A DNA stretch of 64,000 nt from Rubritalea profundi (GTDB lineage: Bacteria; Verrucomicrobiota; Verrucomicrobiia; Verrucomicrobiales; Akkermansiaceae). Shown here piece by piece: positions 1 to 64,000 of this stretch; the stretch's first letter is position 1; each line of letters opens with the position of its first letter. Under the pieces are notes generated by a model. The model ran no database searches, was not told the origin of the DNA, and saw only the letters and a list, made by a program, of their open reading frames with translations. Location of the stretch: contig NZ_MQWA01000001.1 in assembly GCF_002954445.1 (NCBI RefSeq), forward strand, positions 3,092,437-3,156,436, given 5' to 3'. The position numbers and the translations under genes are program-made.

Positions 1-20
1 GAGGGACAGGATTGTCCCTC
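1..20. repeat. 20-bp palindromic repeat (REP-like)
   Basis: The window opens with GAGGGACAGGATTGTCCCTC, which has 8-bp palindromic arms. The same 20-mer lies in inverted orientation at 2057-2076, and a variant with GTGGACA arms is at 2003-2020, so copies flank the first 2 kb. The following 40 bases contain another small inverted repeat (TCCCTAT / ATAGGGA). It looks like a short intergenic REP-type element. I see no protein-coding signal in positions 1-139. Confidence 0.6.
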
Positions 21-139
21 CTCCCTATGCCTTCGGCCCGTGAATAGGGAGCGTGGACAACGCACGATCTCATTCCTCCCCTCCGCGGAGTCTCTACAAC
101 TAACAAAAGAGCTCTGGCGGAGGGAAGAAAACAGATTCG

Positions 140-899
140 TTAGGGTCGCGTCACCTCGAGGCGAAGGAACCCGGATGAACCACTGATTGGCAGGGACGCC
201 TTGCGTGCCTCGGGACCGGACGGATTAGCGGCGCCATTCAGGACGTCGGTCACCCCCGCCGGCGAAAACGTTGGCGAAGACCGGTAAAGCGCTCCACCAC
301 AGCGGCCTTGCGGGCCAAGCGGAGTTGATGGAAAGCTGCCTCACGATGCAGGGGAATGGAGGCCGGATAGCGCTTCAGGCCACGCTGAACCGTCAGCTGG
401 GCGGCAGACGGGTCACCACTCGTGTTTATCGTCTCGGCGGCTTCGATGAATTCGTCGGCCGTCGGTTGTTTGGCGAGGCTGAGGTACTTGAGCCATGCTC
501 CTGCCGCAGCTTGGCTCGTTTCTGGTCGGTATGGAGGCGCGCCTTCTCCCGATAGGCCTCCGGTGCTTTGCCGCCCATGGAAAAGTAGCGAGCGAGTGCC
601 GAATCGGCCGCGGCCAACTTCCCCTGTCCGCGTTCAAGGCTAGCGAGACGAAGCAGGGCCTCCGAATGGCGCCGGGAATCCTTCTTCACCGCCACGAGAT
701 CCGCCTTCGCCGCCGCATAATCCTCATGGGCCCGATGCAAGGTGGCGCGGCGCATGAGCAAATCAACATCGCCGGGTTTCGTCTCCAAGCGTCTCGTCAC
801 CTCCGCGATCTCCTGATCCACAAACCCGTGACCCGCAAGAGGCGCAGCTGTGACAAGAAAAAGGAGAAGGATGGCTCGAAATGGCTTTTTGATAGGCAT
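140..899 (-). pseudogene. Frameshifted secreted tetratricopeptide-repeat protein
   Basis: The gene starts at 899 with a signal peptide (about residues 1-24) and TPR-like helices containing 'LLMRRATLHRAHEDYAAAKADL' type pairs, here cited only by the key run LMRRATLHRAHEDYAAAKA. This frame ends at 426, but its last ~35 residues are Ser/Pro/Arg-rich and look out of frame. A different minus-strand frame continues the protein from about 525 down (AWLKYLSLAKQPTADEFIEA, then QLTVQRGLKRYPASIPLHRE, another TPR pair). A third frame takes over near 270-290 and ends at a TAA at 140-142 with the tail SGSSGFLRLEVTRP, typical of a protein end. So two frame breaks separate three good coding segments: a decayed gene, or two base errors. 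TPR proteins are usually scaffolds; no catalytic function is visible. Confidence 0.6.
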
Positions 900-950
900 T
901 TGCTGTTCAGGGTTGGGCCAATGGTGCCCCGGTACCCGGGGTTTAGACCG

Positions 951-986
951 AAAAAAGCCGGCTCAACCTATTTGGCTGAGCCGGCT
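951..986 (-). terminator. Rho-independent terminator of the PEP-CTERM gene
   Basis: A perfect 10-bp stem (AGCCGGCTCA at 956-965 with TGAGCCGGCT at 977-986) and an 11-base loop are followed, on the minus strand, by a run of T residues (951-956 read as T6). It lies about 70 bases past the stop of the PEP-CTERM gene. Between them, 1018-1036 repeats the gene's last codons (CGGCGACGGAGGA), a small tail duplication. Confidence 0.85.
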
Positions 987-1053
987 CTTGTTGATTCGTA
1001 TTACACGCTCAATCGTTACTTACGGCGACGGAGGACCTGTCGCGCCATAGCCG

Positions 1054-1770
1054 TTACCTGCGGCGACGGAGGATGAGGGCGAGTCCACCGAGAGCTAGAA
1101 GGGCGGTGGTGGTGGGCTCTGGGACTGCTGTAGACGTAACATTCAGATCATCCATTGTAAAACCGAGATCGGTATTACCGTTGCTCCTTTGGTGAACTGA
1201 GACTGAAATCGAATTCTCACCATCGATAAGCAATGATTGATCGAGTGCAATCGTGGTGAGGGACGCTTCGTTACCAGAGGATGCCGCTAGACCGAAATAG
1301 GTGTCGCTAAGTCCGACTATATTGATACCGCCGGCAAGTTGTCCGTTGATATAAACAAAGGCAGCGTCATCGGCCAGGATGTTGGCTGTTAAATCAGTAA
1401 CCGTATTCGCAGCGATGGTACCTAGGTTGAAGGTCGAGACGAAGTAGGCCGTATAGCGAGAGCCGCTGGCAGGCGTGCCGATATCTTCAGTAACTGTTCC
1501 ATTTGAAATCGCGCCATAGCCGAATATGCCAGAGCCGGAATCATTAAATCCAGGGCCATTGTAGCTATTGCCGGCATCGTTTTGTGTATACCAAGTCGTA
1601 TTGAAATCTGTATCGGCGGTCGCAGGGTTAAGGGCATCTTGTGGATGCAAGTAATCCCAAGTTGCGGCGTCCGTTAAAACGGTTGTAACTGCGGCTGAGC
1701 TGGCCAAGTTGGTGACCAGAGCGAACGCCGCGAGGGACATGGTTGTTTTCATTGATTTGTTCAATTTCAT
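1054..1770 (-). CDS. PEP-CTERM sorting-domain exported protein
   Basis: This 238-residue exported protein has an N-terminal signal peptide (about residues 1-26, ending ASSAA). A beta-rich middle contains FNTTWYTQNDAG, DDAAFVYINGQ and NSISVSVHQRSNGNTDLGF. The C-terminus is a classic PEP-CTERM signal (about 216-238): VPEPTTTALLALGG, a hydrophobic stretch, then RRRR. In this family the tail is recognised by exosortase, and the protein is delivered to the cell surface or exopolysaccharide matrix. The middle domain resembles the sugar-binding or lectin-like domains often fused to PEP-CTERM tails, but I cannot assign a ligand. A close relative of the whole middle domain sits inside the neighbouring FecR protein (2903-3499). 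An internal Met at codon 7 is an alternative start. A terminator follows the gene, which appears monocistronic. Confidence 0.85.
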   Translation of the reverse strand: MKLNKSMKTTMSLAAFALVTNLASSAAVTTVLTDAATWDYLHPQDALNPATADTDFNTTWYTQNDAGNSYNGPGFNDSGSGIFGYGAISNGTVTEDIGTPASGSRYTAYFVSTFNLGTIAANTVTDLTANILADDAAFVYINGQLAGGINIVGLSDTYFGLAASSGNEASLTTIALDQSLLIDGENSISVSVHQRSNGNTDLGFTMDDLNVTSTAVPEPTTTALLALGGLALILRRRR

Positions 1771-2002
1771 GATTTAGTGGTTTCTTTAGTGTGTTTTTAC
1801 GTTTGTTTGGATTTGCAGGTCAGTGGTCACTGCAAGTCCACATTCACAACATAAATCATGTGAATCGGGGAACGTTACAAAGAATCTTCTATTATTTGTC
1901 CTGCGGGCGGTTTGAAGTAGTCAGAGAGCTTTAAACTCCAACCTCCTTCGCCGACGAAGGCTACGGCGCGTCAAGACGGGCTACTTCACATATCCTCTGC
2001 TT

Positions 2003-2076
2003 GTGGACAGGATTGTCCACACTCCCTATTTTAACCCGCTTCGCGGGTCTGGGGAGGAGGGACAATCCTGTCCCTC
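2003..2076. repeat. Paired REP-like palindromes
   Basis: Two palindromes sit here: GTGGACAGGATTGTCCAC (2003-2020) and GAGGGACAATCCTGTCCCTC (2057-2076, the exact reverse complement of positions 1-20), with a small ACCCGC/GCGGGT hairpin between. The rest of the 1771-2100 gap holds the upstream region of the PEP-CTERM gene; I see no other feature in it. Confidence 0.6.
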
Positions 2077-2100
2077 GGCAACCCAAGAACGCAGCCTTTG

Positions 2101-2514
2101 CTATCTCCCGTCCTGTCCGAGGACGGAGATGCGGAGGGCGTTGAGGTCGAGGTATCCGGGGGTGAGGCCGTTGGCTTTTCCTGGGATGATCTCGATGGTG
2201 AGTGGGTCGCCGGGTTGGATGCCATCGGGTAGGCTGGTGGCATCCCAGGAAAAACCGACGGTGTTCACGCTATTAGCTGGGCCGGGCGGGGTGTTGCTGG
2301 TGAGTTGGGCGAGCGTGGTGTCGCCGGAGACCAAGCGGATGGTGTAGCCGGGGAAGGTGGACGGGTTTTTGGCGTTTTTGGCCCGCACTCCGATGGTGGC
2401 ACTGACGGTGTAGTGGCTGTCTGTGGTGATGGTGCCGATCTCGCGTCGGATGGTTTGGTTGATGCTGACCATTCCTGCGCTACGCATGGATCCGATCAGC
2501 GCGGGTGGTTTTTT
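2101..2514 (-). pseudogene. Out-of-frame C-terminal part of the FecR protein
   Basis: This frame contains INQTIRREIGTITTDSHYTV, then GYTIRLVSGDTTLAQLTS and PGYLDLNALRISVLGQDGR, a beta-sandwich-like domain that reads as the natural end of a surface or FecR-linked Verrucomicrobiota protein. It follows the FecR frame directly: removing one A from the seven-base homopolymer at 2509-2515 joins ...LQDKK to PPALIGSMRSAGMVSINQT without interruption. So it is the last ~137 residues of the FecR gene, separated by a one-base frame break. The alternative, a separate small gene starting at 2556, lacks a signal peptide and a convincing start. Confidence 0.6.
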
Positions 2515-4471
2515 TATCCTGCAAGCCATCGTTATTATACCATTGGCCATTGCCACTCGGGTTGAGGAAGGTGACTTTGGCGTCGGTTTGCCATCCTGCG
2601 AGCCAGCCCACCTCCCGTGTGCCGTCTTCGAGATCGATCGGAGGGTTGATCGTCAGCATCCTGTCGTCGATGGACATGCTCGCGTCCCATACGGCAAGCT
2701 TGTTTTCGCTCCAATTGGTGACGTTCTGGATAAACACCCTGCCGGTGCCGAATTTGATGGGTTTGTTGAACAGCATCTTCAACTGACCTCCCTGTGTCGC
2801 GTTCATCGAGTCGTCGGCAGGGTAGGCGGCGATCAAGACGGGCGGCGAGTCATCGCGCGTGCCCGAAGCCGGGGGGGCTTGCGCGGGGTCGTCGTCGATG
2901 CCGAGAAGAGCGGTGGTGGTGGGCTCGGAGATAGGTTCAAAAGTGGCCTCTACAGCCATTTGAAAACCGAGATCGGAACTGTCGTTGTTCCTTTGGTGAA
3001 CTGATACTGAAATCGAATTCACACCATCGGCAAGCAATGATTGATCGAGTGTGATGTTCGTAGAGACTTCAACATTACCATGTCCATCCATCCCTGCGAG
3101 ATAGGTATCGTTTCCAGGTGAGGTATGGTAGTTGCCGGTAGCTTGTCCGTTGATGTAGATAAAGGCACCATCATCGGCCATGATGTTGGCCGTCAAGCCA
3201 GTGACGCTTGAAGCACTGATGGCACCTAGGTCGAAGGTTGTGGTGAAGTAGGCTGTGTAGCGTTTCCCAGAGTCTGGCGTGCCGATATTTACAGTAGGGA
3301 TACCTCCAGGCGAACCATAGCCGAACAGGCCAGAGCCGGAACCCGAAAATGCAGGGCCATCGTAGCGATTGCCAGCATCGTTTTGTGTGTACCAAGTCGT
3401 ATTGAAATCAGTATCGGCTACAGCAGGGTCAACGGCATCTAGTGGATGAAAGTAATTCCAAGTTGCGCTGGTCGGCAAAACGGTCGCCGTGGTGGCCAAG
3501 GTGTTGAAGTTCCAGGTGGTATCATCATCGATGCCGCCGAAGTCGTTGCCGGCGAGGTCGCGGATCACGGTAGGATCCATTTGGATCACGTAGTCGCGGT
3601 TGGCGATGAGTCCGGTCTCGAAGTTTTCATCGAGCAGCATGTCGATCTTTGGTGGTAAATTTTGGAGGAAGGCGGCGGGTGGGCCGTCGAGGTCGTGTTT
3701 TATATCAATGCCGGTGAGTAGGACCGAGCGGTTGGCATGGATGATTTCCCCTTTGTCCCTTTGTTTGCTGTCGACTCGCACGCGTCCTTGCAGGACGTGG
3801 AGTTCCACCTCGTTGCTGCCAATTTGGCAATCGATACCAAAGGCGGTGCCGAGGTCGACGATGCGCTGGTGGGGTGTGACGACGGTGAAGCCCTGGCCGT
3901 CGGTGGATGAGACTTTAAAATACGCCCGGCCGTGGTTGAGTTCGAGGGTGCGGTCGTCGCGTAGGATCATTTCTGCCGGGGCCTCGATGATGGCGCGGAC
4001 GTCGTGTGGCAGGATGAGTTCTACGACGCCGTGACGGAGCACGATGCGGGAATTTTTCGCTAGGGTGTTTCTGTCGGGGAGGGTGTCATCGGAGTTGTGG
4101 GTGAGGGTGAAATCTGTGCCGGGGGTGACGTGGACGGTGGCGAGGGTATGTGGTGTGTGGGAGACGGTGGTGAACCACATGACCGTAGCCATGATGGCGA
4201 TGAGGGCTGCTGCCGAGAGCAGGGAAATCCGGATTGAGCGCTTGCGTTGTTGGGCGAGGATCCATTCCATGGGGACGACCGGCATTTTTTCCACGGCTGC
4301 TAGGAACGAGCCATGGCGTTGCAGGCCACTATCCAGCCTGGTGTAGCTGAGGTAGAGATCCATCGCCTTGGGGTTTTGCAGAAGCTCGGATTCGAGTTTG
4401 GCAAACTGCTCGGCTGTCAGCTCGTCATCCAGCAGTTGTTGGATGCGTATTTCGAGATCGGGTAAATTCAT
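2480..4471 (-). CDS. FecR-type anti-sigma factor with inserted surface domain (chimera, frameshifted end)
   Basis: This is the membrane-bound regulator of the adjacent sigma factor. Residues 1-75 are a cytoplasmic helical region that would bind the sigma factor, 82-104 a single transmembrane segment, and about 112-240 a FecR domain (KNSRIVLRHGVVELILP, YFKVSSTDGQGFTVVTPHQR, VDLGTAFGI). Residues 295-323 look like the end of an Ig-like SbsA domain (DPTVIRDLAGNDFGGIDDDT). Residues ~325-523 are a copy of the neighbouring PEP-CTERM protein's domain, including a truncated tail (SEPTTTALLG). The frame then returns to the start of an Ig-like domain (SPPVLIAAYPADDSMNATQG). The stop at 2480 follows a seven-base homopolymer, and the real C-terminus lies in another frame (2101-2514). 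The start overlaps the sigma gene by ATGA, implying translational coupling. A chimera by recombination or misassembly is possible. Confidence 0.8.
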   Translation of the reverse strand: MNLPDLEIRIQQLLDDELTAEQFAKLESELLQNPKAMDLYLSYTRLDSGLQRHGSFLAAVEKMPVVPMEWILAQQRKRSIRISLLSAAALIAIMATVMWFTTVSHTPHTLATVHVTPGTDFTLTHNSDDTLPDRNTLAKNSRIVLRHGVVELILPHDVRAIIEAPAEMILRDDRTLELNHGRAYFKVSSTDGQGFTVVTPHQRIVDLGTAFGIDCQIGSNEVELHVLQGRVRVDSKQRDKGEIIHANRSVLLTGIDIKHDLDGPPAAFLQNLPPKIDMLLDENFETGLIANRDYVIQMDPTVIRDLAGNDFGGIDDDTTWNFNTLATTATVLPTSATWNYFHPLDAVDPAVADTDFNTTWYTQNDAGNRYDGPAFSGSGSGLFGYGSPGGIPTVNIGTPDSGKRYTAYFTTTFDLGAISASSVTGLTANIMADDGAFIYINGQATGNYHTSPGNDTYLAGMDGHGNVEVSTNITLDQSLLADGVNSISVSVHQRNNDSSDLGFQMAVEATFEPISEPTTTALLGIDDDPAQAPPASGTRDDSPPVLIAAYPADDSMNATQGGQLKMLFNKPIKFGTGRVFIQNVTNWSENKLAVWDASMSIDDRMLTINPPIDLEDGTREVGWLAGWQTDAKVTFLNPSGNGQWYNNDGLQDKKTTRADRIHA

Positions 4472-5004
4472 GACGGTGTTCCGGCGAGGGTGGTTTCGAC
4501 GCAGCGTCTCAGGATGGCGCGGATGCGGAAGAGCGAGATCCTCAGACTTCCCGGGCTGGTGTTGGTTTGTTTTCCGTGCAGCTCGAGCGATTCGCCGGGG
4601 GTGTAGCGGGCGTCGACAATGTGGCGTTGCTTGTCATTGAGTTTGTTCATGCAACTTTCGAGAATGTTCAGCGTCCGCTCGTGTGGGATGTTTACGGTTG
4701 CGGCGTTGGCGATATGGTTGATGAGGGATTCGGAAAAGACAAGACGCGTCTCGCGCTTGGCTCTGTCATACTGGTGTTGGACCTGGATGCGTGCGATTTT
4801 AAAGGCCCAGGCGTGGAAATTGGTTCCCTGTTTGAAGGACTTTTGTTTTTTCCAGAGCACTAGGTTGGTATTCTGGAGCACATAATCGGCGGACGGGCTG
4901 TTGGGCAACAACGAGTGAATAAAGGCACGCAGGTCTTCCTGATGTGCGATCAGCTGTGCGACGTAGGGCTGAGATTCCTCAGGTTTTGTAGACTCACTTT
5001 CCAT
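4468..5004 (-). CDS. ECF RNA polymerase sigma factor
   Basis: This 178-residue protein has the two-domain layout of extracytoplasmic-function sigma factors. Region 2 is at about residues 10-85 (SPSADYVLQNTNLVLWKKQK, then FHAWAFKIARIQVQHQYDRA, which contacts the -10 element). Region 4 is at about 115-170 (LNDKQRHIVDARYTPGESLE ... SLRISLFRIRAILRRCVE, an HTH for the -35). It matches the Planctomycetes/Verrucomicrobia-type ECF group linked to FecR proteins. Its stop overlaps the FecR start by 4 bases, so the two form an operon in which FecR likely holds the sigma factor inactive at the membrane. Target genes are unknown; the nearby PEP-CTERM and esterase genes are candidates by proximity only. 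Confidence 0.88.
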   Translation of the reverse strand: MESESTKPEESQPYVAQLIAHQEDLRAFIHSLLPNSPSADYVLQNTNLVLWKKQKSFKQGTNFHAWAFKIARIQVQHQYDRAKRETRLVFSESLINHIANAATVNIPHERTLNILESCMNKLNDKQRHIVDARYTPGESLELHGKQTNTSPGSLRISLFRIRAILRRCVETTLAGTPS

Positions 5005-5471
5005 CCTTATTTAATCAATCATGTGAATGAGCAAAACGTTACGCGAATTTGTCATTTATTTCGAGGGCAAGCCCGAAGCGACCAAGCTAAGTATTTCGCG
5101 GGCAACAATCAAAACAAATTCTGGGACTTCTACCAGGGCTCCTACACTAGGGAGACTATCTACGGAGACTATCTAGGTTGATGCCTGCGGCGCTCGACAG
5201 AATGAACAGAATTAACAGAATTTTTCAGAATGAACCAATGATGGCCGATGCAATTGCGATATTTCAGAAAGAATGAAAGGTTTCGTCCTTTTTTTAGCCC
5301 ACCCTTTTGAGAAATTCTGTTCATTCTGTTCATTTTGTTAATTCTGTCTAAAAATTCCCGAGTGTGGTGACCCTAGGACTTCTAACAAGCAACAAAATGG
5401 GCTGATGCAACGAGTGCACCAGCCCATGATTGATCTGAATCCAAGAGGATTCGTTGAGTCGTTTTGGGGGA
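5005..5471. repeat. Intergenic repeats: dispersed module and inverted repeat
   Basis: No gene is visible. GGAGACTATCTA is repeated at about 5152-5178. At 5176-5203 the sequence is the reverse complement of a module seen at about 16278-16303, 22206-22232 and 22440-22466 (core CTGTCGAGCGCCGCAGGCAT). Words of the type ACAGAATTAACAGAATTTTT (5206-5235) are mirrored by TTCTGTTCATTCTGTTCATT and TTGTTAATTCTGTC (5314-5349), forming an imperfect inverted repeat around about 80 bases. Confidence 0.6.
5394..5428 (-). terminator. Terminator of the esterase gene at 5472
   Basis: An 8-bp stem ATGGGCTG (5397-5404) pairs with CAGCCCAT (5420-5427), extended inward by TGCA/TGCA. On the minus strand it is followed by TTTTG. 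It lies about 45 bases downstream of the esterase stop codon. Confidence 0.75.
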
Positions 5472-6470
5472 CTACTTCTTGAGTTGCTTGACCATTTCAT
5501 CACCCAGGGCAAGGCCTACGTTCATGTAGGTTTGAGCATTACCGCTGTAGTGGCTACTTGAGCTACCGGGACCGCCGAGTAGCGGTTTGCTGTATACAAA
5601 GCCGATGTCGTCGCTGCTAGTGGCGAAGCTCTTCATCGCTGTCATGAGTTTGCCATGACCGGACGCAGTGTCGCTTTCATCGGTCTGACCCAGTGAAGCG
5701 CAAACGAAGGCTGCTTTCGGTGCGTTGAAGTCCTTGCGCAGCGCCTTGAGAAGACGACCAAGGTTTTTCTCATACTCGGCGGCGTGTGCGGCGTTGCGCA
5801 TGTCCTTGTCGCCCTGCCACCAGATGATGCCAGCGACTTCGTAGCTCTTGGCACCAGGATAATATGTACCTATATCAGCGAGGATCTTTTTGGCGTTGGC
5901 GACGTCATCATCGTACTGCTTTCCAGCATACCACTGCAGCATATCTCCACCCTTTTCGTAGGCTACGATTTTACTCTTGTCCTTCTTACTTGGGTAGGTT
6001 TCCCCATAGCCGGGCTGCTCTTTCCCACCGTGTGAGTAGCGAGGAGTTCCTGGAGGCAGGAGATCCCAGCCCAGGGCGCGGTTACCAATAGAACTCTTGA
6101 GCACCATCACGGGGGCGTCAATGGCGTTACCGAGTTGGTGTCCGATACCGATTTCGATGCCGATCTTTTTGCCGCTAATGGTCATCCAGTCGTTGCGGTA
6201 GATGCCGTGCTTACCCACCATTACGGATACGTTGCGCACGTCTTTGCGGGTGGTCCAGGCACCCGCATCATCTGCGAGGAAGGTGTATTTCTTGCCGAGT
6301 TCGGGAGTGACCTTTCCCATTTCCAGGGTGTTGGACTGGCCCATGATCAGGAAGACCTGAACAGGCGTGCTCATGTCGGCGGGTTTACTGTCAGCGGATG
6401 CCATTCCGGCCATTCCGAGGGTCATCGCTGCCAGCAGGCAGGACGTTTTGATTACTTTATTCGATTTCAT
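5472..6470 (-). CDS. Secreted SGNH/sialate O-acetylesterase-like esterase
   Basis: This 332-residue exported esterase of the SASA (sialate O-acetylesterase-like) group probably removes acyl groups from sugars outside the cytoplasm. I chose the ATG at 6470 because a good signal peptide follows (about 1-25, cut near ASA); the upstream in-frame ATG at 6557 would bury it. The nucleophile motif GQSN is at residues 44-47. The block-V-like region SSHYSGNAQTYMNVG near the C-terminus supplies the likely catalytic His. The middle motif is IIWWQGDKD, where many relatives have WQGES(D/N). It is a close paralogue of the gene at 10137-11318, sharing NRALGWDLLPP and TYMNVG. It has its own terminator and appears monocistronic. 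The substrate is not deducible. Confidence 0.85.
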   Translation of the reverse strand: MKSNKVIKTSCLLAAMTLGMAGMASADSKPADMSTPVQVFLIMGQSNTLEMGKVTPELGKKYTFLADDAGAWTTRKDVRNVSVMVGKHGIYRNDWMTISGKKIGIEIGIGHQLGNAIDAPVMVLKSSIGNRALGWDLLPPGTPRYSHGGKEQPGYGETYPSKKDKSKIVAYEKGGDMLQWYAGKQYDDDVANAKKILADIGTYYPGAKSYEVAGIIWWQGDKDMRNAAHAAEYEKNLGRLLKALRKDFNAPKAAFVCASLGQTDESDTASGHGKLMTAMKSFATSSDDIGFVYSKPLLGGPGSSSSHYSGNAQTYMNVGLALGDEMVKQLKK

Positions 6471-6666
6471 TACTTGACTGATGTTGTCTGTCGTTGGTTC
6501 TGTAGTCTCGCGTCCTGAAAAAATAGATCCGAGGTCGAGGATGTTTACCTGACCCACGGATCAATCCATGAGATGAGGCATAGTCTGATACGTATAGCCT
6601 CAATGCGGTCTTACGGCGAATCTTCTTTTTTTAAAGGGTGTTTTAGGAGGGGCTGTTATGGCGGGG

Positions 6667-7557
6667 TTAGGGGGTGATGGGCTTAGCTTTTAAGTATCCC
6701 AGCGATTCGAGAAATTGATCCATTGCTACAATCGTCTTGTAATAATTATCTTTGGACCTGAAGTTAAAGAACCCATGGCCTTGGTCTTTGTAGAGTTTCA
6801 GGTCGCAGCGACGACCGCTGTCGGCCATTAGCTTTTTGTATTTCTCAGCCGTCTTTACTGGGATGAGGTCGTCCTTGGTTCCAAGAAAAACAATCGTTGG
6901 AGGGGTATTCTCGCTGATATTATGCATGGGGGAGATCTCTTTCCAGTATTTTTTGACTCTGGAATGACCATAGCCTGTTGGCCCGTTGTCGAAAACTGGA
7001 TTGAAGAGGACCAACGCAGCAGGACGAGAACTGATACTCAGATCCTCACCCTTTTCTTCAATTCCCTGGGTGGTTCCTGTAGCGGCCGCTACATGTCCGC
7101 CAGCTGATCCTCCGCCCGCTGCAATCCTCGTTGGATCAATACCGAGTTCCTTTGCATGCTGACGCATCCATCTGATGGCGGATTTTCCGTCTTTTACACA
7201 CTCGAGCGGAGTTGTCTTGTTGCGTGATTTGACTCGATACTCGGCAGACATTGCTACCATTCCACGCGAGGCCAAATATTTGCAATGCGGATAGAACTGA
7301 CTTGGCGAGCCACTACTCCAGCCTCCGCCAAAGAAAAATACGATGGAAGGGCGTTTGTCGGATGGTTTGTGCCCTTTGGGTTCAAAGATATGAAGCTTGA
7401 GTTCAGCTTTTCCGACCGTCTTGTAGACGGGGGATTTGTCGGGAGTAATGCCCTTCACCTCGAGCGAATACGCCGATGGGGCGAATAGACTTAGCAGCAA
7501 GGTAATATAAAAATATTTGAAGAGGGTCATGGGCATTTTTTTTGCCGCATTATTCAA
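6667..7557 (-). CDS. Secreted alpha/beta-hydrolase (carbohydrate-esterase type)
   Basis: This 296-residue protein has an N-terminal signal peptide (about 1-31). The alpha/beta-hydrolase fold shows the oxyanion loop FFGGGW (75-80), the nucleophile elbow GGSAGG (Ser151), the acid in GTKDDLIP (Asp229 or 230) and the His in QGHGFFNF (His261). These are the features of BD-FAE/esterase-lipase family enzymes that deacetylate or deferuloylate plant or algal polysaccharides. The setting between glycan esterases supports such a role; substrate unknown. Internal Mets at codons 8 and 10 are alternative starts. Upstream (7558 on) begins a MITE-like repeat. Confidence 0.82.
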   Translation of the reverse strand: MNNAAKKMPMTLFKYFYITLLLSLFAPSAYSLEVKGITPDKSPVYKTVGKAELKLHIFEPKGHKPSDKRPSIVFFFGGGWSSGSPSQFYPHCKYLASRGMVAMSAEYRVKSRNKTTPLECVKDGKSAIRWMRQHAKELGIDPTRIAAGGGSAGGHVAAATGTTQGIEEKGEDLSISSRPAALVLFNPVFDNGPTGYGHSRVKKYWKEISPMHNISENTPPTIVFLGTKDDLIPVKTAEKYKKLMADSGRRCDLKLYKDQGHGFFNFRSKDNYYKTIVAMDQFLESLGYLKAKPITP

Positions 7558-7560
7558 GAT

Positions 7561-7970
7561 TCACACTAAACTACAATCTTGTTCATACAGAATTACCAGA
7601 ATTTCTAAAAATTGGTTTTTGATGCATCAAAGCTCATCATACCAGAGTCAATAACCACACACACACACACTCTCTCTCTCTCGGAGTGCGTGTGGCTCGA
7701 CACCGCTCTGCGGCGGGCGCGGTTCGACGCGTGTGGGGGCAAGCCAGCCACAACCGACCCAATCACCCCAACTCAACTACCACGCGATAAACAACAGGCT
7801 TCATCCTATCGGTCTGAACACTGAAAACGGCACACTTGAAACTCCCGCCCCCATGTGTCAAGCCACAGCCTCACCAGAGCTGCGTCAAGCCTCAGCACTC
7901 CGAGGTTTTGTCACACTGAGCGATCACATTGATTGGAGAATCCAGTGCTTAAATTTTTGTCGTGCATCGA
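7561..7970. mobile_element. MITE-like element, copy 1 (degraded ends)
   Basis: From about 7683 to 7966 this stretch is nearly identical to 8206-8486. The left end (TCACACTAAACTACAATCTT) is a diverged form of the terminal repeat of copy 2, and the right end (TTTTTGTCGTGCATCGAG) has lost its last bases. An (AC)n/(CT)n microsatellite at 7653-7681 makes this copy longer. An internal inverted pair TCGGAGTGC / GCACTCCGA could fold. No transposase is encoded, and the open frames inside are not protein-like. Confidence 0.65.
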
Positions 7971-7980
7971 GAGATAGGTG

Positions 7981-8140
7981 AAATGGGAATATCCAACAGC
8001 CAACAAGGAATATCCAATTTCCAAGGATGTTGGCGTCATGACGGAGTTTGTTTTTTGACCAGCATTCCTTCCTTGGCGCGTTGATTCACGAGTCCCTTGT
8101 TCGGTTGGATATTCCTTGTTGGCTGTTGGATATTTGCTTT
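7981..8140. repeat. Inverted pair of the ATATCCAACA..AAGGAATATCC word
   Basis: ATATCCAACAGCCAACAAGG (about 7989) and its reverse complement CCTTGTTGGCTGTTGGATAT (about 8114) flank 100 bases of unique DNA between the two MITE-like copies. The same word recurs near 16106, 16380, 21973 and 22530, so it belongs to a dispersed intergenic family. Confidence 0.6.
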
Positions 8141-8493
8141 CACACTACACGACAATTTTTCGTACAAAATTTCTCAAAATTGTAAAAATGGGTTTCTGAT
8201 GATCTGGAGTGCGTGTGGCTCGACACCGCTCTGCGGCGGGCGCGGCTCGACGCGTGTGGGGGTAAGCCAGCCACAACCGACCCAATCACCCCAACTCAAC
8301 TACCACGCTATAAACAACAGGCTTCATCCTATCAGTCTGAACACTGAAAACTGCACACTTGAACCTCCTACCCCATGTGTCAAGCCACAGCCTCACCAGA
8401 GCTGCGTCAAGCCTCAGCACTCCGAGGTTTTGTCACACTGAGCGATCACATTGATTGGAGAATCCAGTGCTTAAATTTTTGTCGTGTAGTGTG
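8141..8493. mobile_element. MITE-like element, copy 2 (intact terminal inverted repeats)
   Basis: This ~353-bp element is bounded by perfect 15-bp terminal inverted repeats, CACACTACACGACAA (8141-8155) and TTGTCGTGTAGTGTG (8479-8493). The interior is nearly identical to 7683-7966. It has no coding capacity for a transposase, so it would need one in trans. A target-site duplication is not clear (TTT / TT at the flanks). A lone end, TTGTCGTGTAGCGTG, is also present at 12912-12926. Confidence 0.7.
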
Positions 8494-8559
8494 TTCAAGA
8501 TTAAACAAAATAACTCGAGAACTAACATTATTTACTAACCCTTTGAGCTCTCTCACTAG

Positions 8560-9474
8560 TTATTCCAAGCGTGTGAGTAGAATGAGGCGAAACTCCATGA
8601 CGGATTTTCCCGGTTTGCTGAGAGCTTTCAGACTGAGTGCGCCGCTTCCTTTTTTTAGGTCTAACACGCCGAGCTTCATCATTTTGAAATTTTTGACATA
8701 AGATTCGATCCGACGTTCCAATCGATGTTCTCACACATGGCCAGCGCCGCGCGGGTGTGGACTGGTTTTTCTTTTTGAGGATCCCGGTGGAGCATTTTTA
8801 AATCCTTATCCTTGAACTTGTTCCACCACTGGTCCGGCACCTGCATCGGGGAATGTGGCGTATTTAAGGGAAGATAGACGAAGAACGGTTGGTCTTTGTG
8901 TTGCTCGATAAACTGCATTGCCTTGTTGGTGAAGTCATCGGCAACAAAGCCATCGCCCTGCACGAGCTTTCCGTTGTGCTCCAGTGATGGGCTAAAGTAG
9001 TTGCCCCAGTGGCCGGAACAAAACCCGTAATATTCATCAAACCCCCGACCGTTAGGATGGTAGGGGTACTGCATCCCGTTGTGCCATTTTCCAAATGCGG
9101 CGGTGGCATAGCCGGTGGCCTTAAATGTGTCGGCTATGGTCACCTCCTCCAAGTCCATTCTTTCGCCCCCGGCCGAGGTGGAGTAGACGTGGCTGCGGAC
9201 ATGGTATCGACCGTGAGGAATTCAGCGCGAGTGGGCGAGCAGACGGGACAGACGTAGAACCGGTCAAAGCGGGCACTTCCGCCGCCAGTTTGTCGATGTT
9301 AGGCGTGCTCAGGTTTGTATTTCCATTTAGGCTGAGGTCGCCTCACCCTTGGTCGTCTGAAAGAATCACCACCACATTAGGACGTGTGGTCGCCAGTAGC
9401 GGCTGGGAAAAAATCATGACTGATACGCTGGCGGTCAAGTAAAGACGTATCCGCTGGATGTTCTTTATGAGCAT
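8560..9474 (-). pseudogene. Decayed sulfatase with internal deletion
   Basis: The gene begins at an ATG (9474) with a signal-peptide-like start and PNVVVILSDDQG, the metal-binding opening of type I sulfatases. The next codon is TGA where Trp is expected, followed by GDLSLNGNTNLSTPNIDKLA. The frame then shifts twice to give [10 protein letters not shown], which carries the C-x-P-x-R site converted to formylglycine in active enzymes, and [20 protein letters not shown] with FGKWHNG. At about 8715, after [13 protein letters not shown], the sequence jumps to a C-terminal fragment ([20 protein letters not shown] ... [11 protein letters not shown], stop at 8560), so most of the C-terminal half is deleted. 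It is clearly non-functional. It supports past sulfated-glycan use at this locus. Confidence 0.8.
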
Positions 9475-9581
9475 ATAGATGGTTTAGGCGCATCCGCCGT
9501 TGAAATCAAGTAGTATGTCAAATCGAAAATGACGGGCCACACATGTTCGAAGGCTTCTGTGGGGGAGAGTTGCAAGAATTA

Positions 9582-9926
9582 TCACCTGACCCCTTTTTTC
9601 ATGAAATGCTTGCCCTCTACTCCAACAATGACATCTCCGACTTCCAGCACACCATCGGCAGCCGATCCGGCTTCGACATGGGTGATCAGGATCTGCCGAG
9701 CCTGGGTGGTCATGTAGTTCTTTGGGTTGTAGATCCATCCTTTGGCACCGGTTGGGCCGAGATGGAATTCGGCCTTGCGTTCGAAATCGATCTCGCGGGT
9801 CAGATCAGGCACGGTCTCGACCGATTGCCGTGGAGCCGACCAAGCTGGCAAGGCAAACAAAAGAATGGGAAGGGCAACAAAAACGGCGCGGTGGAGCTGG
9901 TGTGATTTCATGGGAATGGTCATCAT
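9582..9926 (-). pseudogene. Truncated secreted PDZ-domain protein
   Basis: A signal peptide (about 1-30) is followed by FHLGPTGAKGWIYN and a PDZ-like segment (ILITHVEAGSAADGVLEVGD, VIVGVEGK). This resembles the start of large secreted Planctomycetes/Verrucomicrobiota proteins that I recall under DUF6288, which are several hundred residues long. Here the frame ends at 114 residues, exactly where the DNA becomes AAAAAAGGGGTCAGGTGA, a sequence that commonly flanks REP-type transposase genes. I read this as a gene cut by an insertion and later deletion. Confidence 0.55.
9585..9600. repeat. REP-transposase-type flank (CCTGACCCCTTTTTT)
   Basis: CCTGACCCCTTTTTT matches the CCTGACCCCTTTTTC that follows the transposase fragment at 21184. 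It sits at the truncation point of the PDZ protein, suggesting a scar. No transposase coding remains here. Confidence 0.45.
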
Positions 9927-10010
9927 TTATCGAGGTCTATCGATACCTTTATCTGAACGGTTTTATTTCAGATGTTTCAATTTGTAGCTATAATCTCCGC
10001 TAACGGCACA

Positions 10011-10041
10011 AAAAAACCACTTCCCGGCATGGGAAGTGGTT
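10011..10041 (-). terminator. Terminator of the esterase gene at 10137
   Basis: A perfect 11-bp stem AACCACTTCCC (10015-10025) / GGGAAGTGGTT (10031-10041) with a 5-base loop is followed on the minus strand by a T run. It lies about 95 bases after the stop codon of the esterase gene. Confidence 0.85.
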
Positions 10042-10136
10042 GTGGAGTTGAAGCACATTGCTGATCAACATTGCTGGAATTTCACGCTGCTATTGTACGT
10101 TTTGGCCGCTAGGTCGATCAAGTGAGAGCGGGAAAG

Positions 10137-11318
10137 CTATTTGCTCAAGAGTTCGACCATTGCCTTACCCATGCCCTCACCGACGTTCATGTAGGTCTCA
10201 GGGTTTTTGCTGTAGTGACCACCGCTACCTCCCGAGGAGACAGGTTTCGAATAGAAAACCTCGGCATCTTTTTCCTGCTTGGCGAAGGTAAACATCTTTT
10301 GAGAAAGAGTGGCGCTCTTATCATGTTCACCCAATGTGGCACATACAAACTTGGCATTTGGTGCGTTAAAATCTTTTTTCAGATCATTGAACAGAAAAGC
10401 CAGGTTCTTGTCGTAATTCTCGACGTTCCCCTTGCCAGGCTCAGCATTTCCCTGCCACCAGAAAAACCCTGCAACTTGGTAATCCTTAGCGTCTGGATAA
10501 TAGGTAGATAATTTTTTAAGAGCATCTTGAGCAACACCTACGTCTAGGTCATACTGGAGGCCTGCATACCAGCCCTGTTTATCTGCTTTTACTTTCCGAT
10601 TCGAACTTTCCGAGTCGCCTTGATAGGATAGACCGTCTCTTCCAGTGCCTACCGCACTTGGTGGCAGCAAGTCCCAGCCCAGAGCACGATTGCCCACGCA
10701 TGATTTCAATATCATCACAGGCGCGTCAATAACCTCACCCAGATAATTCCCAATGCCGATTTCCGGACCAATCCTTTCTCTTCCACTACCATTCTCAGCG
10801 GTCATCCACTCATTGATACTCTGCGTGCCATTATTGAAGAAAACATTGCGAACGTCCTTCCGCACGTTCCAGGCACCTCCATCATCCACAAGGTACGGGT
10901 ATTTATCTGCAGCGATTCCCTTAAGTACGCCAGCATCGCCAAAGCCAAGCATATTGGATTGACCCATCATAATGAATACCTGCACCGGCTTGCTCATGTC
11001 GGCTTCTTTACCATCGGGAGCGGGAAGCACATCAGGCACTGCCTTGACAGCTGTTTTTGAGCCGCCGCTTTTTTTCACAACCAACTTCACACCTTCAGCC
11101 TTGAGAAATTCGAGATCCTCTTCAGATAAAATGGATTGCTTGAAACTGAGCGTTTTTCCGTCGCTCCTTTTCATCACAACTTTTCCGCTCTCAGGATCGT
11201 AAGATGTGAGCTCGGCTTCAAAGGCTTTAGAGCCGTCAGAGCTGGTCCATGTGCGGCCATTAGCGGCGGGAAGACATAAACCGACACCGAGGATGAGGGA
11301 GAGTAGATAGGGTTTCAT
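10137..11318 (-). CDS. Secreted SHD1-SASA esterase
   Basis: This 393-residue exported protein has a signal peptide (about 1-21). Residues ~22-78 form an SHD1 (SLA1 homology 1) domain (RTWTSSDGSKAFEAEL, then DGKTLSFKQSILSEEDLEFL), a module common in Planctomycetes/Verrucomicrobiota secreted proteins. A SASA-type SGNH esterase domain starts near 110, with nucleophile Ser121 in MMGQSNML, FFWWQGNAE in the middle block and the likely catalytic His in GGSGGHYSKN near the end. It is a paralogue of 5472-6470, which lacks SHD1. It has its own terminator and is transcribed away from the XylR-type regulator gene at 11530, which may control it. Likely reaction: removal of O-acetyl or similar acyl groups from glycans. 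Confidence 0.85.
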   Translation of the reverse strand: MKPYLLSLILGVGLCLPAANGRTWTSSDGSKAFEAELTSYDPESGKVVMKRSDGKTLSFKQSILSEEDLEFLKAEGVKLVVKKSGGSKTAVKAVPDVLPAPDGKEADMSKPVQVFIMMGQSNMLGFGDAGVLKGIAADKYPYLVDDGGAWNVRKDVRNVFFNNGTQSINEWMTAENGSGRERIGPEIGIGNYLGEVIDAPVMILKSCVGNRALGWDLLPPSAVGTGRDGLSYQGDSESSNRKVKADKQGWYAGLQYDLDVGVAQDALKKLSTYYPDAKDYQVAGFFWWQGNAEPGKGNVENYDKNLAFLFNDLKKDFNAPNAKFVCATLGEHDKSATLSQKMFTFAKQEKDAEVFYSKPVSSGGSGGHYSKNPETYMNVGEGMGKAMVELLSK

Positions 11319-11414
11319 TATTTGTTTTTGGTTGGTTGATTAATTTGCGAACAATAAGGTTATATAGCACACAGTGGCGTCGTAGGAAGCATCCCACATC
11401 GCGCTAGGTCGATG

Positions 11415-11461
11415 AACTCTATGGAATTACGTAGAAGTTTCAATGAATTACGCATAGAGTT
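11415..11461. promoter_or_regulatory. Candidate operator between esterase and XylR-type regulator
   Basis: The intergenic region has a direct repeat GAATTACGTA (11424-11433) and GAATTACGCA (11445-11454) with 21-bp spacing, nested in an inverted repeat AACTCTAT (11415-11422) / ATAGAGTT (11454-11461). Directly repeated half-sites two helical turns apart suit AraC-family binding. The site lies about 70 bases before the regulator start and about 100 bases before the esterase start. Assignment is inference. Confidence 0.4.
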
Positions 11462-11529
11462 GACTTTTATTTGCGGATAATGTTCGTTGATTTGCGACAG
11501 CTTTAGAATAAGTCGAAGATACAGAACCA

Positions 11530-12714
11530 ATGAACAAGAATCCAGCGCGACATGTCGCCATCTCTCTAGAAATGGAGTGGGCCTACAAGCAACACCTCGA
11601 AGTATTCGCGGGATGCCAGAAGTACGCCGATGAGATGGGCTGGAATTGCCAAATCCATCCAGCGGTGGATCGAACACCGATCTCAGAAAGTGGAACCAGC
11701 TTCGACGGGATCATCGCCCGCGCCACCCCAGCCATCGCCGAGTATGCCGAGAAAACCAAAACTCCACTGATGAACGTCTGGCTCAACTCGCAGGTGAAGA
11801 ATTTGCCGGGAGTTTTCCCCGACTATAACCGATCCGGTGAAATGGGAGCGGAGCATCTCTTGAGCCGAGGGTTCTCCAATTTTGGCTATATGGGTTGCCA
11901 AACTGACATCAACGCTCGGCAGCAATACGATGGATTCAGAGCAACGCTGGCAGAGCATGGATACCGCTGCAGTGCGCAGCTGTATTCAAGATCGAGGCTG
12001 ACTGGCACGGCGCCGGGATGGGAAGAGTTTGTTTCCAGCATCAAGGATTGGATGAAAAACTGGCAACTGCCCATTGGAATCTTGGTGAGTAGCGACCTCC
12101 ACGCACGCTATTTAGTGGATATCTGTCGCTCCAACAATCTCAAGGTGTCTGAGGATGTTGCCGTGATTGGTACGGGCAACGAGACTAGCATCTGCGAGTC
12201 GCCTCCCTCTACGCTGACGAGCATCGATATGGGATTTGCCCAAGTCGGCTACCAGGCCGCCGCTAGACTTGAGCGACTGATGAACGGCGAAAGTTTAGCT
12301 GAAAGCACGATATTGATTTCGCCCTCAGACATCGTTCCGCGGCAATCCACTGATCTCTACGCCTGCAATGACCCCATTGTTTCCCAGGCCCTGCACTTCA
12401 TCGCAGAGAACTGTCAGCGCAACATTAATGTGTCTGATGTGGTGCGCGGCGTCACCACCAACCGGCGGGGGCTTGAGAGAAGATTCAAGCAGGCACTCGG
12501 GAAAAGTATATCCGGTGAAATCGCACGTCTCCGGCTCGAACGAGCCAAGCACCATCTGGCGCAGACCAATTCCACCATCAAAGAAGTGGCAGCGGCGGCA
12601 GGTTTCCGCGATGCCGACCATTTTTACAAGGTCTTCAACCGCATCGAAGGAATTCCCCCGAGCCAATATCGTGAGACCCATCAGCAACTTTTCACAAAAG
12701 ACAGCCAACGCTAG
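11530..12714 (+). CDS. XylR-type regulator (LacI-like sensor + AraC DNA-binding domain)
   Basis: This 394-residue regulator has a periplasmic-binding-protein-like (LacI/XylR) ligand domain at about residues 8-275 (FDGIIARATPAIAEYA, VFPDYNRSGEMGAEHLLSRG, IGILVSSDLHARYLVDICR, VAVIGTGNE). A C-terminal AraC domain with two HTH motifs covers about 290-388 (NINVSDVVRGVTTNRRGLER and STIKEVAAAAGFRDADHFYK). The architecture matches E. coli XylR and many Verrucomicrobiota sugar-sensing regulators, which bind a sugar and activate catabolic genes. It is divergent from the SHD1-SASA esterase, so that gene is the likeliest target. The sugar ligand cannot be read from sequence. A stand-alone gene followed by 500 bases of non-coding DNA. 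Confidence 0.9.
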   Translation: MNKNPARHVAISLEMEWAYKQHLEVFAGCQKYADEMGWNCQIHPAVDRTPISESGTSFDGIIARATPAIAEYAEKTKTPLMNVWLNSQVKNLPGVFPDYNRSGEMGAEHLLSRGFSNFGYMGCQTDINARQQYDGFRATLAEHGYRCSAQLYSRSRLTGTAPGWEEFVSSIKDWMKNWQLPIGILVSSDLHARYLVDICRSNNLKVSEDVAVIGTGNETSICESPPSTLTSIDMGFAQVGYQAAARLERLMNGESLAESTILISPSDIVPRQSTDLYACNDPIVSQALHFIAENCQRNINVSDVVRGVTTNRRGLERRFKQALGKSISGEIARLRLERAKHHLAQTNSTIKEVAAAAGFRDADHFYKVFNRIEGIPPSQYRETHQQLFTKDSQR

Positions 12715-13213
12715 CCAGCCGGCCATTGAGGAAAGCGGAGCGCTTTCGGCGTCACTATGTAGTAGCCAGTAGCCAGCATGAAAACACCTCGAGTGCTGAT
12801 TCACAAATACGCAGTCATTATTCAAATGCTAGCTACTCGCTACAGCCTACTAGCTACTCGACAAGTACCGTGGCTACGACCTCAATGGTAGGCAGGTTCT
12901 TGAACTGAAAATTGTCGTGTAGCGTGATTTTCTGAATACTCGTCATGATCACAATTGGCTGAAGGCCATTTTCATACCAGCCTGGGGTGAGTGACGCAGG
13001 AACGTAACCCTAGGATAGGGAAGGGGAATGTTTTTCTGGCTGAAGGTCAGACTCATGCTGGCATAAAGGTTGCAGGCGTATGAAGTTGGCCTTCAGCCAA
13101 CTGACGTTTGTTTGCGATAAACCTAGGGATTTCGCTCCACTTCTTCCCTAGGCTGGTATGATTATCTCCGTTGGAGATCACGGTAAATCGGCTTAACTAA
13201 GTGGCATTGAGGT
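12715..13213. repeat. Intergenic repeats (solo MITE end; palindromic block)
   Basis: No gene is seen. CTAGCTACTCG-type words repeat at about 12828-12861. A lone MITE-type end TTGTCGTGTAGCGTG sits at 12912-12926. From about 12955 to 13170 there is a palindromic block: TTGGCTGAAGGCC is mirrored by GGCCTTCAGCCAA, and CATACCAGCCTGGG by a CCTAGGCTGGTATG near 13150. It looks like a foldable dispersed intergenic element. Confidence 0.5.
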
Positions 13214-15637
13214 CTAACGGTCACTTTCCACAGTGAGCTTAATCTCAGCCATTGGCTTTCCCCATCTGCGGGTAGTCCAGAAGGCTTTCACCACGATCTC
13301 ACCTTCTTCACCAGTGGGCTGGATGATGGCGAGAGCTTTGCCGTTGAAGGCTTTTACGGAGACGGCTTGGAAGCTTTCGTGGCTGATTGGGTCACCGTTG
13401 CCAGTAGCTAACACGCGACCGGGTCCAGTAACTTCGAACGAAACCCAACGGTCCGCTTTAGGGCAGAAATTACCTTTTTCATCCACCATGTTTACAGTGA
13501 TGAATGAGAGATCACGCTGCTGGAGGTTGAGTTTTGTTTGGTCGGCCTCGGCTGTGAATTTGGCGACGGGGCCAGCAGTGCGTCTGAATGTGGTGGCCAC
13601 CACTTTACCATTTTTAGAGGCAACGGCTTTCAACTCACCCGGAGCATAAGGAACCATCCACTCGAGGTGCATATCCATTTCCTTGGTGAATTTTTTGACG
13701 CCGAGTGATTTTCCGTTGAGGAAGAGCTCCACGCTGTCACCGCTAGTGTAACACCAAACCGGAACGACGGTGCCTTCTTTGGCGGGGATGTTCCAGTGTG
13801 GGAGGAGGTGAACCATAGGCTTCTCAGTCCACTGGCTCTGGTAGAAGTAGTAGGTGTCTTTGGGGAAGTTACAGATGTCAATGATACCGAAGTTACCAAT
13901 CACACGCGGCCATCCGCCAGACTCACCGATGTAGTCGAAGCCAGTCCAGCGAAATTCGCCGGTAAAATAGGGCAGGTTCTTGGTCAGGCGCCAGGAATCA
14001 CGTGCTGTGATTCGCACGCCGGCATTGTCGTAGGAGGACTCATACCAAGGACTAGTGTCAGCGAAGACTTCCTTTTTCGTCATGTGCGCTGGCTGGTGTT
14101 GTCGCTCGCGGAATTTGCCGAAGGTGCGGTATTCTCCCCGTGTTTGTAGGGTGTGGGGGACTTCTGAGGCGTACATTAGACGGTTCGGGTACTTGGCGTG
14201 ATCCGCCTCATACTCGAAGCATGAACCTCCGCCACCATTGTATCCTACGATGTCCATCAGCTCAGTGAAGCCACTCTTGTTAGCTCCCTGAATGAAGTTA
14301 CAGCCGACCGTCATCAGACGAGTCGGGTCGTGTTTGTGACTGAGGTCACGGAGCATTTTCACTGTTTCTAGCTCACCGTATTTCTGAGCTTCAGGAACCT
14401 CGTTTCCGACACTCCACATGATCACGCAGGGGTGGTTGCGGTCGCGGCGGTAGTGGTCAATGAGGTCCTTTTTCGCCCACTCATCAAAGTGCAGGTTGTA
14501 GCCATATTTTGATTTTCCTTTGTTATCCTTACTGGAGACAAGGGTCTTGGTGCTTTTCTCAAAGAACCAACCTCTGCGCCACTCGTCGAAGGTTTCGTTG
14601 ACGACAAGAAATCCCAAACGGTTGCATAGATCCAGCAGTTCCGGCGCTGGTGGGTTGTGGGCAGTGCGGATAGCATTACAGCCCATTTCCTTGAGCATTA
14701 TGAGTCGGCGCTCGAGAGCGCGTTCCCACATGGCGGCACCTAGTGGTCCTAGGTCATGGTGATTACACACGCCTTTCATGATCACGCTCTCGCCGTTGAG
14801 CAGCATTCCACGCTTGGAGTCAAATACCACAGTGCGCACACCGAGCGGGCTGTCATAGCTGTCGGTGAGCACTTTGCCGTCACGCAGTTCGGTGCGTACG
14901 GTGTAGAGATTAGGGCTCTTAGGTGACCAGAGCGCTGGCTTGGAGATTTGCAATGACTGGTCAATCACCAGTTCTTTACCCGCTGCTAGTTCAAGTTCTT
15001 TAGTGGCTGTGGCGACTTGTTTGCCGCTGGCGTCTAGAATTTTTTGAGTCAAGCTTACTGCTTTCGTCTTAGCGTGGGCGTTTTTGACGGTTGTCTTAAC
15101 GAGCACTTCAGCATTTGCGTCACTGATTTTCGGCGTGCTGATCTGGGTGCCCCAGTGCGCTACGTGCAGTTTATCGGTAAATGTCATCCAGACGTGGCGG
15201 TAGATTCCGCAGCCAGAGTACCAGCGTGATGAGGGTTGTAGCTCATTGTCCACGCACACCGCTAGTACATTTTCTCCATCTAACTTGAGATGCGGGGTGA
15301 GGTCGTACTCAACTCCAATATAACCATACGGTCTCTTACCGAGGCGATGCCCGTTGATCCAGACCTCTCCATTCATATAGATACCATCGAACTCGATAAA
15401 TACTTTTTTGCCAGCCGTGTTAGCAGGCAATTTGAATGACTTGCGGTACCAACCGGTGCCATTGGGTAAATAACCACCACGTGCTTTACTGACATTTTTC
15501 TCTTCAAACGGCCCTTCGATGCTCCAGTCGTGTGGCAAGTCGAGCTGGCGCCAGCCCGAGTGATCGAACTTCACAGCGTCCGCACCCGACGGATCGCCCT
15601 TAACGAACGACCAGTTGGCGTCAAAATTCTCCCGCAC
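13214..15637 (-). CDS. Glycoside hydrolase family 2 (beta-galactosidase-like), signal peptide out of frame
   Basis: This 807-residue GH2 enzyme hydrolyses terminal beta-linked sugars; beta-galactosidase is most likely. The N-terminal sugar-binding domain is at ~5-160 (LDLPHDWSIEGPF, GTGWYRKSF, GEVWINGHRLG), an Ig-like domain at ~165-270, and the TIM barrel from ~275 (KGVCNHHDLGPLG, IRTAHNPP). Acid/base Glu413 is in MWSVGNEVP and the likely nucleophile Glu492 in LMYASEVPHT. The start here is a GTG at 15637 with no signal. Upstream, an ATG at 15738 opens MKNPLLPWLTILAPFFVAFS, a clear signal peptide, in a different frame; one base change around 15650-15665 would join it to ESPRVRENFDANW. So the intact gene is probably 13214-15738 with one frame break. 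Mature-domain integrity suggests recent loss or a sequencing error. Confidence 0.88.
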   Translation of the reverse strand: MRENFDANWSFVKGDPSGADAVKFDHSGWRQLDLPHDWSIEGPFEEKNVSKARGGYLPNGTGWYRKSFKLPANTAGKKVFIEFDGIYMNGEVWINGHRLGKRPYGYIGVEYDLTPHLKLDGENVLAVCVDNELQPSSRWYSGCGIYRHVWMTFTDKLHVAHWGTQISTPKISDANAEVLVKTTVKNAHAKTKAVSLTQKILDASGKQVATATKELELAAGKELVIDQSLQISKPALWSPKSPNLYTVRTELRDGKVLTDSYDSPLGVRTVVFDSKRGMLLNGESVIMKGVCNHHDLGPLGAAMWERALERRLIMLKEMGCNAIRTAHNPPAPELLDLCNRLGFLVVNETFDEWRRGWFFEKSTKTLVSSKDNKGKSKYGYNLHFDEWAKKDLIDHYRRDRNHPCVIMWSVGNEVPEAQKYGELETVKMLRDLSHKHDPTRLMTVGCNFIQGANKSGFTELMDIVGYNGGGGSCFEYEADHAKYPNRLMYASEVPHTLQTRGEYRTFGKFRERQHQPAHMTKKEVFADTSPWYESSYDNAGVRITARDSWRLTKNLPYFTGEFRWTGFDYIGESGGWPRVIGNFGIIDICNFPKDTYYFYQSQWTEKPMVHLLPHWNIPAKEGTVVPVWCYTSGDSVELFLNGKSLGVKKFTKEMDMHLEWMVPYAPGELKAVASKNGKVVATTFRRTAGPVAKFTAEADQTKLNLQQRDLSFITVNMVDEKGNFCPKADRWVSFEVTGPGRVLATGNGDPISHESFQAVSVKAFNGKALAIIQPTGEEGEIVVKAFWTTRRWGKPMAEIKLTVESDR

Positions 15638-15872
15638 ACGAGGGGATTCAGCATGCTGGAGGCGGCGTTAGAAATACCTGAAAAGGCAACAAAAAATGGG
15701 GCCAGGATCGTAAGCCATGGCAGCAATGGATTCTTCATAAGATTGTGGAAAGTTGAGGCTGTCTTTTAAAGGAAATCATCTCGGGGTCAAGCCATGATCC
15801 CAAGCTAATTGGAGAGTCGATCTCCACCCACTAACTGCTAGAAATTTACTTTCTGAGTTTCACCTAATCGCT

Positions 15873-16093
15873 AGCCCAACGGGCTAATGCAACTCAGCCC
15901 CAGGTTTCCTACGCAGAAGGCTACCTAGGGATACAGATTGATTCTTGAATCCTACGCTGAAGGCGTTGTGGAGGGGTGATGGATCCTCTTGGTTCAAGCT
16001 CCGCAACTCCTTCAGAGTTGTCCAGAAAACATTATCTAATCCCAGCGTAGCGACTGCGTCACAACACTGGCTGAGTTGCGTAAGCCCGTTGCT
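15873..16093. repeat. Inverted-repeat-bounded intergenic element
   Basis: AGCCCAACGGGCTAATGCAA with CTCAGCC (15873-15899) is mirrored by GGCTGAGTTGCGTAAGCCCG plus TTGCT (16069-16093), enclosing about 170 bases with smaller hairpins. The right arm runs directly into the modular repeat array. A related arm (TGAGCCACATAAGCCCCTTGGG) precedes the second array at about 21935. The bases between the GH2 upstream region and 15873 show no other feature. Confidence 0.55.
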
Positions 16094-16420
16094 AATGGGA
16101 AACAGAATATCCAATGTCCAACAAGGAATATCCAACCGAATGAGGGGCACACCGTAGAATTGTGAATTGTGAATGATGAATGATCAACCCAGGCACCTTC
16201 CGTGATTTCAGTGTATTCTGTGGTTCCCTAATGCACTAGCAACCCAAGCGAAAATGCTGAAAAATTCTGTAAATTCTGTCGAGCGCCGCAGGCATCAACC
16301 CAAGAAAATTCGTGTAATTCGTGAGATTCGCGGTCAAAATTGAACCATCAACCCAAGCTCCTTGGAAATTGGATATTGCTTGTTGGCTGTTGGATATTGC
16401 TCTTTTATCTGCCCCCGTTC
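16094..16420. repeat. Modular repeat array 1, phased by CAACCCA
   Basis: CAACCCA occurs at 16185, 16240, 16296 and 16349, that is, every 53-56 bases. Between these heptamers lie recurring words such as TTCCGTGATTTCAGTGTATT, TTCTGTAAATTCTGTCGAGC and TTGGAAATTGGATATTGCTT. A short 7-bp minisatellite (GAATTGT/GAATGAT, four units, about 16156-16183) precedes the first. The whole block is repeated, expanded, at 21955-22570. It is not a CRISPR array: the phased repeat is only 7-11 bases and the intervening sequences recur. Confidence 0.7.
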
Positions 16421-16450
16421 AAAACAATATTGTGTGTCTAATCATGCAAC
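16421..16450. repeat. Junction repeat, copy A
   Basis: AAAACAATATTGTGTGTCTA followed by ATCATGCAAC. The 28-base core recurs at 21864-21893 and 22937-22964. It contains the palindrome ACAATATTGT. Here it sits between the repeat array and a cut-off GntR-type regulator fragment. Confidence 0.7.
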
Positions 16451-16600
16451 TACGACCACGACCATCTTCTTGTTGATACCCAACTCCTCAGCCAGATAGT
16501 TCTTGCCCGGCATCATCCCGCTCCAACGCCCCCGGATGATCTACACACGTAAGTGCTCTGCCACTTGCTCGGCAATACTTAGAAAGTGCTGTTCAGCACA
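16448..16600 (-). pseudogene. GntR-type regulator N-terminal fragment
   Basis: The minus strand encodes LSIAEQVAEHLR, an in-frame TAG, IIRGRWSGMMPGKNYLAEEL and GINKKMV, which is the winged helix of GntR-type regulators (EQVAEHLR...IRGRW...LAEELGI). The coding similarity ends at the junction repeat at 16450. The stop codon and truncation mark it as non-functional. A related wHTH is found at 21472-21857. Confidence 0.65.
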
Positions 16601-16729
16601 TTGAAAAATACCTACATTTTATAGGGTGGGTTGAAAAAAAATACAGATTAAATATTTTGACATGCTGACAGGATAAAGGCAAATAGGTGTAGTTACATTG
16701 TGATTTTAAATTGAATCGGTTGTTTTCCT

Positions 16730-19700
16730 ATGATTATAAAAATTAATTTACCCCATCCATCTTCCTTACGTGAAGCACGCGGTTTTGCCTTGATCGCGAC
16801 GATTTCGATCATGGCGTTACTCGTCATGATTGCTCTGGGGATGTTGAGCCTGAGCGCCGTCGAGGTGCGCTCCAGCCAGAATGGCAGGGCGATGGCCGAG
16901 GCCCAGGCGAATGCGCGGATGGCGCTGATGATTGCCATCGGTGAGTTGCAGGACTCCTTGGGTCCCGATCAGCGCATCAGTGCACGAGGTGCTACCTTAG
17001 CTAAACATGAAGAACTATTGAGCACTTCTGTTGAAGCCCAGAGCGCGAAGGCATGGTGGGTCGGGGCTGCCTCTAGCGATGTCACTGAAACCATCGGTTC
17101 TAGCAATCAGCCCGTGGTATGGCTAGTTTCTGGATTAAACCGTTCTGCTACATCTAAAGCACAAATCGAATCGTCAACTCCCTTTCAGCAAGAGGTCGTG
17201 ATGTTTGGAGAGAACAGCATTGATTTCACTCTCACCGGCGGTGAACCTTTAAATGCGGGTAAAGTTTCAATTATCGACGGTCAGGGCACAAAAACAGGAT
17301 CGTATGCTTATTTCGTAGATGATAACGGAATGAAGGCGCAACTATCAGCTAGCCATCCTGACGTGGTGAATACAGATGTAAGTACTGAGCGTCCAGGAGG
17401 GACAGTTATTCCTGGTTCTTATGATCTCGGTGTTCTTAAAGCTGAAGGTATGGATGCGTTGTCTGGTAATGCAGGCAATACTATGGGTAATTACTTGAAA
17501 ATAAATTCTGTTAACGATTTACCTTTTCTAGGTGGGGCAACCCAAATTTCTAAAAATAAGCGTTTGAGTTACACAACTCAGTCGTTCGGGGTTCTCTCAG
17601 ATGTTAAAAACGGAGGGTTGAAAAAAGACCTTACCATTGCCTTTGAAAACTACGAGATCGACCCTAGCCAGGCCTTTCACCCCCTGGGTGGCGACTACCC
17701 GAACTGGCCAGTCTATTCGGTTTTTGACGAAGTATTCAAGAAAACCAGTGATTCCGAGTGGGACAAATACTTAGCGGTGGATGAATCAAGGTGGAACGAG
17801 TTCGGGGAGAATGGTTACATTCATTGGGCTGTTTTCCGCGATTATTATAACCTGAAACGTCATATCAAGCGCCAGAATGGGATGAATGAAAAAGGTCAGA
17901 ATGAATCCATGGACTATCTCGACCCAATCACATATAGAGGGCCTGCTAGCTTTTCGGGCGGGTATAAGTACTACGCCAAAGGCCAACTAGCGCCACACGA
18001 TATCGGCCCTGACTCAAGTGATCCCGCTCTGAGGCCAGGCGGTGCTTATGAAAACATGCCTTATGGCGATTTCCAGACAATACCCAACACAAGCAATCTT
18101 AATGACGAGAAAGAATTTATGCAGTATTACAAACACTCTCCGATCTCGCTCGTCCTGACCAGGATTCAGACGAACGCGTGGGTGGATCAAGGAGTGATCT
18201 CAAAAGGCTACCGAGACAAAGCTGACCTCACTGACATAAAGGACGCGCTAAGAACCAGGGTTCAGGTTTTCTCAACGCACTACAATCCCTACAATATCAC
18301 AATGCGCTGTTACGGGCAGAAGAAGAATCTTATGCTAACAGGGGGAACACCTGTAGCTAAGTTCGCTTTTGACGACGGGGCCATCCCTTTTGCTCCATAT
18401 GAATACTATAACGGTGGAGGCGGTGCTTTCAGATTTAGCGGAGTATCTATCACTGCACAGCCTCCCTACGAGGTAATCTCTGCAAATAAACATGCGTTAA
18501 ATGAAAGAAGATATGAGGCCGAGGGTGACTTAATGATAGGTCCTGGCCGTTCCAGAATAGGCGGGTTCGGAGAAGATATTGCTGCAGGACAATCGACGGG
18601 AAGTAAAACCTTTACCCTGAATATCGCCGATAACTTGGACAAATCGATTTACATTGACTACAATCTAGTAGATACGCTACCGACTTCATTTAATTTAACC
18701 GCCAAATTTAATGCAACGCAGGCTATGGGACACGGTTCCGTTGACAGACATCCACAAACCGCTTCACAGTGGATTTGGGTGCCTTTATCCAAACAAGATC
18801 TAAATGAAGGAAGCAACGAAATAACAATAGATGCTCCAGGCTCAGGCCTAGGCCCAGACAAATCAAGGACTGGCATCGCTCTGGAACTACGCACAACCAC
18901 GGATGAAAATGACTCAATACGTGCACTCATTGACGCCAACATTCGGGGCTTCTACTTCAATCCCCGCTGGGATTCACCACTCATCTCGGCAGATGAACCT
19001 CTCCATACGTCGGCAGCCTACAAGCTGACTAAATTAGAAGATTCCAGTGATTCACAAGCGCCTCAAATGGAGTTTGCGAACAATGCCGACGGTGATCAGA
19101 CCGGCGGCCTTGGTTATTGGGGTAATGATCATGACTCTTTCGGAAATTCGAGAGTCATTCTTTTTGACATCCCCCGAAAAGACCTCGTCTCGCTGGGTCA
19201 GTTGCAGCACGCCGGGGCTGGTCGCTTCAGTTATGAACCCAGTTACATCGTGGGCAATTCGTATGCCAATCCACGTATACCACAGGGTGACTGGAAGACT
19301 ACTTTTGCAGATACATTCAGTACTACGCGATCAGGAGTTAAAGCAACAAAAGGGCTAATCACGCTTTACGATGCATCTTATCTCATGAATGAAACGCTCT
19401 GGGACAGTTACATTTTTACTACGATTCCCCAAAATGCCGATAATTATGATCCCGATGATAAATTTAATGAGCCTCCAGTAGATATTGATCTATTCACAAA
19501 ACTGTTGAAGGGAGAAGAGCATTTAGCAAACCCACGCTTTATCCCATACGAGCCAAGCGGTTCAACTTTTGACATGGCGACGCTACAACGGGTTGGCGAT
19601 ACGACTAATACGACTAATAAAAGCGCATTCTACTACAACGCCGGCCACCTGCTAGTCGATGGTGCGTTCAACGTGAATTCAACGTCAGTTGATGCTTGGG

Positions 19701-20401
19701 AAGCATTCCTATCAAGCACTTATGGCATGCCTTACCAGAAAATGGATGATACCGGAAATATAGTCGGCTATGAGCCACTTCCGCAAAACGTCAGATTTCC
19801 CCGGCTTCAGACGGTATTCGGAGAATCCTTCGAAACGTCGAATCCAACTGACGAAGGCTACTGGACAGGTTTCCGAGCCTTGAGCTCCGATGAAATCCGC
19901 GAATTGGCAGTTGAAATCGTCGACCAAGTAGTTGCGCGTGGTCCTTTTTTGACTCTAGGCGAATTTGTTAATAGGAAGCTGGAGGGCGGAGAGCTAGGGG
20001 AAAAAGGCGCACTTCAAGCCGCTCTCGATAACACCGTCAACGATGGTATTATGTCCGGATATGAAAAGCAGACCACTCACCCAAAGCTGCCTTCAGGAGA
20101 AAACCAGGCCGCAGGTTTTCCCGGGCAACTCTTACAGGGAGATATCCTGCAAGCACTTTCACCGTTCATGACTGTTCATTCAGACACCTTTACGATCCGC
20201 GCTTACGGCGAATCACTGAACCCGAATACTGGGGCGATAGTTGCTAAAGCCTGGTGCGAAGCTGTCGTCCAACGTTATCCGGATCCAGTGGCACCAGATC
20301 CTGGAAAAACGTTTTTAGAAGAACTAGCCCAACCCAGTAGTCCCCACGGGCGTGTTTTCCGCATAACTCGCTTTCGCTGGTTGAATGCAAACGAAATCTA
20401 G
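16730..20401 (+). CDS. Giant pseudopilin-like protein (Verru_Chthon cassette protein A type)
   Basis: This 1223-residue protein begins with a short basic leader and GFALIATISIMALLVMIALG plus MLSLSAVEVR (about residues 18-47), a type IV pilin/pseudopilin-like signal and transmembrane helix. A charged helix (RMALMIAIGELQDSLGPDQR) and a very long extracellular region follow, without recognised catalytic motifs. This matches the 'Verru_Chthon cassette protein A' family, which is restricted largely to Verrucomicrobiota and expected to be assembled at the inner membrane by a type II secretion/type IV pilus-like machine. Families B-D, usually adjacent, are not in this window. A possible -35 (TTGACA, 16657) lies upstream. 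The next gene starts 24 bases downstream in the same direction and is probably co-transcribed. Function unknown. Confidence 0.8.
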   Translation: MIIKINLPHPSSLREARGFALIATISIMALLVMIALGMLSLSAVEVRSSQNGRAMAEAQANARMALMIAIGELQDSLGPDQRISARGATLAKHEELLSTSVEAQSAKAWWVGAASSDVTETIGSSNQPVVWLVSGLNRSATSKAQIESSTPFQQEVVMFGENSIDFTLTGGEPLNAGKVSIIDGQGTKTGSYAYFVDDNGMKAQLSASHPDVVNTDVSTERPGGTVIPGSYDLGVLKAEGMDALSGNAGNTMGNYLKINSVNDLPFLGGATQISKNKRLSYTTQSFGVLSDVKNGGLKKDLTIAFENYEIDPSQAFHPLGGDYPNWPVYSVFDEVFKKTSDSEWDKYLAVDESRWNEFGENGYIHWAVFRDYYNLKRHIKRQNGMNEKGQNESMDYLDPITYRGPASFSGGYKYYAKGQLAPHDIGPDSSDPALRPGGAYENMPYGDFQTIPNTSNLNDEKEFMQYYKHSPISLVLTRIQTNAWVDQGVISKGYRDKADLTDIKDALRTRVQVFSTHYNPYNITMRCYGQKKNLMLTGGTPVAKFAFDDGAIPFAPYEYYNGGGGAFRFSGVSITAQPPYEVISANKHALNERRYEAEGDLMIGPGRSRIGGFGEDIAAGQSTGSKTFTLNIADNLDKSIYIDYNLVDTLPTSFNLTAKFNATQAMGHGSVDRHPQTASQWIWVPLSKQDLNEGSNEITIDAPGSGLGPDKSRTGIALELRTTTDENDSIRALIDANIRGFYFNPRWDSPLISADEPLHTSAAYKLTKLEDSSDSQAPQMEFANNADGDQTGGLGYWGNDHDSFGNSRVILFDIPRKDLVSLGQLQHAGAGRFSYEPSYIVGNSYANPRIPQGDWKTTFADTFSTTRSGVKATKGLITLYDASYLMNETLWDSYIFTTIPQNADNYDPDDKFNEPPVDIDLFTKLLKGEEHLANPRFIPYEPSGSTFDMATLQRVGDTTNTTNKSAFYYNAGHLLVDGAFNVNSTSVDAWEAFLSSTYGMPYQKMDDTGNIVGYEPLPQNVRFPRLQTVFGESFETSNPTDEGYWTGFRALSSDEIRELAVEIVDQVVARGPFLTLGEFVNRKLEGGELGEKGALQAALDNTVNDGIMSGYEKQTTHPKLPSGENQAAGFPGQLLQGDILQALSPFMTVHSDTFTIRAYGESLNPNTGAIVAKAWCEAVVQRYPDPVAPDPGKTFLEELAQPSSPHGRVFRITRFRWLNANEI

Positions 20402-20425
20402 ACAAAAAATAAACATTGATAGCAC

Positions 20426-21115
20426 ATGAAGCAACTAATCCTATTTATAACCCTCTGTGCTTTCGCTCACGGGCAAAAAAACAAGCCCTTAATGGATGTT
20501 AGAACTCTTGCCTTGGGCATCGCAAAAAACGTGCCAGAAAGATTCCTCTTAACCGAAGAAGGTTATCAGAAAATGTCTTTCTCAAATCGACAAGCCAGTG
20601 AAATAATCAAGGCATACAGAAGTGAGTCATTGCCGCTATTTGTAAAAGCAATAGAACCAGATGCCAAGTCTGAGTACGCCATCGCTGAACAAGTCAAACT
20701 CCCGCAGAACACAAAAAGCGTATTACTTCTTTGTTGGACTACGCCACAGGGAAAACTGCGCTATTATCCAATTAACGATAGTATTATGGGCGCTGGATAC
20801 AACGACTGGCTGATGATTAATACCACTTCTAAGGCGGTCGGCTTCCGTATAGGCCAGTACGAAAAACCAGTAATTCTTAAGCCGAAAGATGTTAAAAACT
20901 ACAAAGTTAGGGCAGAAAAAGGAAAAGGTGTTCCCGTAGTCGGGAAAGCTCATTTCAACGGCGAGACAAAAACATTTTACTCTACATACTGGCGAATTAG
21001 AAAGAACGAAAGATCAATTATCATATTTACTGAAGTAGGAAATAAAATTAGGGCCATAAAAATTGGTGACAGCCTAGTGAAGACTAAAGATGACACACCT
21101 CAAGCCATGCGGTAG
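20426..21115 (+). CDS. Exported protein of unknown function, partner of the pseudopilin gene
   Basis: This 229-residue protein has a short signal peptide (about 1-16, cut after AHG). The rest has no family I recognise; it is Lys-rich with YYPINDSIMGAGYNDWLMIN and FYSTYWRIRKNERSIIIF, suggesting a small beta-rich secreted or periplasmic protein. It lies 24 bases after the giant pseudopilin gene, so co-transcription is likely. Downstream (about 21142-21175) the DNA encodes AKYNNWLMIK, close to its own GYNDWLMIN, which looks like the remnant of a duplicated copy. Codon use and A/T content resemble the pseudopilin gene. Confidence 0.7.
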   Translation: MKQLILFITLCAFAHGQKNKPLMDVRTLALGIAKNVPERFLLTEEGYQKMSFSNRQASEIIKAYRSESLPLFVKAIEPDAKSEYAIAEQVKLPQNTKSVLLLCWTTPQGKLRYYPINDSIMGAGYNDWLMINTTSKAVGFRIGQYEKPVILKPKDVKNYKVRAEKGKGVPVVGKAHFNGETKTFYSTYWRIRKNERSIIIFTEVGNKIRAIKIGDSLVKTKDDTPQAMR

Positions 21116-21183
21116 CTTGCATTAAAGGACCATTTCTCAGATGCCAAGTATAACAACTGGTTGATGATTAAGAGAAAAAGGGG

Positions 21184-21470
21184 TCAGGAAGAGATTTGTA
21201 GCATTTCTAGTTTTCCCCATAACTTCCGAAGATCCTCTTCATCAAGAATTCGCTGTTTTAATATTTTTTCGGCACGGGTCACGCTACTTCTAACGCCCAT
21301 ATGAAGCTCTCTTGATATCCAGTCCAATCCCATGCTGGTATGTCGCCTGAGCAAGCCACTCAGCATCGCCTTCCTCATATCCATTTTCCGCATCTCCGCC
21401 AGATCACCCCCCCCCTCTCCGATCTCGCCAACAACGTCCTCAGGGACACCACGCAAAAAGCAAATACCTA
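21184..21470 (-). pseudogene. REP-type (Y1/IS200-like) transposase C-terminal fragment
   Basis: The frame contains MRKAMLSGLLRRHTSMGLDW and ISRELHMGVRSSVTRAEKIL, the C-terminal helical region of REP-associated tyrosine transposases (the RW-type 'L.W I...L.MG...V' pattern). The catalytic HUH and Tyr parts are missing. The stop is followed by CCTGACCCCTTTTTC, a sequence that usually flanks these genes. Near 21470 it abuts a truncated GntR-type regulator on the same strand, so the two were joined by a deletion or insertion. Confidence 0.6.
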
Positions 21471-21471
21471 G

Positions 21472-21857
21472 CAATCCATCTTGAGTTCCGTTAAGTGGCT
21501 CGGCGCATAAAAGACAGTGTGCCCCGCCGTCTCCAGCTTGTTTTTGCAGTCGGTTATGTAATCCAGAGATCGGTCGTTTTGTTCGTAACATAAAATCGCC
21601 ACCCGCAAGCCTGGGGGCTTGGCCAATTCTTCAGGCAACTCGATCTTGCGCCGCCGACCCGGGCCCTGCGGCACCAGCAATCCCTCATTCTCAAGCATCG
21701 ACAGAGCCGCTTCGATCGTCATCCGGCCGACCCCGAGTTGACTTGCGAGCACGGGACCTCCTGGTATCGTGCCCACCCAGACTTTGCGCATCAATTGCTC
21801 GCGCAGGTAATTGGCTGCCTGCTCGGACGCAGAGGCAATATGAAGTGGTGTCATCAC
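21472..21857 (-). pseudogene. Truncated GntR/LacI-type transcription regulator
   Basis: The N-terminus is a GntR winged helix (EQAANYLREQLMRKVWVGTI, LASQLGVGRMTIEAALSMLE, NEGLLVPQGPGRRRKIEL). It runs into the first strand and helix of a LacI-like sensor (LRVAILCYEQNDRSLDYITD, LETAGHTVFYAPSHL). Full-length family members are about 350-380 residues; this one ends after ~128, where a transposase fragment begins. A junction repeat lies directly upstream of the start codon (21864-21893) and may serve as its promoter or mark another break. Confidence 0.7.
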
Positions 21858-21863
21858 AGTTGC

Positions 21864-21893
21864 AAAACAATATTGTGTGTCTAATCATGCAAC
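21864..21893. repeat. Junction repeat, copy B
   Basis: The 28-base core as at 16421 sits 7 bases before the regulator start codon. With the flanking bases it reads GTTGC...GCAAC, so the whole ~35-bp unit has small inverted ends around the ACAATATTGT palindrome. It could be an operator for the regulator or an end or scar of a mobile element. Confidence 0.65.
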
Positions 21894-21954
21894 TAAATCA
21901 CTTAGGTAGCCACGCGCTGCCAACCCTAGGCTTGCTGAGCCACATAAGCCCCTT

Positions 21955-22570
21955 GGGCTAATGGGAAAACAGAATATCCAATGTCCAACAAGGAATATCC
22001 AACCGAATGAGGGGCTCACCGTTGAATTGTGAATTGTGAATTGTGAATTGTGAATTGTGAATGATGAATGCTGAATGTTGAATGTTGAATGCTGAATGTT
22101 GAATGTTGAATGATCAACCCAGGCACCTTCCGTGATTTCAGTGTATTCTGTGGTTCCCTAATGCACTAGCAACCCAAGCGAAATTCTGAAAAACCCTGTA
22201 AATTCTGTCGAGCGCCGCAGGCATCAACCCAAGTCTTTGTTTCGCGTCTTTCGTGGTTAAAATTGAACCATCAACCCAAGCCGGGAGAATGACGAAATAC
22301 CCAAGGACCCAAACACCCAAGGAAACCCGAAATCCTAAATCCGAATAATCAACCCAAACCCTTCCGTGATTTCAGTGTATTCTGTGGTTCCCTAATGCAC
22401 TAGCAACCCAAGCGAAATTCTGAAAAATTCTGTAAATTCTGTCGAGCGCCGCAGGCATCAACCCAAGTCTTTGTTTCGCGTCTTTCGTGGTTAAAATTGA
22501 ACGCTCAACCCAAGCTCCTTGGAAATTGGATATTGCTTGTTGGCTGTTGGATGTTGGATGTTGCTCTTTT
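21955..22570. repeat. Modular repeat array 2, phased by CAACCCA
   Basis: CAACCCA occurs at 22115, 22170, 22225, 22272, 22350, 22404, 22459 and 22506: intervals 55, 55, 47, 78, 54, 55, 47. The words between them (TTCCGTGATTTCAGTGTATT, TTCTGTCGAGCGCCGCAGGC, TTTCGCGTCTTTCGTGGTTA, TTGGAAATTGGATATTGCTT) come in the same order as in array 1 (16094-16420), with part of the series duplicated. It contains no gene. Confidence 0.7.
22024..22114. repeat. 7-bp minisatellite (13 units)
   Basis: Five GAATTGT units are followed by eight GAATGNT units (GAATGAT, GAATGCT, GAATGTT), all with an exact 7-base period. The corresponding place in array 1 has four units, so the copy number differs between the duplicates. 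Confidence 0.85.
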
Positions 22571-22595
22571 ATCAGCCCTTTTATCTACCTTCGTA

Positions 22596-22936
22596 TCATT
22601 CCTTCGGCGCTGGGCCGATCGTGCCACCTTGGACAAACACAGCCGGGGTGAATGACTGCCTGATGTCGTTTTTGCCGCGACTGATGTTGGCGGCCCAGTT
22701 GACAACTCGGCGGACCACTGGGCGGTTGTCCCATTGGATGTGGGCGATGGATGGGGTGCACCAGGAGCAATGCGGGTCGCCGTCCGTGCAGATCAGCGAG
22801 ACGTCCTGCGGCACCCGCAGCCCCAGGCTCTGAAGGAACTGCTGTGCCGCAAAAAACAGCGGTGCCTCATCTAGGATCAGAGCGGTGGGAGGCGTGGTCG
22901 TGAACAACGCATCGAGTGCCTGATGGAAACCCTTGC
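22596..22936 (-). pseudogene. C-terminal fragment of a GntR/LacI-type regulator
   Basis: The minus strand encodes FHQALDALFTTTPPTALILD, FFAAQQFLQSLGLRVPQDVS, LICTDGDPHCSWCTPSIAHI and VVRRVVNWAANISRG, the last part of a LacI-like sensor as found in Verrucomicrobiota GntR-fused regulators. The DNA-binding N-terminus is absent: coding similarity begins exactly where the junction repeat (22937-22964) ends. The apparent ATG start lies within that repeat and gives a spurious leader (MIRHTILFC). Stop at 22596. Confidence 0.7.
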
Positions 22937-22981
22937 AAAACAATATTGTGTGTCTAATCATGCACGTGTCTAATCATGCAC
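22937..22981. repeat. Junction repeat, copy C (with partial tandem copy)
   Basis: The 28-base core is at 22937-22964, followed by a second partial copy GTGTCTAATCATGCAC at 22966-22981. On its left is a regulator missing its N-terminus; on its right, a DUF1501 gene missing its 5' end. Confidence 0.7.
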
Positions 22982-23003
22982 GGGTGGGCCACCTCACCAA
23001 GAC

Positions 23004-24230
23004 ATGTTCGACTACAAGCCGGAACTCGCGCAATATAATGGTAAGGACATTCCGAAAGATATTTTAGGAGAAGACTTCAAGCCCAGTGGAATGACTGCTG
23101 GCCAATCAAGATTCATGGTGAAGGCTAGTTCCTTTAGCTTTAAAAAATACGGTGAATCTGGTCACTATCTCAGCAGCGCTCTACCCTGGACTGCAAAAGT
23201 AGCCGATGAGTTAGCGATGGTGCACTCGATGTATTCGGATGCGATCAACCATGAGCCTGCGATCATGCTCATGAATACCGCTAACATGCTTCCTGGCCGT
23301 CCAGCATTAGGTTCTTGGATGTCCTATGGACTTGGCAGCCTGAACGAGAATTTACCATCCTATGTGGTGCTAAATTCCAACATGATGCCGGGAACGTCGG
23401 GGCAGCCTGTGACTCCTCGGCTGTGGTCGGCATCCTTTTTGGGCGCCAAGCACGCTGGAGTTCCTCTCCGTGCTGGACGTGATCCGGTGCTCTTTCTACG
23501 TGACCCAGACGGTATGAGTCGCTCACTGCGACGCAGTATTTTGGATGGGATAGAGGAAAGTAACCAACGCATCTATAAAGAACTTGCCGATGCGGAAACG
23601 CACTCACGAATCGAACAATATGAGATGGCATTCAAAATGCAGATGAGCGTCCCAGAGTTATCAGACTTCTCCAATGAACCTCAAAGCACTTGGGACCTCT
23701 ACGGGCCGGATGCTAAAATACCTGGAAGCTTTGCCTACAATTGCCTTATGGCTCGTAGACTCGCTGAGCGAGGAGTGAGATTCACTCAGGTCTACCAACG
23801 AGGTTGGGATTTCCATGGCCAGCTCGATAGGGACATGAACAAGCTCTGCGGCGCCACAGACCGTGCCACGTACGCCTTGATTACCGACTTAAAGCAGCGT
23901 GGGCTGCTGGACCATACTCTAGTGATGTGGGGTGGAGAATTTGGGAGAACCACCTACTCTCAAGGTTCTGGGCGAGATCACCATGCCAAGTGTTTCACCT
24001 CCTGGATGGCTGGTGGTGGGGTCAAAGGTGGCACAAGACACGGGCAGACAGATGACTTCGCCTTCAACGTCCAAAACGAAGAGGACAAAGTCCACCCCCG
24101 GGATCTTATCGCCACAGCATGCCACTGCCTCGGTGTCGACTCAGACCACCTGAGTAAGCGCATGAGCGGAGTAGACCTCAAGCCCACCGGCGTGATTCAC
24201 GGACGTTTAGTCAAAAATATTTTAAAGTAA
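23004..24230 (+). CDS. DUF1501 family protein, 5'-truncated
   Basis: This 408-residue protein belongs to DUF1501, a sulfatase/alkaline-phosphatase-fold family abundant in Planctomycetes and Verrucomicrobiota. Recognisable parts are MFDYKPEL, DELAMVHSMYSDAINHEPA, RFTQVYQRGWDFHGQ, TLVMWGGEFGRTTYSQG and RDHHAKCFTSWMAGGGVKGG. Family members normally begin with a Tat signal and ~70 more residues. In this frame the codons just before the ATG read GGPPHQD, the conserved family motif, but a stop lies a few codons further upstream inside the junction repeat. So the gene has lost its export signal and start; any translation from 23004 would stay in the cytoplasm and is probably non-functional. It usually pairs with a DUF1549/DUF1553 cytochrome gene, not present here. 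Confidence 0.85.
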   Translation: MFDYKPELAQYNGKDIPKDILGEDFKPSGMTAGQSRFMVKASSFSFKKYGESGHYLSSALPWTAKVADELAMVHSMYSDAINHEPAIMLMNTANMLPGRPALGSWMSYGLGSLNENLPSYVVLNSNMMPGTSGQPVTPRLWSASFLGAKHAGVPLRAGRDPVLFLRDPDGMSRSLRRSILDGIEESNQRIYKELADAETHSRIEQYEMAFKMQMSVPELSDFSNEPQSTWDLYGPDAKIPGSFAYNCLMARRLAERGVRFTQVYQRGWDFHGQLDRDMNKLCGATDRATYALITDLKQRGLLDHTLVMWGGEFGRTTYSQGSGRDHHAKCFTSWMAGGGVKGGTRHGQTDDFAFNVQNEEDKVHPRDLIATACHCLGVDSDHLSKRMSGVDLKPTGVIHGRLVKNILK

Positions 24231-24262
24231 TACAACTCGGAGCAAGCGCGCTACTTGGGTTT

Positions 24263-26943
24263 TTATCTCTGTTGTTTCAGGGCGGCGGAAATGGTAGCTT
24301 TGAGGGCTTCGGTTTCTTCTAGTTCATCGGTCCGCATGCTGATATGGCCGGCTTTGCTGTTGACCGTTAGGTAGACCGCCTGAATGTCCGCTTGGGCTGC
24401 CTCTAGCCTGCCCATCGCTAGGTAGACCTTTGCGCGGCTTCGCAGGTGCGGGACCCCGATCTTTTTGGGCTTCCAGTTCCGGGGTGCGTCCTCCGGGCGT
24501 TCCTGCTTAGCTGGAGCATAGGCGAAGGCTAGGCGCTTGGCTTCTTTGAGGTCGCCGCGAGCGAGCGCGACGTCGACGTTTTTCTCGTCTTGCCATTCGA
24601 TGACGTTCTGGACGACGGGGCCATAGCCGAAGCTCATCGCTATGCCTGAGATTACTGTGGCGATACTACCATCGGGCCGTAGGATGAGCACATTCATTTT
24701 CGGGCGTGTGCCAGGGGGGATATCCACCCCGAGGAGGCCGAGTTGGCGGACGATCGGGTTCTGTATGCCGCCTGGCACGAGCAGTGTTGGGAAGCTGGCG
24801 GGTTTCCACCTTTTGTCCTTCTTCTTTTCTTCGAGCAGCTTGCGTGCTGCATCGGCATCATCATCCAAGACGGCGGCAATTAGTTTAACATCGTCAAAGG
24901 GCCGAACTGCAACGAAAGCGGAAGAACCCTTTAAATACCCATTGCCTGTTGCGGTGGGGATAAACGAGATAACGGTCCACTTGCCCTCGGAGGATTCGGG
25001 GATTTTGACTGTCTCGCCATCAAGAGTTTTGAACTCTGCCTGGAAAGTTCTTTGCGCGTCTTCCGCTGTGCCAGTGGTAAGAAAATACCCTTGGCGTCGG
25101 CCGTAGGTCCAACCGGCCGTATAGGGCGGTTGGTACATCCAGTAGCGATGGTAGCGATTCAGTAGGAAGGCGGTGGCTGTCCACAGGCTTGGGTCATCGG
25201 CGTGCTTGTCCAAGAAGTTCCTCCGGTATTGTTTGTGCAGGAGGCGGTCGCCGGTATCCAGTGCCAGCAACGAGGCCGCTACCAGCGATGGGCCGGAGGC
25301 TTTTTTCCCGCCTGCTTCCTTGATGAAGTCCTTGATGGTAGCTTTGGTATCGCCGTCGGGCGCGAGAAGCGCCTGCCTTGCCAAACAAAGTCTAGCCACC
25401 ACATCGGTGCCTGCCGGATACTTGCCCATAAGCGCAAGCTTGGCCTCGGCTACAGCGTCGGTGAATGCAGTGGCGTCGGCGCGGCCCTTCCACAAGCCCA
25501 TCAGGGCGGTGATGCGTCGGTTGCGCACGATCCACAAGTCGGGAGCCTGTGGATGTTCCGCGATCGCGGCACGGCAGAGTGCATCGGCTTTTTCGAAGTT
25601 GGCAAGTATCTCAACGTGCGGTGTGCGGTAACGAAGCGGCGGCTTGATGAAGCACGCCTGGATCGCGCGCAGCTTTTCCTCTGGGACAGACGCGGCGGTG
25701 CGGGGTAAGTTCGCTTGCTTGGCGGTATTCCCCGAAGCAATCGCCTTGTACTCTGGCGGCGCGGCGGGATCGAAATCTGTTTGGGCATCGATCACCAGGA
25801 ACTCGCCAGCGAAAACCGACTGGAGTTGGCTGGAGTTGCGAGCTTGCGCCCATTCCCTAGCGAGCACTGATTGGAACCAGCGCTCATAACTCTTACGCGG
25901 CCCTCCTCCGGACGACTGATACAGCGCAGCATAACCGGAGGCGTCAGCACCGTCATCGTTGGCAAGCTTCTGTTGACATAAGTTTGATAGATCGGGTTGT
26001 CTTTGCCTTTGGGCATTTTGAGCACCGGCCAGTCGAGCCCCAACTCACGCACAATGGATTCACCGGCATCGGGAAGATCGTCCATATTCATACTGACGAG
26101 CTGGTAACGTCCGGGCATATTTAACTCCACCTGGGCCTTTTTCCAGTCTTCGGCCAGCACCTTAAAATCTTCCATACTATCCTCTTTCGACCAGAAATAG
26201 ATCGCCGTGGTGGTGCCTAGAAAGTCCATCGGGAACCGCACAGTTTTCCCTTTGCTGTCTTCAAAGGTGCCGATGAACGGTGCTCCAAAGACCTGCCCAG
26301 CCAGTTTCTCTCGTTGAAAATTAATCAAGCCCATGTCGCCAGGGAAACGCTCGGCGACGATCTTGCGCAGGTCATTGACCAGCTTGGTATTACCGAACTC
26401 TAGCGCCATGATCATGGCGATGCGGATCACCCTCGCTTCGACTTCGGTGTCCTGGTAACGCTTGACCAAGGGGCGGAGCGCATCGGAGCGGGCGTGGGAG
26501 TCAGCGCCTTTTCGCGCGGATTTGGCCTGGGTGAGCAAGATGTCGGCATCGAGTCGCAGGGCTGCGTATTCGTTTGGCGCGGTGGCGAGCGTTGCACAAG
26601 TCGCGAGAAAGGATTTCCGGTTGGCTGCCGAGTCATCTAGGCTGACGAGCATTTGCTGAGAGCGGAAGAGGACGTGGAGGATCTCAAAACGGCTTGGAGA
26701 AGTCGCATTTTCATTGAGCAGAGTTTCTATTTCACGGATCACCCGCCGGAGTGCGAGCTTTTTTCTGGCTGAAGACTTGGATTCACTGGCTTTGGCCAGT
26801 TTGGCATTAAGCGCGACGATCTGATCATTGGAGACCGCTTGATCCTGGCCCATCACTGGTAGTGCCCCTAGGTTTGCGCAGGCAAGCACAAGTAAGGTGA
26901 TAAAAACCCTAGAAAATCTGTTCATGGTAGCAAGTTCTTTCAA
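24263..26943 (-). pseudogene. Frameshifted paralogue of the thioredoxin-like secreted protein
   Basis: Two frames together cover the same protein as 27092-29725. The first (26943 to about 25950) has a signal peptide and the thioredoxin-like domain, up to SLPTMTVLT. The second (about 25950 to 24263) continues with ASGYAALYQSSGGGPRKSYE, TPHVEILANFEKADALCRAA and the C-terminal half, ending ALKATISAALKQQR. One base near 25935-25955 breaks the frame; all else is colinear and conserved. This is either a recent pseudogene or a sequence error. No CxxC is present in the thioredoxin-like part, as in the intact paralogue. It is the last gene of the MoxR operon, 148 bases after the intact copy. Confidence 0.8.
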
Positions 26944-27091
26944 TGTTACGTCGGGAAATGGTTTATAGTTTTACCAGCTTCGAAGAATCGGCGTCACCCC
27001 GCATGTCGTGGCGCCGATCATCAAGATTGGCCAGTGCGGCCATCTTGGTTTTCATTTCAATGGATTAGCCCGACGCTCAAACGGCCGAATA

Positions 27092-29725
27092 CTACTCTGA
27101 CTCTGGCTGTTTCAGGGCGGCGGAAATGGTGTCTTTGAGAGCTTCGGTTTCTTCGAGATCTTCCGTCCGCATACTAATATGACCGGCTTTGATATTGACG
27201 GCCAAGTAGGCCTTTTCGGCATCGGCAAAGGCAGCCTCTAGCTTGCCCAACGCTAGGTAGACCTTTGCTCGGCTGCGGAGGTGTGGGACTGCGATCTTTA
27301 TAGGTTTCCAGTTTCGGGGGGCGTTTTCTGGTTTCACCTGTTTCAGAGGAGCATGGATGAAGGCCAAGCGCTTGGCTTCTTTGAGATCACCTTTGGCTAT
27401 CGCTTCGTCGACAATTTTCTCATCTTCTGCCTCGATGATATTTTGAATGATGGTTCCCTTTTGGTAGCTCATCGCTAAACCATTCAGTGCGGCGGCAATA
27501 GTTCCGTCGGGGCGGAGGATGAGGATGTTGACGCCAGGGACGATGCCGAGCTTTTGCACCAGAGGGTTTTGCATGCCGTTTGGCACGAGCAGAGTAGGGG
27601 TAGTGTCAGGTTTATTCTTCTCTTTTACCTTTTTCTCTTCGAGTAGTTTGCGTGCTGTATCGGCATCATCATCCAAAACTGCATTGATCAGGTTGACATC
27701 TTTCAGCGCCCGGCTCGCGCTAAAGCTGGCATAACGCTGAAAGTAGCCGTTGCCCGCAGCAGTGGGGATAAAGGAGATCACGGTCCACTTGCCATTGGAT
27801 GATTCTGGGATTTTGACAGTTGTTCCATCGAGCGTTTTGAACTCTGTGCTGAAGCTGCGCTTGGCGTCTTCAGGTGTGCCGATTGACATGAAGTACCCTT
27901 GGCGTCGGCCGTAGGTCCAACCAGCGCCGTAGGGTGGGTGGTACTGGCGGTAGCGATGGTAGCGGTCCAGTAGGAAGGCAGTCGCTGTCCACATCGTCGG
28001 GTTGTCGGCGTGCTTGTCTAGGAAGGTTCTGCGGTACTGATCGTACAGTAAGCGGTCGCCAGTATCCAGCGCGAGGAGAGAGGCTGCAGTGAGTGCGGGG
28101 CCTGATGCCTGCTGACCACCTGCTGCTTTGACGAAGTTCTGGATGATCACCTTTGGGTCGGCTTCAGGTGCGCGGAGATCTTGCCTAGCGAGGCAGAGTC
28201 TGGCGACCACATCGGTGCCCGGTGGGAAGCTGCCCTCGATTGCTGACTTGGATTCAGCCACGGCGGAGTCAAAGGCATTTTGGTCAGAATCCACTTTCCA
28301 CAAGCCCATCAGAGCTGTGATGCGACGGTTGCGCACGATCCATAGATCTGGGGCCTTTGGGTGTGCTGCGATGGCTTCTAAGCAAAGTGCGTCGGCTTTT
28401 TTGTAGCCCGCAATGACTTGGTCATACGGTGTATTATAACGCTCAGGGGCTGCGGTGAAGCATGCCTGGATTGCGCGGAGTGTGTCCTCGGGGACTGAGG
28501 CTGCGGTGCGGGGGAGTGGAGTGACGGTTTCCGAGCTGATAGATTTGTACTCAGGTGGCGCGCTTGGGTCAAAATCGCCATTGGACGACATGATTAAGAA
28601 CTCGCCGGAGAAGATTGACTGGAGCTGGCTGGTGTAGCGAGCTTTGGCCCACTGGCTGGCTAACATCGACTGCAGTCGGCGCTCATAGGTTCTATTGCTA
28701 CGGCCGCCGGACTGGTAGATGGCGGAATAGCCTGTTGGGCTGATGGTTAGGAGCGTTGGGGTGTCGCGTTTGACATAGGTTTGATAAATCGGGTTGTCTT
28801 GGCCTTTGGGCATTTTGAGCGCCTGCCAGTCGAGTCCGTGTTTGCGCAAGATTGCTTCGCCGGCATCGGGCAGGTCGTCCATGTTCATACTGATGAACTG
28901 GAATCGGCCGGCGGCCTTGTGCTCAACTTTGGCCTTCTTCCAGTCGGTGGCTAGAGCCTTGAGGTCTTCTAGGCCTTTGTCTTCTTTCGACCAGAAGTAG
29001 AGCACGGTGGTGGTGCCAAGAAAGTCCATTGGAAAGCGCATTGACTTGCCATTTACGCGCTGAAAGGTGCCGATGAATGGGGCGCCAAATACCTGGCCCG
29101 CAAGCTTCTCACGCTGAAAGTTGATCAGGTCCATGTCGCCAGGGAAACGCTCCGCGACGATTTTTCGCAGGTCATTGACCAGCTTTGTATTGCCGAACTC
29201 TAGTGCCATGATCATGGCGATTCGGACGACTTTTGCTTCGACCGCTGTGTCCTGGTAACGCTTGACTAAGGGGCGGAGCGCATCCGAGCGGGCGTGGGAG
29301 TCAGCGCCCTTTCGCGCGGACTTGGCCTGGGTGAGCAAGAGGTCAGCATCGAGGCGTAGGGCCGCGTATTCGTTGGGTGCGGCGGCGAGCATTTCACAAG
29401 TCGCTAGGAAAGATTTCCGGTTAGCGGCGGAGTTATCTACGCTGACGAGCATTTGCTGAGAGCGGAAGAGCACGTGGAGGATCTCGAAACGGCTTGGAGA
29501 CGTCGCATTCTTTTCGAGCAAAGTTTCTATTTCACGGATCACCCGCCGGAGTGCTAGTTTTTTTCTGGCTGCGGAGGCGGATGAGTTGGCTTTTTCCAGT
29601 TTGGCGTTGAGCTCGACGATCTGGTCGTTGGAGGCTGGCTGGTCTTGGCCCATTGCTGGCAATGCGGCAATGTTCGCGCAGGCAAGGACGAGTAAGCTGA
29701 TAGAGGTTCTAGAAAATGTGTTCAT
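27092..29725 (-). CDS. Large secreted thioredoxin-like protein without CxxC
   Basis: This 877-residue exported protein has a signal peptide (about 1-26, cut after AMG). Residues ~30-205 form an alpha-helical, TPR-like region. A thioredoxin/TlpA-like fold follows at ~205-345 (GQVFGAPFIGTFQ, FLGTTTVLYFWSKED, FISMNMDDLPDAGEAILRKH, TYVKRDTPTLLTISPTG). The redox CxxC is replaced by FWSKED, so disulfide chemistry is unlikely. A second half (~400-877) again has helical repeats and a second thioredoxin-like segment (GKWTVISFIPTAAGNGYFQR, TPTLLVPNGMQNPLVQKLGI). It lies 41 bases after an SGNH esterase gene and before a frameshifted copy of itself, in the minus-strand MoxR operon. Role unknown; a binding or scaffolding function in the envelope is my inference. 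Confidence 0.7.
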   Translation of the reverse strand: MNTFSRTSISLLVLACANIAALPAMGQDQPASNDQIVELNAKLEKANSSASAARKKLALRRVIREIETLLEKNATSPSRFEILHVLFRSQQMLVSVDNSAANRKSFLATCEMLAAAPNEYAALRLDADLLLTQAKSARKGADSHARSDALRPLVKRYQDTAVEAKVVRIAMIMALEFGNTKLVNDLRKIVAERFPGDMDLINFQREKLAGQVFGAPFIGTFQRVNGKSMRFPMDFLGTTTVLYFWSKEDKGLEDLKALATDWKKAKVEHKAAGRFQFISMNMDDLPDAGEAILRKHGLDWQALKMPKGQDNPIYQTYVKRDTPTLLTISPTGYSAIYQSGGRSNRTYERRLQSMLASQWAKARYTSQLQSIFSGEFLIMSSNGDFDPSAPPEYKSISSETVTPLPRTAASVPEDTLRAIQACFTAAPERYNTPYDQVIAGYKKADALCLEAIAAHPKAPDLWIVRNRRITALMGLWKVDSDQNAFDSAVAESKSAIEGSFPPGTDVVARLCLARQDLRAPEADPKVIIQNFVKAAGGQQASGPALTAASLLALDTGDRLLYDQYRRTFLDKHADNPTMWTATAFLLDRYHRYRQYHPPYGAGWTYGRRQGYFMSIGTPEDAKRSFSTEFKTLDGTTVKIPESSNGKWTVISFIPTAAGNGYFQRYASFSASRALKDVNLINAVLDDDADTARKLLEEKKVKEKNKPDTTPTLLVPNGMQNPLVQKLGIVPGVNILILRPDGTIAAALNGLAMSYQKGTIIQNIIEAEDEKIVDEAIAKGDLKEAKRLAFIHAPLKQVKPENAPRNWKPIKIAVPHLRSRAKVYLALGKLEAAFADAEKAYLAVNIKAGHISMRTEDLEETEALKDTISAALKQPESE

Positions 29726-29766
29726 AGATGAATGAGAGGTATTATAAGACCAGTTTGGGCTGGTGT

Positions 29767-30513
29767 CTATTTTTGGGTGATCAGATCGGCGGCTTTGTCA
29801 GCGAGTCGCTGGCCGACGATGACGGATCCATGTTTTGGGAAATGGATGTCGCCGTCGGGTTGTTTTTCATCGCCACCGTTGAGGTCATCGGTGTTGATCC
29901 AGGCGTTGCCCTTGGTTTTGCCTAGCTTGACTTGGGTGTCTCTGACATTGACCCAGTGTTGGTTGGGTTGCCTGCTGCGGGCGTAGTCGTTGATGCGGGC
30001 GATGACAAAGTAGAGGTCATCGCGTTGCAGATCCTTTTTGAGGCGTGTGACTAACTTTAAAAAGCTCTCTTCGTAGACCTCTGAGAGGCGGTTGTTGGCG
30101 TCTGATTCGCCCTGCATCCAGATGAAGCCGACTGTGTCGAAGGATTGTCCTTTTGCGGCAGCCAATGCGGTTTCGATCAGCGGTTTGTATTCCATACCAT
30201 TGGAACTCATCTTCTTTTCGGTGAGACCGCGATCGGTGGGTTGGCCGTAGTCGGCGACCCAGAATCGGATGCCGCGGCCTGATTTCTGGCGCATGACGAC
30301 GACGGTATTGTCCTTGCCAAAACGTTCGGCCACACGCGCCTCGAAGGCAGCCTTGAGTGTGCCGGTCATGTTTGATTGACCAGAGAGGATAAAGAGGTGC
30401 TTGCCGGTCTTTTGTTCGCTTGCGTTTGCCGGGGCTATGAAGGCTAATGCTAGGGCTATGCCGAGCTGCAATAGGCGCTGAGGCCTAGAGTTATTAGTGC
30501 GTGAGTGGAACAT
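29767..30513 (-). CDS. Small SGNH/SASA-type esterase in the MoxR operon
   Basis: This 248-residue protein has an N-terminal signal (about 1-31). The nucleophile block is LSGQSNM (Ser47), the middle block FIWMQGESDANNRLSEVYEE, and the C-terminal acid/His block GDIHFPKHG. All three catalytic regions of sialate O-acetylesterase-like enzymes are intact. It lies 17 bases after the terpene-cyclase-like gene and 41 bases before the thioredoxin-like gene, so it is part of the long operon. Substrate unknown; an acylated cell-envelope or extracellular glycan is plausible. Confidence 0.8.
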   Translation of the reverse strand: MFHSRTNNSRPQRLLQLGIALALAFIAPANASEQKTGKHLFILSGQSNMTGTLKAAFEARVAERFGKDNTVVVMRQKSGRGIRFWVADYGQPTDRGLTEKKMSSNGMEYKPLIETALAAAKGQSFDTVGFIWMQGESDANNRLSEVYEESFLKLVTRLKKDLQRDDLYFVIARINDYARSRQPNQHWVNVRDTQVKLGKTKGNAWINTDDLNGGDEKQPDGDIHFPKHGSVIVGQRLADKAADLITQK

Positions 30514-30530
30514 TAGACCTGAGGTGAGTT

Positions 30531-31631
30531 TTAGCGCTGGTAAACTGGGATGTATCGGTTCGGGGTACCGAGGATGATGATCGACATGGGAGTCTTATGC
30601 GGGTAGTCTAGTTCCTTTTCCTGCCAAGAGCCGTTGGGCTGCTGGAGTGAGATGAGGGCCTCGCTGATTTTTGGATACCATCTGGCGTAGTGTTCTTCGC
30701 CAGCTTGGACCATCGCCTGCATGGCATAGTAGTGCGAGTAGTAGAAGTGGCCATTTTCTTTTCTGGAGAACATTTTAGGTTCATTTTCTAGGGTGGTGAG
30801 CGCCTGCTGGACCCATTCTGCATCGCGGTTACCAGCGAGTTGCGCAGCATAGACGCCACCGGCTGTACAGGCGATGGTGTAGCCTTTACCTTGGTAGCCG
30901 AAGCCGCCGCGTTGCTCGTCAAAGGCCTGATCCCGGAGGTAGCCGGTGAGTCTTTCGATGGTTTCTGTGGGAACCAACACACCAGCCTCACGTGCAGAGG
31001 CGAGCGAGACAAAAACCATGGCGGTGACCGATGTGTCTTGGCCTGCGTCGGGGCGGGGAGCATAGCGCCAGCCGCCGAGTGGGCTCTGCGATCTTAGGAT
31101 GACTTCTACGACTCGCTCCAGAGCGACTTGGATTTCCTTGTTGTCGTCGGGGTCACTGGTCATTCCCCAGAGCTCTGACATGGCAATTGTGTAGAGGCCG
31201 ATTTCATACATCTTCACGCCCATGGCGCCAGTGGCTGAGTCCTTGGATCTTTTGAGAAGGTAGTCCTTAGCGCGATCTAGGGCATTGCCGTAGGGGCCGA
31301 ATCCTGGGAAGTGTCCCTCGACCATGAAAGCCATGAGCGCGAGGCTGGTGCCAGCGATCGAGTAACCTCCATCGCCTGCCTTCTTCGGATCTTTAGAGGA
31401 CCATGAGCCGTCTTTATTCTGGCTGGAAATAAGGAATTTAAGTCCGCGTTCGATGGCCTTTTCAGCCTGCTCGCTCATTTCTGGAGCCTCAGCTTCCGCG
31501 CTGGCGGAGGCTGCGGCTACTAAAGGCGCATTGGCGGGGGTTTCCTGCGCGGCAAGTGGTGCCACTGTGGCACCTGCCAAAAGAAAGGACAGGGCCGTTG
31601 TTATGTACCGTTGTTTTCTGTAATTAATCAT
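30531..31631 (-). CDS. Terpene-cyclase/prenyltransferase-fold protein
   Basis: This 366-residue exported protein contains prenyltransferase/squalene-cyclase-type alpha-alpha repeats: AIERGLKFLISSQNKDGSW, GGYSIAGTSLALMAFMVEGH, VEVILRSQSPLGGWRYAP, DTSVTAMVFVSLASAREAGV, and further repeats with QPNGSW. The QxxxGxW signature recurs. A signal peptide or hydrophobic start precedes it. I chose the ATG at 31631 over a TTG at 31643 because it follows the upstream stop by one base. In Planctomycetes and Verrucomicrobiota such proteins are commonly encoded next to MoxR/DUF58/vWA clusters. The DxDD proton-donor motif of true cyclases is not seen, so an enzymatic role is doubtful; function unknown. Confidence 0.78.
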   Translation of the reverse strand: MINYRKQRYITTALSFLLAGATVAPLAAQETPANAPLVAAASASAEAEAPEMSEQAEKAIERGLKFLISSQNKDGSWSSKDPKKAGDGGYSIAGTSLALMAFMVEGHFPGFGPYGNALDRAKDYLLKRSKDSATGAMGVKMYEIGLYTIAMSELWGMTSDPDDNKEIQVALERVVEVILRSQSPLGGWRYAPRPDAGQDTSVTAMVFVSLASAREAGVLVPTETIERLTGYLRDQAFDEQRGGFGYQGKGYTIACTAGGVYAAQLAGNRDAEWVQQALTTLENEPKMFSRKENGHFYYSHYYAMQAMVQAGEEHYARWYPKISEALISLQQPNGSWQEKELDYPHKTPMSIIILGTPNRYIPVYQR

Positions 31632-31632
31632 A

Positions 31633-34600
31633 TTATTCTGCAACCCTCTCGTAATAATTTTTCAATAAGCCGCGGTATTCCAAAGGTAATTCGCGGGCAA
31701 AGTTTTGATTGAGAGCGGCTCGGTTACGGTCGGCCCGTACATTCCAGCCCGCTCGTTTGTCTTTAGGAGCTTCACCGCTGACAAACTCGTTGATAAATCC
31801 TGCTTTAAATTCTGGATCGCCGTCACTGCCTTCGCCTCCAGCGTCTGGGTCGGCTGGTGAGGCAGATGATGGTGGTGTGGCAGTCTCTAGGAGTAGTGCC
31901 TGTTCGATGATGAAATGACGCAGTGTTTGCATCGCCAGTGCTTGAGTGCGTTTGATGGTTTCCTTATCGGACGACTCGATGGCTGTGGCGGCCGCAGCGA
32001 GCTGAGTTGAGGCGTTTTTGAGCATCGGGTGGGGCTCACCGACTTGGGCAAGTTTCTGGCTTAGTGCTACGAGCTCGCGCTGGCGCGGAGCCATCGCTTT
32101 GAGCTCTGGTTGCGCGGTAGCGTTAGTATCGCGGAACAATACCTTGTGGGCACTGGCTAGAGCCAGCACATCAACCAAGCGCGCAACATCTGGATCGGTG
32201 TGGGTCACGATCTCGATATCTGGCAGGCCGTGAAGCATGCTGATCACGGTAAATAGGGATTCGCTATTCTCTTTCAGCGCTGCTACTGCGAGCTCCATCT
32301 GCGTGGTCGCCGCTGGGTCTTTCGATTCCAGTCGGGTCAAAGCCTCACGCATCAATTTGGCGGGTTCGGCATAGGCGGGCATTTCCTTAGGCAAAACGAG
32401 CTCTCGGGTACCTTTGTGCTTATCTTTCGCTCTCTTGACGAACACGCTATACGATGGGATTCCCCCGGTGACCGACTCGAGGATTTGGCCATTTTTTTCT
32501 GCCTTGGCAAGAAGCTTGCGTTGCTCCTCAGCTAGGGCTTTCAGTTGATCTGGTTTGGCTGACTGAGCTTTACGCATGAGCTCATCTTGTTGGTATTCCA
32601 GGGTGGCGGTATCTGCGACTGAGGCGTGGAGGAATTCCACGATTTCAGCGACATAACCGGTCTGAGATTTCATCGCCTTGACCAATGAGTGCACTTTACC
32701 AAGCGATTCGGCTGAGACGTCTTGCGCGTCAAGAGCATCGACCTTGTCACCGTCTTCTAGAGAAAGTACCGCGTCTTCCAAGTCAGCGACAGCAAAGGTC
32801 AACGGCGTGCCGGCATCCACTCTCTGGGCGACTAAGTCCAGCAGCGGTGCAACATCATCCATGCAGCGTCTGAGGTGGGCAAACAAGGGAAGAATGGCTG
32901 AGGCGTCGTCTGATTTCAGAGCCTTGGTGGCTGCGATCTGGTCCCATAGTTCTGCGACGATGTCGCCCATATAGCCATTGGCGTAGCCGACAGATCGCTG
33001 AAACATCAGCAAGCTCTGGAGCAGACCGAGTTGGTCGTTTTGGGTGGTGACGATGGCATAAGCCTCGGCGAGGATGTCGGCAGCCTGCTCTTGGTGAGTG
33101 ATTGCTTGGTCGGCATTGTTCGCCTTCAGCGCAGCCACAGCCATTTCCATCGCCTTTTGCGCTCTTACCGTGCGGCTGAGTAGCGGTGGGATGTCTAGGT
33201 CTGGGGTGGACTGGTTGAGCTTCACGAGGTCGCTATTGAATGTTGCGAGCTCTTGTTCGAGTAGGAGTTGATCCTCAACGAGGGTATCGACTTTTTGATC
33301 GTCGGCTGCAGCAGTATCAGTTTTTTCAAGTAGGGCGACGAGCTTGGCTTCGTATTCCTCAATGAGGGAAAGGCGCTCGGCTGAGTTGGCTACTATCGTG
33401 CTGAGTCCAAGCGTCTGGATTCCGAGTTCTACGGACCATCGCTCAACGAGTTTGGTCAGATCTGTCAATGACTGTTCCGCTTTGCGTTGTTCAGCTATGG
33501 CGGCGTCCTGTTGGCCAGCGGCGAATTGTTTCAGCGCTTGTGCCATTGCAAGGTCTGCGTCTTTCAACAGGGCACGGACTGGCGGTGCTTGTGGGAATGT
33601 TTCGTCAAACAGCTCGCTGCGTGGTGCAGGAACAGTAGGAAGTAGCAAGGTCAGTAAGCGTTCACGCAGTTTGTTCTGGGCTTGCGCGGCTTCAGAAGAA
33701 CGATCCTTAAAGTCTGGAGCTGACATGTCAGCACATTGCTGGATGAGCATTGCTTGGACTTTGGCAATGATACGCATCTGATCGCGGGTTTTGATCAGTG
33801 TGGAGTAAGCACCAGTCAGGCGCACACTGAACTCGGCATCGAGCAAGTTGGTGACCAATTCTGCTTGCAGTAGTTCAGCCTGCTTTGGCTGGCCTTGGGT
33901 GATCAAGCTAGCCGCTTGACGCATGCGTTCTTCGGTCTTGATTTTCTGCAAATTTTTGAGGCTTTGAGCCAGTCGGAGAACGGCCAGTGGTCGCTTCTCG
34001 TAGCGCATTCCATTTTGCAGGTCGGCGATCAGGCGGTGAGTCCACTGCGCGACTTGCTCTTGTTCTTTGGAGAGAGCGGTTGCAGCTTCAGCGGATTTGG
34101 ACTGGACGGTGCGCCAGCGGAGGTCTGCTTGGATCTGAGCTAGCATCCGGGCTTCCCGGGCATAGACTTCCTGAGCCATATCAATGGATCTGAGCAATAC
34201 GATGCTACCCAGTTCACGGGCGGCGGTATTTACCGCATGTGCTGCGGATGATGGGTCTGGCAATTCCTGGGTGTTTCCAGCTGCGACGCCTGACTGATGC
34301 CGCAGGCGTGATGCTGCGTCAGCTAGGTGTGTGTCTGCGATGTCGAGCAGGGCGGTGCGAACGAGCTCAAGCGACTCGCCTTCGAGCGCGTCTGCGACCT
34401 TGTTTGCAGCCATGTCATCGATCAAGAGTTTCACCTGTGAAGCAATTTCTGTGAGCTGGTCACGCACCATAGCTTGGCGGATTGCCTCGACCTGGCAGGT
34501 CTGCATGTAGGTATCGGTCCCTGGTTCTAGCATACGGACGCTATCAAATGCCGCGCGCTGCTGTCGGTAAATGGTCTGGACGCGCGAGAGTAGGCTGTCT

Positions 34601-36135
34601 TTCTTTTTACGGATTTGTCTGAGGTACGCTCTTTTTGAGAGGAATGTCATGCGGCGTGTGTCAGAGCGGACGACATGTGGGCCCTTTTCACCTGGGTAGC
34701 GGTCGCTGACCTCCATGGTGAAGGAGAGCGTGTCGCCGACTTTCAGATCTGGCAGTGCCTTGCGGTAGTCCCAGTCGATAGCTTGTTCGCCTTGATTCTT
34801 CTCTGACGGGAGGTTGATTTTAACACTTACTTCATCGAGCTGATTGACACGGTAGGCGATAACTGTGGAACCAATGCCGTGGTCGTCTTGGACGCGGGCT
34901 GAAAGGTTCAGTGGCCGACCGATCATCGCTACGATGTTTGATTTAGGCTCAGTCAACTCGATCCGTGGCGCTTGGTCAGTAGCGACCTGGAGGTAATAAC
35001 GCGGGCTGGTGAAGTCGAAACCATGTTCTTTTTCAATCCAAGAGAAACTGTAGCCACGTGAGGCGTTCACTTCCTCTGCGATGACAACCTGACGGCCGCC
35101 GTTAGTTACCTGAAGCGGCAGTGGTTCTGCGCCGTCACGGTTGAGAACCGCCTCGAGGATGGGGCGGTCGAGGGTGATTTTCCAGTGAAGCTTGGTGGCC
35201 TGCGGCACTGTCAGAGTCAGAGCCTCCACGGTTTCTTGCTCGCGTTCGAGGTAGCTAGGAAATTCTAGGTCGACCTTTACGTTCTCGATGCGTGGAGCGG
35301 GGATCACGCGGACCTGGTGCCAGTCGCTGCGGGTGTCTCCAGCCTTGATGCGGTAGCTGAAGTTACGTGATGCAGATGCGAGGGTGTATTCGCAGTTGCC
35401 CTCAGTGACCTCGAGCTCAATTTCGCGTGGGTCTCCGTCATCGGTGCGGAGATAGAACTTTGCTGTATCGGGGACGACGCCGGAGACGCCGATGACAATT
35501 TTGGCGCTGTCGCCTTCTTTAACGACTAGATCCTTTGTTTTAAGGTCGAGCTTGGTTTTAGTCGGGTAGGCAATCTGTGTCCAAGGGGTGAAAATGCGTG
35601 CCAAACCTGCGGCGAGGAATGGGGCGTTGATCACTGAGAATATGAGAACTATTGCTGCGCAGGCAGAAGCCAGGTAGAGCGGCTTCTTCAAGCTTCCAAA
35701 GTTTACGATCTTGGCTGGTTTCAGGTCCTCAGCGGTGCCTTCGGCCTTGATGCAGGTAGCTTCCATCAGGGATGCGGATGCTCCACCTGCCATCTTGGAC
35801 TCGCGGAACTGGACTGCGGTGACGAGCAGACTTTCCAGTCCGCCGTGCTGTTCCTCGACTTCAAATGCGGTGCGGGTGGCGTTGAACGGGCGCAGTGAGC
35901 GCCAGCCATTTTGCCATGCTTTGTAGAGAGATACCCCTAGGATAATCGCTAGAATGATAGTTCGCCCAGCTGATGGCATGTAGGCCATGCGGTCGATGAG
36001 TATCCCAAGCAAAAAGAGTGGGATTGCCCAGCGGAAAACCGCCAGAAATCCGGCGCTGAGGTGCTTGCGTTGAGTGCGTTTCCATACCGCGCGCAGGCGT
36101 GGTTCGAGGTTGGTTTGTGAGTTTTCTTGGCTCAT
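31633..36135 (-). CDS. Giant membrane protein of the MoxR operon (DUF4175-like)
   Basis: This ~1500-residue protein has two hydrophobic hairpins near the N-terminus (about residues 33-80, WAIPLFLLGILIDRM and TIILAIILGVSLYKAW) and a third segment near 155-187 (YLASACAAIVLIFSVINAPF). An Ig-like periplasmic region follows, then a very long alpha-helical, probably coiled-coil part rich in Glu, Ala and Leu, and a C-terminal SFARELPLEYRGLLKNYYERV-type end (cited in part). It resembles the DUF4175-like proteins encoded with MoxR/BatA genes in Planctomycetes. Start: the ATG at 36135 overlaps the previous gene's stop (ATGA); a longer in-frame start at 36216 would overlap by 85 bases. Likely a large envelope scaffold in the MoxR-dependent complex; no enzymatic motif seen. 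Confidence 0.75.
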   Translation of the reverse strand: MSQENSQTNLEPRLRAVWKRTQRKHLSAGFLAVFRWAIPLFLLGILIDRMAYMPSAGRTIILAIILGVSLYKAWQNGWRSLRPFNATRTAFEVEEQHGGLESLLVTAVQFRESKMAGGASASLMEATCIKAEGTAEDLKPAKIVNFGSLKKPLYLASACAAIVLIFSVINAPFLAAGLARIFTPWTQIAYPTKTKLDLKTKDLVVKEGDSAKIVIGVSGVVPDTAKFYLRTDDGDPREIELEVTEGNCEYTLASASRNFSYRIKAGDTRSDWHQVRVIPAPRIENVKVDLEFPSYLEREQETVEALTLTVPQATKLHWKITLDRPILEAVLNRDGAEPLPLQVTNGGRQVVIAEEVNASRGYSFSWIEKEHGFDFTSPRYYLQVATDQAPRIELTEPKSNIVAMIGRPLNLSARVQDDHGIGSTVIAYRVNQLDEVSVKINLPSEKNQGEQAIDWDYRKALPDLKVGDTLSFTMEVSDRYPGEKGPHVVRSDTRRMTFLSKRAYLRQIRKKKDSLLSRVQTIYRQQRAAFDSVRMLEPGTDTYMQTCQVEAIRQAMVRDQLTEIASQVKLLIDDMAANKVADALEGESLELVRTALLDIADTHLADAASRLRHQSGVAAGNTQELPDPSSAAHAVNTAARELGSIVLLRSIDMAQEVYAREARMLAQIQADLRWRTVQSKSAEAATALSKEQEQVAQWTHRLIADLQNGMRYEKRPLAVLRLAQSLKNLQKIKTEERMRQAASLITQGQPKQAELLQAELVTNLLDAEFSVRLTGAYSTLIKTRDQMRIIAKVQAMLIQQCADMSAPDFKDRSSEAAQAQNKLRERLLTLLLPTVPAPRSELFDETFPQAPPVRALLKDADLAMAQALKQFAAGQQDAAIAEQRKAEQSLTDLTKLVERWSVELGIQTLGLSTIVANSAERLSLIEEYEAKLVALLEKTDTAAADDQKVDTLVEDQLLLEQELATFNSDLVKLNQSTPDLDIPPLLSRTVRAQKAMEMAVAALKANNADQAITHQEQAADILAEAYAIVTTQNDQLGLLQSLLMFQRSVGYANGYMGDIVAELWDQIAATKALKSDDASAILPLFAHLRRCMDDVAPLLDLVAQRVDAGTPLTFAVADLEDAVLSLEDGDKVDALDAQDVSAESLGKVHSLVKAMKSQTGYVAEIVEFLHASVADTATLEYQQDELMRKAQSAKPDQLKALAEEQRKLLAKAEKNGQILESVTGGIPSYSVFVKRAKDKHKGTRELVLPKEMPAYAEPAKLMREALTRLESKDPAATTQMELAVAALKENSESLFTVISMLHGLPDIEIVTHTDPDVARLVDVLALASAHKVLFRDTNATAQPELKAMAPRQRELVALSQKLAQVGEPHPMLKNASTQLAAAATAIESSDKETIKRTQALAMQTLRHFIIEQALLLETATPPSSASPADPDAGGEGSDGDPEFKAGFINEFVSGEAPKDKRAGWNVRADRNRAALNQNFARELPLEYRGLLKNYYERVAE

Positions 36136-38516
36136 GGTAGGTCGTTCTTTCTTCTTAGTATCCACTCGGCCCCTAGTAGGCCGACGAGCAACAATACTAC
36201 TAGCATGTTGTCCCATAATGGGCGCTCTGAGCGCAGGGTTATGGTGACCGGATCGCCGTTGATGAGGTCGGTGAGTTTGTTGAGCTCGCGGACGCCGAGC
36301 TTAGAACCGCCAGTAAGGTCGGCAATTCGTTGTAAGTGATCTGAGCGCATACCGGTGTCTAGTAGCTCCTGCTGGATGTCGCTGACCTGGAACTCCGTGG
36401 TGCTGGAGATCTGTTTGTCGTTTTCGTTGGCTTCGAGCCTGTATCGACCTGCTTCTGATGGGGTAAAGTAACCTTCGTAGAGCCCTGGCTGAGTGCTGTC
36501 TGGTCTGAGGCTGATGAGTTGCTTTGCCTGCCCGCCAGCTAGATTGCTGACGTAAACTTCAAATGCTGGCTGGGAGATCGGCTCATATTCTTTGTCCAGA
36601 ACGTGCGCATAGACGCGGCACTGGCCATCGACTGGGTAGACTGAGCGATCGGTTTCCAAGCGGATGCGTTTGTGTTCACCCATTAGACGCGAGAGGGTCA
36701 TGAACTGGATGCACTGTGACCAAACGCGCCAGTGGTATTTGTCGCCGGTCTTGTAACGTAGGCGCCAGAGTCTGTCTGAGGCGATAGTCATACACTTGCC
36801 AGATCCGTAGCGTTGCCAAGCGACCAAGGGGTAACCCTGATCGCGCGATGTGCTGTCGGAGAGCATGGCGAGAACCGTCGCGGCTGGTTTCGCTGAGAGC
36901 AGTGGAGGTAGTTGATCCATCGGCGCCATGCGGCTCCAGATACGATCGTTGAGGTCCATGTCATTTTCCAGTGTCATCACCAGGCTGTTACGGCCTTCTG
37001 GCGTGAGTACTGGGTAAACCGATTCTGCGACTTTATCCCATCCAGCTTCGGAATCAAAGCGAACTGGGAGCATGGTCTGCACTGGAGTTCCAGCGTAGGA
37101 ACCGGGTGAGTGCATCGGGCCACAGAGCATTAGCAAGGATGCGCCACGGTCGCGGATAAGTTCTTCTAGCAGTCCGAACTCTTCATCGGAGAAGAAGGAG
37201 GCGTCGACGTCACCGAGAATCACTAAGTCATACTTGAATGCTTCTTCGCGATTACTCGGAAAGCGCTCGATGTGTTCTGGAGAGTTTCGCGCGACTTCTG
37301 GGCCGGCATTGGATGCGATAAAGGTGGTGTCGATCCGCGGATCACGTTTGAGAATAGCGCGGAGGTAGCGGAATTCCCAGCGTGCGTTGCCTTCGATATA
37401 GAGCACGTTGACCTTTTCATTCACCACGCGGATACTTCTAGTTACGCGGTTATTTACGGTGGAGACTTCGTCTTCAAATGGCTCAATGATCACATCGATC
37501 TGAGCAGCACCTTTTTCATAAATATCAACGCTGAAGTCGACTTCTTCAAACTGCAGCCCGCCCTCAAAGCGCACAACGCGGGAGGAGACGCGCCGATCAT
37601 TCAACAGGACTGATAGCCGTGCTGTCCGTTGCTCATAACCCTGGGATTCGAGGTGGACACGGACCGGCACGCTGTCTCCTGAAAAGGCGACTTCTTGCAT
37701 GACGATGTTGCGGATTGCGACGTCGTCGGGATTGGGCAGACCAAGCGGCACGGTGTAGACCGGGATGCCGCGTGCTCCAAGATCCTGGAGGACTGCTTCT
37801 GATCGCTGCGAGCTGGTGTTGTCGATACCGTCGGAGAGCAAGATGATGCCAGCGGGTGGGATTCCTCCAGCATTTGCTGCGGCCTCGAGCGAGGCGGCAA
37901 TCGAGGTGCTTGACCCGTCCGCCTTCAGTCCTGCTAGATCCTTAGAGGTGACCACTTTACCATCACTGATCAGACGCGAGGTCTCACCGAATGCGTGGTA
38001 GCTGAGGTCGAGCGATTCGCTAAGTGATTCGAAGACTGGTCGGCCAGATTGACTGAGGATCGCTGCGCCGAGATCCAAGCGCGAGGCAGAGGAAATCGCC
38101 AGGCGTTGTTTGGTGTCGAGCGCCATGACTGCGTTGTCGGCTTCGGCTTTTTCTTCTAGAGAAACCATACCCAGCGCGGTTGCTGCATCGACGAGGTCTT
38201 CAGAGCTTTTGCGCTGATCTTTCATCGACATACTCTCAGAAACATCGAGCAATACTGGTAAACTACGCACCCGTGTGTGGGTCTCGGTGACAACTCTGGT
38301 CGGCTCTAAAAGTGTGAGTACGATCAAAGCGAGAACGAGCACCCTAACAATGACTAGCGATGCACGCAGCCACATAGGTAAGCCCCACGGGCGACGGTAG
38401 AGGTAAATGCTCAGTAGAACGATCGCTGCGAAAATGACAACGAGGGTTCCGGTGGGTAGTGGGCGAGCCAAGAAGAACTGCTCCACTTGGTTAATTATGG
38501 GAATCGGTTCAGACAT
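36132..38516 (-). CDS. vWA/glutamine-amidotransferase-like membrane protein
   Basis: This 794-residue protein starts MSEPIPIINQVEQFF. Two transmembrane segments follow (~24-40 and ~50-70, TLVVIFAAIVLLSIYLY and ASLVIVRVLVLALIVLTLLE). A von Willebrand A-like domain has DVSESMSMK (the MIDAS DxSxS) and AGIILLSDGIDNTSS. The C-terminal half has a class I glutamine-amidotransferase-like domain (VNVLYIEGNARWEFRYLRAI, LVILGDVDASFFSDEE). I treat it as separate from 38518-40685: a TAA in the neighbouring frame at 38518-38520 lies one base before this ATG. In the raw sequence the two are fused into 1517 codons. Stop overlaps the next gene by ATGA. Function inferred: envelope partner of the MoxR chaperone. 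Confidence 0.72.
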   Translation of the reverse strand: MSEPIPIINQVEQFFLARPLPTGTLVVIFAAIVLLSIYLYRRPWGLPMWLRASLVIVRVLVLALIVLTLLEPTRVVTETHTRVRSLPVLLDVSESMSMKDQRKSSEDLVDAATALGMVSLEEKAEADNAVMALDTKQRLAISSASRLDLGAAILSQSGRPVFESLSESLDLSYHAFGETSRLISDGKVVTSKDLAGLKADGSSTSIAASLEAAANAGGIPPAGIILLSDGIDNTSSQRSEAVLQDLGARGIPVYTVPLGLPNPDDVAIRNIVMQEVAFSGDSVPVRVHLESQGYEQRTARLSVLLNDRRVSSRVVRFEGGLQFEEVDFSVDIYEKGAAQIDVIIEPFEDEVSTVNNRVTRSIRVVNEKVNVLYIEGNARWEFRYLRAILKRDPRIDTTFIASNAGPEVARNSPEHIERFPSNREEAFKYDLVILGDVDASFFSDEEFGLLEELIRDRGASLLMLCGPMHSPGSYAGTPVQTMLPVRFDSEAGWDKVAESVYPVLTPEGRNSLVMTLENDMDLNDRIWSRMAPMDQLPPLLSAKPAATVLAMLSDSTSRDQGYPLVAWQRYGSGKCMTIASDRLWRLRYKTGDKYHWRVWSQCIQFMTLSRLMGEHKRIRLETDRSVYPVDGQCRVYAHVLDKEYEPISQPAFEVYVSNLAGGQAKQLISLRPDSTQPGLYEGYFTPSEAGRYRLEANENDKQISSTTEFQVSDIQQELLDTGMRSDHLQRIADLTGGSKLGVRELNKLTDLINGDPVTITLRSERPLWDNMLVVLLLVGLLGAEWILRRKNDLP

Positions 38517-38517
38517 C

Positions 38518-40685
38518 TTATACTTCGGAAAGGGATTCAGGCATAGCTGCTTGCTTATTTTTCTTTTGTTTGCGGCCGCGTAGCGGTCGGCGAGGAGACT
38601 TTCGAGCAATAGTAGAACTATGCCCGCTAGCATGAACTGGCGCCACGACGAGCGGCCAGTGCGGGAGCTTTTGATCGCTGAGGTGAGCTCTGCACCAGAA
38701 TTGATTATAGTGATGTCGAGCCCCTCGAGGTTCGCATTCAAATCTGCAGCGGCGAGCGAGGTGACGGTCGATTCACTCGGGTCGACGTTGACTGCTACTG
38801 GCACTCCAGCAGCCTGCACGCTGACCTTTGTTTCGTAGAACCCTGCCTCTGTGGCGCCTTCTAACATAGCAACAAACTGGTTGCGGTGTTCGCGGACTGG
38901 GACAGTGATGGATTCTCCGGAAGGGGTGTCGAAGACTGCATTGCTGGCGTCTGGTTGTTCAACGTAGGTTAGCGAGAGCGAGTCGCCGACGACGCGTGGC
39001 TGCTCGAACTCACGTCCTGAGAGGTAGGTCACGATTTGCTGCATGAGCATCGGGAAGACTGGTGTCAGCGCCATATTATTCCAGCTCGTATCTGCGGAGG
39101 TGGTGAACTGGAAGACGTGGCCGCGGCCGAGCGAGTGCTCCAACAGGATTGGTGCGCCGCTGCCGGCTAGGCTAAGGATCGGGAAGCTGGAGGCTGTGGG
39201 CTCCACGCTCAATCTTGTGAGGAAACGTGTTTCGCTAAACAAGTCTTCGGGAAGAGAGAGTAGCGGCAGACAGACGCTGTGGTCAGGCATGGAAGGATCC
39301 AGCGGCTGGCCGGCGCCAAGCTTAGTGTTGGCATCAACTGGTGATCCGAGCTTGGCTGGTAGCAAGGGGTTGGGGCCGCTCGCTGTGCGTTCGTTCCATA
39401 CTGCTGCTTTGACATTTTTTCCGGCGAACCAAACAAGGCCATTTCCCTGGCGGACGAAGCGCGAGAGCTGCTCGACCTGTTGTGGGGTGATTTCTGGGAC
39501 GTCGGCTAGTATGATCACATCGACTTCCTCCAGCGGCTCGGTAGGCAGAGATAGCCACGGCACGGCGCGGACGATGTAGTCTTCATCCTGAGCCCCGTCG
39601 TTGCGGGCCAGCAAGGCGGAAACGATGAGGCGTCCTGCATCGCCATTAGATCCATCCACGCAGAGCACTGAGACGCGGTCGCGGACGACGGCAACTACCC
39701 GCCGCACGTTGTCGGTAGGGAGAAGGTCGCCGCTGATCTCGGCGGTGATGCGGGTGGCGCCCGCATTGTAGAATGGGACAAATAAGGAAACCGTCTCAGA
39801 AGCTCCCGCGGCGATGCTGGGAATAATCTTGCTGTCGATCTGCACGCCTTCGACGCGGCACTGGATCTCAACGTTGGCAACTGGGGATGAACCGCAGTTT
39901 TTGACAGTGGCTTGGTAGCGGGCGGTGGTTCCTTTGCGCAGCATACCGGACACGAGGTCGAGTTCGGTAACGGCGAGGTTTGCTGGGTCACCGGGGACGG
40001 GAATTAAGAATACCGAAGCATCGTTGCGCAGGTCGCCGAGCGCCTGTTGGAAACTTGCCGAGGTGCGTCTCCAGTCACGTTGCTGGACGTCGGAGATGAA
40101 GTAGACTTCCTTTTGCGGAGCTTCCATGTCATCTACCAATTCCTTGAGTCGTTTAGGGACGCGATCGAGATCGAGCAGCGCTGGTACAGGCTTTGCTTTC
40201 TGGATGATGTCGGTGAAGCGCTCGCGGTTGAAAGCCATGTTGTTGATGAGCACCTTGTCTTCGCCGCCCAGAAGGATGACGGAGACTGGGTCACCAGCTT
40301 GGATCTGCTCGCTGATCGTTTCGACTTGCTCGATGGCGCGGTCGAAGCGGCTTGTGCCCTCGCCGCCGTGATCCATACTGAAGGAGGCATCGATTCCGAT
40401 GACGACTCCGGCCCGCGGTTCGCCGGGGATCCAGCTAGGTGCCGTGTTTTCCCAAGCTGGTCGGGCGAAGGCCAGTACCAACAAGAGTAGAGCGAAACAG
40501 CGCAGTAAAAGTAACAGGAGGTCGCGCAGTTTGATTTGGCTAGAGCGCACCCGCACGTTGCGGTTGAGAAACTGCATAGCAGCCCATTCGGTCTTCTTGA
40601 CCTTCTGCTGGTTGAGCAGGTGGGCGAGGATGGGCAATGAGATGCCCAGGGCTCCTAGCAGGAGCAGTGGATTGAGAAAGTTCAT
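38518..40685 (-). CDS. BatA-like vWA membrane protein (frame break near the end)
   Basis: The N-terminus is a BatA-type double hairpin (LNPLLLLGALGISLPILAHL, LRDLLLLLLRCFALLLLVLA), with the family's KKTEWAAMQFL between. A vWA domain begins near residue 90 (VVIGIDASFSMDHGGEG) and later parts resemble glutamine-amidotransferase-like and Ig domains. A last transmembrane segment is at about residues 692-712 (FMLAGIVLLLLESLLADRYA). The raw frame runs on into the next gene, but adding one A to the A-run at about 38548-38553 gives KQAAMPESLSEV and a TAA one base before the next ATG, a natural operon junction. With that base the gene is 722 residues. It follows the DUF58 gene by one base. Members act with MoxR and DUF58 in envelope or metal-insertion assembly. 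Confidence 0.72.
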
Positions 40686-40686
40686 G

Positions 40687-41613
40687 TTAGCGTGCTCCGA
40701 CTGATGGTCCCATCATGTTCAATGAGCGGTTTTCAAGGTATTCACTGAGCAGTAAGTCCAGTGGGGTGGAGGTATTTACTAGGGTGTAATCCACACCACT
40801 TCTGACACAGCCGTCTTGAAGTGATTCGAGGTATTTATTCAGGTTCTCCATGTATTCTTTCCTGATTTTTTCTGGTTGGGTGATGAGTTCATCATCACTT
40901 TCCAGTGCGTTGAATTGATAGGTTCCCTTGAAGGGGAAATTGAGTTCATACTCGTCGAGCGTGTGGAAGACCACGACGTTGTGACCGCTGTAACGCAGAC
41001 GCTGTAAGCCACTGATGACATCATCGGCATCCGACAAGAGGTCGGAGATCAGAATCACAAACGATCTCCTTTTGATCTGCATGGCAATGTCGTTGAGCTG
41101 TTTGGCGACACTTGTTTTTGGTGTCGGCTTGATCTCGCGCAGGATTTTTTCAATCTGCAGGATGATACTCATCGTCGAGCGCGGAGGCAGGTGCGCCCGA
41201 ACCTCTGAGTCAAACACACTGAGGCCAACCGAATCCCGCTGGTTAAGAATGAGATAGCTCAGTGCCGAGGCAAGATACTTCGAGTACTCGAGCTTACTGA
41301 CTTTCCCCGAGCCGTAGCTCATCGATGAACTTGCATCCATCAAGATGTAACAGTCGAAGTTGGTCTCGGCTTCGTAGAGTTTGGTGTAATACCGCTCAGT
41401 CCGACCAAAAACACGCCAGTCCAGATCACGGATCGGATCACCAGGGACATACTGTCGGTGATGCGCAAACTCTGTACTGAAGCCCTTGAGCGGGCTGCGG
41501 TGAGAGCCCGCCCGTAAGCCTTCAACGACTTCGCGAGCGATCAGTTCTAGATCACCGAGTTTCTGTAGAAGCTCTGGGTCTAGGTATTGGAGATTGGGTA
41601 AGTGCTGGGACAT
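40687..41613 (-). CDS. DUF58 family protein
   Basis: This 308-residue soluble protein has the DUF58 core (GDLELIAREVVEGLRAGSHR, the RPL.G..TEFAHHRQYVPGD motif and DLDWRVFGRTERYYTKLYE). A vWA-like metal-site segment follows (CYILMDASSSMSYGSGKVSK, with DxSxS). The C-terminal part includes SFVILISDLLSDADDVISGL. DUF58 proteins are encoded beside MoxR ATPases and vWA proteins and are thought to act as their partners or substrates adapters. It follows moxR by 48 bases and precedes the BatA-like gene by one base. Confidence 0.9.
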   Translation of the reverse strand: MSQHLPNLQYLDPELLQKLGDLELIAREVVEGLRAGSHRSPLKGFSTEFAHHRQYVPGDPIRDLDWRVFGRTERYYTKLYEAETNFDCYILMDASSSMSYGSGKVSKLEYSKYLASALSYLILNQRDSVGLSVFDSEVRAHLPPRSTMSIILQIEKILREIKPTPKTSVAKQLNDIAMQIKRRSFVILISDLLSDADDVISGLQRLRYSGHNVVVFHTLDEYELNFPFKGTYQFNALESDDELITQPEKIRKEYMENLNKYLESLQDGCVRSGVDYTLVNTSTPLDLLLSEYLENRSLNMMGPSVGAR

Positions 41614-41661
41614 GTTTCAGGTCTTTGGATTGAGCGGCTGTGAGTAGCCTTTTATCGGGCG

Positions 41662-42669
41662 TTACTTTTTGTCGCCAGTCGGGACCTCTTTGAGGAGGCG
41701 CTCGACCAAGGTGTCAGATGTCATTCCTTCAGACCTTGCGGCGAAGTTCGGGATGATACGGTGACGAAGGATTGGCAGTGCTACCGCCTGGATGTCCTCG
41801 ATGGCAACGTGGCAACGGCCACGGAGGGCAGCGCGGGATTTACCAGCGAGAATAAGGTTCAGTGAGGCACGTGGACCGGCTCCCCAAGACATGTATTGCT
41901 TCACCCACTCAGGAGCTTCAGCTTCCTCGGGGCGCGTGGCGCGGATGAGGGATGCTGCGTATTCAAAAATGTGATCAGCTACTGGGATGCGGCGCACAAG
42001 GTGCTGGAACTCAAGGATCGCAGCAGCATCGAGGACTTTCTCGATTTTTGGCTGACTGTCGCTGGTGACGTTGCGCATGATACCGAGCTCTTCGTCGCGG
42101 CTCGGGTATTTAACAACGACGTTAAAGAGGAAACGGTCAAGCTGAGCTTCGGGAAGCGGGTAAGTACCTTCTTGCTCGATTGGGTTCTGGGTGGCGAGCA
42201 CGAAGAACGGCTTGTCGAGCTTGTAGTCAACACCGCCGGAGGAAACGCGTTTTTCCTGCATCGCCTCAAGCAACGCTGCCTGAGTTTTCGGAGGAGTACG
42301 GTTGATCTCGTCAGCAAGGAGAAGGTTGGTGAATACCGGACCTTCCATGAATTTGAATTGGCGAGCGTGGGTCTCAGGGTCTTCCTGGAGAAGCTCGGTT
42401 CCGGTGATGTCGGATGGCATCAAGTCGGGAGTGAACTGGATTCGCTTGAACGAGAGCGACAGCGCTTCAGCCAGCGAGCTGACCAGCAGTGTCTTCGCTA
42501 GACCCGGCACACCTACCAGTAGGCAGTGACCTTGCGCGAATACCGCAATCATCATTTCTTCGATGACATCTTCCATGCCGACGATTACTTTACGTAGTTC
42601 TTTGACTACTCCATCTCTTGCGACACCGAGTTGTTCCACGGCTTTTACGTCATCAGTTTCGTTACTCAT
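41662..42669 (-). CDS. moxR: MoxR-family AAA+ ATPase
   Basis: This 335-residue chaperone-type ATPase shows Walker A GVPGLAKT, Walker B LLADEINR, the MoxR signature PPKTQAALLEAMQEKRVSSG, sensor I FVLATQNPIEQEGTYPLPEA and a C-terminal lid (ARPEEAEAPEWVKQYMSWGAG-type region, cited in part). MoxR ATPases help assemble or insert metal cofactors into vWA-domain protein complexes. I chose the ATG at 42669 (MSNETDDVKAV), as the upstream extension to 42771 is unlike the family. This is the first gene of the long minus-strand operon. A remnant of its own N-terminus lies at 50731-50817, and a kinase-gene tail lies just upstream (42866-43101). Confidence 0.92.
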   Translation of the reverse strand: MSNETDDVKAVEQLGVARDGVVKELRKVIVGMEDVIEEMMIAVFAQGHCLLVGVPGLAKTLLVSSLAEALSLSFKRIQFTPDLMPSDITGTELLQEDPETHARQFKFMEGPVFTNLLLADEINRTPPKTQAALLEAMQEKRVSSGGVDYKLDKPFFVLATQNPIEQEGTYPLPEAQLDRFLFNVVVKYPSRDEELGIMRNVTSDSQPKIEKVLDAAAILEFQHLVRRIPVADHIFEYAASLIRATRPEEAEAPEWVKQYMSWGAGPRASLNLILAGKSRAALRGRCHVAIEDIQAVALPILRHRIIPNFAARSEGMTSDTLVERLLKEVPTGDKK

Positions 42670-42865
42670 TTCGGTGTTTCTATTTCTATATTTGTTAAGA
42701 GAGTGATCAATCGCGGCCATAGCAACCACGATCGCTTGGTTCGATCCAGCTGCCTTCTTGCAAACTGCCACTTACCCTACAAAACAGAGACGATTCTGTA
42801 TTCTAAACAGCCACTTGTATTTTTTTAACAGAATACAAAAAATCTTCCCCCTCGACCGAACCTCG

Positions 42866-43101
42866 CTATTTAATTTGAACCTGCGGATGCAGTCTGTTCT
42901 TCTCTTCTTGAGGCAGTTGGTCAGGCCGAACAATCAGCGTTTTTAGTTGTGGGAACATGTTTAAATCCCCCATTGAGCTGATTTGACTGCCGCGCAAATC
43001 CGCCACCTCAAGCATCTTTAGTTCGGCGATTTCCGAGCTGTTCGAAATCACAGTATCAATAAGAATCAACCACTTTATCGGCAGAAACGCAGCGGATACT
43101 G
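42866..43101 (-). pseudogene. Detached tail of a Ser/Thr kinase gene
   Basis: The minus strand encodes ILIDTVISNSSEIAELKMLE, VADLRGSQISSMGDLNMFPQ and LKTLIVRPDQLPQEEKNRLH, nearly the same as the last ~75 residues of the kinase at 47945. The stop is in the same place. There is no kinase domain, start or signal, so this is a duplicated fragment. It lies directly upstream of moxR and may carry part of its promoter region. Confidence 0.8.
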
Positions 43102-43159
43102 ACTGCTAGGAATTTGCTTTTTGAGTGAGGTGGTCGGAGGGGCTGTCATGGGGTGATAA

Positions 43160-43595
43160 GGGGGTTGATTTGCCCATTTCAACATGGACTATCGTCCCGC
43201 TTTACAAGCATCGACGGGATATCGAAAAAGTATTCGAAGAGCTAAAAAAAACTCGAAGAAAAGCGTTTCTGGGCAAGCTCGAAGGAGGCGAAAGAAGCCC
43301 ACGCGCTCTTCGAGTGCCTGACTCACAATCTGATGCTTCTATTGGAAAATCACCTCCGCACGGTGGAGGGCATGAAGGACTCAGTTGAGCCAAAGAAAAA
43401 CAAAACCCGCGAAAAGTCAAAAAATATAGGATGGCGAAAAAATTACCCATTTCCTTTGTAAATGGCTTCTTCGCACGAGCCTCACAGAGGACGTTCCGCT
43501 ATATTCGGTGGCTGAGGGTAAGTCTGTTTCATCGGCTTACCTACAGCGATTCTCTGGTCGAATTAGCCGACGCATGGAAGTGCGCAATCCCGTAG
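43160..43595 (+). pseudogene. IS4-type transposase C-terminal remnant
   Basis: The plus strand encodes PLYKHRRDIEKVFEELKK, then after an eight-A run a second frame gives LEEKRFWASSKEAKEAHALF and ECLTHNLMLLLENHLRTVEG, then a third gives FVNGFFARASQRTFRYIRWL and VELADAWKCAIP with a stop at 43595. The Y-(2)-R-(3)-E-(6)-K pattern (YKHRRDIEKVFEELK) is the catalytic Glu region of IS4-group DDE transposases. The DDE-proximal N-terminal part and two frames are lost; no terminal inverted repeats are visible. A dead insertion sequence. Confidence 0.7.
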
Positions 43596-43678
43596 TTTTG
43601 GATACCCATGACTGAGCAAAATTAGAGGCTGAAATCCCATTCATCAGTAGACGGTGACGACGCGCCGATCGCCTAATT

Positions 43679-44113
43679 CTACTTACTCTTTTTTCTTTTT
43701 CGAGGTGTTGCCCAATGATCGACACTGCTATCGACTACAAAATCGCCGGAGAGCGCTTCGCGGCCAAGTAGCATTCGGTGAATCATTCGCTTGCGACAAG
43801 TGAGACTTATAAGAATTTTTTTCTCTCTACCCCCAAGTCGCAGAGTGGTTTCTACAAATAAACGATCACGCCCGTGGCCGGTACTACTACGCACATGTTT
43901 GCGCATCGCAATAGGCGCTTCGAGGGTCATGTTAAGGTTCGTTTTTCGAGAAAGACGCATTGTAAAGCGGACCCGGTTGTCAGGAAGCTCTTCAATACTA
44001 GAACAGTCAACCGCACTACTGCGAGCGCCTGTGTCAGCTTTTGCTCTAATCTCTATATCCCATTCTGGAAGACTAGCCCATTCTCTCCATCCTATAGTAG
44101 TTAGTGGTTTCAT
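43679..44113 (-). CDS. RimB-like retropepsin (ATP-dependent zinc protease family)
   Basis: This 144-residue protein matches the RimB/'putative ATP-dependent zinc protease' family: IGWREWASLPEWDIEIRAKA, the ADTGARSSA aspartic-protease-like active-site motif (Asp about 28), and HGRDRLFVETTLRLGGREKK, MIHRMLLGREAL. In the Pseudomonas RimABK system, RimB acts with the RimK glutamate ligase on ribosomal protein S6. Here it is the third gene of an operon after a RimK homologue and an aspartoacylase-like gene; its start overlaps the previous stop by ATGA. The C-terminal end is Lys/Arg-rich. The target protein is inference. Confidence 0.82.
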   Translation of the reverse strand: MKPLTTIGWREWASLPEWDIEIRAKADTGARSSAVDCSSIEELPDNRVRFTMRLSRKTNLNMTLEAPIAMRKHVRSSTGHGRDRLFVETTLRLGGREKKILISLTCRKRMIHRMLLGREALSGDFVVDSSVDHWATPRKRKKSK

Positions 44114-45246
44114 ATATCGTCGGTATCATTTACCTCAATGCCATCTTCTTCTACGCTGTGTTCTACTACAGTAATACTAGTGGCAAGATGATTTCGAACT
44201 TGATTCTCTAAGGCGTCGTCTTCTATTTTATCAACGCTTTTTTCAAGGGATCGGAACTGCTTTTGTGTGTCAGGTAAAGCAATATGTACAATTGGATCGC
44301 CAGGTGAAACTGCAGGCATAGTCGTCATCCCTAGTACAATACCGTGGTGGGGACTAACAATTGTCTCAAGCACCTTTCCTAGTAAGCCTGTATTGGTAGC
44401 AACTGGTTGCCCCTTTTCGACCGTATCGCCTGGAGCTACATGGAATGTCAAAAAACCTCCACTCCCCGCTCGTACCCAGCTAGAACTTTGCACTATCATC
44501 TGATGAGGTGCTGTATCCGGGCGAAGATCGTCAGTCACATCGATCATATCTAACTCTGCCATAATGTGAGTGAGTCCACGTTGAGTCATCTCCTGCACCG
44601 AAGACTCGACCTTTAAAACCTCTCCAGCTTCGAGAATAATTGTTGGGCAGCCAGATTTACATGCTTCACGTCGAAAAGAGCCGTCAGGCCCAGCATTATT
44701 GACGATCACTTCAGCACCGAATGCCTTAGCCAATCTTGCACAGTCTACGTCAGCCATGTCTGCGCGGACATTGGGAAAGTTGGTTCGGCGTACGGCAGCG
44801 GTGTGTAAATCAACAATGTAATCACAGCGTCCAACGACTTCCTTCATCATCACCCGCGCAAGGCGCCCTGTAAGACTGCCACTTTCACTACCAGGAAAGG
44901 TGCGATTTAAATCCCGTCGATCAGGGGTGTAGCGACTGTGACGTTCAAATCCCATGATATTAACCACAGGCACTAGAACTAATGCTCCTCGTTTTAGCTC
45001 AAAAGGAGGGTCTTGGATAAGTTTCAGAATTGCTCCGGTCCCATTCACTTCATCACCATGGACCGCGGCGGTAATACCTAATACTGGGCCCTCTTCTAGG
45101 CCTCGCCATACCATTAGAGGGAGATGCACTCCCGTCCCAGTAAAGCTTTCTCCAGCCTTCAGCAGTAGACGTTTTCTCTCTCCGGCTTTGATTTTTTTCC
45201 TATCCCAAGTTTCGATAGATCGCTTCTTGCGGGGTTTTACACTCAT
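44110..45246 (-). CDS. Succinylglutamate desuccinylase/aspartoacylase-like metallohydrolase
   Basis: This 378-residue protein has the zinc site of the AstE/AspA family: ITAAVHGDEVNGT (HxxE), DRRDLNRTFPG (substrate-Arg region) and YIVDLHTAA (third ligand), with the catalytic Glu in IILEAGE. An extra C-terminal beta domain, residues ~230-310 (GSGGFLTFHVAPGDTVEKGQ, GKVLETIVSPHHG), resembles a lipoyl/biotinyl-type fold seen in members linked to RimK-like ligases. It overlaps the RimB-like gene and the RimK gene by 4 bases each. It may hydrolyse the amide product of the ligase, or trim a modified peptide; not established. Confidence 0.82.
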   Translation of the reverse strand: MSVKPRKKRSIETWDRKKIKAGERKRLLLKAGESFTGTGVHLPLMVWRGLEEGPVLGITAAVHGDEVNGTGAILKLIQDPPFELKRGALVLVPVVNIMGFERHSRYTPDRRDLNRTFPGSESGSLTGRLARVMMKEVVGRCDYIVDLHTAAVRRTNFPNVRADMADVDCARLAKAFGAEVIVNNAGPDGSFRREACKSGCPTIILEAGEVLKVESSVQEMTQRGLTHIMAELDMIDVTDDLRPDTAPHQMIVQSSSWVRAGSGGFLTFHVAPGDTVEKGQPVATNTGLLGKVLETIVSPHHGIVLGMTTMPAVSPGDPIVHIALPDTQKQFRSLEKSVDKIEDDALENQVRNHLATSITVVEHSVEEDGIEVNDTDDI

Positions 45247-46460
45247 GAATTTGTGTTTTCGTCGTGAGTAGTTCCGTCAGTCACTGGAGTCGAAGGCAGA
45301 GGCTTCAGCTTACGACGACGCTTTGGCTTGTCACCGATCATAGATTTCATGCTCTCTACCTTTCCATAACAAAGTAATGTGTCATTGGCTTGAAGCTCAC
45401 GAGATGATTTGGGATTAGAAATCACAGAATCGCCGCGCTTAAGTGTTAAAACCACGACATCTTTCTCCCTGAGACCAGTTTGCGATACTGTTTGGCCCAC
45501 GAAAATACTTCCTTCAGGAATGGTAATGTCTGTCACACCATAACCTTTACTCACCGTAAGACGTTGTCTCAAATCGATTTGTGGCATGTTTGCTTGACCA
45601 CAAATAAAGTCAATCACTTCGCCAGCAATATCAAGACCTGTAGCGCCTTCAATGCCTTCAAGGCCTGGTGATGAGTTGATCTCCATGATTTGAGGACCGT
45701 TTACACCTTCCAGCATATCGACACCGCAAACTTTCAAGCCCATAATTTGCGCTGCTCGCACAGCTGCCTTTTCGTAAGCTGGATCCAAAGTAATCGCCGT
45801 CGCCACACCGCCACGGTGTACATTACTGCGAAACTCTTGTCCCTGCGCTGTTCGGCGAATAGCCCCGACGACGCGATCATTGATTACGAATGCTCGCACA
45901 TCCTTTCCCTTACTCTCGGCGACAAATTTCTGGATCAAAACATTTTGGTTTGCGCTGTGTAATGTTTCGATAATTGCTTTAGCAATTTCAGGTTTATCCG
46001 CTAAAATAACTCCCACTCCCTGAGTCCCCTCGATTAATTTAATAATCACTGGTGTTCCGCCAACGCGTTCGATCGCATCCGCAACATCAGTCTTATGACT
46101 CACATAAGCTGTGCGAGGTATACCAATATTGTGACGCGACAATATCTGTAGACTTCTCAATTTATCCCGCGAGTTTCCGATGCCGCTCGCTGTGTTAGGC
46201 GTGTAAACATCCATTTGCTCAAACTGACGCACCACTGTCGTTCCATAACGCGTGATAGATGTTCCTATCCGAGGCAAGATAGCATCGGGAACTTGGATCG
46301 CTTTACCTCTGTAGTAGAGGTCTGGCTCACCTTCTTCCATGTCGATCGCAAAACGTAGCGGGTCTTGAACGAGCACTTTGTGCCCTCTGTTTTTGGCAGC
46401 TTCGACTAGACGGCGTGTTGAGTAGCAACCTGGAGCTCTTGAAAGAATAGTTAATTTCAT
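45243..46460 (-). CDS. rimK: RimK-type ATP-grasp ligase with C-terminal TrkA-C domain
   Basis: This 405-residue protein has a full RimK ATP-grasp core in residues ~1-290: LRSLQILSRHNIGIPRTAYV, IIKLIEGTQGVGVILADKPE, VRAFVINDRVVGAIRRTAQG, FRSNVHRGGVATAI and the Mg-binding MEINSSPGLEGIEGATGLD. RimK adds glutamate to the C-terminus of ribosomal protein S6 or related acceptors. Residues ~305-380 form a TrkA-C (RCK_C) domain (DITIPEGSIFVGQTVSQTGL, REKDVVVLTLKRGDSVISNP, ELQANDTLLCYG), a ligand-sensing module. So activity may be controlled by a nucleotide or other small ligand. First gene of the rimK-aspartoacylase-rimB operon with ATGA overlaps. Confidence 0.85.
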   Translation of the reverse strand: MKLTILSRAPGCYSTRRLVEAAKNRGHKVLVQDPLRFAIDMEEGEPDLYYRGKAIQVPDAILPRIGTSITRYGTTVVRQFEQMDVYTPNTASGIGNSRDKLRSLQILSRHNIGIPRTAYVSHKTDVADAIERVGGTPVIIKLIEGTQGVGVILADKPEIAKAIIETLHSANQNVLIQKFVAESKGKDVRAFVINDRVVGAIRRTAQGQEFRSNVHRGGVATAITLDPAYEKAAVRAAQIMGLKVCGVDMLEGVNGPQIMEINSSPGLEGIEGATGLDIAGEVIDFICGQANMPQIDLRQRLTVSKGYGVTDITIPEGSIFVGQTVSQTGLREKDVVVLTLKRGDSVISNPKSSRELQANDTLLCYGKVESMKSMIGDKPKRRRKLKPLPSTPVTDGTTHDENTNS

Positions 46461-46904
46461 GTGATCGTATGTGACAAAGATTTATATAAAATTTCTTAAC
46501 TGCATCAAGATGGATCCAACAATATTGGGTCACAAGCTATTTTAGCAAAAATCAAGTAATGTGACTTAATGCCAGAAAATGCAGCGCGATAGACGACTAG
46601 GCCCTGATAAAAAAGAGCATACAAGGACTTTAAGGCTTCCCTATAAAATCAAGAATTAGGGAATAAATGGAGCCGTAAATAAAAAGACACACTAATAGAG
46701 AGGGAAATGCTTCAGCCGTAAATAAACACTAATAAAAAGACACACTAATACTAATAGAGAGCATCCCTTTTTATTAGTCTGTCTTTGTTGTCATTTATTT
46801 TTGTCATTTTTATTAGTCTGTTTTTTTGTCTGAAAACTATAAAGTTTACCTTTTAGTGTACTTTCCCACTTGCTGAAGTTCACCTTTTAGCATACTTTTG
46901 ACCT
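46461..46904. promoter_or_regulatory. Intergenic region with repeats and candidate operators of the TA pair
   Basis: No gene is seen. AGACACACTAATA-type words at 46682-46760 are mirrored by TATTAGTCTGTCTTT and TATTAGTCTGTTTTT (46775-46830), so the DNA can fold. Two direct repeats lie just before the toxin start: TTTACCTTTTAGTGTACTTT (about 46845-46864) and TTCACCTTTTAGCATACTTT (about 46879-46898), 34 bases apart. They are well placed to be operators of the HigBA pair. Confidence 0.45.
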
Positions 46905-47213
46905 GTGATTAAAAGTTTCTCAGATACCACCACTGAAAAAATCTTTCGTAATCAGCCACTCACTAAGAAAGAACTCCGCAAGTTTGGCAGCCTCAATTTA
47001 CAAAAAACGCTCGCCAGACTTGATATTCTAAACCTCTCCTCAGAAAAAGACCTTCTACTCACTCCCTCATATCACTACCACACCCTCCACAATGACAGAT
47101 ATTCAATCGATGCCGAATCTAGAAAATCCAAATGGAGAATCACCTTTCAATGGCATGATGACGAGCTCCAAGACGTAGCCCTGGTAAAAATTGAAGACAC
47201 TCACTCAAACTAG
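46905..47213 (+). CDS. HigB-type toxin
   Basis: This 102-residue protein starts with GTG at 46905. It has RelE/HigB-fold features: MIKSFSDTTTEKIFRNQP, RKFGSLNLQKTLARLDILN, a middle with PSYHYHTLHNDRYSID, and SKWRITFQWHDDELQDVALV, the FRW and C-terminal strand pattern of HigB 'killer' proteins that cleave mRNA at the ribosome. The stop is one base before the antitoxin start. The toxin-first order is typical of higBA. The active-site residues are not as clear as in E. coli HigB, so activity is inferred. Confidence 0.75.
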   Translation: MIKSFSDTTTEKIFRNQPLTKKELRKFGSLNLQKTLARLDILNLSSEKDLLLTPSYHYHTLHNDRYSIDAESRKSKWRITFQWHDDELQDVALVKIEDTHSN

Positions 47214-47214
47214 A

Positions 47215-47502
47215 ATGTCCAACACACAGCAAAACAAGATGAAAACCATACCAAGAATCAACCCTGCTGTCCAACTACTCAAGGACGAGCTCAAACACAG
47301 AATCATCAGCCAAACCAAACTTGCCGCTGAATGTTCAGTATCAAAAGGAATGATCTCAGATATAGTCCATGATAGGAAACGTATCTCCGTAGAGATGGCT
47401 CTAAAACTAGAAGCATTCCTAGGCATAAGAGCCAATATCTGGCTAGAAGCTCAGCTCAACTACGAGATTCACCAAGCCAGACAATGTCTAAAGTCAGCAT
47501 GA
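47215..47502 (+). CDS. HigA-type antitoxin (XRE helix-turn-helix)
   Basis: This ~95-residue protein contains the HTH of the XRE/HigA family: LLKDELKHRIISQTKLAAEC, SVSKGMISDIVHDRKRISVE and MALKLEAFLGIRANIWLEAQ. I chose the ATG at 47215, one base after the toxin stop; an in-frame start at 47191 would overlap. The domain binds the operator and neutralises HigB. No further genes follow in this direction, so the pair is a self-contained toxin-antitoxin locus. The repeats at 46844-46900 are the likely binding sites. Confidence 0.82.
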   Translation: MSNTQQNKMKTIPRINPAVQLLKDELKHRIISQTKLAAECSVSKGMISDIVHDRKRISVEMALKLEAFLGIRANIWLEAQLNYEIHQARQCLKSA

Positions 47503-47617
47503 AAATAACCACTTAGGAGCCTAGCGGATGGCATGAGTTCTTACGTAGAAGAGTTTTGTAAGCTCTTTGTGTTTCCAGGGAAGAGGTTAGAAAGCTCTTT
47601 TACGTTCGGCCGGGCTA

Positions 47618-47634
47618 CGGGGCTGGAAGCCCCG
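47618..47634. repeat. CGGGGCT hairpin
   Basis: CGGGGCT (47618-47624) pairs with AGCCCCG (47628-47634) over a 3-base loop, flanked by GGCC/GGCC. It is a strong intergenic hairpin without a T run on either side. Confidence 0.5.
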
Positions 47635-47641
47635 GCCACAG

Positions 47642-47737
47642 AAAAAACCCCACGCCCCGGTGATCGGGAGTGGGGTTGGATTGATGCTTGGTTTTCCGAG
47701 GCCGGATTACTTGCGGCGACGGAGGATGAGGGCGAGT
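47642..47737 (-). pseudogene. Orphan PEP-CTERM gene tail with terminator
   Basis: The minus strand at 47707-47737 encodes ELALILRRRK and a stop, matching the last residues of the PEP-CTERM protein at 1054. A terminator follows: stem AACCCCAC (47646-47653) / GTGGGGTT (47670-47677), then a T run on the minus strand. The rest of the gene is absent. A remnant of a lost PEP-CTERM gene or a copied gene end. Confidence 0.65.
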
Positions 47738-47859
47738 TCATCGAGGCCGGGACGATGGGGAGGGCGAAGATGAGGTAGTGATTGGGGGATTCGCTGGAAG
47801 CAAGGGCATTCCTGCACTGTCGCATGGAGGCCGTCGACGGCCTAACCGAACCTCGTTAT

Positions 47860-47943
47860 ACCACTTAGCATTTCAAAAGAGATGAATGTTCTCTTTTTAA
47901 GGAAGGGATTAATTTGCGCATCCCGTTTGAATCACTAAGTGGC
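47860..47943. repeat. ~84-bp insert with CCACTTAG inverted ends
   Basis: CCACTTAG (about 47860) and CTAAGTGG (about 47934) bound a stretch that is missing from the otherwise similar sequence at the kinase-tail copy (about 42853-42875: ACCGAACCTCGCTAT then a short link to CCTGCGGA). Here ACCGAACCTCGTTAT precedes it and the kinase stop region follows. It looks like a small insertion. Confidence 0.5.
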
Positions 47944-47944
47944 T

Positions 47945-49984
47945 TTATTCAATGCGCACCTGCGGACGTAGTCTGATTTCTTCTTCTTGAGACAGTTGGT
48001 CAGGGCGAACAATCAGCGTTTTTAGTTGCGGGAACATGTTTAAATCCCCCATTGAGGTGATTTGACTGCCGCGCAAATCCGCCACCTCAAGAATCTTCAG
48101 GTCGGTGATTTCTGAGCTGTCCGAAATCACCGTATCAACAAGAATCAAGCGCTTTATCGGCAGAAATCGCAGCGGGTACTGCTTCTGTTGCGTTTGCAGA
48201 GAGAAAGACTCGCCGCCGCCATTGATAGTCAGTGTATGCGTCTCTGCCTCGTAGTTGAAACAGTGCGCATGATCTCCAAACATTGCCGTGACAGCCAGTC
48301 CGTATCCTTCCCGATATCCCAATGATGCGTAGTCGTAGGCGAGGAACTTTCCTGCCTGCACTTTTCGGTTCATCGATATCAGCGTTTTGATGATCCCGGC
48401 CAGCTGGGTTGCCGAGGTCTTATGCTTATCTGGATCAAAGGATTCAGCCAATGCCTCATTGACCCTCGCAAGTCCGCGCATGCGCTCGGGGTTGATCTCA
48501 AAATGCGGCTTCGCCTTAGCAAACTCTGTGCTCATGAAGTAGAGATACGCAAGCTGTTCGCGTGCCTGATCGGCCCGGCCCGGTTCGGTACGAATCATGT
48601 CGTTCACAGAACGCATCGACAGTTCATAAGAAACCAATGGTAGTTGATAAAAGAAGTCATGGCTAAACTGATCGCCAGTGGCGACCAAATCGACGGGAAG
48701 CACCGTGGTCAGTAGCCCTACTTCCCGAAGCAACGCCTCTGAGTCTTCCTTTTCCACCCGCAAACGCGCCGCTAGTGTCTCGGTCTCCTCCTTTTCCACT
48801 CGCAACCGTGCCGCCAGTGTCTCGGTCTCCTGCTTTTCCACATGCAAACGCGCCGCTAACATCTCGGCCTCTACACGCTTGGCGCTCAGGCGGTCAACGA
48901 ACAAGGCTGTCACCAGCACCACCATCGCCACGAATGCAGCGGCCAGATTGCAGCTGACGCGATGTCGACGATAGAACAACAAAAACTCAGTCGACAGCCC
49001 ACTTTCATAGGCTACGGGAGAGAAACCGCCAAGAAACGCGCGGATATCTGTGATCAAGTCACTCACCGACGCATAGCGATCGGCCGGCTTTAGTGCCATA
49101 GCCTTCATGACCACGGCACTCAAGCTCTCGGGAACTCCGCTACCGCGCTCGGTTGGCGGTACAATATCGCCGGACAGTGCCGCCTGCTGCATGGTGTCGG
49201 TGTCACCCGCGAGTGGCGGTCGACAGGTCAGCACGGCGTAAAGTAGGCCGCCCAATGCGTAGATGTCGGTGCGCTTGTCCCGGTCTTCGCCGCGAATCTG
49301 CTCTGGTGCCATATAGCCGGGAGTTCCCTTCACCTGACCGTACACCGTCATTCCGCTCAACAGATCGGGATTGAGCAACTCGTCATCATCGATCTCATCA
49401 TTGCTGCCGATCAGTTTTCCCAAGCCCCAGTCACAGACCAACACTTCACCATAATCACCGACCTGAATGTTGGCCGGCTTCAAGTCGAGATGAATGACGT
49501 CGCGCGAATGCGCGAAGGTGATCGCATCGCAAACCTTGAGGAAGATATCGAGTCGATCCGATAGCGGATACCCGCCATCCGCAAGGGCCTTCTGCAATAC
49601 CACATCAAGCCCATCACCGACTTTTAGATCCATGGTAAAATACGGTTTCTCCTCTTTGTCGACGCCGACATCGTGAACGGAGATGACGTTAGGGTGCTCG
49701 AGCAGCGCTGTCAGCCGTGCCTCGCGAATAAATGGGTCAAAGAGTAAATCGCTTGCGTCTTCATGCAACCGAGCCATGGCGACGTGACGATTACTGTGTC
49801 GATCGAGGACCTTGAGTATGCGTTTCATGCCGCCAACCGCAATCAGTTCAGCTTGAACGTAGCGCTCCTCGAGCGACCGCAGATCGACGTAGAGGGGCGA
49901 CTGCTCTGCCGGGTCACGCTCGTCGAAGGCCTGGTCGAACAGCTGGTTCAAGGCTTGGGTTTGAATGTTTGATTCTGTCATCAT
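47945..49984 (-). CDS. Ser/Thr protein kinase with transmembrane helix and unusual catalytic motifs
   Basis: This 679-residue protein has a eukaryotic-type kinase domain at ~45-320, one transmembrane helix at ~345-363, three 14-residue coiled-coil repeats (LAARLRVEKEETET type, ~376-417) and a C-terminal leucine-rich-like domain (~590-679; LKILEVADLRGSQIT, LKTLIVRPDQLSQEE). The catalytic loop is VIHLDLKPANI (HLD for HRD) and the metal motif CDWGLGK (DWG for DFG). The usual VAxK lysine is VAMA (Ala71), so ATP binding may be altered. APE is present (GYMAPEQIRG). It overlaps an ECF sigma gene by ATGA and is likely its sensor or regulator. A detached tail copy is at 42866-43101. Confidence 0.85.
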   Translation of the reverse strand: MMTESNIQTQALNQLFDQAFDERDPAEQSPLYVDLRSLEERYVQAELIAVGGMKRILKVLDRHSNRHVAMARLHEDASDLLFDPFIREARLTALLEHPNVISVHDVGVDKEEKPYFTMDLKVGDGLDVVLQKALADGGYPLSDRLDIFLKVCDAITFAHSRDVIHLDLKPANIQVGDYGEVLVCDWGLGKLIGSNDEIDDDELLNPDLLSGMTVYGQVKGTPGYMAPEQIRGEDRDKRTDIYALGGLLYAVLTCRPPLAGDTDTMQQAALSGDIVPPTERGSGVPESLSAVVMKAMALKPADRYASVSDLITDIRAFLGGFSPVAYESGLSTEFLLFYRRHRVSCNLAAAFVAMVVLVTALFVDRLSAKRVEAEMLAARLHVEKQETETLAARLRVEKEETETLAARLRVEKEDSEALLREVGLLTTVLPVDLVATGDQFSHDFFYQLPLVSYELSMRSVNDMIRTEPGRADQAREQLAYLYFMSTEFAKAKPHFEINPERMRGLARVNEALAESFDPDKHKTSATQLAGIIKTLISMNRKVQAGKFLAYDYASLGYREGYGLAVTAMFGDHAHCFNYEAETHTLTINGGGESFSLQTQQKQYPLRFLPIKRLILVDTVISDSSEITDLKILEVADLRGSQITSMGDLNMFPQLKTLIVRPDQLSQEEEIRLRPQVRIE
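48746..48872. repeat. 42-bp in-frame tandem repeat within the kinase gene
   Basis: Three copies of a 42-base unit encode the LAARL(R/H)VEK(E/Q)(E/D)(T/S)E coiled-coil repeat just after the transmembrane helix. The copies differ at a few bases. Copy number would change linker length between membrane and C-terminal domain. Confidence 0.7.
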
Positions 49985-50598
49985 TCGCGAAATTCCAGCT
50001 GACTGCGCAACTGCTTTGCTTCATCGAGGAAGCGCGTGCGGACGCGGTTACGCAGGACGTAGACGGAGGCCTTGGTCAGCTCCATCGCCGAGGCGATATC
50101 GTCAACGGACTTACCATCGAGAGTCATCGTGAAAACGTCCATGGCCTTGCCGGAGAAACTAGCATTCAAGCGCTCAATGACCAGCGCAATGATGTGTTTC
50201 CGCCACTCGCTTTCAATGATGTCCTCAATATCCGGTGGCGCGACATCGGCGACGGCGGCGTTGGTCTCACGGCGTTTTCGCGTAGTAGCCTGGCTACAGT
50301 GGTTATAGACAGCATTGCGGATGACTGTTCCCATCCAGGCGCGAAATCTGGCGTCGTCGCGGCCCATTTCCATCTTTGGCAGGCCCTGCCATAACTTCAG
50401 CAATACGTCCTGGCTGAAATCCTCGAGGTCATCCCGTGTCACCTGCAGCTTTATCAGTACCATGCGAATAAAGCCCGAATAATAGTCGGTGAATTCGTCC
50501 CAGGCTTGGCTGTCGTTGGGATCGCGCGCCCGGTCAATCAAGGTCAGTCGTGTCTTCCACGGATCTTCCGATAAGTTTATCTTATGCTGCTGGTCCAT
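49981..50598 (-). CDS. ECF RNA polymerase sigma factor linked to the kinase
   Basis: This 205-residue protein has sigma region 2 at ~25-95 (DEFTDYYSGFIRMVLIKLQV, LEDFSQDVLLKLWQGLPKME, FRAWMGTVIRNAVYNHCSQA) and region 4 at ~145-195 (DVFTMTLDGKSVDDIASAME, LTKASVYVLRNRVRTRF). It belongs to the ECF groups of Planctomycetes/Verrucomicrobia that are encoded with Ser/Thr kinases, where phosphorylation is thought to control the sigma factor. Its stop overlaps the kinase start by ATGA, so they are translated together. A copy of the moxR 5' end lies just upstream. Confidence 0.85.
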   Translation of the reverse strand: MDQQHKINLSEDPWKTRLTLIDRARDPNDSQAWDEFTDYYSGFIRMVLIKLQVTRDDLEDFSQDVLLKLWQGLPKMEMGRDDARFRAWMGTVIRNAVYNHCSQATTRKRRETNAAVADVAPPDIEDIIESEWRKHIIALVIERLNASFSGKAMDVFTMTLDGKSVDDIASAMELTKASVYVLRNRVRTRFLDEAKQLRSQLEFRE

Positions 50599-50730
50599 GT
50601 CTTCAGTCCGTAATTAATCACCGTACTTAATCGTGTACCTTAATCCGCTACAAATCTAGGACGCAATCGCTAAATTCGGGGGGTGAACACGCGGGAGCAT
50701 TCTAGCAGGTGGGCGTGGGTGTGTCAGTTA

Positions 50731-50817
50731 TCAGCGAATATGTAGCTCTTTGACCACACCACCTCTTGCGATACCGAGTTGTTCCGCGGCTTTTACGTCA
50801 TCAGTTGCATTACTCAT
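50731..50817 (-). pseudogene. Detached 5' fragment of a moxR gene
   Basis: The minus strand encodes MSNATDDVKAAEQLGIARGG plus VVKELHIR and a stop, close to the MoxR N-terminus (MSNETDDVKAVEQLGVARDG). Only ~28 codons remain. It sits upstream of the sigma/kinase operon, mirroring the kinase tail upstream of the real moxR. The rest of 50599-51268 shows no gene. Confidence 0.8.
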
Positions 50818-51268
50818 AATGTTGATTTTCACTTAGTTCTAAAAATGCAGGGTGTTGGTTTTGTTTCCAGAGGTGAGCATCACGTGTGATTTTCATGCGA
50901 GTCTTTCGCTCTTCTTCAAAACGAGATGCAGCTCGGACTTCTTTCACTCAATTGCTTTTATCTGAGATGGAGCGGATACTGCGGTTTTATTCTTAGTTAT
51001 CGAGACATTCTTGTTCTAACACCTGACCAATTTAGGGGTAGGTTTAGTGTAGTGTGACGCCTAATATGGATTTATCCGACCAAAGGACAGCTTTCTTGCC
51101 GTTGACGGGATCTTATTTAGCTGGTTCGATTTTGGCATCCCATCGTTAAACGAGAGCATCTTCATGTTTTTTTCAGTTTTTCAATATTAACCGCGAAATA
51201 TATGGAAGCGCTTGGGCTGTGGATTCAAGCATTGCTGACATGGCCAATCACTGATGACTGCCCTAACA

Positions 51269-52150
51269 TTATTTTTTTGTCAATCTCAGATAGAAGGCGG
51301 CGAAGCGTTTGCCGATCTCTATCTGGGATTCAGTATCGTAGTGGAGCTTATCGCCGATGTGACCTTTTAAATCCCGGGCGTCGATGCAGGCGGTGTGTTT
51401 TCGTTTTTCGGGTAGACCTAACAATACCTTATTTGTCTCCTTCACATACTGGAATGGTCCTTTGTTTATGTAGGAGCCGAGGGTGCATGCTACGAATGGC
51501 AGGCTTGGGTTTTTGAGGTCACTGCGGTAGCGGTCGATCATATCCAGCAACTTACCTTCATAGGATTCGTAAAGCGGCTTGGTCGAGTCGGACTCGCCTT
51601 GGAGCCAGAGTATCGCTTTGATTCTGGTTTTTATTTTGGAGTGTTTCGCCACTTCTTCGACGGCTTGCCGGGTGAGTTCGAGTGATCGTTGGTAGAGTTT
51701 TTTGTCTTTTCCGTAGGAACCAATGGGGGCACCGCCGACGGCGGCGGGAATCAGGCCAATTTTCAGTTTGGCATCCTGTTGTGCCAGAGTATGTGCAAAG
51801 CTCATGCCCGGGCCGGTACCGGAATTGTCACTGCCGTCGATTCTATCTGGTGTGCCTTGTGCGTGCAGTGGGTCACGCGCGACATTCCATTGCTGCTGTT
51901 TCGAGTGGAAAAACAAGATGTTCATATTCTCCACAGGTTTCATCTCGATGGCACCGCGGCCTTTTATGTTCGACTGGCCGACCAGCAGGAAGAGATCCAG
52001 TGTGTCCTGCTCTGCAAAGCTGGAAAAATCGGCGGTGTGTAGCGGTGGCTGTGCGGCACCGCCGCGGGTGCCTTTGGCTAGCATCTGGATTGGAAGTCCT
52101 GCGCAGGCGGTGCCAGCTGCGGTGCGTATGATAAAGTCTCTACGGTTCAT
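51269..52150 (-). CDS. Tat-exported SGNH/SASA-type esterase
   Basis: This 293-residue protein opens with a Tat-type signal MNRRDFIIRTAAGTACAG. The esterase domain has the nucleophile block FLLVGQSNIKG (Ser about 61), SFAHTLAQQD and GLIPAAVGGAPIGSY, the middle block ILWLQGESDSTKPLYESYEG, and the C-terminal DKLHYDTESQIEIG with the likely catalytic His. All three blocks are intact. It is the last gene of the polysaccharide block (next gene upstream at 52451, 300-base gap). Likely role: removal of O-acyl groups from a glycan; substrate unknown. Confidence 0.85.
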   Translation of the reverse strand: MNRRDFIIRTAAGTACAGLPIQMLAKGTRGGAAQPPLHTADFSSFAEQDTLDLFLLVGQSNIKGRGAIEMKPVENMNILFFHSKQQQWNVARDPLHAQGTPDRIDGSDNSGTGPGMSFAHTLAQQDAKLKIGLIPAAVGGAPIGSYGKDKKLYQRSLELTRQAVEEVAKHSKIKTRIKAILWLQGESDSTKPLYESYEGKLLDMIDRYRSDLKNPSLPFVACTLGSYINKGPFQYVKETNKVLLGLPEKRKHTACIDARDLKGHIGDKLHYDTESQIEIGKRFAAFYLRLTKK

Positions 52151-52450
52151 AATGGATTGTTAGGTGGGTTGGATGGCTCAACAAATCGAGGCAGTGAGAG
52201 GGAGTGTTATTTACCTTGATCGATTCTGAAGTGGGCCGGTTAGGCCGCGGATTGAATGGGAACTTGTCCGTGCCCGTCACTCCTAGTAAGACGTAAATGT
52301 ATTAGAATTTAAGATCAATTACCATTGTCCAGTAAAACCCTCCAGCTACCAGGACTTAAAGGGATGAGTGCTAGCCAGATGGGGAGTTACCAGTTGCCGA
52401 CACTGGGGCCTGATCACGGAGTTTTCTTTATAACTGAGAATCGGCCGTGC
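52151..52450. other. Intergenic gap without identified feature
   Basis: About 300 bases between two esterase genes. I find no coding pattern, strong hairpin or repeat here. It presumably holds the promoter of the downstream esterase gene. Confidence 0.4.
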
Positions 52451-53929
52451 TTATTTGCCCTTCTTCTTGGTGGGCTCGGCGGCCGGTCCGTAGCCGATGG
52501 TGCTGAACGGGCCGGCGGGCTGGCCGGCTTTGTTGTAGAGCAGGTGGCCGCAGGGGTGCTGGGTGTAGGCGTAGCGGACGGCGATCGGTTGTTTGACTTG
52601 CTTGCTTGAAACCAGTAGCTCGGAGCCGCTGATTTTTCCGTCGGCCCAGTGCCAGCTGCCGTCTTTTGCTTGGATTGAAAGCCATTGTAGTTTGGCATTG
52701 GGAGTCAGTTTGGGTGGCGTGAATCCTTCTTTGTGGGCAATCATTAGGCCGTTTTGGGCATTATCGAAAAAGATGCGAACAGCGTTACCTTCGATGACAT
52801 GTTTGGTGTAGAGCGGGCAGGAAATAAGGTCTTTAAAACCATAGACCTTTTGCAGTACAGAGCGTGCCAAGCGAACGCCGGTATCGTATTTGTTGGGTGG
52901 GTGTTCACCGGGCGCACCGACGTCGATGGTCACAGCCATACCAGTGTTAGGAGTCTTGAGGGTTTCAAAATAGGCTTGGCGGATCTCGGCTCTTCCCTCA
53001 CCACCTGCAGGATTGTCGGTGGTTGATTTGCCAATCCCTGGAAGCTGGACAAAGTGCACAGGAAAGTCGCCCTGGTTCCAAGCCTTTCGCCAGCCGGTGA
53101 TGAGTGATTCCAGTTTCGGCTGATAGCCGCGGCGATCGCCTTCATTACTCTCACCCTGATACCATATGGCACCGCGGATGCCGTAACCGACCCATGGTCT
53201 CAGTAGCTTGGTGTAGTTGCCACCAGTAGGATATGGAGGCTGGTTTAACCAACTTTCGATATTTGAACCGCCCACTGCGGTCACCATGAGCCCCATGGGG
53301 ACCAGTGCATCGCGCTGCACTCGACGAGCAAAGAAAAAGGAAACTCTTGAAATCGAAACTGCTGTTTCCGGACTGCAGACCTGCCATTTGTTTTCAGAGA
53401 AATTGAGGAAACGAAGAGCCGGATACTTTGCATCGTTAACGCTGGTTGGAGGATAGTTTTTGGGGTGTCCGGCTCGTTTCATTCTGCCCGCCATGTTCGA
53501 CTGTCCAGCGCAGAGCCATACGTCACCCATCACGAGGTTGTTGATTTTTTTGACTGCTTTTTCACCGTCTTTTTCGCAGATGATGGTCATGGTTTTACCC
53601 GCTGGGCTGTCGTTGACTGATTTCAGTTTGACTGCATCCATCGGCTTCAGCTCCACCCGCCACTTGCCGTCGGGGCCAGCTGGGGAGGATTGGCTCTGGC
53701 CATCGAACCGGACGGTGACCTTGGCACCTGGCAGCGAGGTGCCCCAAACGGGCAGTTTGATTTTTTGCTGCAAAACCGCGTTATCCCGGAAGGGTGCGGC
53801 GCATTGGGCCAGGAGTGTCGGGGTCGGTGGTGCTTGATCTGGTGTTGCTACTGCGGCTTTGGCAACGGCAGTTCCAACGAAAAGTGCCGATACGATACCG
53901 ACAACGGCGATGATAGTTTGTTTGTGCAT
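52451..53929 (-). CDS. Sialate O-acetylesterase-type enzyme
   Basis: This 492-residue exported esterase has a signal peptide (about 1-24). A jelly-roll N-terminal domain follows (APFRDNAVLQQKIKLPVWGT, GAKVTVRFDGQSQSSPAGPD, GKWRVELKPMDA), then the SGNH domain with MGDVWLCAGQSNMAGRM (Ser about 145), MVTAVGGSNIESWLNQPPYP, and GAIWYQGESNEGDRRGYQPK. The C-terminal block (ALFRDHAVL-type relatives) ends in beta strands. The layout is that of classical sialate O-acetylesterases, though the family also acts on xylan and other acylated glycans. It lies 31 bases downstream of the cytochrome c/propeller gene, in the minus-strand block. Confidence 0.88.
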   Translation of the reverse strand: MHKQTIIAVVGIVSALFVGTAVAKAAVATPDQAPPTPTLLAQCAAPFRDNAVLQQKIKLPVWGTSLPGAKVTVRFDGQSQSSPAGPDGKWRVELKPMDAVKLKSVNDSPAGKTMTIICEKDGEKAVKKINNLVMGDVWLCAGQSNMAGRMKRAGHPKNYPPTSVNDAKYPALRFLNFSENKWQVCSPETAVSISRVSFFFARRVQRDALVPMGLMVTAVGGSNIESWLNQPPYPTGGNYTKLLRPWVGYGIRGAIWYQGESNEGDRRGYQPKLESLITGWRKAWNQGDFPVHFVQLPGIGKSTTDNPAGGEGRAEIRQAYFETLKTPNTGMAVTIDVGAPGEHPPNKYDTGVRLARSVLQKVYGFKDLISCPLYTKHVIEGNAVRIFFDNAQNGLMIAHKEGFTPPKLTPNAKLQWLSIQAKDGSWHWADGKISGSELLVSSKQVKQPIAVRYAYTQHPCGHLLYNKAGQPAGPFSTIGYGPAAEPTKKKGK

Positions 53930-53960
53930 GGATGGAAAAAGGGTGGTAGTGCAATTTGGC

Positions 53961-56660
53961 TTATTTAGGAATAGCGCGCAGGGTGAAGTAGCTTTCCAAG
54001 GTGTCCCAAGAAGCGCCGTTGGTGAAGAGTCCTTTGGTGTTTGGAATATTGAGGTGGTAGATGCGGTCGAGCCATTTTGAGCCCTTGCCGAAATCTGAGA
54101 TCTTCAATTGCAGCGTCTTTCGGTCAGCGGAAATGACAACCTCCGCCAGGGCGTCCTCGCGGATGTCGTGTTCTGGCGATCCGTATTCAAAGGTGTTGGT
54201 GTAGAACCAGGATTTCACTAGGACAGATTCTTTGAGTTGTTCGGCGGTGACTTCTTTATCCAAAGGAAGGGTGAAGTGGATGTCGAATCCGCTGGAGCTG
54301 GAGGTGACTTTGTGGATGTCGGCTGGGATCGATTTTCCATCCCAAACAATTTGCTGCAGGCCATCCTGGAAACCACCAGTGGCGTACCAGCCCCGACCGG
54401 TTTGGCCGATGAGCATGCTGCCGTCGGCAAGGAAGCAGGGGCGCATGACGCCGGATACTAGGCCTTCTACGAATGGGATGACACAACCTTGATCGATCCC
54501 ATTGACTTTTTCGGTCACGATGCGGAACAGCTGAGAGAGTGTTTGGTCGCCCATGAAGACTTGACCTTTATAGACGCCGAATTTTCCTTCCGTTATGTCC
54601 CAGGCTGGGTTGCCGGGGGAGTTGGCGATCTTGTTGTGGGGAAGCCAGACAGCACCCTTGCGCAGTTTGGCGGCCCAAGCATCATAGTCGAGTTCGGTGT
54701 CGGGGTTGACGCCGGGTAGATTGACGAGGCCGGATGGGTGGCCGTAGAACTTCCCTTGCTCGAGAGGTACAAACTTTGAGGAGCCGACGTATTCGCCTTG
54801 GTTATCAGCATACCAAAGACGGCCATCTGGCGCCATGCCGAAACCTGCGGGACTGCGCAGTCCGTTGGCGAAGGGCTCGAAAGTGCCGTCCGGAGTGACC
54901 CGGCAGCACCAACCACGGTAACCGCCCATAGATCCCATGAACTTACCTCCCGCGCGGAATGAGGCGCGTTCTTGTTTCGAAGCGTCAGCGAGGTTGAGGT
55001 TGAAGTAGTAGTTGCCTTGCTTATCGCGAACGGGTCCGTGGGTGTACTCGTGGTAGTTGCCATGGATTCCAAAATCATCGCAGACGGTTTCGAAGGTGTC
55101 GGCGCGTCCATCGCCATTGGTGTCGCTGATGCGGGTCAACTCTGGCTTCTGGGTGATGACGATTCGGTCGCCTTTGTCATCCTCGATACAGACGCCGAGT
55201 GACTCGAAAGTGCCTTCTGCAAAGAGCGACCATTTGCCGTCGCGGATGCGCCATATGCCGGAGGCGCGAGTAGCCAGCACAATGGTGCCGTCCTTGGCGA
55301 CAGCGATTCCGGTGGCAGCGAAGAGTTGTTTGCGTCCGTAGAGGTCGAGTGGTGATTGCCAGTTGAATGTGCTGTAGCCTGCTTGGGTGGCGAGAGGTTT
55401 GCCTGGTTTCCTGCGTCGGGTGAGATCCGGCTGGAGCATTACTGTGGGGGTGGAAACGACTGGCTGAGGTTCCCAATTTTCTTGGCGCTCGACTTTTGGT
55501 TTGATCTGTAGAGCACCGGGTAGTTTCGCTTTTAGCGTGTAGGTGCTAGAGGACTTTTTCTGAGCGAGCGTCCAAGTACCGTTTGCGAAGGAACCGCCTT
55601 TGACCTGTACGTTGGTCAGACCGCTGGAGCGGAGTTGGAACTTTTGGGCTTGGTGGAGTGCTCCTTCGAGTGTGATCTGGATCTGGCCGTCGTCGGTGAC
55701 CTTGATGGTTTCTGAAAGAGTATTTTTGCCAACCCGGAATTGGAAGCTGGGGATTCCGGTTTTGTGGTCGAGACGGTGGCCAAGAAACTCGGCATCGAGT
55801 TGGGCCATTTTCTCACTGAAATCCGTGGGATCCCAGAGGTGTTTCTCGATGGTTGCGTGGTCTTGGACATCGGGTTCTTTAAATTCGAAGTCGACCACTT
55901 CACCAGCTGGGGTGAGGGGGGCGAGGATGGGTTCGTTTTCTAGGAAGATGAGGGCGTTGCGACCGACTTTAGAGGGGCGCTTGCCGCGGCCTGCGCGTTC
56001 TTCTTTTAGGTTTAGATAGCCGCCGCCCCAGATTCTGCGGACGGAGAGCATGCGTGCATCAAAGGTGTAGCTCATGCCATTGGTGAGTCCCACATGCAGG
56101 GCACGGGCGCTGGAGCCGGCCAAGGGTGCTCTGAAGACGCGTGCCCGGCTGGTCACAGGGATTTCACCGGGGACATCGATTAAGTTGGCGATGACAGCTT
56201 CTTTTTTCTTTGTCATCATAACGGTGGCTGGACCAGACTGCTCTTTGTCGGCCAGAGTGCGCAGGTAATGCCAGAGTGCTTCGAGGTCGTCATTGGGGAG
56301 CATGGCCTCACTGTACTGAGGCATGATTTTCATATAGGTTTTGCCTTTTACTGGACCGGTTTCTGCGACGGCAAGTTCGTCCCAGGAATGGCGCACCGAG
56401 TTTACGAAGTATTTTTTGTCCGCTATGATTTTCTTCCGCTCACCTTCAGGTCCGATCTCGCGGGTGCGTGGCTGAGTGAGAAAGAGGCCAAATAAATTCG
56501 GTCCAGTCTTCATCGAGTTGTCGCCTTTCTCAGTGGCGTGGCATTCGACGCAGCCCATGGCGGAAAATACTTCTTTGCCGTGGGTTACAGCGTTGAATTT
56601 TTCTTGTCCAGTGGCGGGGAGTCCGAGTGCGAGAAGTGAGAGGAAGATGTGCGGTTTCAT
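53961..56660 (-). CDS. Cytochrome c - beta-propeller (DUF6797-like) protein
   Basis: This 899-residue exported protein has a signal peptide (about 1-19) and one heme c site, VFSAMGCVECHATEKGDN (CxxCH), with the axial Met in YMKIMPQYSEAML. The middle has beta-rich domains (ARALHVGLTNGMSYTFDARM, KFQLRSSGLTNVQV). From about residue 440 there is a glucose/sorbosone-dehydrogenase-like propeller (LFAATGIAVAKDGTIVLATR, GYRGWCCRVTPDGTFEPFAN, GFGMAPDGRLWYADNQGEYV). The combination is common in Planctomycetes and Verrucomicrobiota and is thought to oxidise sugars or transfer electrons in the periplasm; no substrate is proven. It lies 32 bases downstream of the double-SASA gene. Confidence 0.82.
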   Translation of the reverse strand: MKPHIFLSLLALGLPATGQEKFNAVTHGKEVFSAMGCVECHATEKGDNSMKTGPNLFGLFLTQPRTREIGPEGERKKIIADKKYFVNSVRHSWDELAVAETGPVKGKTYMKIMPQYSEAMLPNDDLEALWHYLRTLADKEQSGPATVMMTKKKEAVIANLIDVPGEIPVTSRARVFRAPLAGSSARALHVGLTNGMSYTFDARMLSVRRIWGGGYLNLKEERAGRGKRPSKVGRNALIFLENEPILAPLTPAGEVVDFEFKEPDVQDHATIEKHLWDPTDFSEKMAQLDAEFLGHRLDHKTGIPSFQFRVGKNTLSETIKVTDDGQIQITLEGALHQAQKFQLRSSGLTNVQVKGGSFANGTWTLAQKKSSSTYTLKAKLPGALQIKPKVERQENWEPQPVVSTPTVMLQPDLTRRRKPGKPLATQAGYSTFNWQSPLDLYGRKQLFAATGIAVAKDGTIVLATRASGIWRIRDGKWSLFAEGTFESLGVCIEDDKGDRIVITQKPELTRISDTNGDGRADTFETVCDDFGIHGNYHEYTHGPVRDKQGNYYFNLNLADASKQERASFRAGGKFMGSMGGYRGWCCRVTPDGTFEPFANGLRSPAGFGMAPDGRLWYADNQGEYVGSSKFVPLEQGKFYGHPSGLVNLPGVNPDTELDYDAWAAKLRKGAVWLPHNKIANSPGNPAWDITEGKFGVYKGQVFMGDQTLSQLFRIVTEKVNGIDQGCVIPFVEGLVSGVMRPCFLADGSMLIGQTGRGWYATGGFQDGLQQIVWDGKSIPADIHKVTSSSSGFDIHFTLPLDKEVTAEQLKESVLVKSWFYTNTFEYGSPEHDIREDALAEVVISADRKTLQLKISDFGKGSKWLDRIYHLNIPNTKGLFTNGASWDTLESYFTLRAIPK

Positions 56661-56692
56661 GGTTGCTAGAAAATTGCTTTTTGTAGGGGGTG

Positions 56693-59644
56693 CTATTGGG
56701 TCACGGTTTTGATCACGTCGCTGACGTCTAACCAGTCGTTGAGTTCGACCGCTTTGCTGTTACCTTTGATCGCTTTCGGCTGGGTAATTTTGGGTGCCAG
56801 TGACTTGGCGGGGACCGTGTAGATAAACGGCACGTCGGCGGCTCCGAACTTGGTTTTCCAAGAGTTGGCCAGCACGGACATTTCAGGTCCGAAGTTCGCA
56901 CCCTGGTCGGCTTTGACCAAGGACTCACCCGAGAGGAAAATCACACCACTATGAGCGAGCGGTCCGAAACTGTGCACAAACACGTTATAGGTCCAGGTTG
57001 CCCGGCTGTCCCCGACTAGTGGTTTCGGCGAGGGGATCTTGCCCCAACTGCTTCCATCTGGCACGGCCTTGGTTTTGATCATGGCTGGGACATTGTCGGA
57101 CCAGAGCGTTTTCCATTCCGCAATGTAGCGTTTGAAATTGGCGAGGTAATACGGGTTGTCGCGATACACGCTACCGACTGTTTTGTAGTCTGGCATCAGG
57201 CTTGGTGTCTCTTTGAGGAAGTCAGCTGAGATCCAGTTCTTAAGAAGCGAATCCTTCTTGTTTTGCATGAAGATGATCCCGACCGGGCGGCCTGACTTCG
57301 CAGAAATCTGGTTACCGATTGCGGCAGCGATGCCGGTGGCGTCCTTCCAGTAGGAGGCGTAGCGGTTGCTCCATTTGCCGTTGGCGGCCTTGACCCTTGG
57401 AGCTCTCGAGACACAGACACTGAAACGGCTCGGGCCGTTTTTGACATCGGTTTTCGACTGGTTCTCCATCATGCGAACGATTTGACCGGAGGGTTTCACC
57501 TCAGGCATTTTAAACTCCATTTTTTTGCCCAGTGCCGGGGCGGCGACATACCAGACGTCGCCGAAGACGATGCCCTTGGCGATCCGCTCGTGAACTTTTT
57601 CACCATTGATGGTGAAGCTCACTTTCAGCGTGTGAGGTTTCGGCCCGGCCTTCATTACGGGCAGGGTGACCTGCCACTCGTCCATCTCGGGTGTCACGGC
57701 GATGGTTTTCTTGATGTCGCCGAATTCGAAGTGGACCTTGCAGTCGCCTTCTTCATCTTCAGCCTGCCATTCACCGAAGTTGCGAGTAGATCCCCAGATG
57801 GTGACTGGCTTGTCAGCTTGGAGGACAGCGTTGTCGCGGAACTGGGTGCTGAGCAGTGGCATCTTGCGGAAGTCGTAGACTTTGCCTTTTGGAGTGGGTT
57901 TGGCGGCGTTGGGATCGGCGTCTTTATCAACGATTTTGAGCTCCTTGTCTGGCCAGGTCTTGGTGGTGACCATTTTGTTATCGAACTGAATGAACGGAGT
58001 CATCGGCAGCATGGCTTTGTTATAGAGGCATGGCTGGAATCCGATACCACCGGATCCGTAGGAGATACCACGGGGTTTTTTGACGGCGTCAGATTGCACC
58101 ACGACTTGGTTGCCGTTGATTTTGAATGTGGCGCGGTGCCAGACTCGGTCTTCACCGGCGAGCCAGAAAAGTTTCATCTTGTCCACGCCATTCTCGATCG
58201 CTTTGGGGTCGGCGAATCCGGTGGCGTCCTTGTTTTTCTTACTACCTGCCCGGTTATACTCTGTGTCTCCAACCACCAGTCCGCCGTCGGCGGAATCAAA
58301 GGTAACGACTACTTTGTCGCCCTCGATTTTGTAGGAATTGAACATCGGACCATCGGCAACTACTTTTTTGCCATACTGGTTTTTGAGCGCATGCAGTGCG
58401 AGGCGCCGACCGGGAACGGTCTTGGCATTGTAGTGGATCGCTCCACCAATATCGATCTGGCTGGCCATTCCAGTGTTGGGAATATCACGTGCCATCGTGG
58501 TGCCCAGACGCATCTCGGAGGTGGTGTTGATGGAGGGTTTGTCGGTCTTGTCCGGGCAGTAGAACTGGTGAAAGTAAACTGGGAGTTCAGGTTTGTCCCA
58601 GACAATGCGCCAGCCGCGAGTCAGGCTGTGTAGGTTGTTATAGTAGCTTAAGCCTTGGTTTCTGTTATGCCAACCTTGGTTCCAGATGGCTCCACGGATG
58701 GCGTAGGGGACGACCGGGCTCATGCGGCCATTGAACAACCAGCTGGCATCGCGGTTGCCTTTCATGTTGCCGGGGATGTCTGCGCTGATTTTTTTCGCCT
58801 TGCCTCCGTTTTTGATGAGGACCTCGCTCTTCGCGATCTGGTCTTCGAGAGACTTGTAGAAGGCAGCCCAGGCTTTTTTGTGCTCAGGGGTGCTCGGGTC
58901 GGTGATCCGGCACTTCTGGTGGATCGCCTTGCTGTAATCATCCTTGGCTGTCGCCCAGCCTTCGCGGGGCACCCAGGCTTCGATCTGGGTCGAGCTCCAC
59001 GAGCAGTTGAGAATACCGATCGGGACGTTGAGTTCCTTGTAGAGTTTGTGGGCAAAGGCAAAAGCAATCGCGCTGTAGTCATTGTAGTTGCCATTGTTCC
59101 AGGAGCCGGTCGCCTTCTTGATAGGAAACAGCTGGGCTGTTACCGAAGTCACCGTAAACTCGCGGATGGGAGCCACTTTGCCCTCAGTTTCAGCGGTAAG
59201 CTCGTTCGCCAGTGGTTTGACGCTATAGCATTTGCCGATCTTCCATTGCATATTCGACTGACCAGACGCCATCCACACTTCCCCTACGAGGATGTCGGTG
59301 AGGGTTTCCTTTTTGCCGCCTTGCTCGCTGATGACGAGCTCGGCTGGTTTGAAACTGGCTTTCAGGTCTTTCAGTTGAGCCATCCACTTGCCGTCCTTGC
59401 CGGCGGTGGCGGAAGTTTTCTGGCCGGCGAACTCGACGGTGACCTTGGTCCCCGGCTTGCTCCATCCCCAGACTGGAACGGCCATCCCGCGTTGGAGTAC
59501 GGCGTGGTCGCGGAAGGGGGTACCTAGTTCGATAGAAAGAGTGCGGGGACCTTCAGCTGCGGGCTTGGGGGCTGCTGCTTGAATTGTTAGGGTCGTGCAA
59601 ATCAGGACGGCCGCTGTGGCTGCTCTGGTAATGATGTGTTTCAT
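56693..59644 (-). CDS. Double-domain sialate O-acetylesterase, second domain degenerate
   Basis: This 983-residue exported protein repeats the sialate O-acetylesterase architecture twice. The first copy (~40-580) is intact: TPFRDHAVLQRGMAVPVWGW, VGEVWMASGQSNMQWKIG (nucleophile Ser about 132), GILNCSWSSTQIEAWVPREG, and GAIWNQGWHNRNQGLSYY. The second (~590-983) begins with the same jelly-roll (STQFRDNAVLQADKPVTIWG) but reads FGDVWYVAAPALGKKMEFKM where the GQSNM nucleophile should be, and FLSGESLVKADQGANFG later. So it has lost the serine and is probably structural or sugar-binding. The signal peptide is residues 1-24. In the first copy the usual GES(N) is NQGWHN, so the acid residue may also differ. 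Part of the polysaccharide block. Confidence 0.85.
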   Translation of the reverse strand: MKHIITRAATAAVLICTTLTIQAAAPKPAAEGPRTLSIELGTPFRDHAVLQRGMAVPVWGWSKPGTKVTVEFAGQKTSATAGKDGKWMAQLKDLKASFKPAELVISEQGGKKETLTDILVGEVWMASGQSNMQWKIGKCYSVKPLANELTAETEGKVAPIREFTVTSVTAQLFPIKKATGSWNNGNYNDYSAIAFAFAHKLYKELNVPIGILNCSWSSTQIEAWVPREGWATAKDDYSKAIHQKCRITDPSTPEHKKAWAAFYKSLEDQIAKSEVLIKNGGKAKKISADIPGNMKGNRDASWLFNGRMSPVVPYAIRGAIWNQGWHNRNQGLSYYNNLHSLTRGWRIVWDKPELPVYFHQFYCPDKTDKPSINTTSEMRLGTTMARDIPNTGMASQIDIGGAIHYNAKTVPGRRLALHALKNQYGKKVVADGPMFNSYKIEGDKVVVTFDSADGGLVVGDTEYNRAGSKKNKDATGFADPKAIENGVDKMKLFWLAGEDRVWHRATFKINGNQVVVQSDAVKKPRGISYGSGGIGFQPCLYNKAMLPMTPFIQFDNKMVTTKTWPDKELKIVDKDADPNAAKPTPKGKVYDFRKMPLLSTQFRDNAVLQADKPVTIWGSTRNFGEWQAEDEEGDCKVHFEFGDIKKTIAVTPEMDEWQVTLPVMKAGPKPHTLKVSFTINGEKVHERIAKGIVFGDVWYVAAPALGKKMEFKMPEVKPSGQIVRMMENQSKTDVKNGPSRFSVCVSRAPRVKAANGKWSNRYASYWKDATGIAAAIGNQISAKSGRPVGIIFMQNKKDSLLKNWISADFLKETPSLMPDYKTVGSVYRDNPYYLANFKRYIAEWKTLWSDNVPAMIKTKAVPDGSSWGKIPSPKPLVGDSRATWTYNVFVHSFGPLAHSGVIFLSGESLVKADQGANFGPEMSVLANSWKTKFGAADVPFIYTVPAKSLAPKITQPKAIKGNSKAVELNDWLDVSDVIKTVTQ

Positions 59645-59701
59645 GGTGGGTTTTTAGATGATTTGAGGTTTAGGTCAAGCGTTAGAGCTAGGCAAAATAC
59701 T

Positions 59702-59751
59702 GTGGTGGGAATGTGTGTGGTGGGAATGTGTGTGGTGGGAATGTGTGTGGT
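59702..59751. repeat. 15-bp tandem repeat
   Basis: TGGTGGGAATGTGTG is repeated three times, with a partial fourth, in the gap upstream of the double esterase gene. Confidence 0.8.
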
Positions 59752-59807
59752 GAGCTCAGTTTGCTATGGATTTGTATGAAGTGGGCGTCATAGGTGGCAG
59801 AGTTGCG

Positions 59808-60665
59808 CTATTTATCCATTCCTTCGAGCTCGACAAAGCGGTGGACCATTTTGCCCTTTGGAGCCACATCCCACCATCGAAACCCCATCGGGCGCTTGTC
59901 GACGTTTTTGCTGGTTGTTTCGCCATTGACGAGCTGAATTCCTTTGTATTGGTTGATTATTAACTTGTGGGTGTGTCCGGCGAGGAAGGCCACCACGCCA
60001 TTTTCTTCGCAGAGCTTCAGGAGTTCCATCCGTTTTTCGGGCGCGATGTTGTAGTAATTTTCCTTTTCGTCCGGAGTCTTCACAAAGAGCGGGTAGTGCA
60101 CCACGACCACGACTGGGCTAGCCTTTTTCTTGGCTGCCACGAGGGCTGCTTTGAACCAGGCATCGTGCTTCTCCGACTCGCCTGCTAACGGCGCCTTCCA
60201 TAGTTGGGTGTTAGCGATCACGAAGGTGTAGCCCTTGTGCTCGATGCTGTAGTAGTCCTTGCCGATTGTTTCGCGATAGAGGCGCAGGGATTCGGCTGTT
60301 GGTTTGTTGCCGACGTCGTGGTTACCCGCCGCGCAGTGGCAGGGGATTTTGAAGCCGGCTTTGATGCGTTTGAAGTCGGCCCATGATTTTTCGTTCGCCT
60401 TACCGACGAGATCGCCACAGATGACCACGAAATCGGGTTTCATCCTATTGATCTGGTCGACGGCTAGCCCAAAGGTTTTTACGTCGTGTTCATAGCCACC
60501 CATGCCGAGTTGTGTGTCGCACATCTGGGCGAAAGAAAACAAGAGAGGCTCAGACAGCTTGGCAGGTTTGTCGGGTTCAGCGACTAAGGTACTGGGGGAG
60601 CACACAAGGAGCAGGGCAGCAGAAGCTAGGGCTGATAGAAAGCGGCGGAGTGATTGGCAATTCAT
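59808..60665 (-). CDS. Exported metallophosphoesterase
   Basis: This 285-residue protein has a signal peptide (about 1-28). Calcineurin-type metallophosphoesterase motifs are LLFSFAQMCDTQLGMG (motif I, DxQ rather than DxH), FVVICGDLVGKANEKS (GD), HCAAGNHDVGNKPT (GNHD), VVVVVHYPLF and VAFLAGHTHKLI (GHTH). Five of the metal-site motifs are thus present. I chose the ATG at 60665, four codons after an in-frame ATG at 60674 that precedes the signal less naturally. Secreted relatives hydrolyse phosphate esters of nucleotides, lipids or glycans. It sits between the double esterase and the sulfatases in the same orientation. Confidence 0.85.
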   Translation of the reverse strand: MNCQSLRRFLSALASAALLLVCSPSTLVAEPDKPAKLSEPLLFSFAQMCDTQLGMGGYEHDVKTFGLAVDQINRMKPDFVVICGDLVGKANEKSWADFKRIKAGFKIPCHCAAGNHDVGNKPTAESLRLYRETIGKDYYSIEHKGYTFVIANTQLWKAPLAGESEKHDAWFKAALVAAKKKASPVVVVVHYPLFVKTPDEKENYYNIAPEKRMELLKLCEENGVVAFLAGHTHKLIINQYKGIQLVNGETTSKNVDKRPMGFRWWDVAPKGKMVHRFVELEGMDK

Positions 60666-60850
60666 TCTGCACAATTGCTATCACCCCAGTGACCGACTCA
60701 CACGCCCTAAATGTGCGCGGTAGATTTTTTTGGAAGTCTCTTCTATATGAAAATGATGCTTGTCCTGTGGGTCGCCTATATCGTTTGCGTAAAATGATTT
60801 AGGATGAATACCTAGACTGATCGGGGGGACATGAAAGGCCAATTGGAGCT

Positions 60851-62353
60851 TTATTCGTAGGACCACTTCATGATCCAAGGGTCTTCCATTTCTTTTTGGA
60901 ATGCTTTTAGTTTCGCTTGGTATTCTTTGAGAACTGCTGCGTATTCTGGGCTTGCTGCTAGGTTCTTGGCTTCATCCGGGTCTTTGACCATCTCGTATAA
61001 TTCAAATGCTGGGCGATTGACGTATTGGTCGACAGTTTTGAGTCCATACATGGCGTCTTTTCCTTTGGCTAACTGCGCTTGCCAGGTCGACGCGGCCCAG
61101 AGGTCTGAAGCAAATGGGTAGGGAAGTTGATGGGCAATGTTCCAGATGATTTTATATTTCTTATCGCGCAGTGAGCGCATCGGGTAGTACATCTGAATCT
61201 CATGGAAGGTGTGTGATCCGTGGACGGCAGTGTGGTGCTCGGCGTCTTTGTTGCCTAGTAGCGGGAGCCAAGATTTACCTTGGTAGCTGCGGAATTTTTT
61301 GCGGCCATTTCTATTTTCTTTGGCGGCATATTCTTTGCCTTTCCAATAGTCTCTCGGGTTGACCCATTTTTTTGGACCATTGATTTTGGAATCTAATCCT
61401 CCGGCGAAATCGAGTAGTGATGGAGTGATGTCGACATGTGAGAGAAGAGCTTTGGAGACAACACCACGATTTTTCTCATAGGGGTTTCTAACAATGAAAG
61501 GAACTTTTAGACCACCTTCGAATACTGTTGTTTTTCCACCGGGGAAAGCCATGCCGTGATCCGCAGTAAAGACGATGAGGGTTTTGTCGTAGATCCCAGC
61601 TTCTTTGAGTATTTTCACCAGTCGTGCAAGTCCAGTATCGATTCTTGAGATAGATTGATAATACTCAGACAGTTCCGAGCGCGATTCTTTAGTGTCTGGT
61701 AAAAATGGCGGGACAATGACATCTTCAGGTTTATAGAAGACTTCTTTGACGCCGGTGTGTGACGCTTTGTTTGGCTTGTTGCCAAAAAGATTTGGTTTGA
61801 GTTTACCCTCGAAGTTTTCGTTTTCGCCACCGCTTCGGTGTGGGTCTTCAGTCGCAAAGTAGAGGAAGAATGGTTTGTCGCTTTTTTCTTTGATGAACGA
61901 TTCACATTTATTGGCCATTTGCAGAGCATTGCGTGCATTCCCTTTTAGGTAGGTTTGGAATTGGTAGACCTCTTCCGGGGCGACGTGGTATTTGCCGATT
62001 TGGGCCGTCCTGTAGTTTTCGTTAGCTAACACTCTAGGAAGCGAGAGGCTAACAACGTCGTGAAATGAGGAGAATTTATGAAAATGATGGGAATGGCCAT
62101 ACATGCCATTTTTATGGTTGTGCACCCCAGACATGACAACTGAACGACTGGCGGCACAGCTGGCGGTTGTAGCATAGGCATTCAGAAATACAGTTCCATC
62201 TGCGGCAAGTGAGTCGATCGCAGGAGTGACGGCAATTTTATCACCATAGCAACCCAGTGTTGGGCTTTGGTCATCGGTGATAAAAAAGATGATGTTCTTT
62301 TCTGCAGCTTGGACGCTACAGGCTAGGAGAATAAGAAGTAAGATTTGTTTCAT
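60851..62353 (-). CDS. Type I sulfatase (heparan-N-sulfatase-like)
   Basis: This 500-residue exported sulfatase has a signal peptide (about 1-17). The metal-binding start is NIIFFITDDQSPTLGCYGD. The formylglycine site is SCAASRSVVMSG (Cys66-A-A-S-Arg70; the usual Pro is Ala, which is tolerated), followed by KNGMYGHSHHFHKF and the GKYHVAPEEVY loop. Later metal ligands lie in VFTADHGMAFPGGKTTVFEG and HVDITPSLLDFAGG. It resembles the SGSH/N-sulfoglucosamine sulfohydrolase group in SulfAtlas-like S1 classes. It would cleave sulfate esters or N-sulfate from a glycan once formylglycine is made by an anaerobic or FGE-type maturase, not seen here. It lies 8 bases downstream of the next sulfatase gene. 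Confidence 0.88.
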   Translation of the reverse strand: MKQILLLILLACSVQAAEKNIIFFITDDQSPTLGCYGDKIAVTPAIDSLAADGTVFLNAYATTASCAASRSVVMSGVHNHKNGMYGHSHHFHKFSSFHDVVSLSLPRVLANENYRTAQIGKYHVAPEEVYQFQTYLKGNARNALQMANKCESFIKEKSDKPFFLYFATEDPHRSGGENENFEGKLKPNLFGNKPNKASHTGVKEVFYKPEDVIVPPFLPDTKESRSELSEYYQSISRIDTGLARLVKILKEAGIYDKTLIVFTADHGMAFPGGKTTVFEGGLKVPFIVRNPYEKNRGVVSKALLSHVDITPSLLDFAGGLDSKINGPKKWVNPRDYWKGKEYAAKENRNGRKKFRSYQGKSWLPLLGNKDAEHHTAVHGSHTFHEIQMYYPMRSLRDKKYKIIWNIAHQLPYPFASDLWAASTWQAQLAKGKDAMYGLKTVDQYVNRPAFELYEMVKDPDEAKNLAASPEYAAVLKEYQAKLKAFQKEMEDPWIMKWSYE

Positions 62354-62361
62354 TATGATGA

Positions 62362-63789
62362 CTATTTTTTCAGTGCCTCGGATGCTGAATAGGATTGGTG
62401 ACCGGTTGATCTTTTTCCGAGTATCGGGTGGCGATCTTGCGGGATCTGGAGACGGTGTTGTTTGACGGCCTCTGCGTATTCAGGATTTTTGACAACATTA
62501 TTCCATTCGTGGCTGTCTTTGTTGAGGTCGTAGAGTTCCTCGGACCCGTCGTTGTATTGGATAAACCTGAAGCGTTCGGAGACAATGGCGTAGTTGCCGG
62601 GGCCGAAGCTAGTTCGGGCGAAATGCGGCCAGTCGGCCTCGGGGTTTTTCAGCAGTGGTACCAGTGAGTTACCCTCGAGTTTTGGATCGGCTTTGAGACC
62701 CGTTAGTTCGAGCAAGGTCGGGTAGATGTCCAGCAGTTGGGCGGGTTTGCTGCACTTTTTCCCTTTGGCAATTCCTGGACCAACAATAATCATCGGCGTC
62801 CGTGTGCCGTCGCGCCAGAGGCTGCGTTTTGCGAATCGCTCTTTCTCACCGAGGTGGAATCCATGGTCGGTGTAGAGTACGATGTAGGTGTTGTCTTTGT
62901 TAGGACTTGCGTCAAGTGCGTCCAAAACCTTGCCAACCTGGTGGTCAACAAAACTGACGCAGGCGAGGTAGGACTGCACCAGCGGTTTCCATTGCTTGTT
63001 TTCCTGCACCCATTTGAAGGTGGGGGAGACGTGTTTGAGTCGGGTGAGGTTGATACCGTATTGTGGGATTCCTTTGAGGTCATCACTCGCAACCTTGGGG
63101 AGTTGGAGGGTTTCCATTGGGTAGAGGTCAAACCATTTTTGGGGGGCGTATTGGGGAACGTGCGGGCGGTAGAATCCGGTGGCAAGAAATAGTGGTTTGT
63201 CGTGCTTTTTTTGTAATTCAGCAACTCCCCAGGCGGCAATTTTGTGGTCCGGCGTTTGGTCGTCGCGCTCGGGGAAAACGCCCCAGTCCCACAACGGGTG
63301 ACCAGGGTAAGAGGTGAGCTTCTTTTTCGGCAGTGGTCCAAATCCACCAAATGATCCACCATAGTTAGGGAGATACTTTTTGTTCTGTTGACCGTGAAAG
63401 AGTTTGCCCGCTCCCGTGACATAATATCCATCTTGCTGAAATCTTAGGGGCAATAGCGTGTTTTTCTGCGAGACCGGTGATTGCTCAAGATCCGGGTTTA
63501 AGAAATAAATCCCGGAAGTGCTCGGATAGAGCGAGGTCATCATGCTGGCGCGTGATGGATTGCAGACCGGCGATTGGCAATGAGCATTGGTAAACAGGAC
63601 TCCGCGCGCGGCAAGACGATCCATGTTAGGTGTCTTTGCCTGTGGGTGTCCGCCCATGCAGCCAATCCAATCATTCAGGTCATCCACCGCAATGAGAAGC
63701 ACGTTGGGTCGTTGCTCCTTCGCGGCAGCGGGGTTCCACATCATTAGGGGTGCCACGATCAGCGAGCACAAGGCGGTCAGTTTGTTCAT
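62362..63789 (-). CDS. Type I sulfatase (iduronate-2-sulfatase-like)
   Basis: This 475-residue exported sulfatase has a signal peptide (about 1-23). Metal-binding residues are in NVLLIAVDDLNDWIGCMGGH, and the formylglycine site is QSPVCNPSRASMMTS (Cys76-N-P-S-Arg80). Further family blocks are GAGKLFHGQQNKKY, LFLATGFYRPHVPQYAPQKW and IVLYTDHGFHLGEKERFAKR. These resemble iduronate-2-sulfatase-like enzymes acting on sulfated polysaccharides. Together with the next sulfatase, only 8 bases away, it forms a two-gene unit for stepwise desulfation. Its leader has the CCCCAACAAAAAGCAATTTC motif shared with the cytochrome-propeller gene (56660). Confidence 0.88.
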   Translation of the reverse strand: MNKLTALCSLIVAPLMMWNPAAAKEQRPNVLLIAVDDLNDWIGCMGGHPQAKTPNMDRLAARGVLFTNAHCQSPVCNPSRASMMTSLYPSTSGIYFLNPDLEQSPVSQKNTLLPLRFQQDGYYVTGAGKLFHGQQNKKYLPNYGGSFGGFGPLPKKKLTSYPGHPLWDWGVFPERDDQTPDHKIAAWGVAELQKKHDKPLFLATGFYRPHVPQYAPQKWFDLYPMETLQLPKVASDDLKGIPQYGINLTRLKHVSPTFKWVQENKQWKPLVQSYLACVSFVDHQVGKVLDALDASPNKDNTYIVLYTDHGFHLGEKERFAKRSLWRDGTRTPMIIVGPGIAKGKKCSKPAQLLDIYPTLLELTGLKADPKLEGNSLVPLLKNPEADWPHFARTSFGPGNYAIVSERFRFIQYNDGSEELYDLNKDSHEWNNVVKNPEYAEAVKQHRLQIPQDRHPILGKRSTGHQSYSASEALKK

Positions 63790-63880
63790 GTTTATTTTGG
63801 ATTGGAAATTGCTTTTTGTTGGGGACGCTCACGCTCACGCTCCCTTTTCTTACTGGGTCTTTGTAGTTTCAAACCTCGAT

Positions 63881-64000
63881 TTATTTATTCTTCGTTTGGT
63901 TACGTGACATAAGTTGGTTTAGTTTCAATGTGCGTGAATCGATTTCTTGATTATCGATATCGATGATACTGAATTTCACTTGAGGGTCTTTCTGAGTGGT
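63881..64000 (-). CDS. 3' end of a gene (partial, unidentified)
   Basis: The minus strand reads TTQKDPQVKFSIIDIDNQEI, then DSRTLKLNQLMSRNQTKNK and a TAA at 63881-63883. Only 39 codons are inside the window, so the family is not determined. The coding pattern is good (PQVKFSIIDIDNQEIDSRTL). It is in the same orientation as the sulfatases and probably the preceding gene of that cluster. Confidence 0.55.
   Translation of the reverse strand, partial: TTQKDPQVKFSIIDIDNQEIDSRTLKLNQLMSRNQTKNK

Follow-up and report, generated by a model that had tools for sequence, protein, structure and literature searches.

Why should an anti-sigma factor contain, in the middle of its own sequence, a domain of the surface protein encoded next door? 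This question is raised by a 64,000-nucleotide stretch of the Rubritalea profundi genome (contig NZ_MQWA01000001.1, hereafter the window), whose minus strand, to which all window coordinates below refer, encodes an ECF sigma factor (4468-5004), a FecR-type anti-sigma factor (2480-4471) and a PEP-CTERM protein (1054-1770). The sigma factor (178 aa) passes the cutoff of TIGR02989, the Rhodopirellula/Verrucomicrobium family (135.6 bits, cutoff 124.55), and is encoded as a pair with FecR, the start of which its gene overlaps. FecR itself (663 aa as read; PF04773, 34.3 bits, cutoff 24) consists of an N-terminal cytoplasmic part, a single predicted membrane span (approximately 4169-4225, residues 83-101, read from the sequence), the FecR domain and an ectodomain. 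The PEP-CTERM surface protein (238 aa) is made of a signal peptide, a single domain copy and a PEP-CTERM sorting signal (PF07589, 24.8 bits, cutoff 20.7; TIGR02595, 27.3 bits, cutoff 16). Downstream of it lies a frame-broken gene for a TPR-like protein (426-899), in pieces found in two frames (90% and 78% identical).

The first-pass annotation had described residues ~325-523 of FecR as a copy of the neighbouring PEP-CTERM protein, and the match is indeed extensive: residues 321-525 align to the ORF at 1054-1770 with 60% identity (E 5.8e-68; estimates range from 58 to 62% at the amino acid level), and the insert proper occupies 2903-3499, which corresponds to residues 325-523. The nucleotide comparison with 1054-1770 that it had called for gives 72.6% identity when codon-aligned (61.7% at the amino acid level), with blocks of repeated DNA that are 75-88% identical and keep a constant spacing of ~1801-1804. 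The copy starts just past the region of the PEP-CTERM protein's signal peptide and ends in a truncated PEP motif, SEPTTTALLG. The motif is cut after these residues and is internal, and no sorting-signal model matched the insert in the profile search. As a remnant of this kind is retained, the copying most plausibly went from the PEP-CTERM gene to FecR, and recombination between genes, one of the origins considered at first, is likely. That a domain was copied locally is, judging from these alignments, almost certain. Among seven other proteins with the domain from outside the two species compared here, a FecR domain was found in none.

The insert lies between two Ig-like segments, as had been noticed. 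Its left edge is the C-terminal part of a Big_5 domain ending in GGIDDDTTWNF (3500-3610; it matches the same C-terminal part of the Big_5 repeats of L008 and L042-L044), and its right edge the N-terminal part of a following one (2618-2854; PF13205, residues 540-618). Since the insert is placed after the single predicted span and after the FecR domain, it should project from the outer face of the inner membrane, in keeping with the established topology of FecR proteins. The GIDDD pair on both sides is present in the window, but it does not hold as a target-site duplication: the corresponding residues are GINDD and DLDDD in one orthologue (L040), and the second copy is lost in another one (L041).

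Such a composite could in principle be an artefact, and both a chimeric assembly and an insert missing from the real genome had been envisaged. However, an independent assembly, the Akkermansiaceae MAG Site_C18 (L040; L071 lies on the same contig), carries this insert in the identical position and with the same junctions, in a single intact ORF of 812 aa that is 72% identical over residues 1-656. The insert and its neighbour are moreover ~27% apart in nucleotides, too far for the assembly to have collapsed or wrongly joined them as identical repeats. The chance that two gene copies were wrongly joined in the window is therefore practically negligible, even though the homopolymer frameshifts of this genome show that its assembly contains errors. 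One of these frameshifts affects FecR itself: its frame is interrupted at an A7/T7 run near 2503-2509, beyond which the coding sequence goes on in another frame down to 2101, so that 2480 is not its genuine end, as had been read, but a frame break followed by an HpiC1-like tail (2101-2556; PF22825, 33 bits) that is 75% identical to the intact protein of Site_C18. Since the TPR gene and a phosphatase gene at another locus are also frame-broken, the break is probably a homopolymer error of the long-read assembly, and possibly a real mutation. Broken frames were seen in this genome in FecR, in TPR and in phosphatase genes (L198, ~12950; L199, ~7943), a pattern that suggests leftover indel errors from long-read assembly, and a further FecR gene (L094, G000:C1:1540186-1540895) is split by an in-frame TGA.

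Does the insert do anything, or is it carried along? One account is that it is a neutral by-product: neighbouring genes would swap exported domains simply by proximity, and FecR ectodomains would be tolerant spacers with no sensing role. The remnant of the PEP motif, which shows that the insert originated from a PEP-CTERM gene, and the location of the slot in an inter-domain linker both suit this account, but the pattern of selection does not. When the window is compared with L071, amino acid identity is 88% in the insert (dN/dS 0.17, Nei-Gojobori), whereas it falls to 67% in the N-terminal scaffold (dN/dS 0.32) and to 75% in the C-terminal scaffold (dN/dS 0.33). Within FecR, constraint is thus strongest in the insert, contrary to what is expected of a passive passenger, and because the insert is under such strong purifying selection, recombination is only part of the story; the neutral account appears quite unlikely to us. 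The idea that gene conversion still goes on between the insert and its neighbour was not supported, since the two FecR inserts are 88% identical to each other versus 62-67% to their neighbours. Some partial conversion is possible, given that dS is lower within the insert/neighbour pair of the window (0.49 versus 0.78-0.98).

Does the sigma factor control the protein from which the domain was taken? We found two putative sigma-specific promoters: the sigma-fecR operon has GTAACGTTTTGCTCATTCACATGATT at 5017-5042, ~13 nt before the start of the sigma gene, and the PEP-CTERM gene has GTAACGTTCCCCGATTCACATGATT at 1854-1878, ~85 nt before its start. In the readable part of the 4.17-Mb genome, the two-part motif GTAACGTTN{4,8}TTCACATGAT occurs exactly twice, in front of these two genes, and its reversed control pattern not at all; a looser pattern, GTAACN{9,12}CACATGA, yields one additional, unrelated site. 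In L071, where the sigma factor is 76% identical to that of the window, the PEP-CTERM promoter is kept at 4803 with one difference (GTAACGTTCCCCAATTCACATGATT), and behind it lie the TPR gene, intact in this genome and sited between promoter and phosphatase, and then the gene for a purple acid phosphatase that carries the domain twice (X-X). Based on the shared motif, the sigma factor very probably controls the PEP-CTERM gene. The body of the latter is missing from Site_C18 (L071:4803-4970), where the promoter and leader run straight into the RRRK tail, with the last codons PTTTALLGLGGLALILRRRK; this is a clean natural loss of a target gene with its promoter retained.

Promoter sharing extends to some other loci of this kind. 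Across 32 modules, the upstream regions of sigma and PEP-CTERM genes share words more often than those of swapped pairs (P=4e-4), a signal to which genome composition may contribute. Sharing is clear in a few modules (L081 with TTTTTTTGTTAAG, L075 with TTTTTTGGTTAACG, L088 and L085), and by this simple word-sharing method it is absent from many of the others. At L081 (2982-7135), five consecutive PEP-CTERM genes lie downstream of one sigma-fecR pair, and it is the upstream regions of the sigma gene and of the first of the five that have the above word in common.

The fold of the domain gives a hint as to what might be sensed. By sequence, the insert matched no solved structure, and its structure model is of moderate quality only (mean pLDDT 56.7, pTM 0.61); in a fold search, this model came closest to GH2 enzymes, namely to their N-terminal sugar-binding jelly rolls (Z 10.1, rmsd 3.1 Å over 129 residues). 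A model of full-length FecR was too poor for use (pLDDT 38.5). The same domain is found at the head of secreted phosphatases (L040:5903-9358). From this modelled likeness, it is reasonable to suppose that the domain may bind carbohydrates. A purple acid phosphatase in which the domain occurs twice is also encoded at another locus of the window genome (L199:4721-9694), where it follows a different PEP-CTERM gene and a TPR gene, in the order PEP-CTERM, TPR, phosphatase.

We therefore propose, as a rather probable reading, a switch made of an ECF sigma factor and a FecR whose swappable ectodomain has been copied from an exported protein under its control and probably senses the same ligand. The sigma factor would be held by FecR at the inner membrane, the outward part of which would offer a swappable slot between two Ig-like halves, filled by a domain copied from the exported protein whose gene is activated by the sigma factor. 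The copied jelly roll, similar to sugar-binding ones, would bind the ligand of the surface protein, which would also be that of the phosphatase and is probably a polysaccharide. Binding might then lead to proteolysis of FecR and release of the sigma factor, and the free sigma factor would transcribe its own operon and the PEP-CTERM gene. Of this scheme, the sequences themselves show the copying, its age and conservation, its recurrence with unrelated domains, and the promoter motif that the sigma and PEP-CTERM genes have in common. The more specific assumption, that the FecR insert and the PEP-CTERM protein recognize one and the same ligand, has in our view about even chances.

The main rival to ligand sensing is a feedback in which the PEP-CTERM protein itself would be what the FecR copy detects, whether through contact between the domains or through competition with it for a limited ligand, so that the switch would gauge the amount of surface protein. 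A domain that was copied from the exported protein and long retained, with the partner genes under the same promoter, would be expected on this account too. Yet the FecR insert is still highly conserved in L071, from which the PEP-CTERM body has gone (a phosphatase with the domain remains), and we regard such self-sensing as rather unlikely. By analogy with RsgI6, described below, carrying a copy of the domain would be no less compatible with the sensing of a common ligand than with the sensing of the surface protein.

Is the arrangement peculiar to these two genomes? In Verrucomicrobiaceae E54 (L041/L072), the orthologue shares the split-Ig scaffold, yet its slot is filled by an unrelated domain, 49% identical to one that occurs twice in the neighbouring exported esterase. 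The comparison of FecR orthologues suggested at the outset separates one that shares the insert (L040) from one with another domain in its place. Among five proteins with this scaffold (window, L071, L072, L063, L064), the slot holds four unrelated domains and mirrors a neighbour in three; the PEP-CTERM gene adjacent to the L063 paralogue does not match its slot, and at L064 the following gene is cut off by the end of the contig.

In order to extend this comparison, the ectodomains of 130 FecR proteins from 125 loci of Verrucomicrobiota were compared by BLAST with neighbouring ORFs, both their own and swapped. Matches to the own neighbourhood were found for 11 of the 130, versus 1.63 expected (P=5e-5); the discovery set contributed 8 of 73 (null 1.1, P=5e-5), and an independent set fetched later 3 of 57 (null 0.5, P=0.003). 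When matches of at least 80 bits are counted, own neighbourhoods give 6 of 130 and other comparisons 3 of 16,120, two of these three being the window and L071 orthologues. The mirrored domains include LamG (L127), F5/8 type C (L176), DUF642 (L081), HpiC1-like (L069) and unnamed ones (L133, L118, L122), and the partners are PEP-CTERM proteins, phosphatases, a GDSL lipase, a SASA esterase and a PSCyt1 protein. Mirroring is nevertheless found in a minority (11/130 by BLAST), most sampled FecR proteins carrying a LamG ectodomain with no detectably matching neighbour. A regulator with its neighbour's domain in the part outside the membrane is thus a recurring arrangement (L040, L041/L072 and the survey) and not a fluke. 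This recurrence with unrelated domains, mostly next to genes for exported proteins, also speaks against the neutral account.

As in 35 of the 130 loci the first gene to follow fecR on its strand, no more than 600 nt away, encodes a PEP-CTERM protein, the sigma-FecR-PEP-CTERM arrangement is a recurrent module. Mirroring overlaps with these modules, yet most of them are unmirrored. The three-gene form, in which an ECF sigma factor and a PEP-CTERM protein accompany a FecR whose ectodomain is mostly LamG, was seen in Akkermansiaceae and relatives (e.g., L114, L117, L126), also where ectodomain and target do not match. More tentatively, the FecR anti-sigma factors of Verrucomicrobiota may form a modular family of sensors that have repeatedly copied domains of adjacent exported proteins into a fixed slot, with each sigma factor adjusted either to what its own surface protein binds or to how much of that protein is present, in an evolvable one-operon unit for sensing and display. 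Given the copied domain, the shared promoter and the recurrence with unrelated domains, the presence of unrelated versions of the same design in related bacteria suggests that regulator and controlled protein seek the same thing. If so, the slot domain of a FecR can indicate which exported protein it serves, and the domain of that protein which signal is sensed.

This design resembles known systems in different respects. PEP-CTERM proteins were discovered in Verrucomicrobium, with 65 in one genome, and Haft et al. (2006) described shared sigma-54 regulatory DNA of their genes in Proteobacteria only (PMC1569441). The target described here is a canonical PEP-CTERM protein, in a genome with two exosortases (PF09721 matches over cutoff) and with an adjoining TPR gene, comparable to PrsT in Proteobacteria; unlike regulation by PrsK/PrsR with sigma-54, a dedicated ECF sigma factor and anti-sigma factor are linked to the PEP-CTERM gene. 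The locus thus offers a concrete, testable regulator for these proteins beyond Proteobacteria. In the literature outside subscription papers, we found no work joining FecR, PEP-CTERM and anti-sigma factors, or PEP-CTERM, ECF sigma factors and operons. The pairing of an ECF sigma factor with a FecR-domain anti-sigma factor is shared with FecI/FecR/FecA, but in the classical system it is a TonB-dependent outer-membrane transporter that signals to FecR (PMC9249621), while the present FecR has an extra ectodomain of its own, copied from an exported target protein.

A close parallel is SigI/RsgI, in which the outer part of a membrane anti-sigma factor resembles exported enzymes under its control: in Clostridium thermocellum, RsgI6 has a GH10 ectodomain 57% identical to Xyn10D, other RsgI proteins carry CBM3 or PA14, the sigma gene is autoregulated, and promoters are shared with the targets (PMC4711584). 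Here too, the ectodomain is homologous to a domain of an exported protein, whose control is suggested by the shared promoter. RsgI and SigI are, however, unrelated Gram-positive proteins, in contrast to the TIGR02989 sigma factor and FecR-type anti-sigma factor of this system, in which targets include PEP-CTERM proteins and the domain occupies an internal slot instead of a terminal position. As neither RsgI nor SigI models were among the matches listed for the window proteins in the profile search, the FecR module most likely works like RsgI without being RsgI. The trick of making a sensor from a domain of the controlled enzyme would then have arisen in unrelated proteins.
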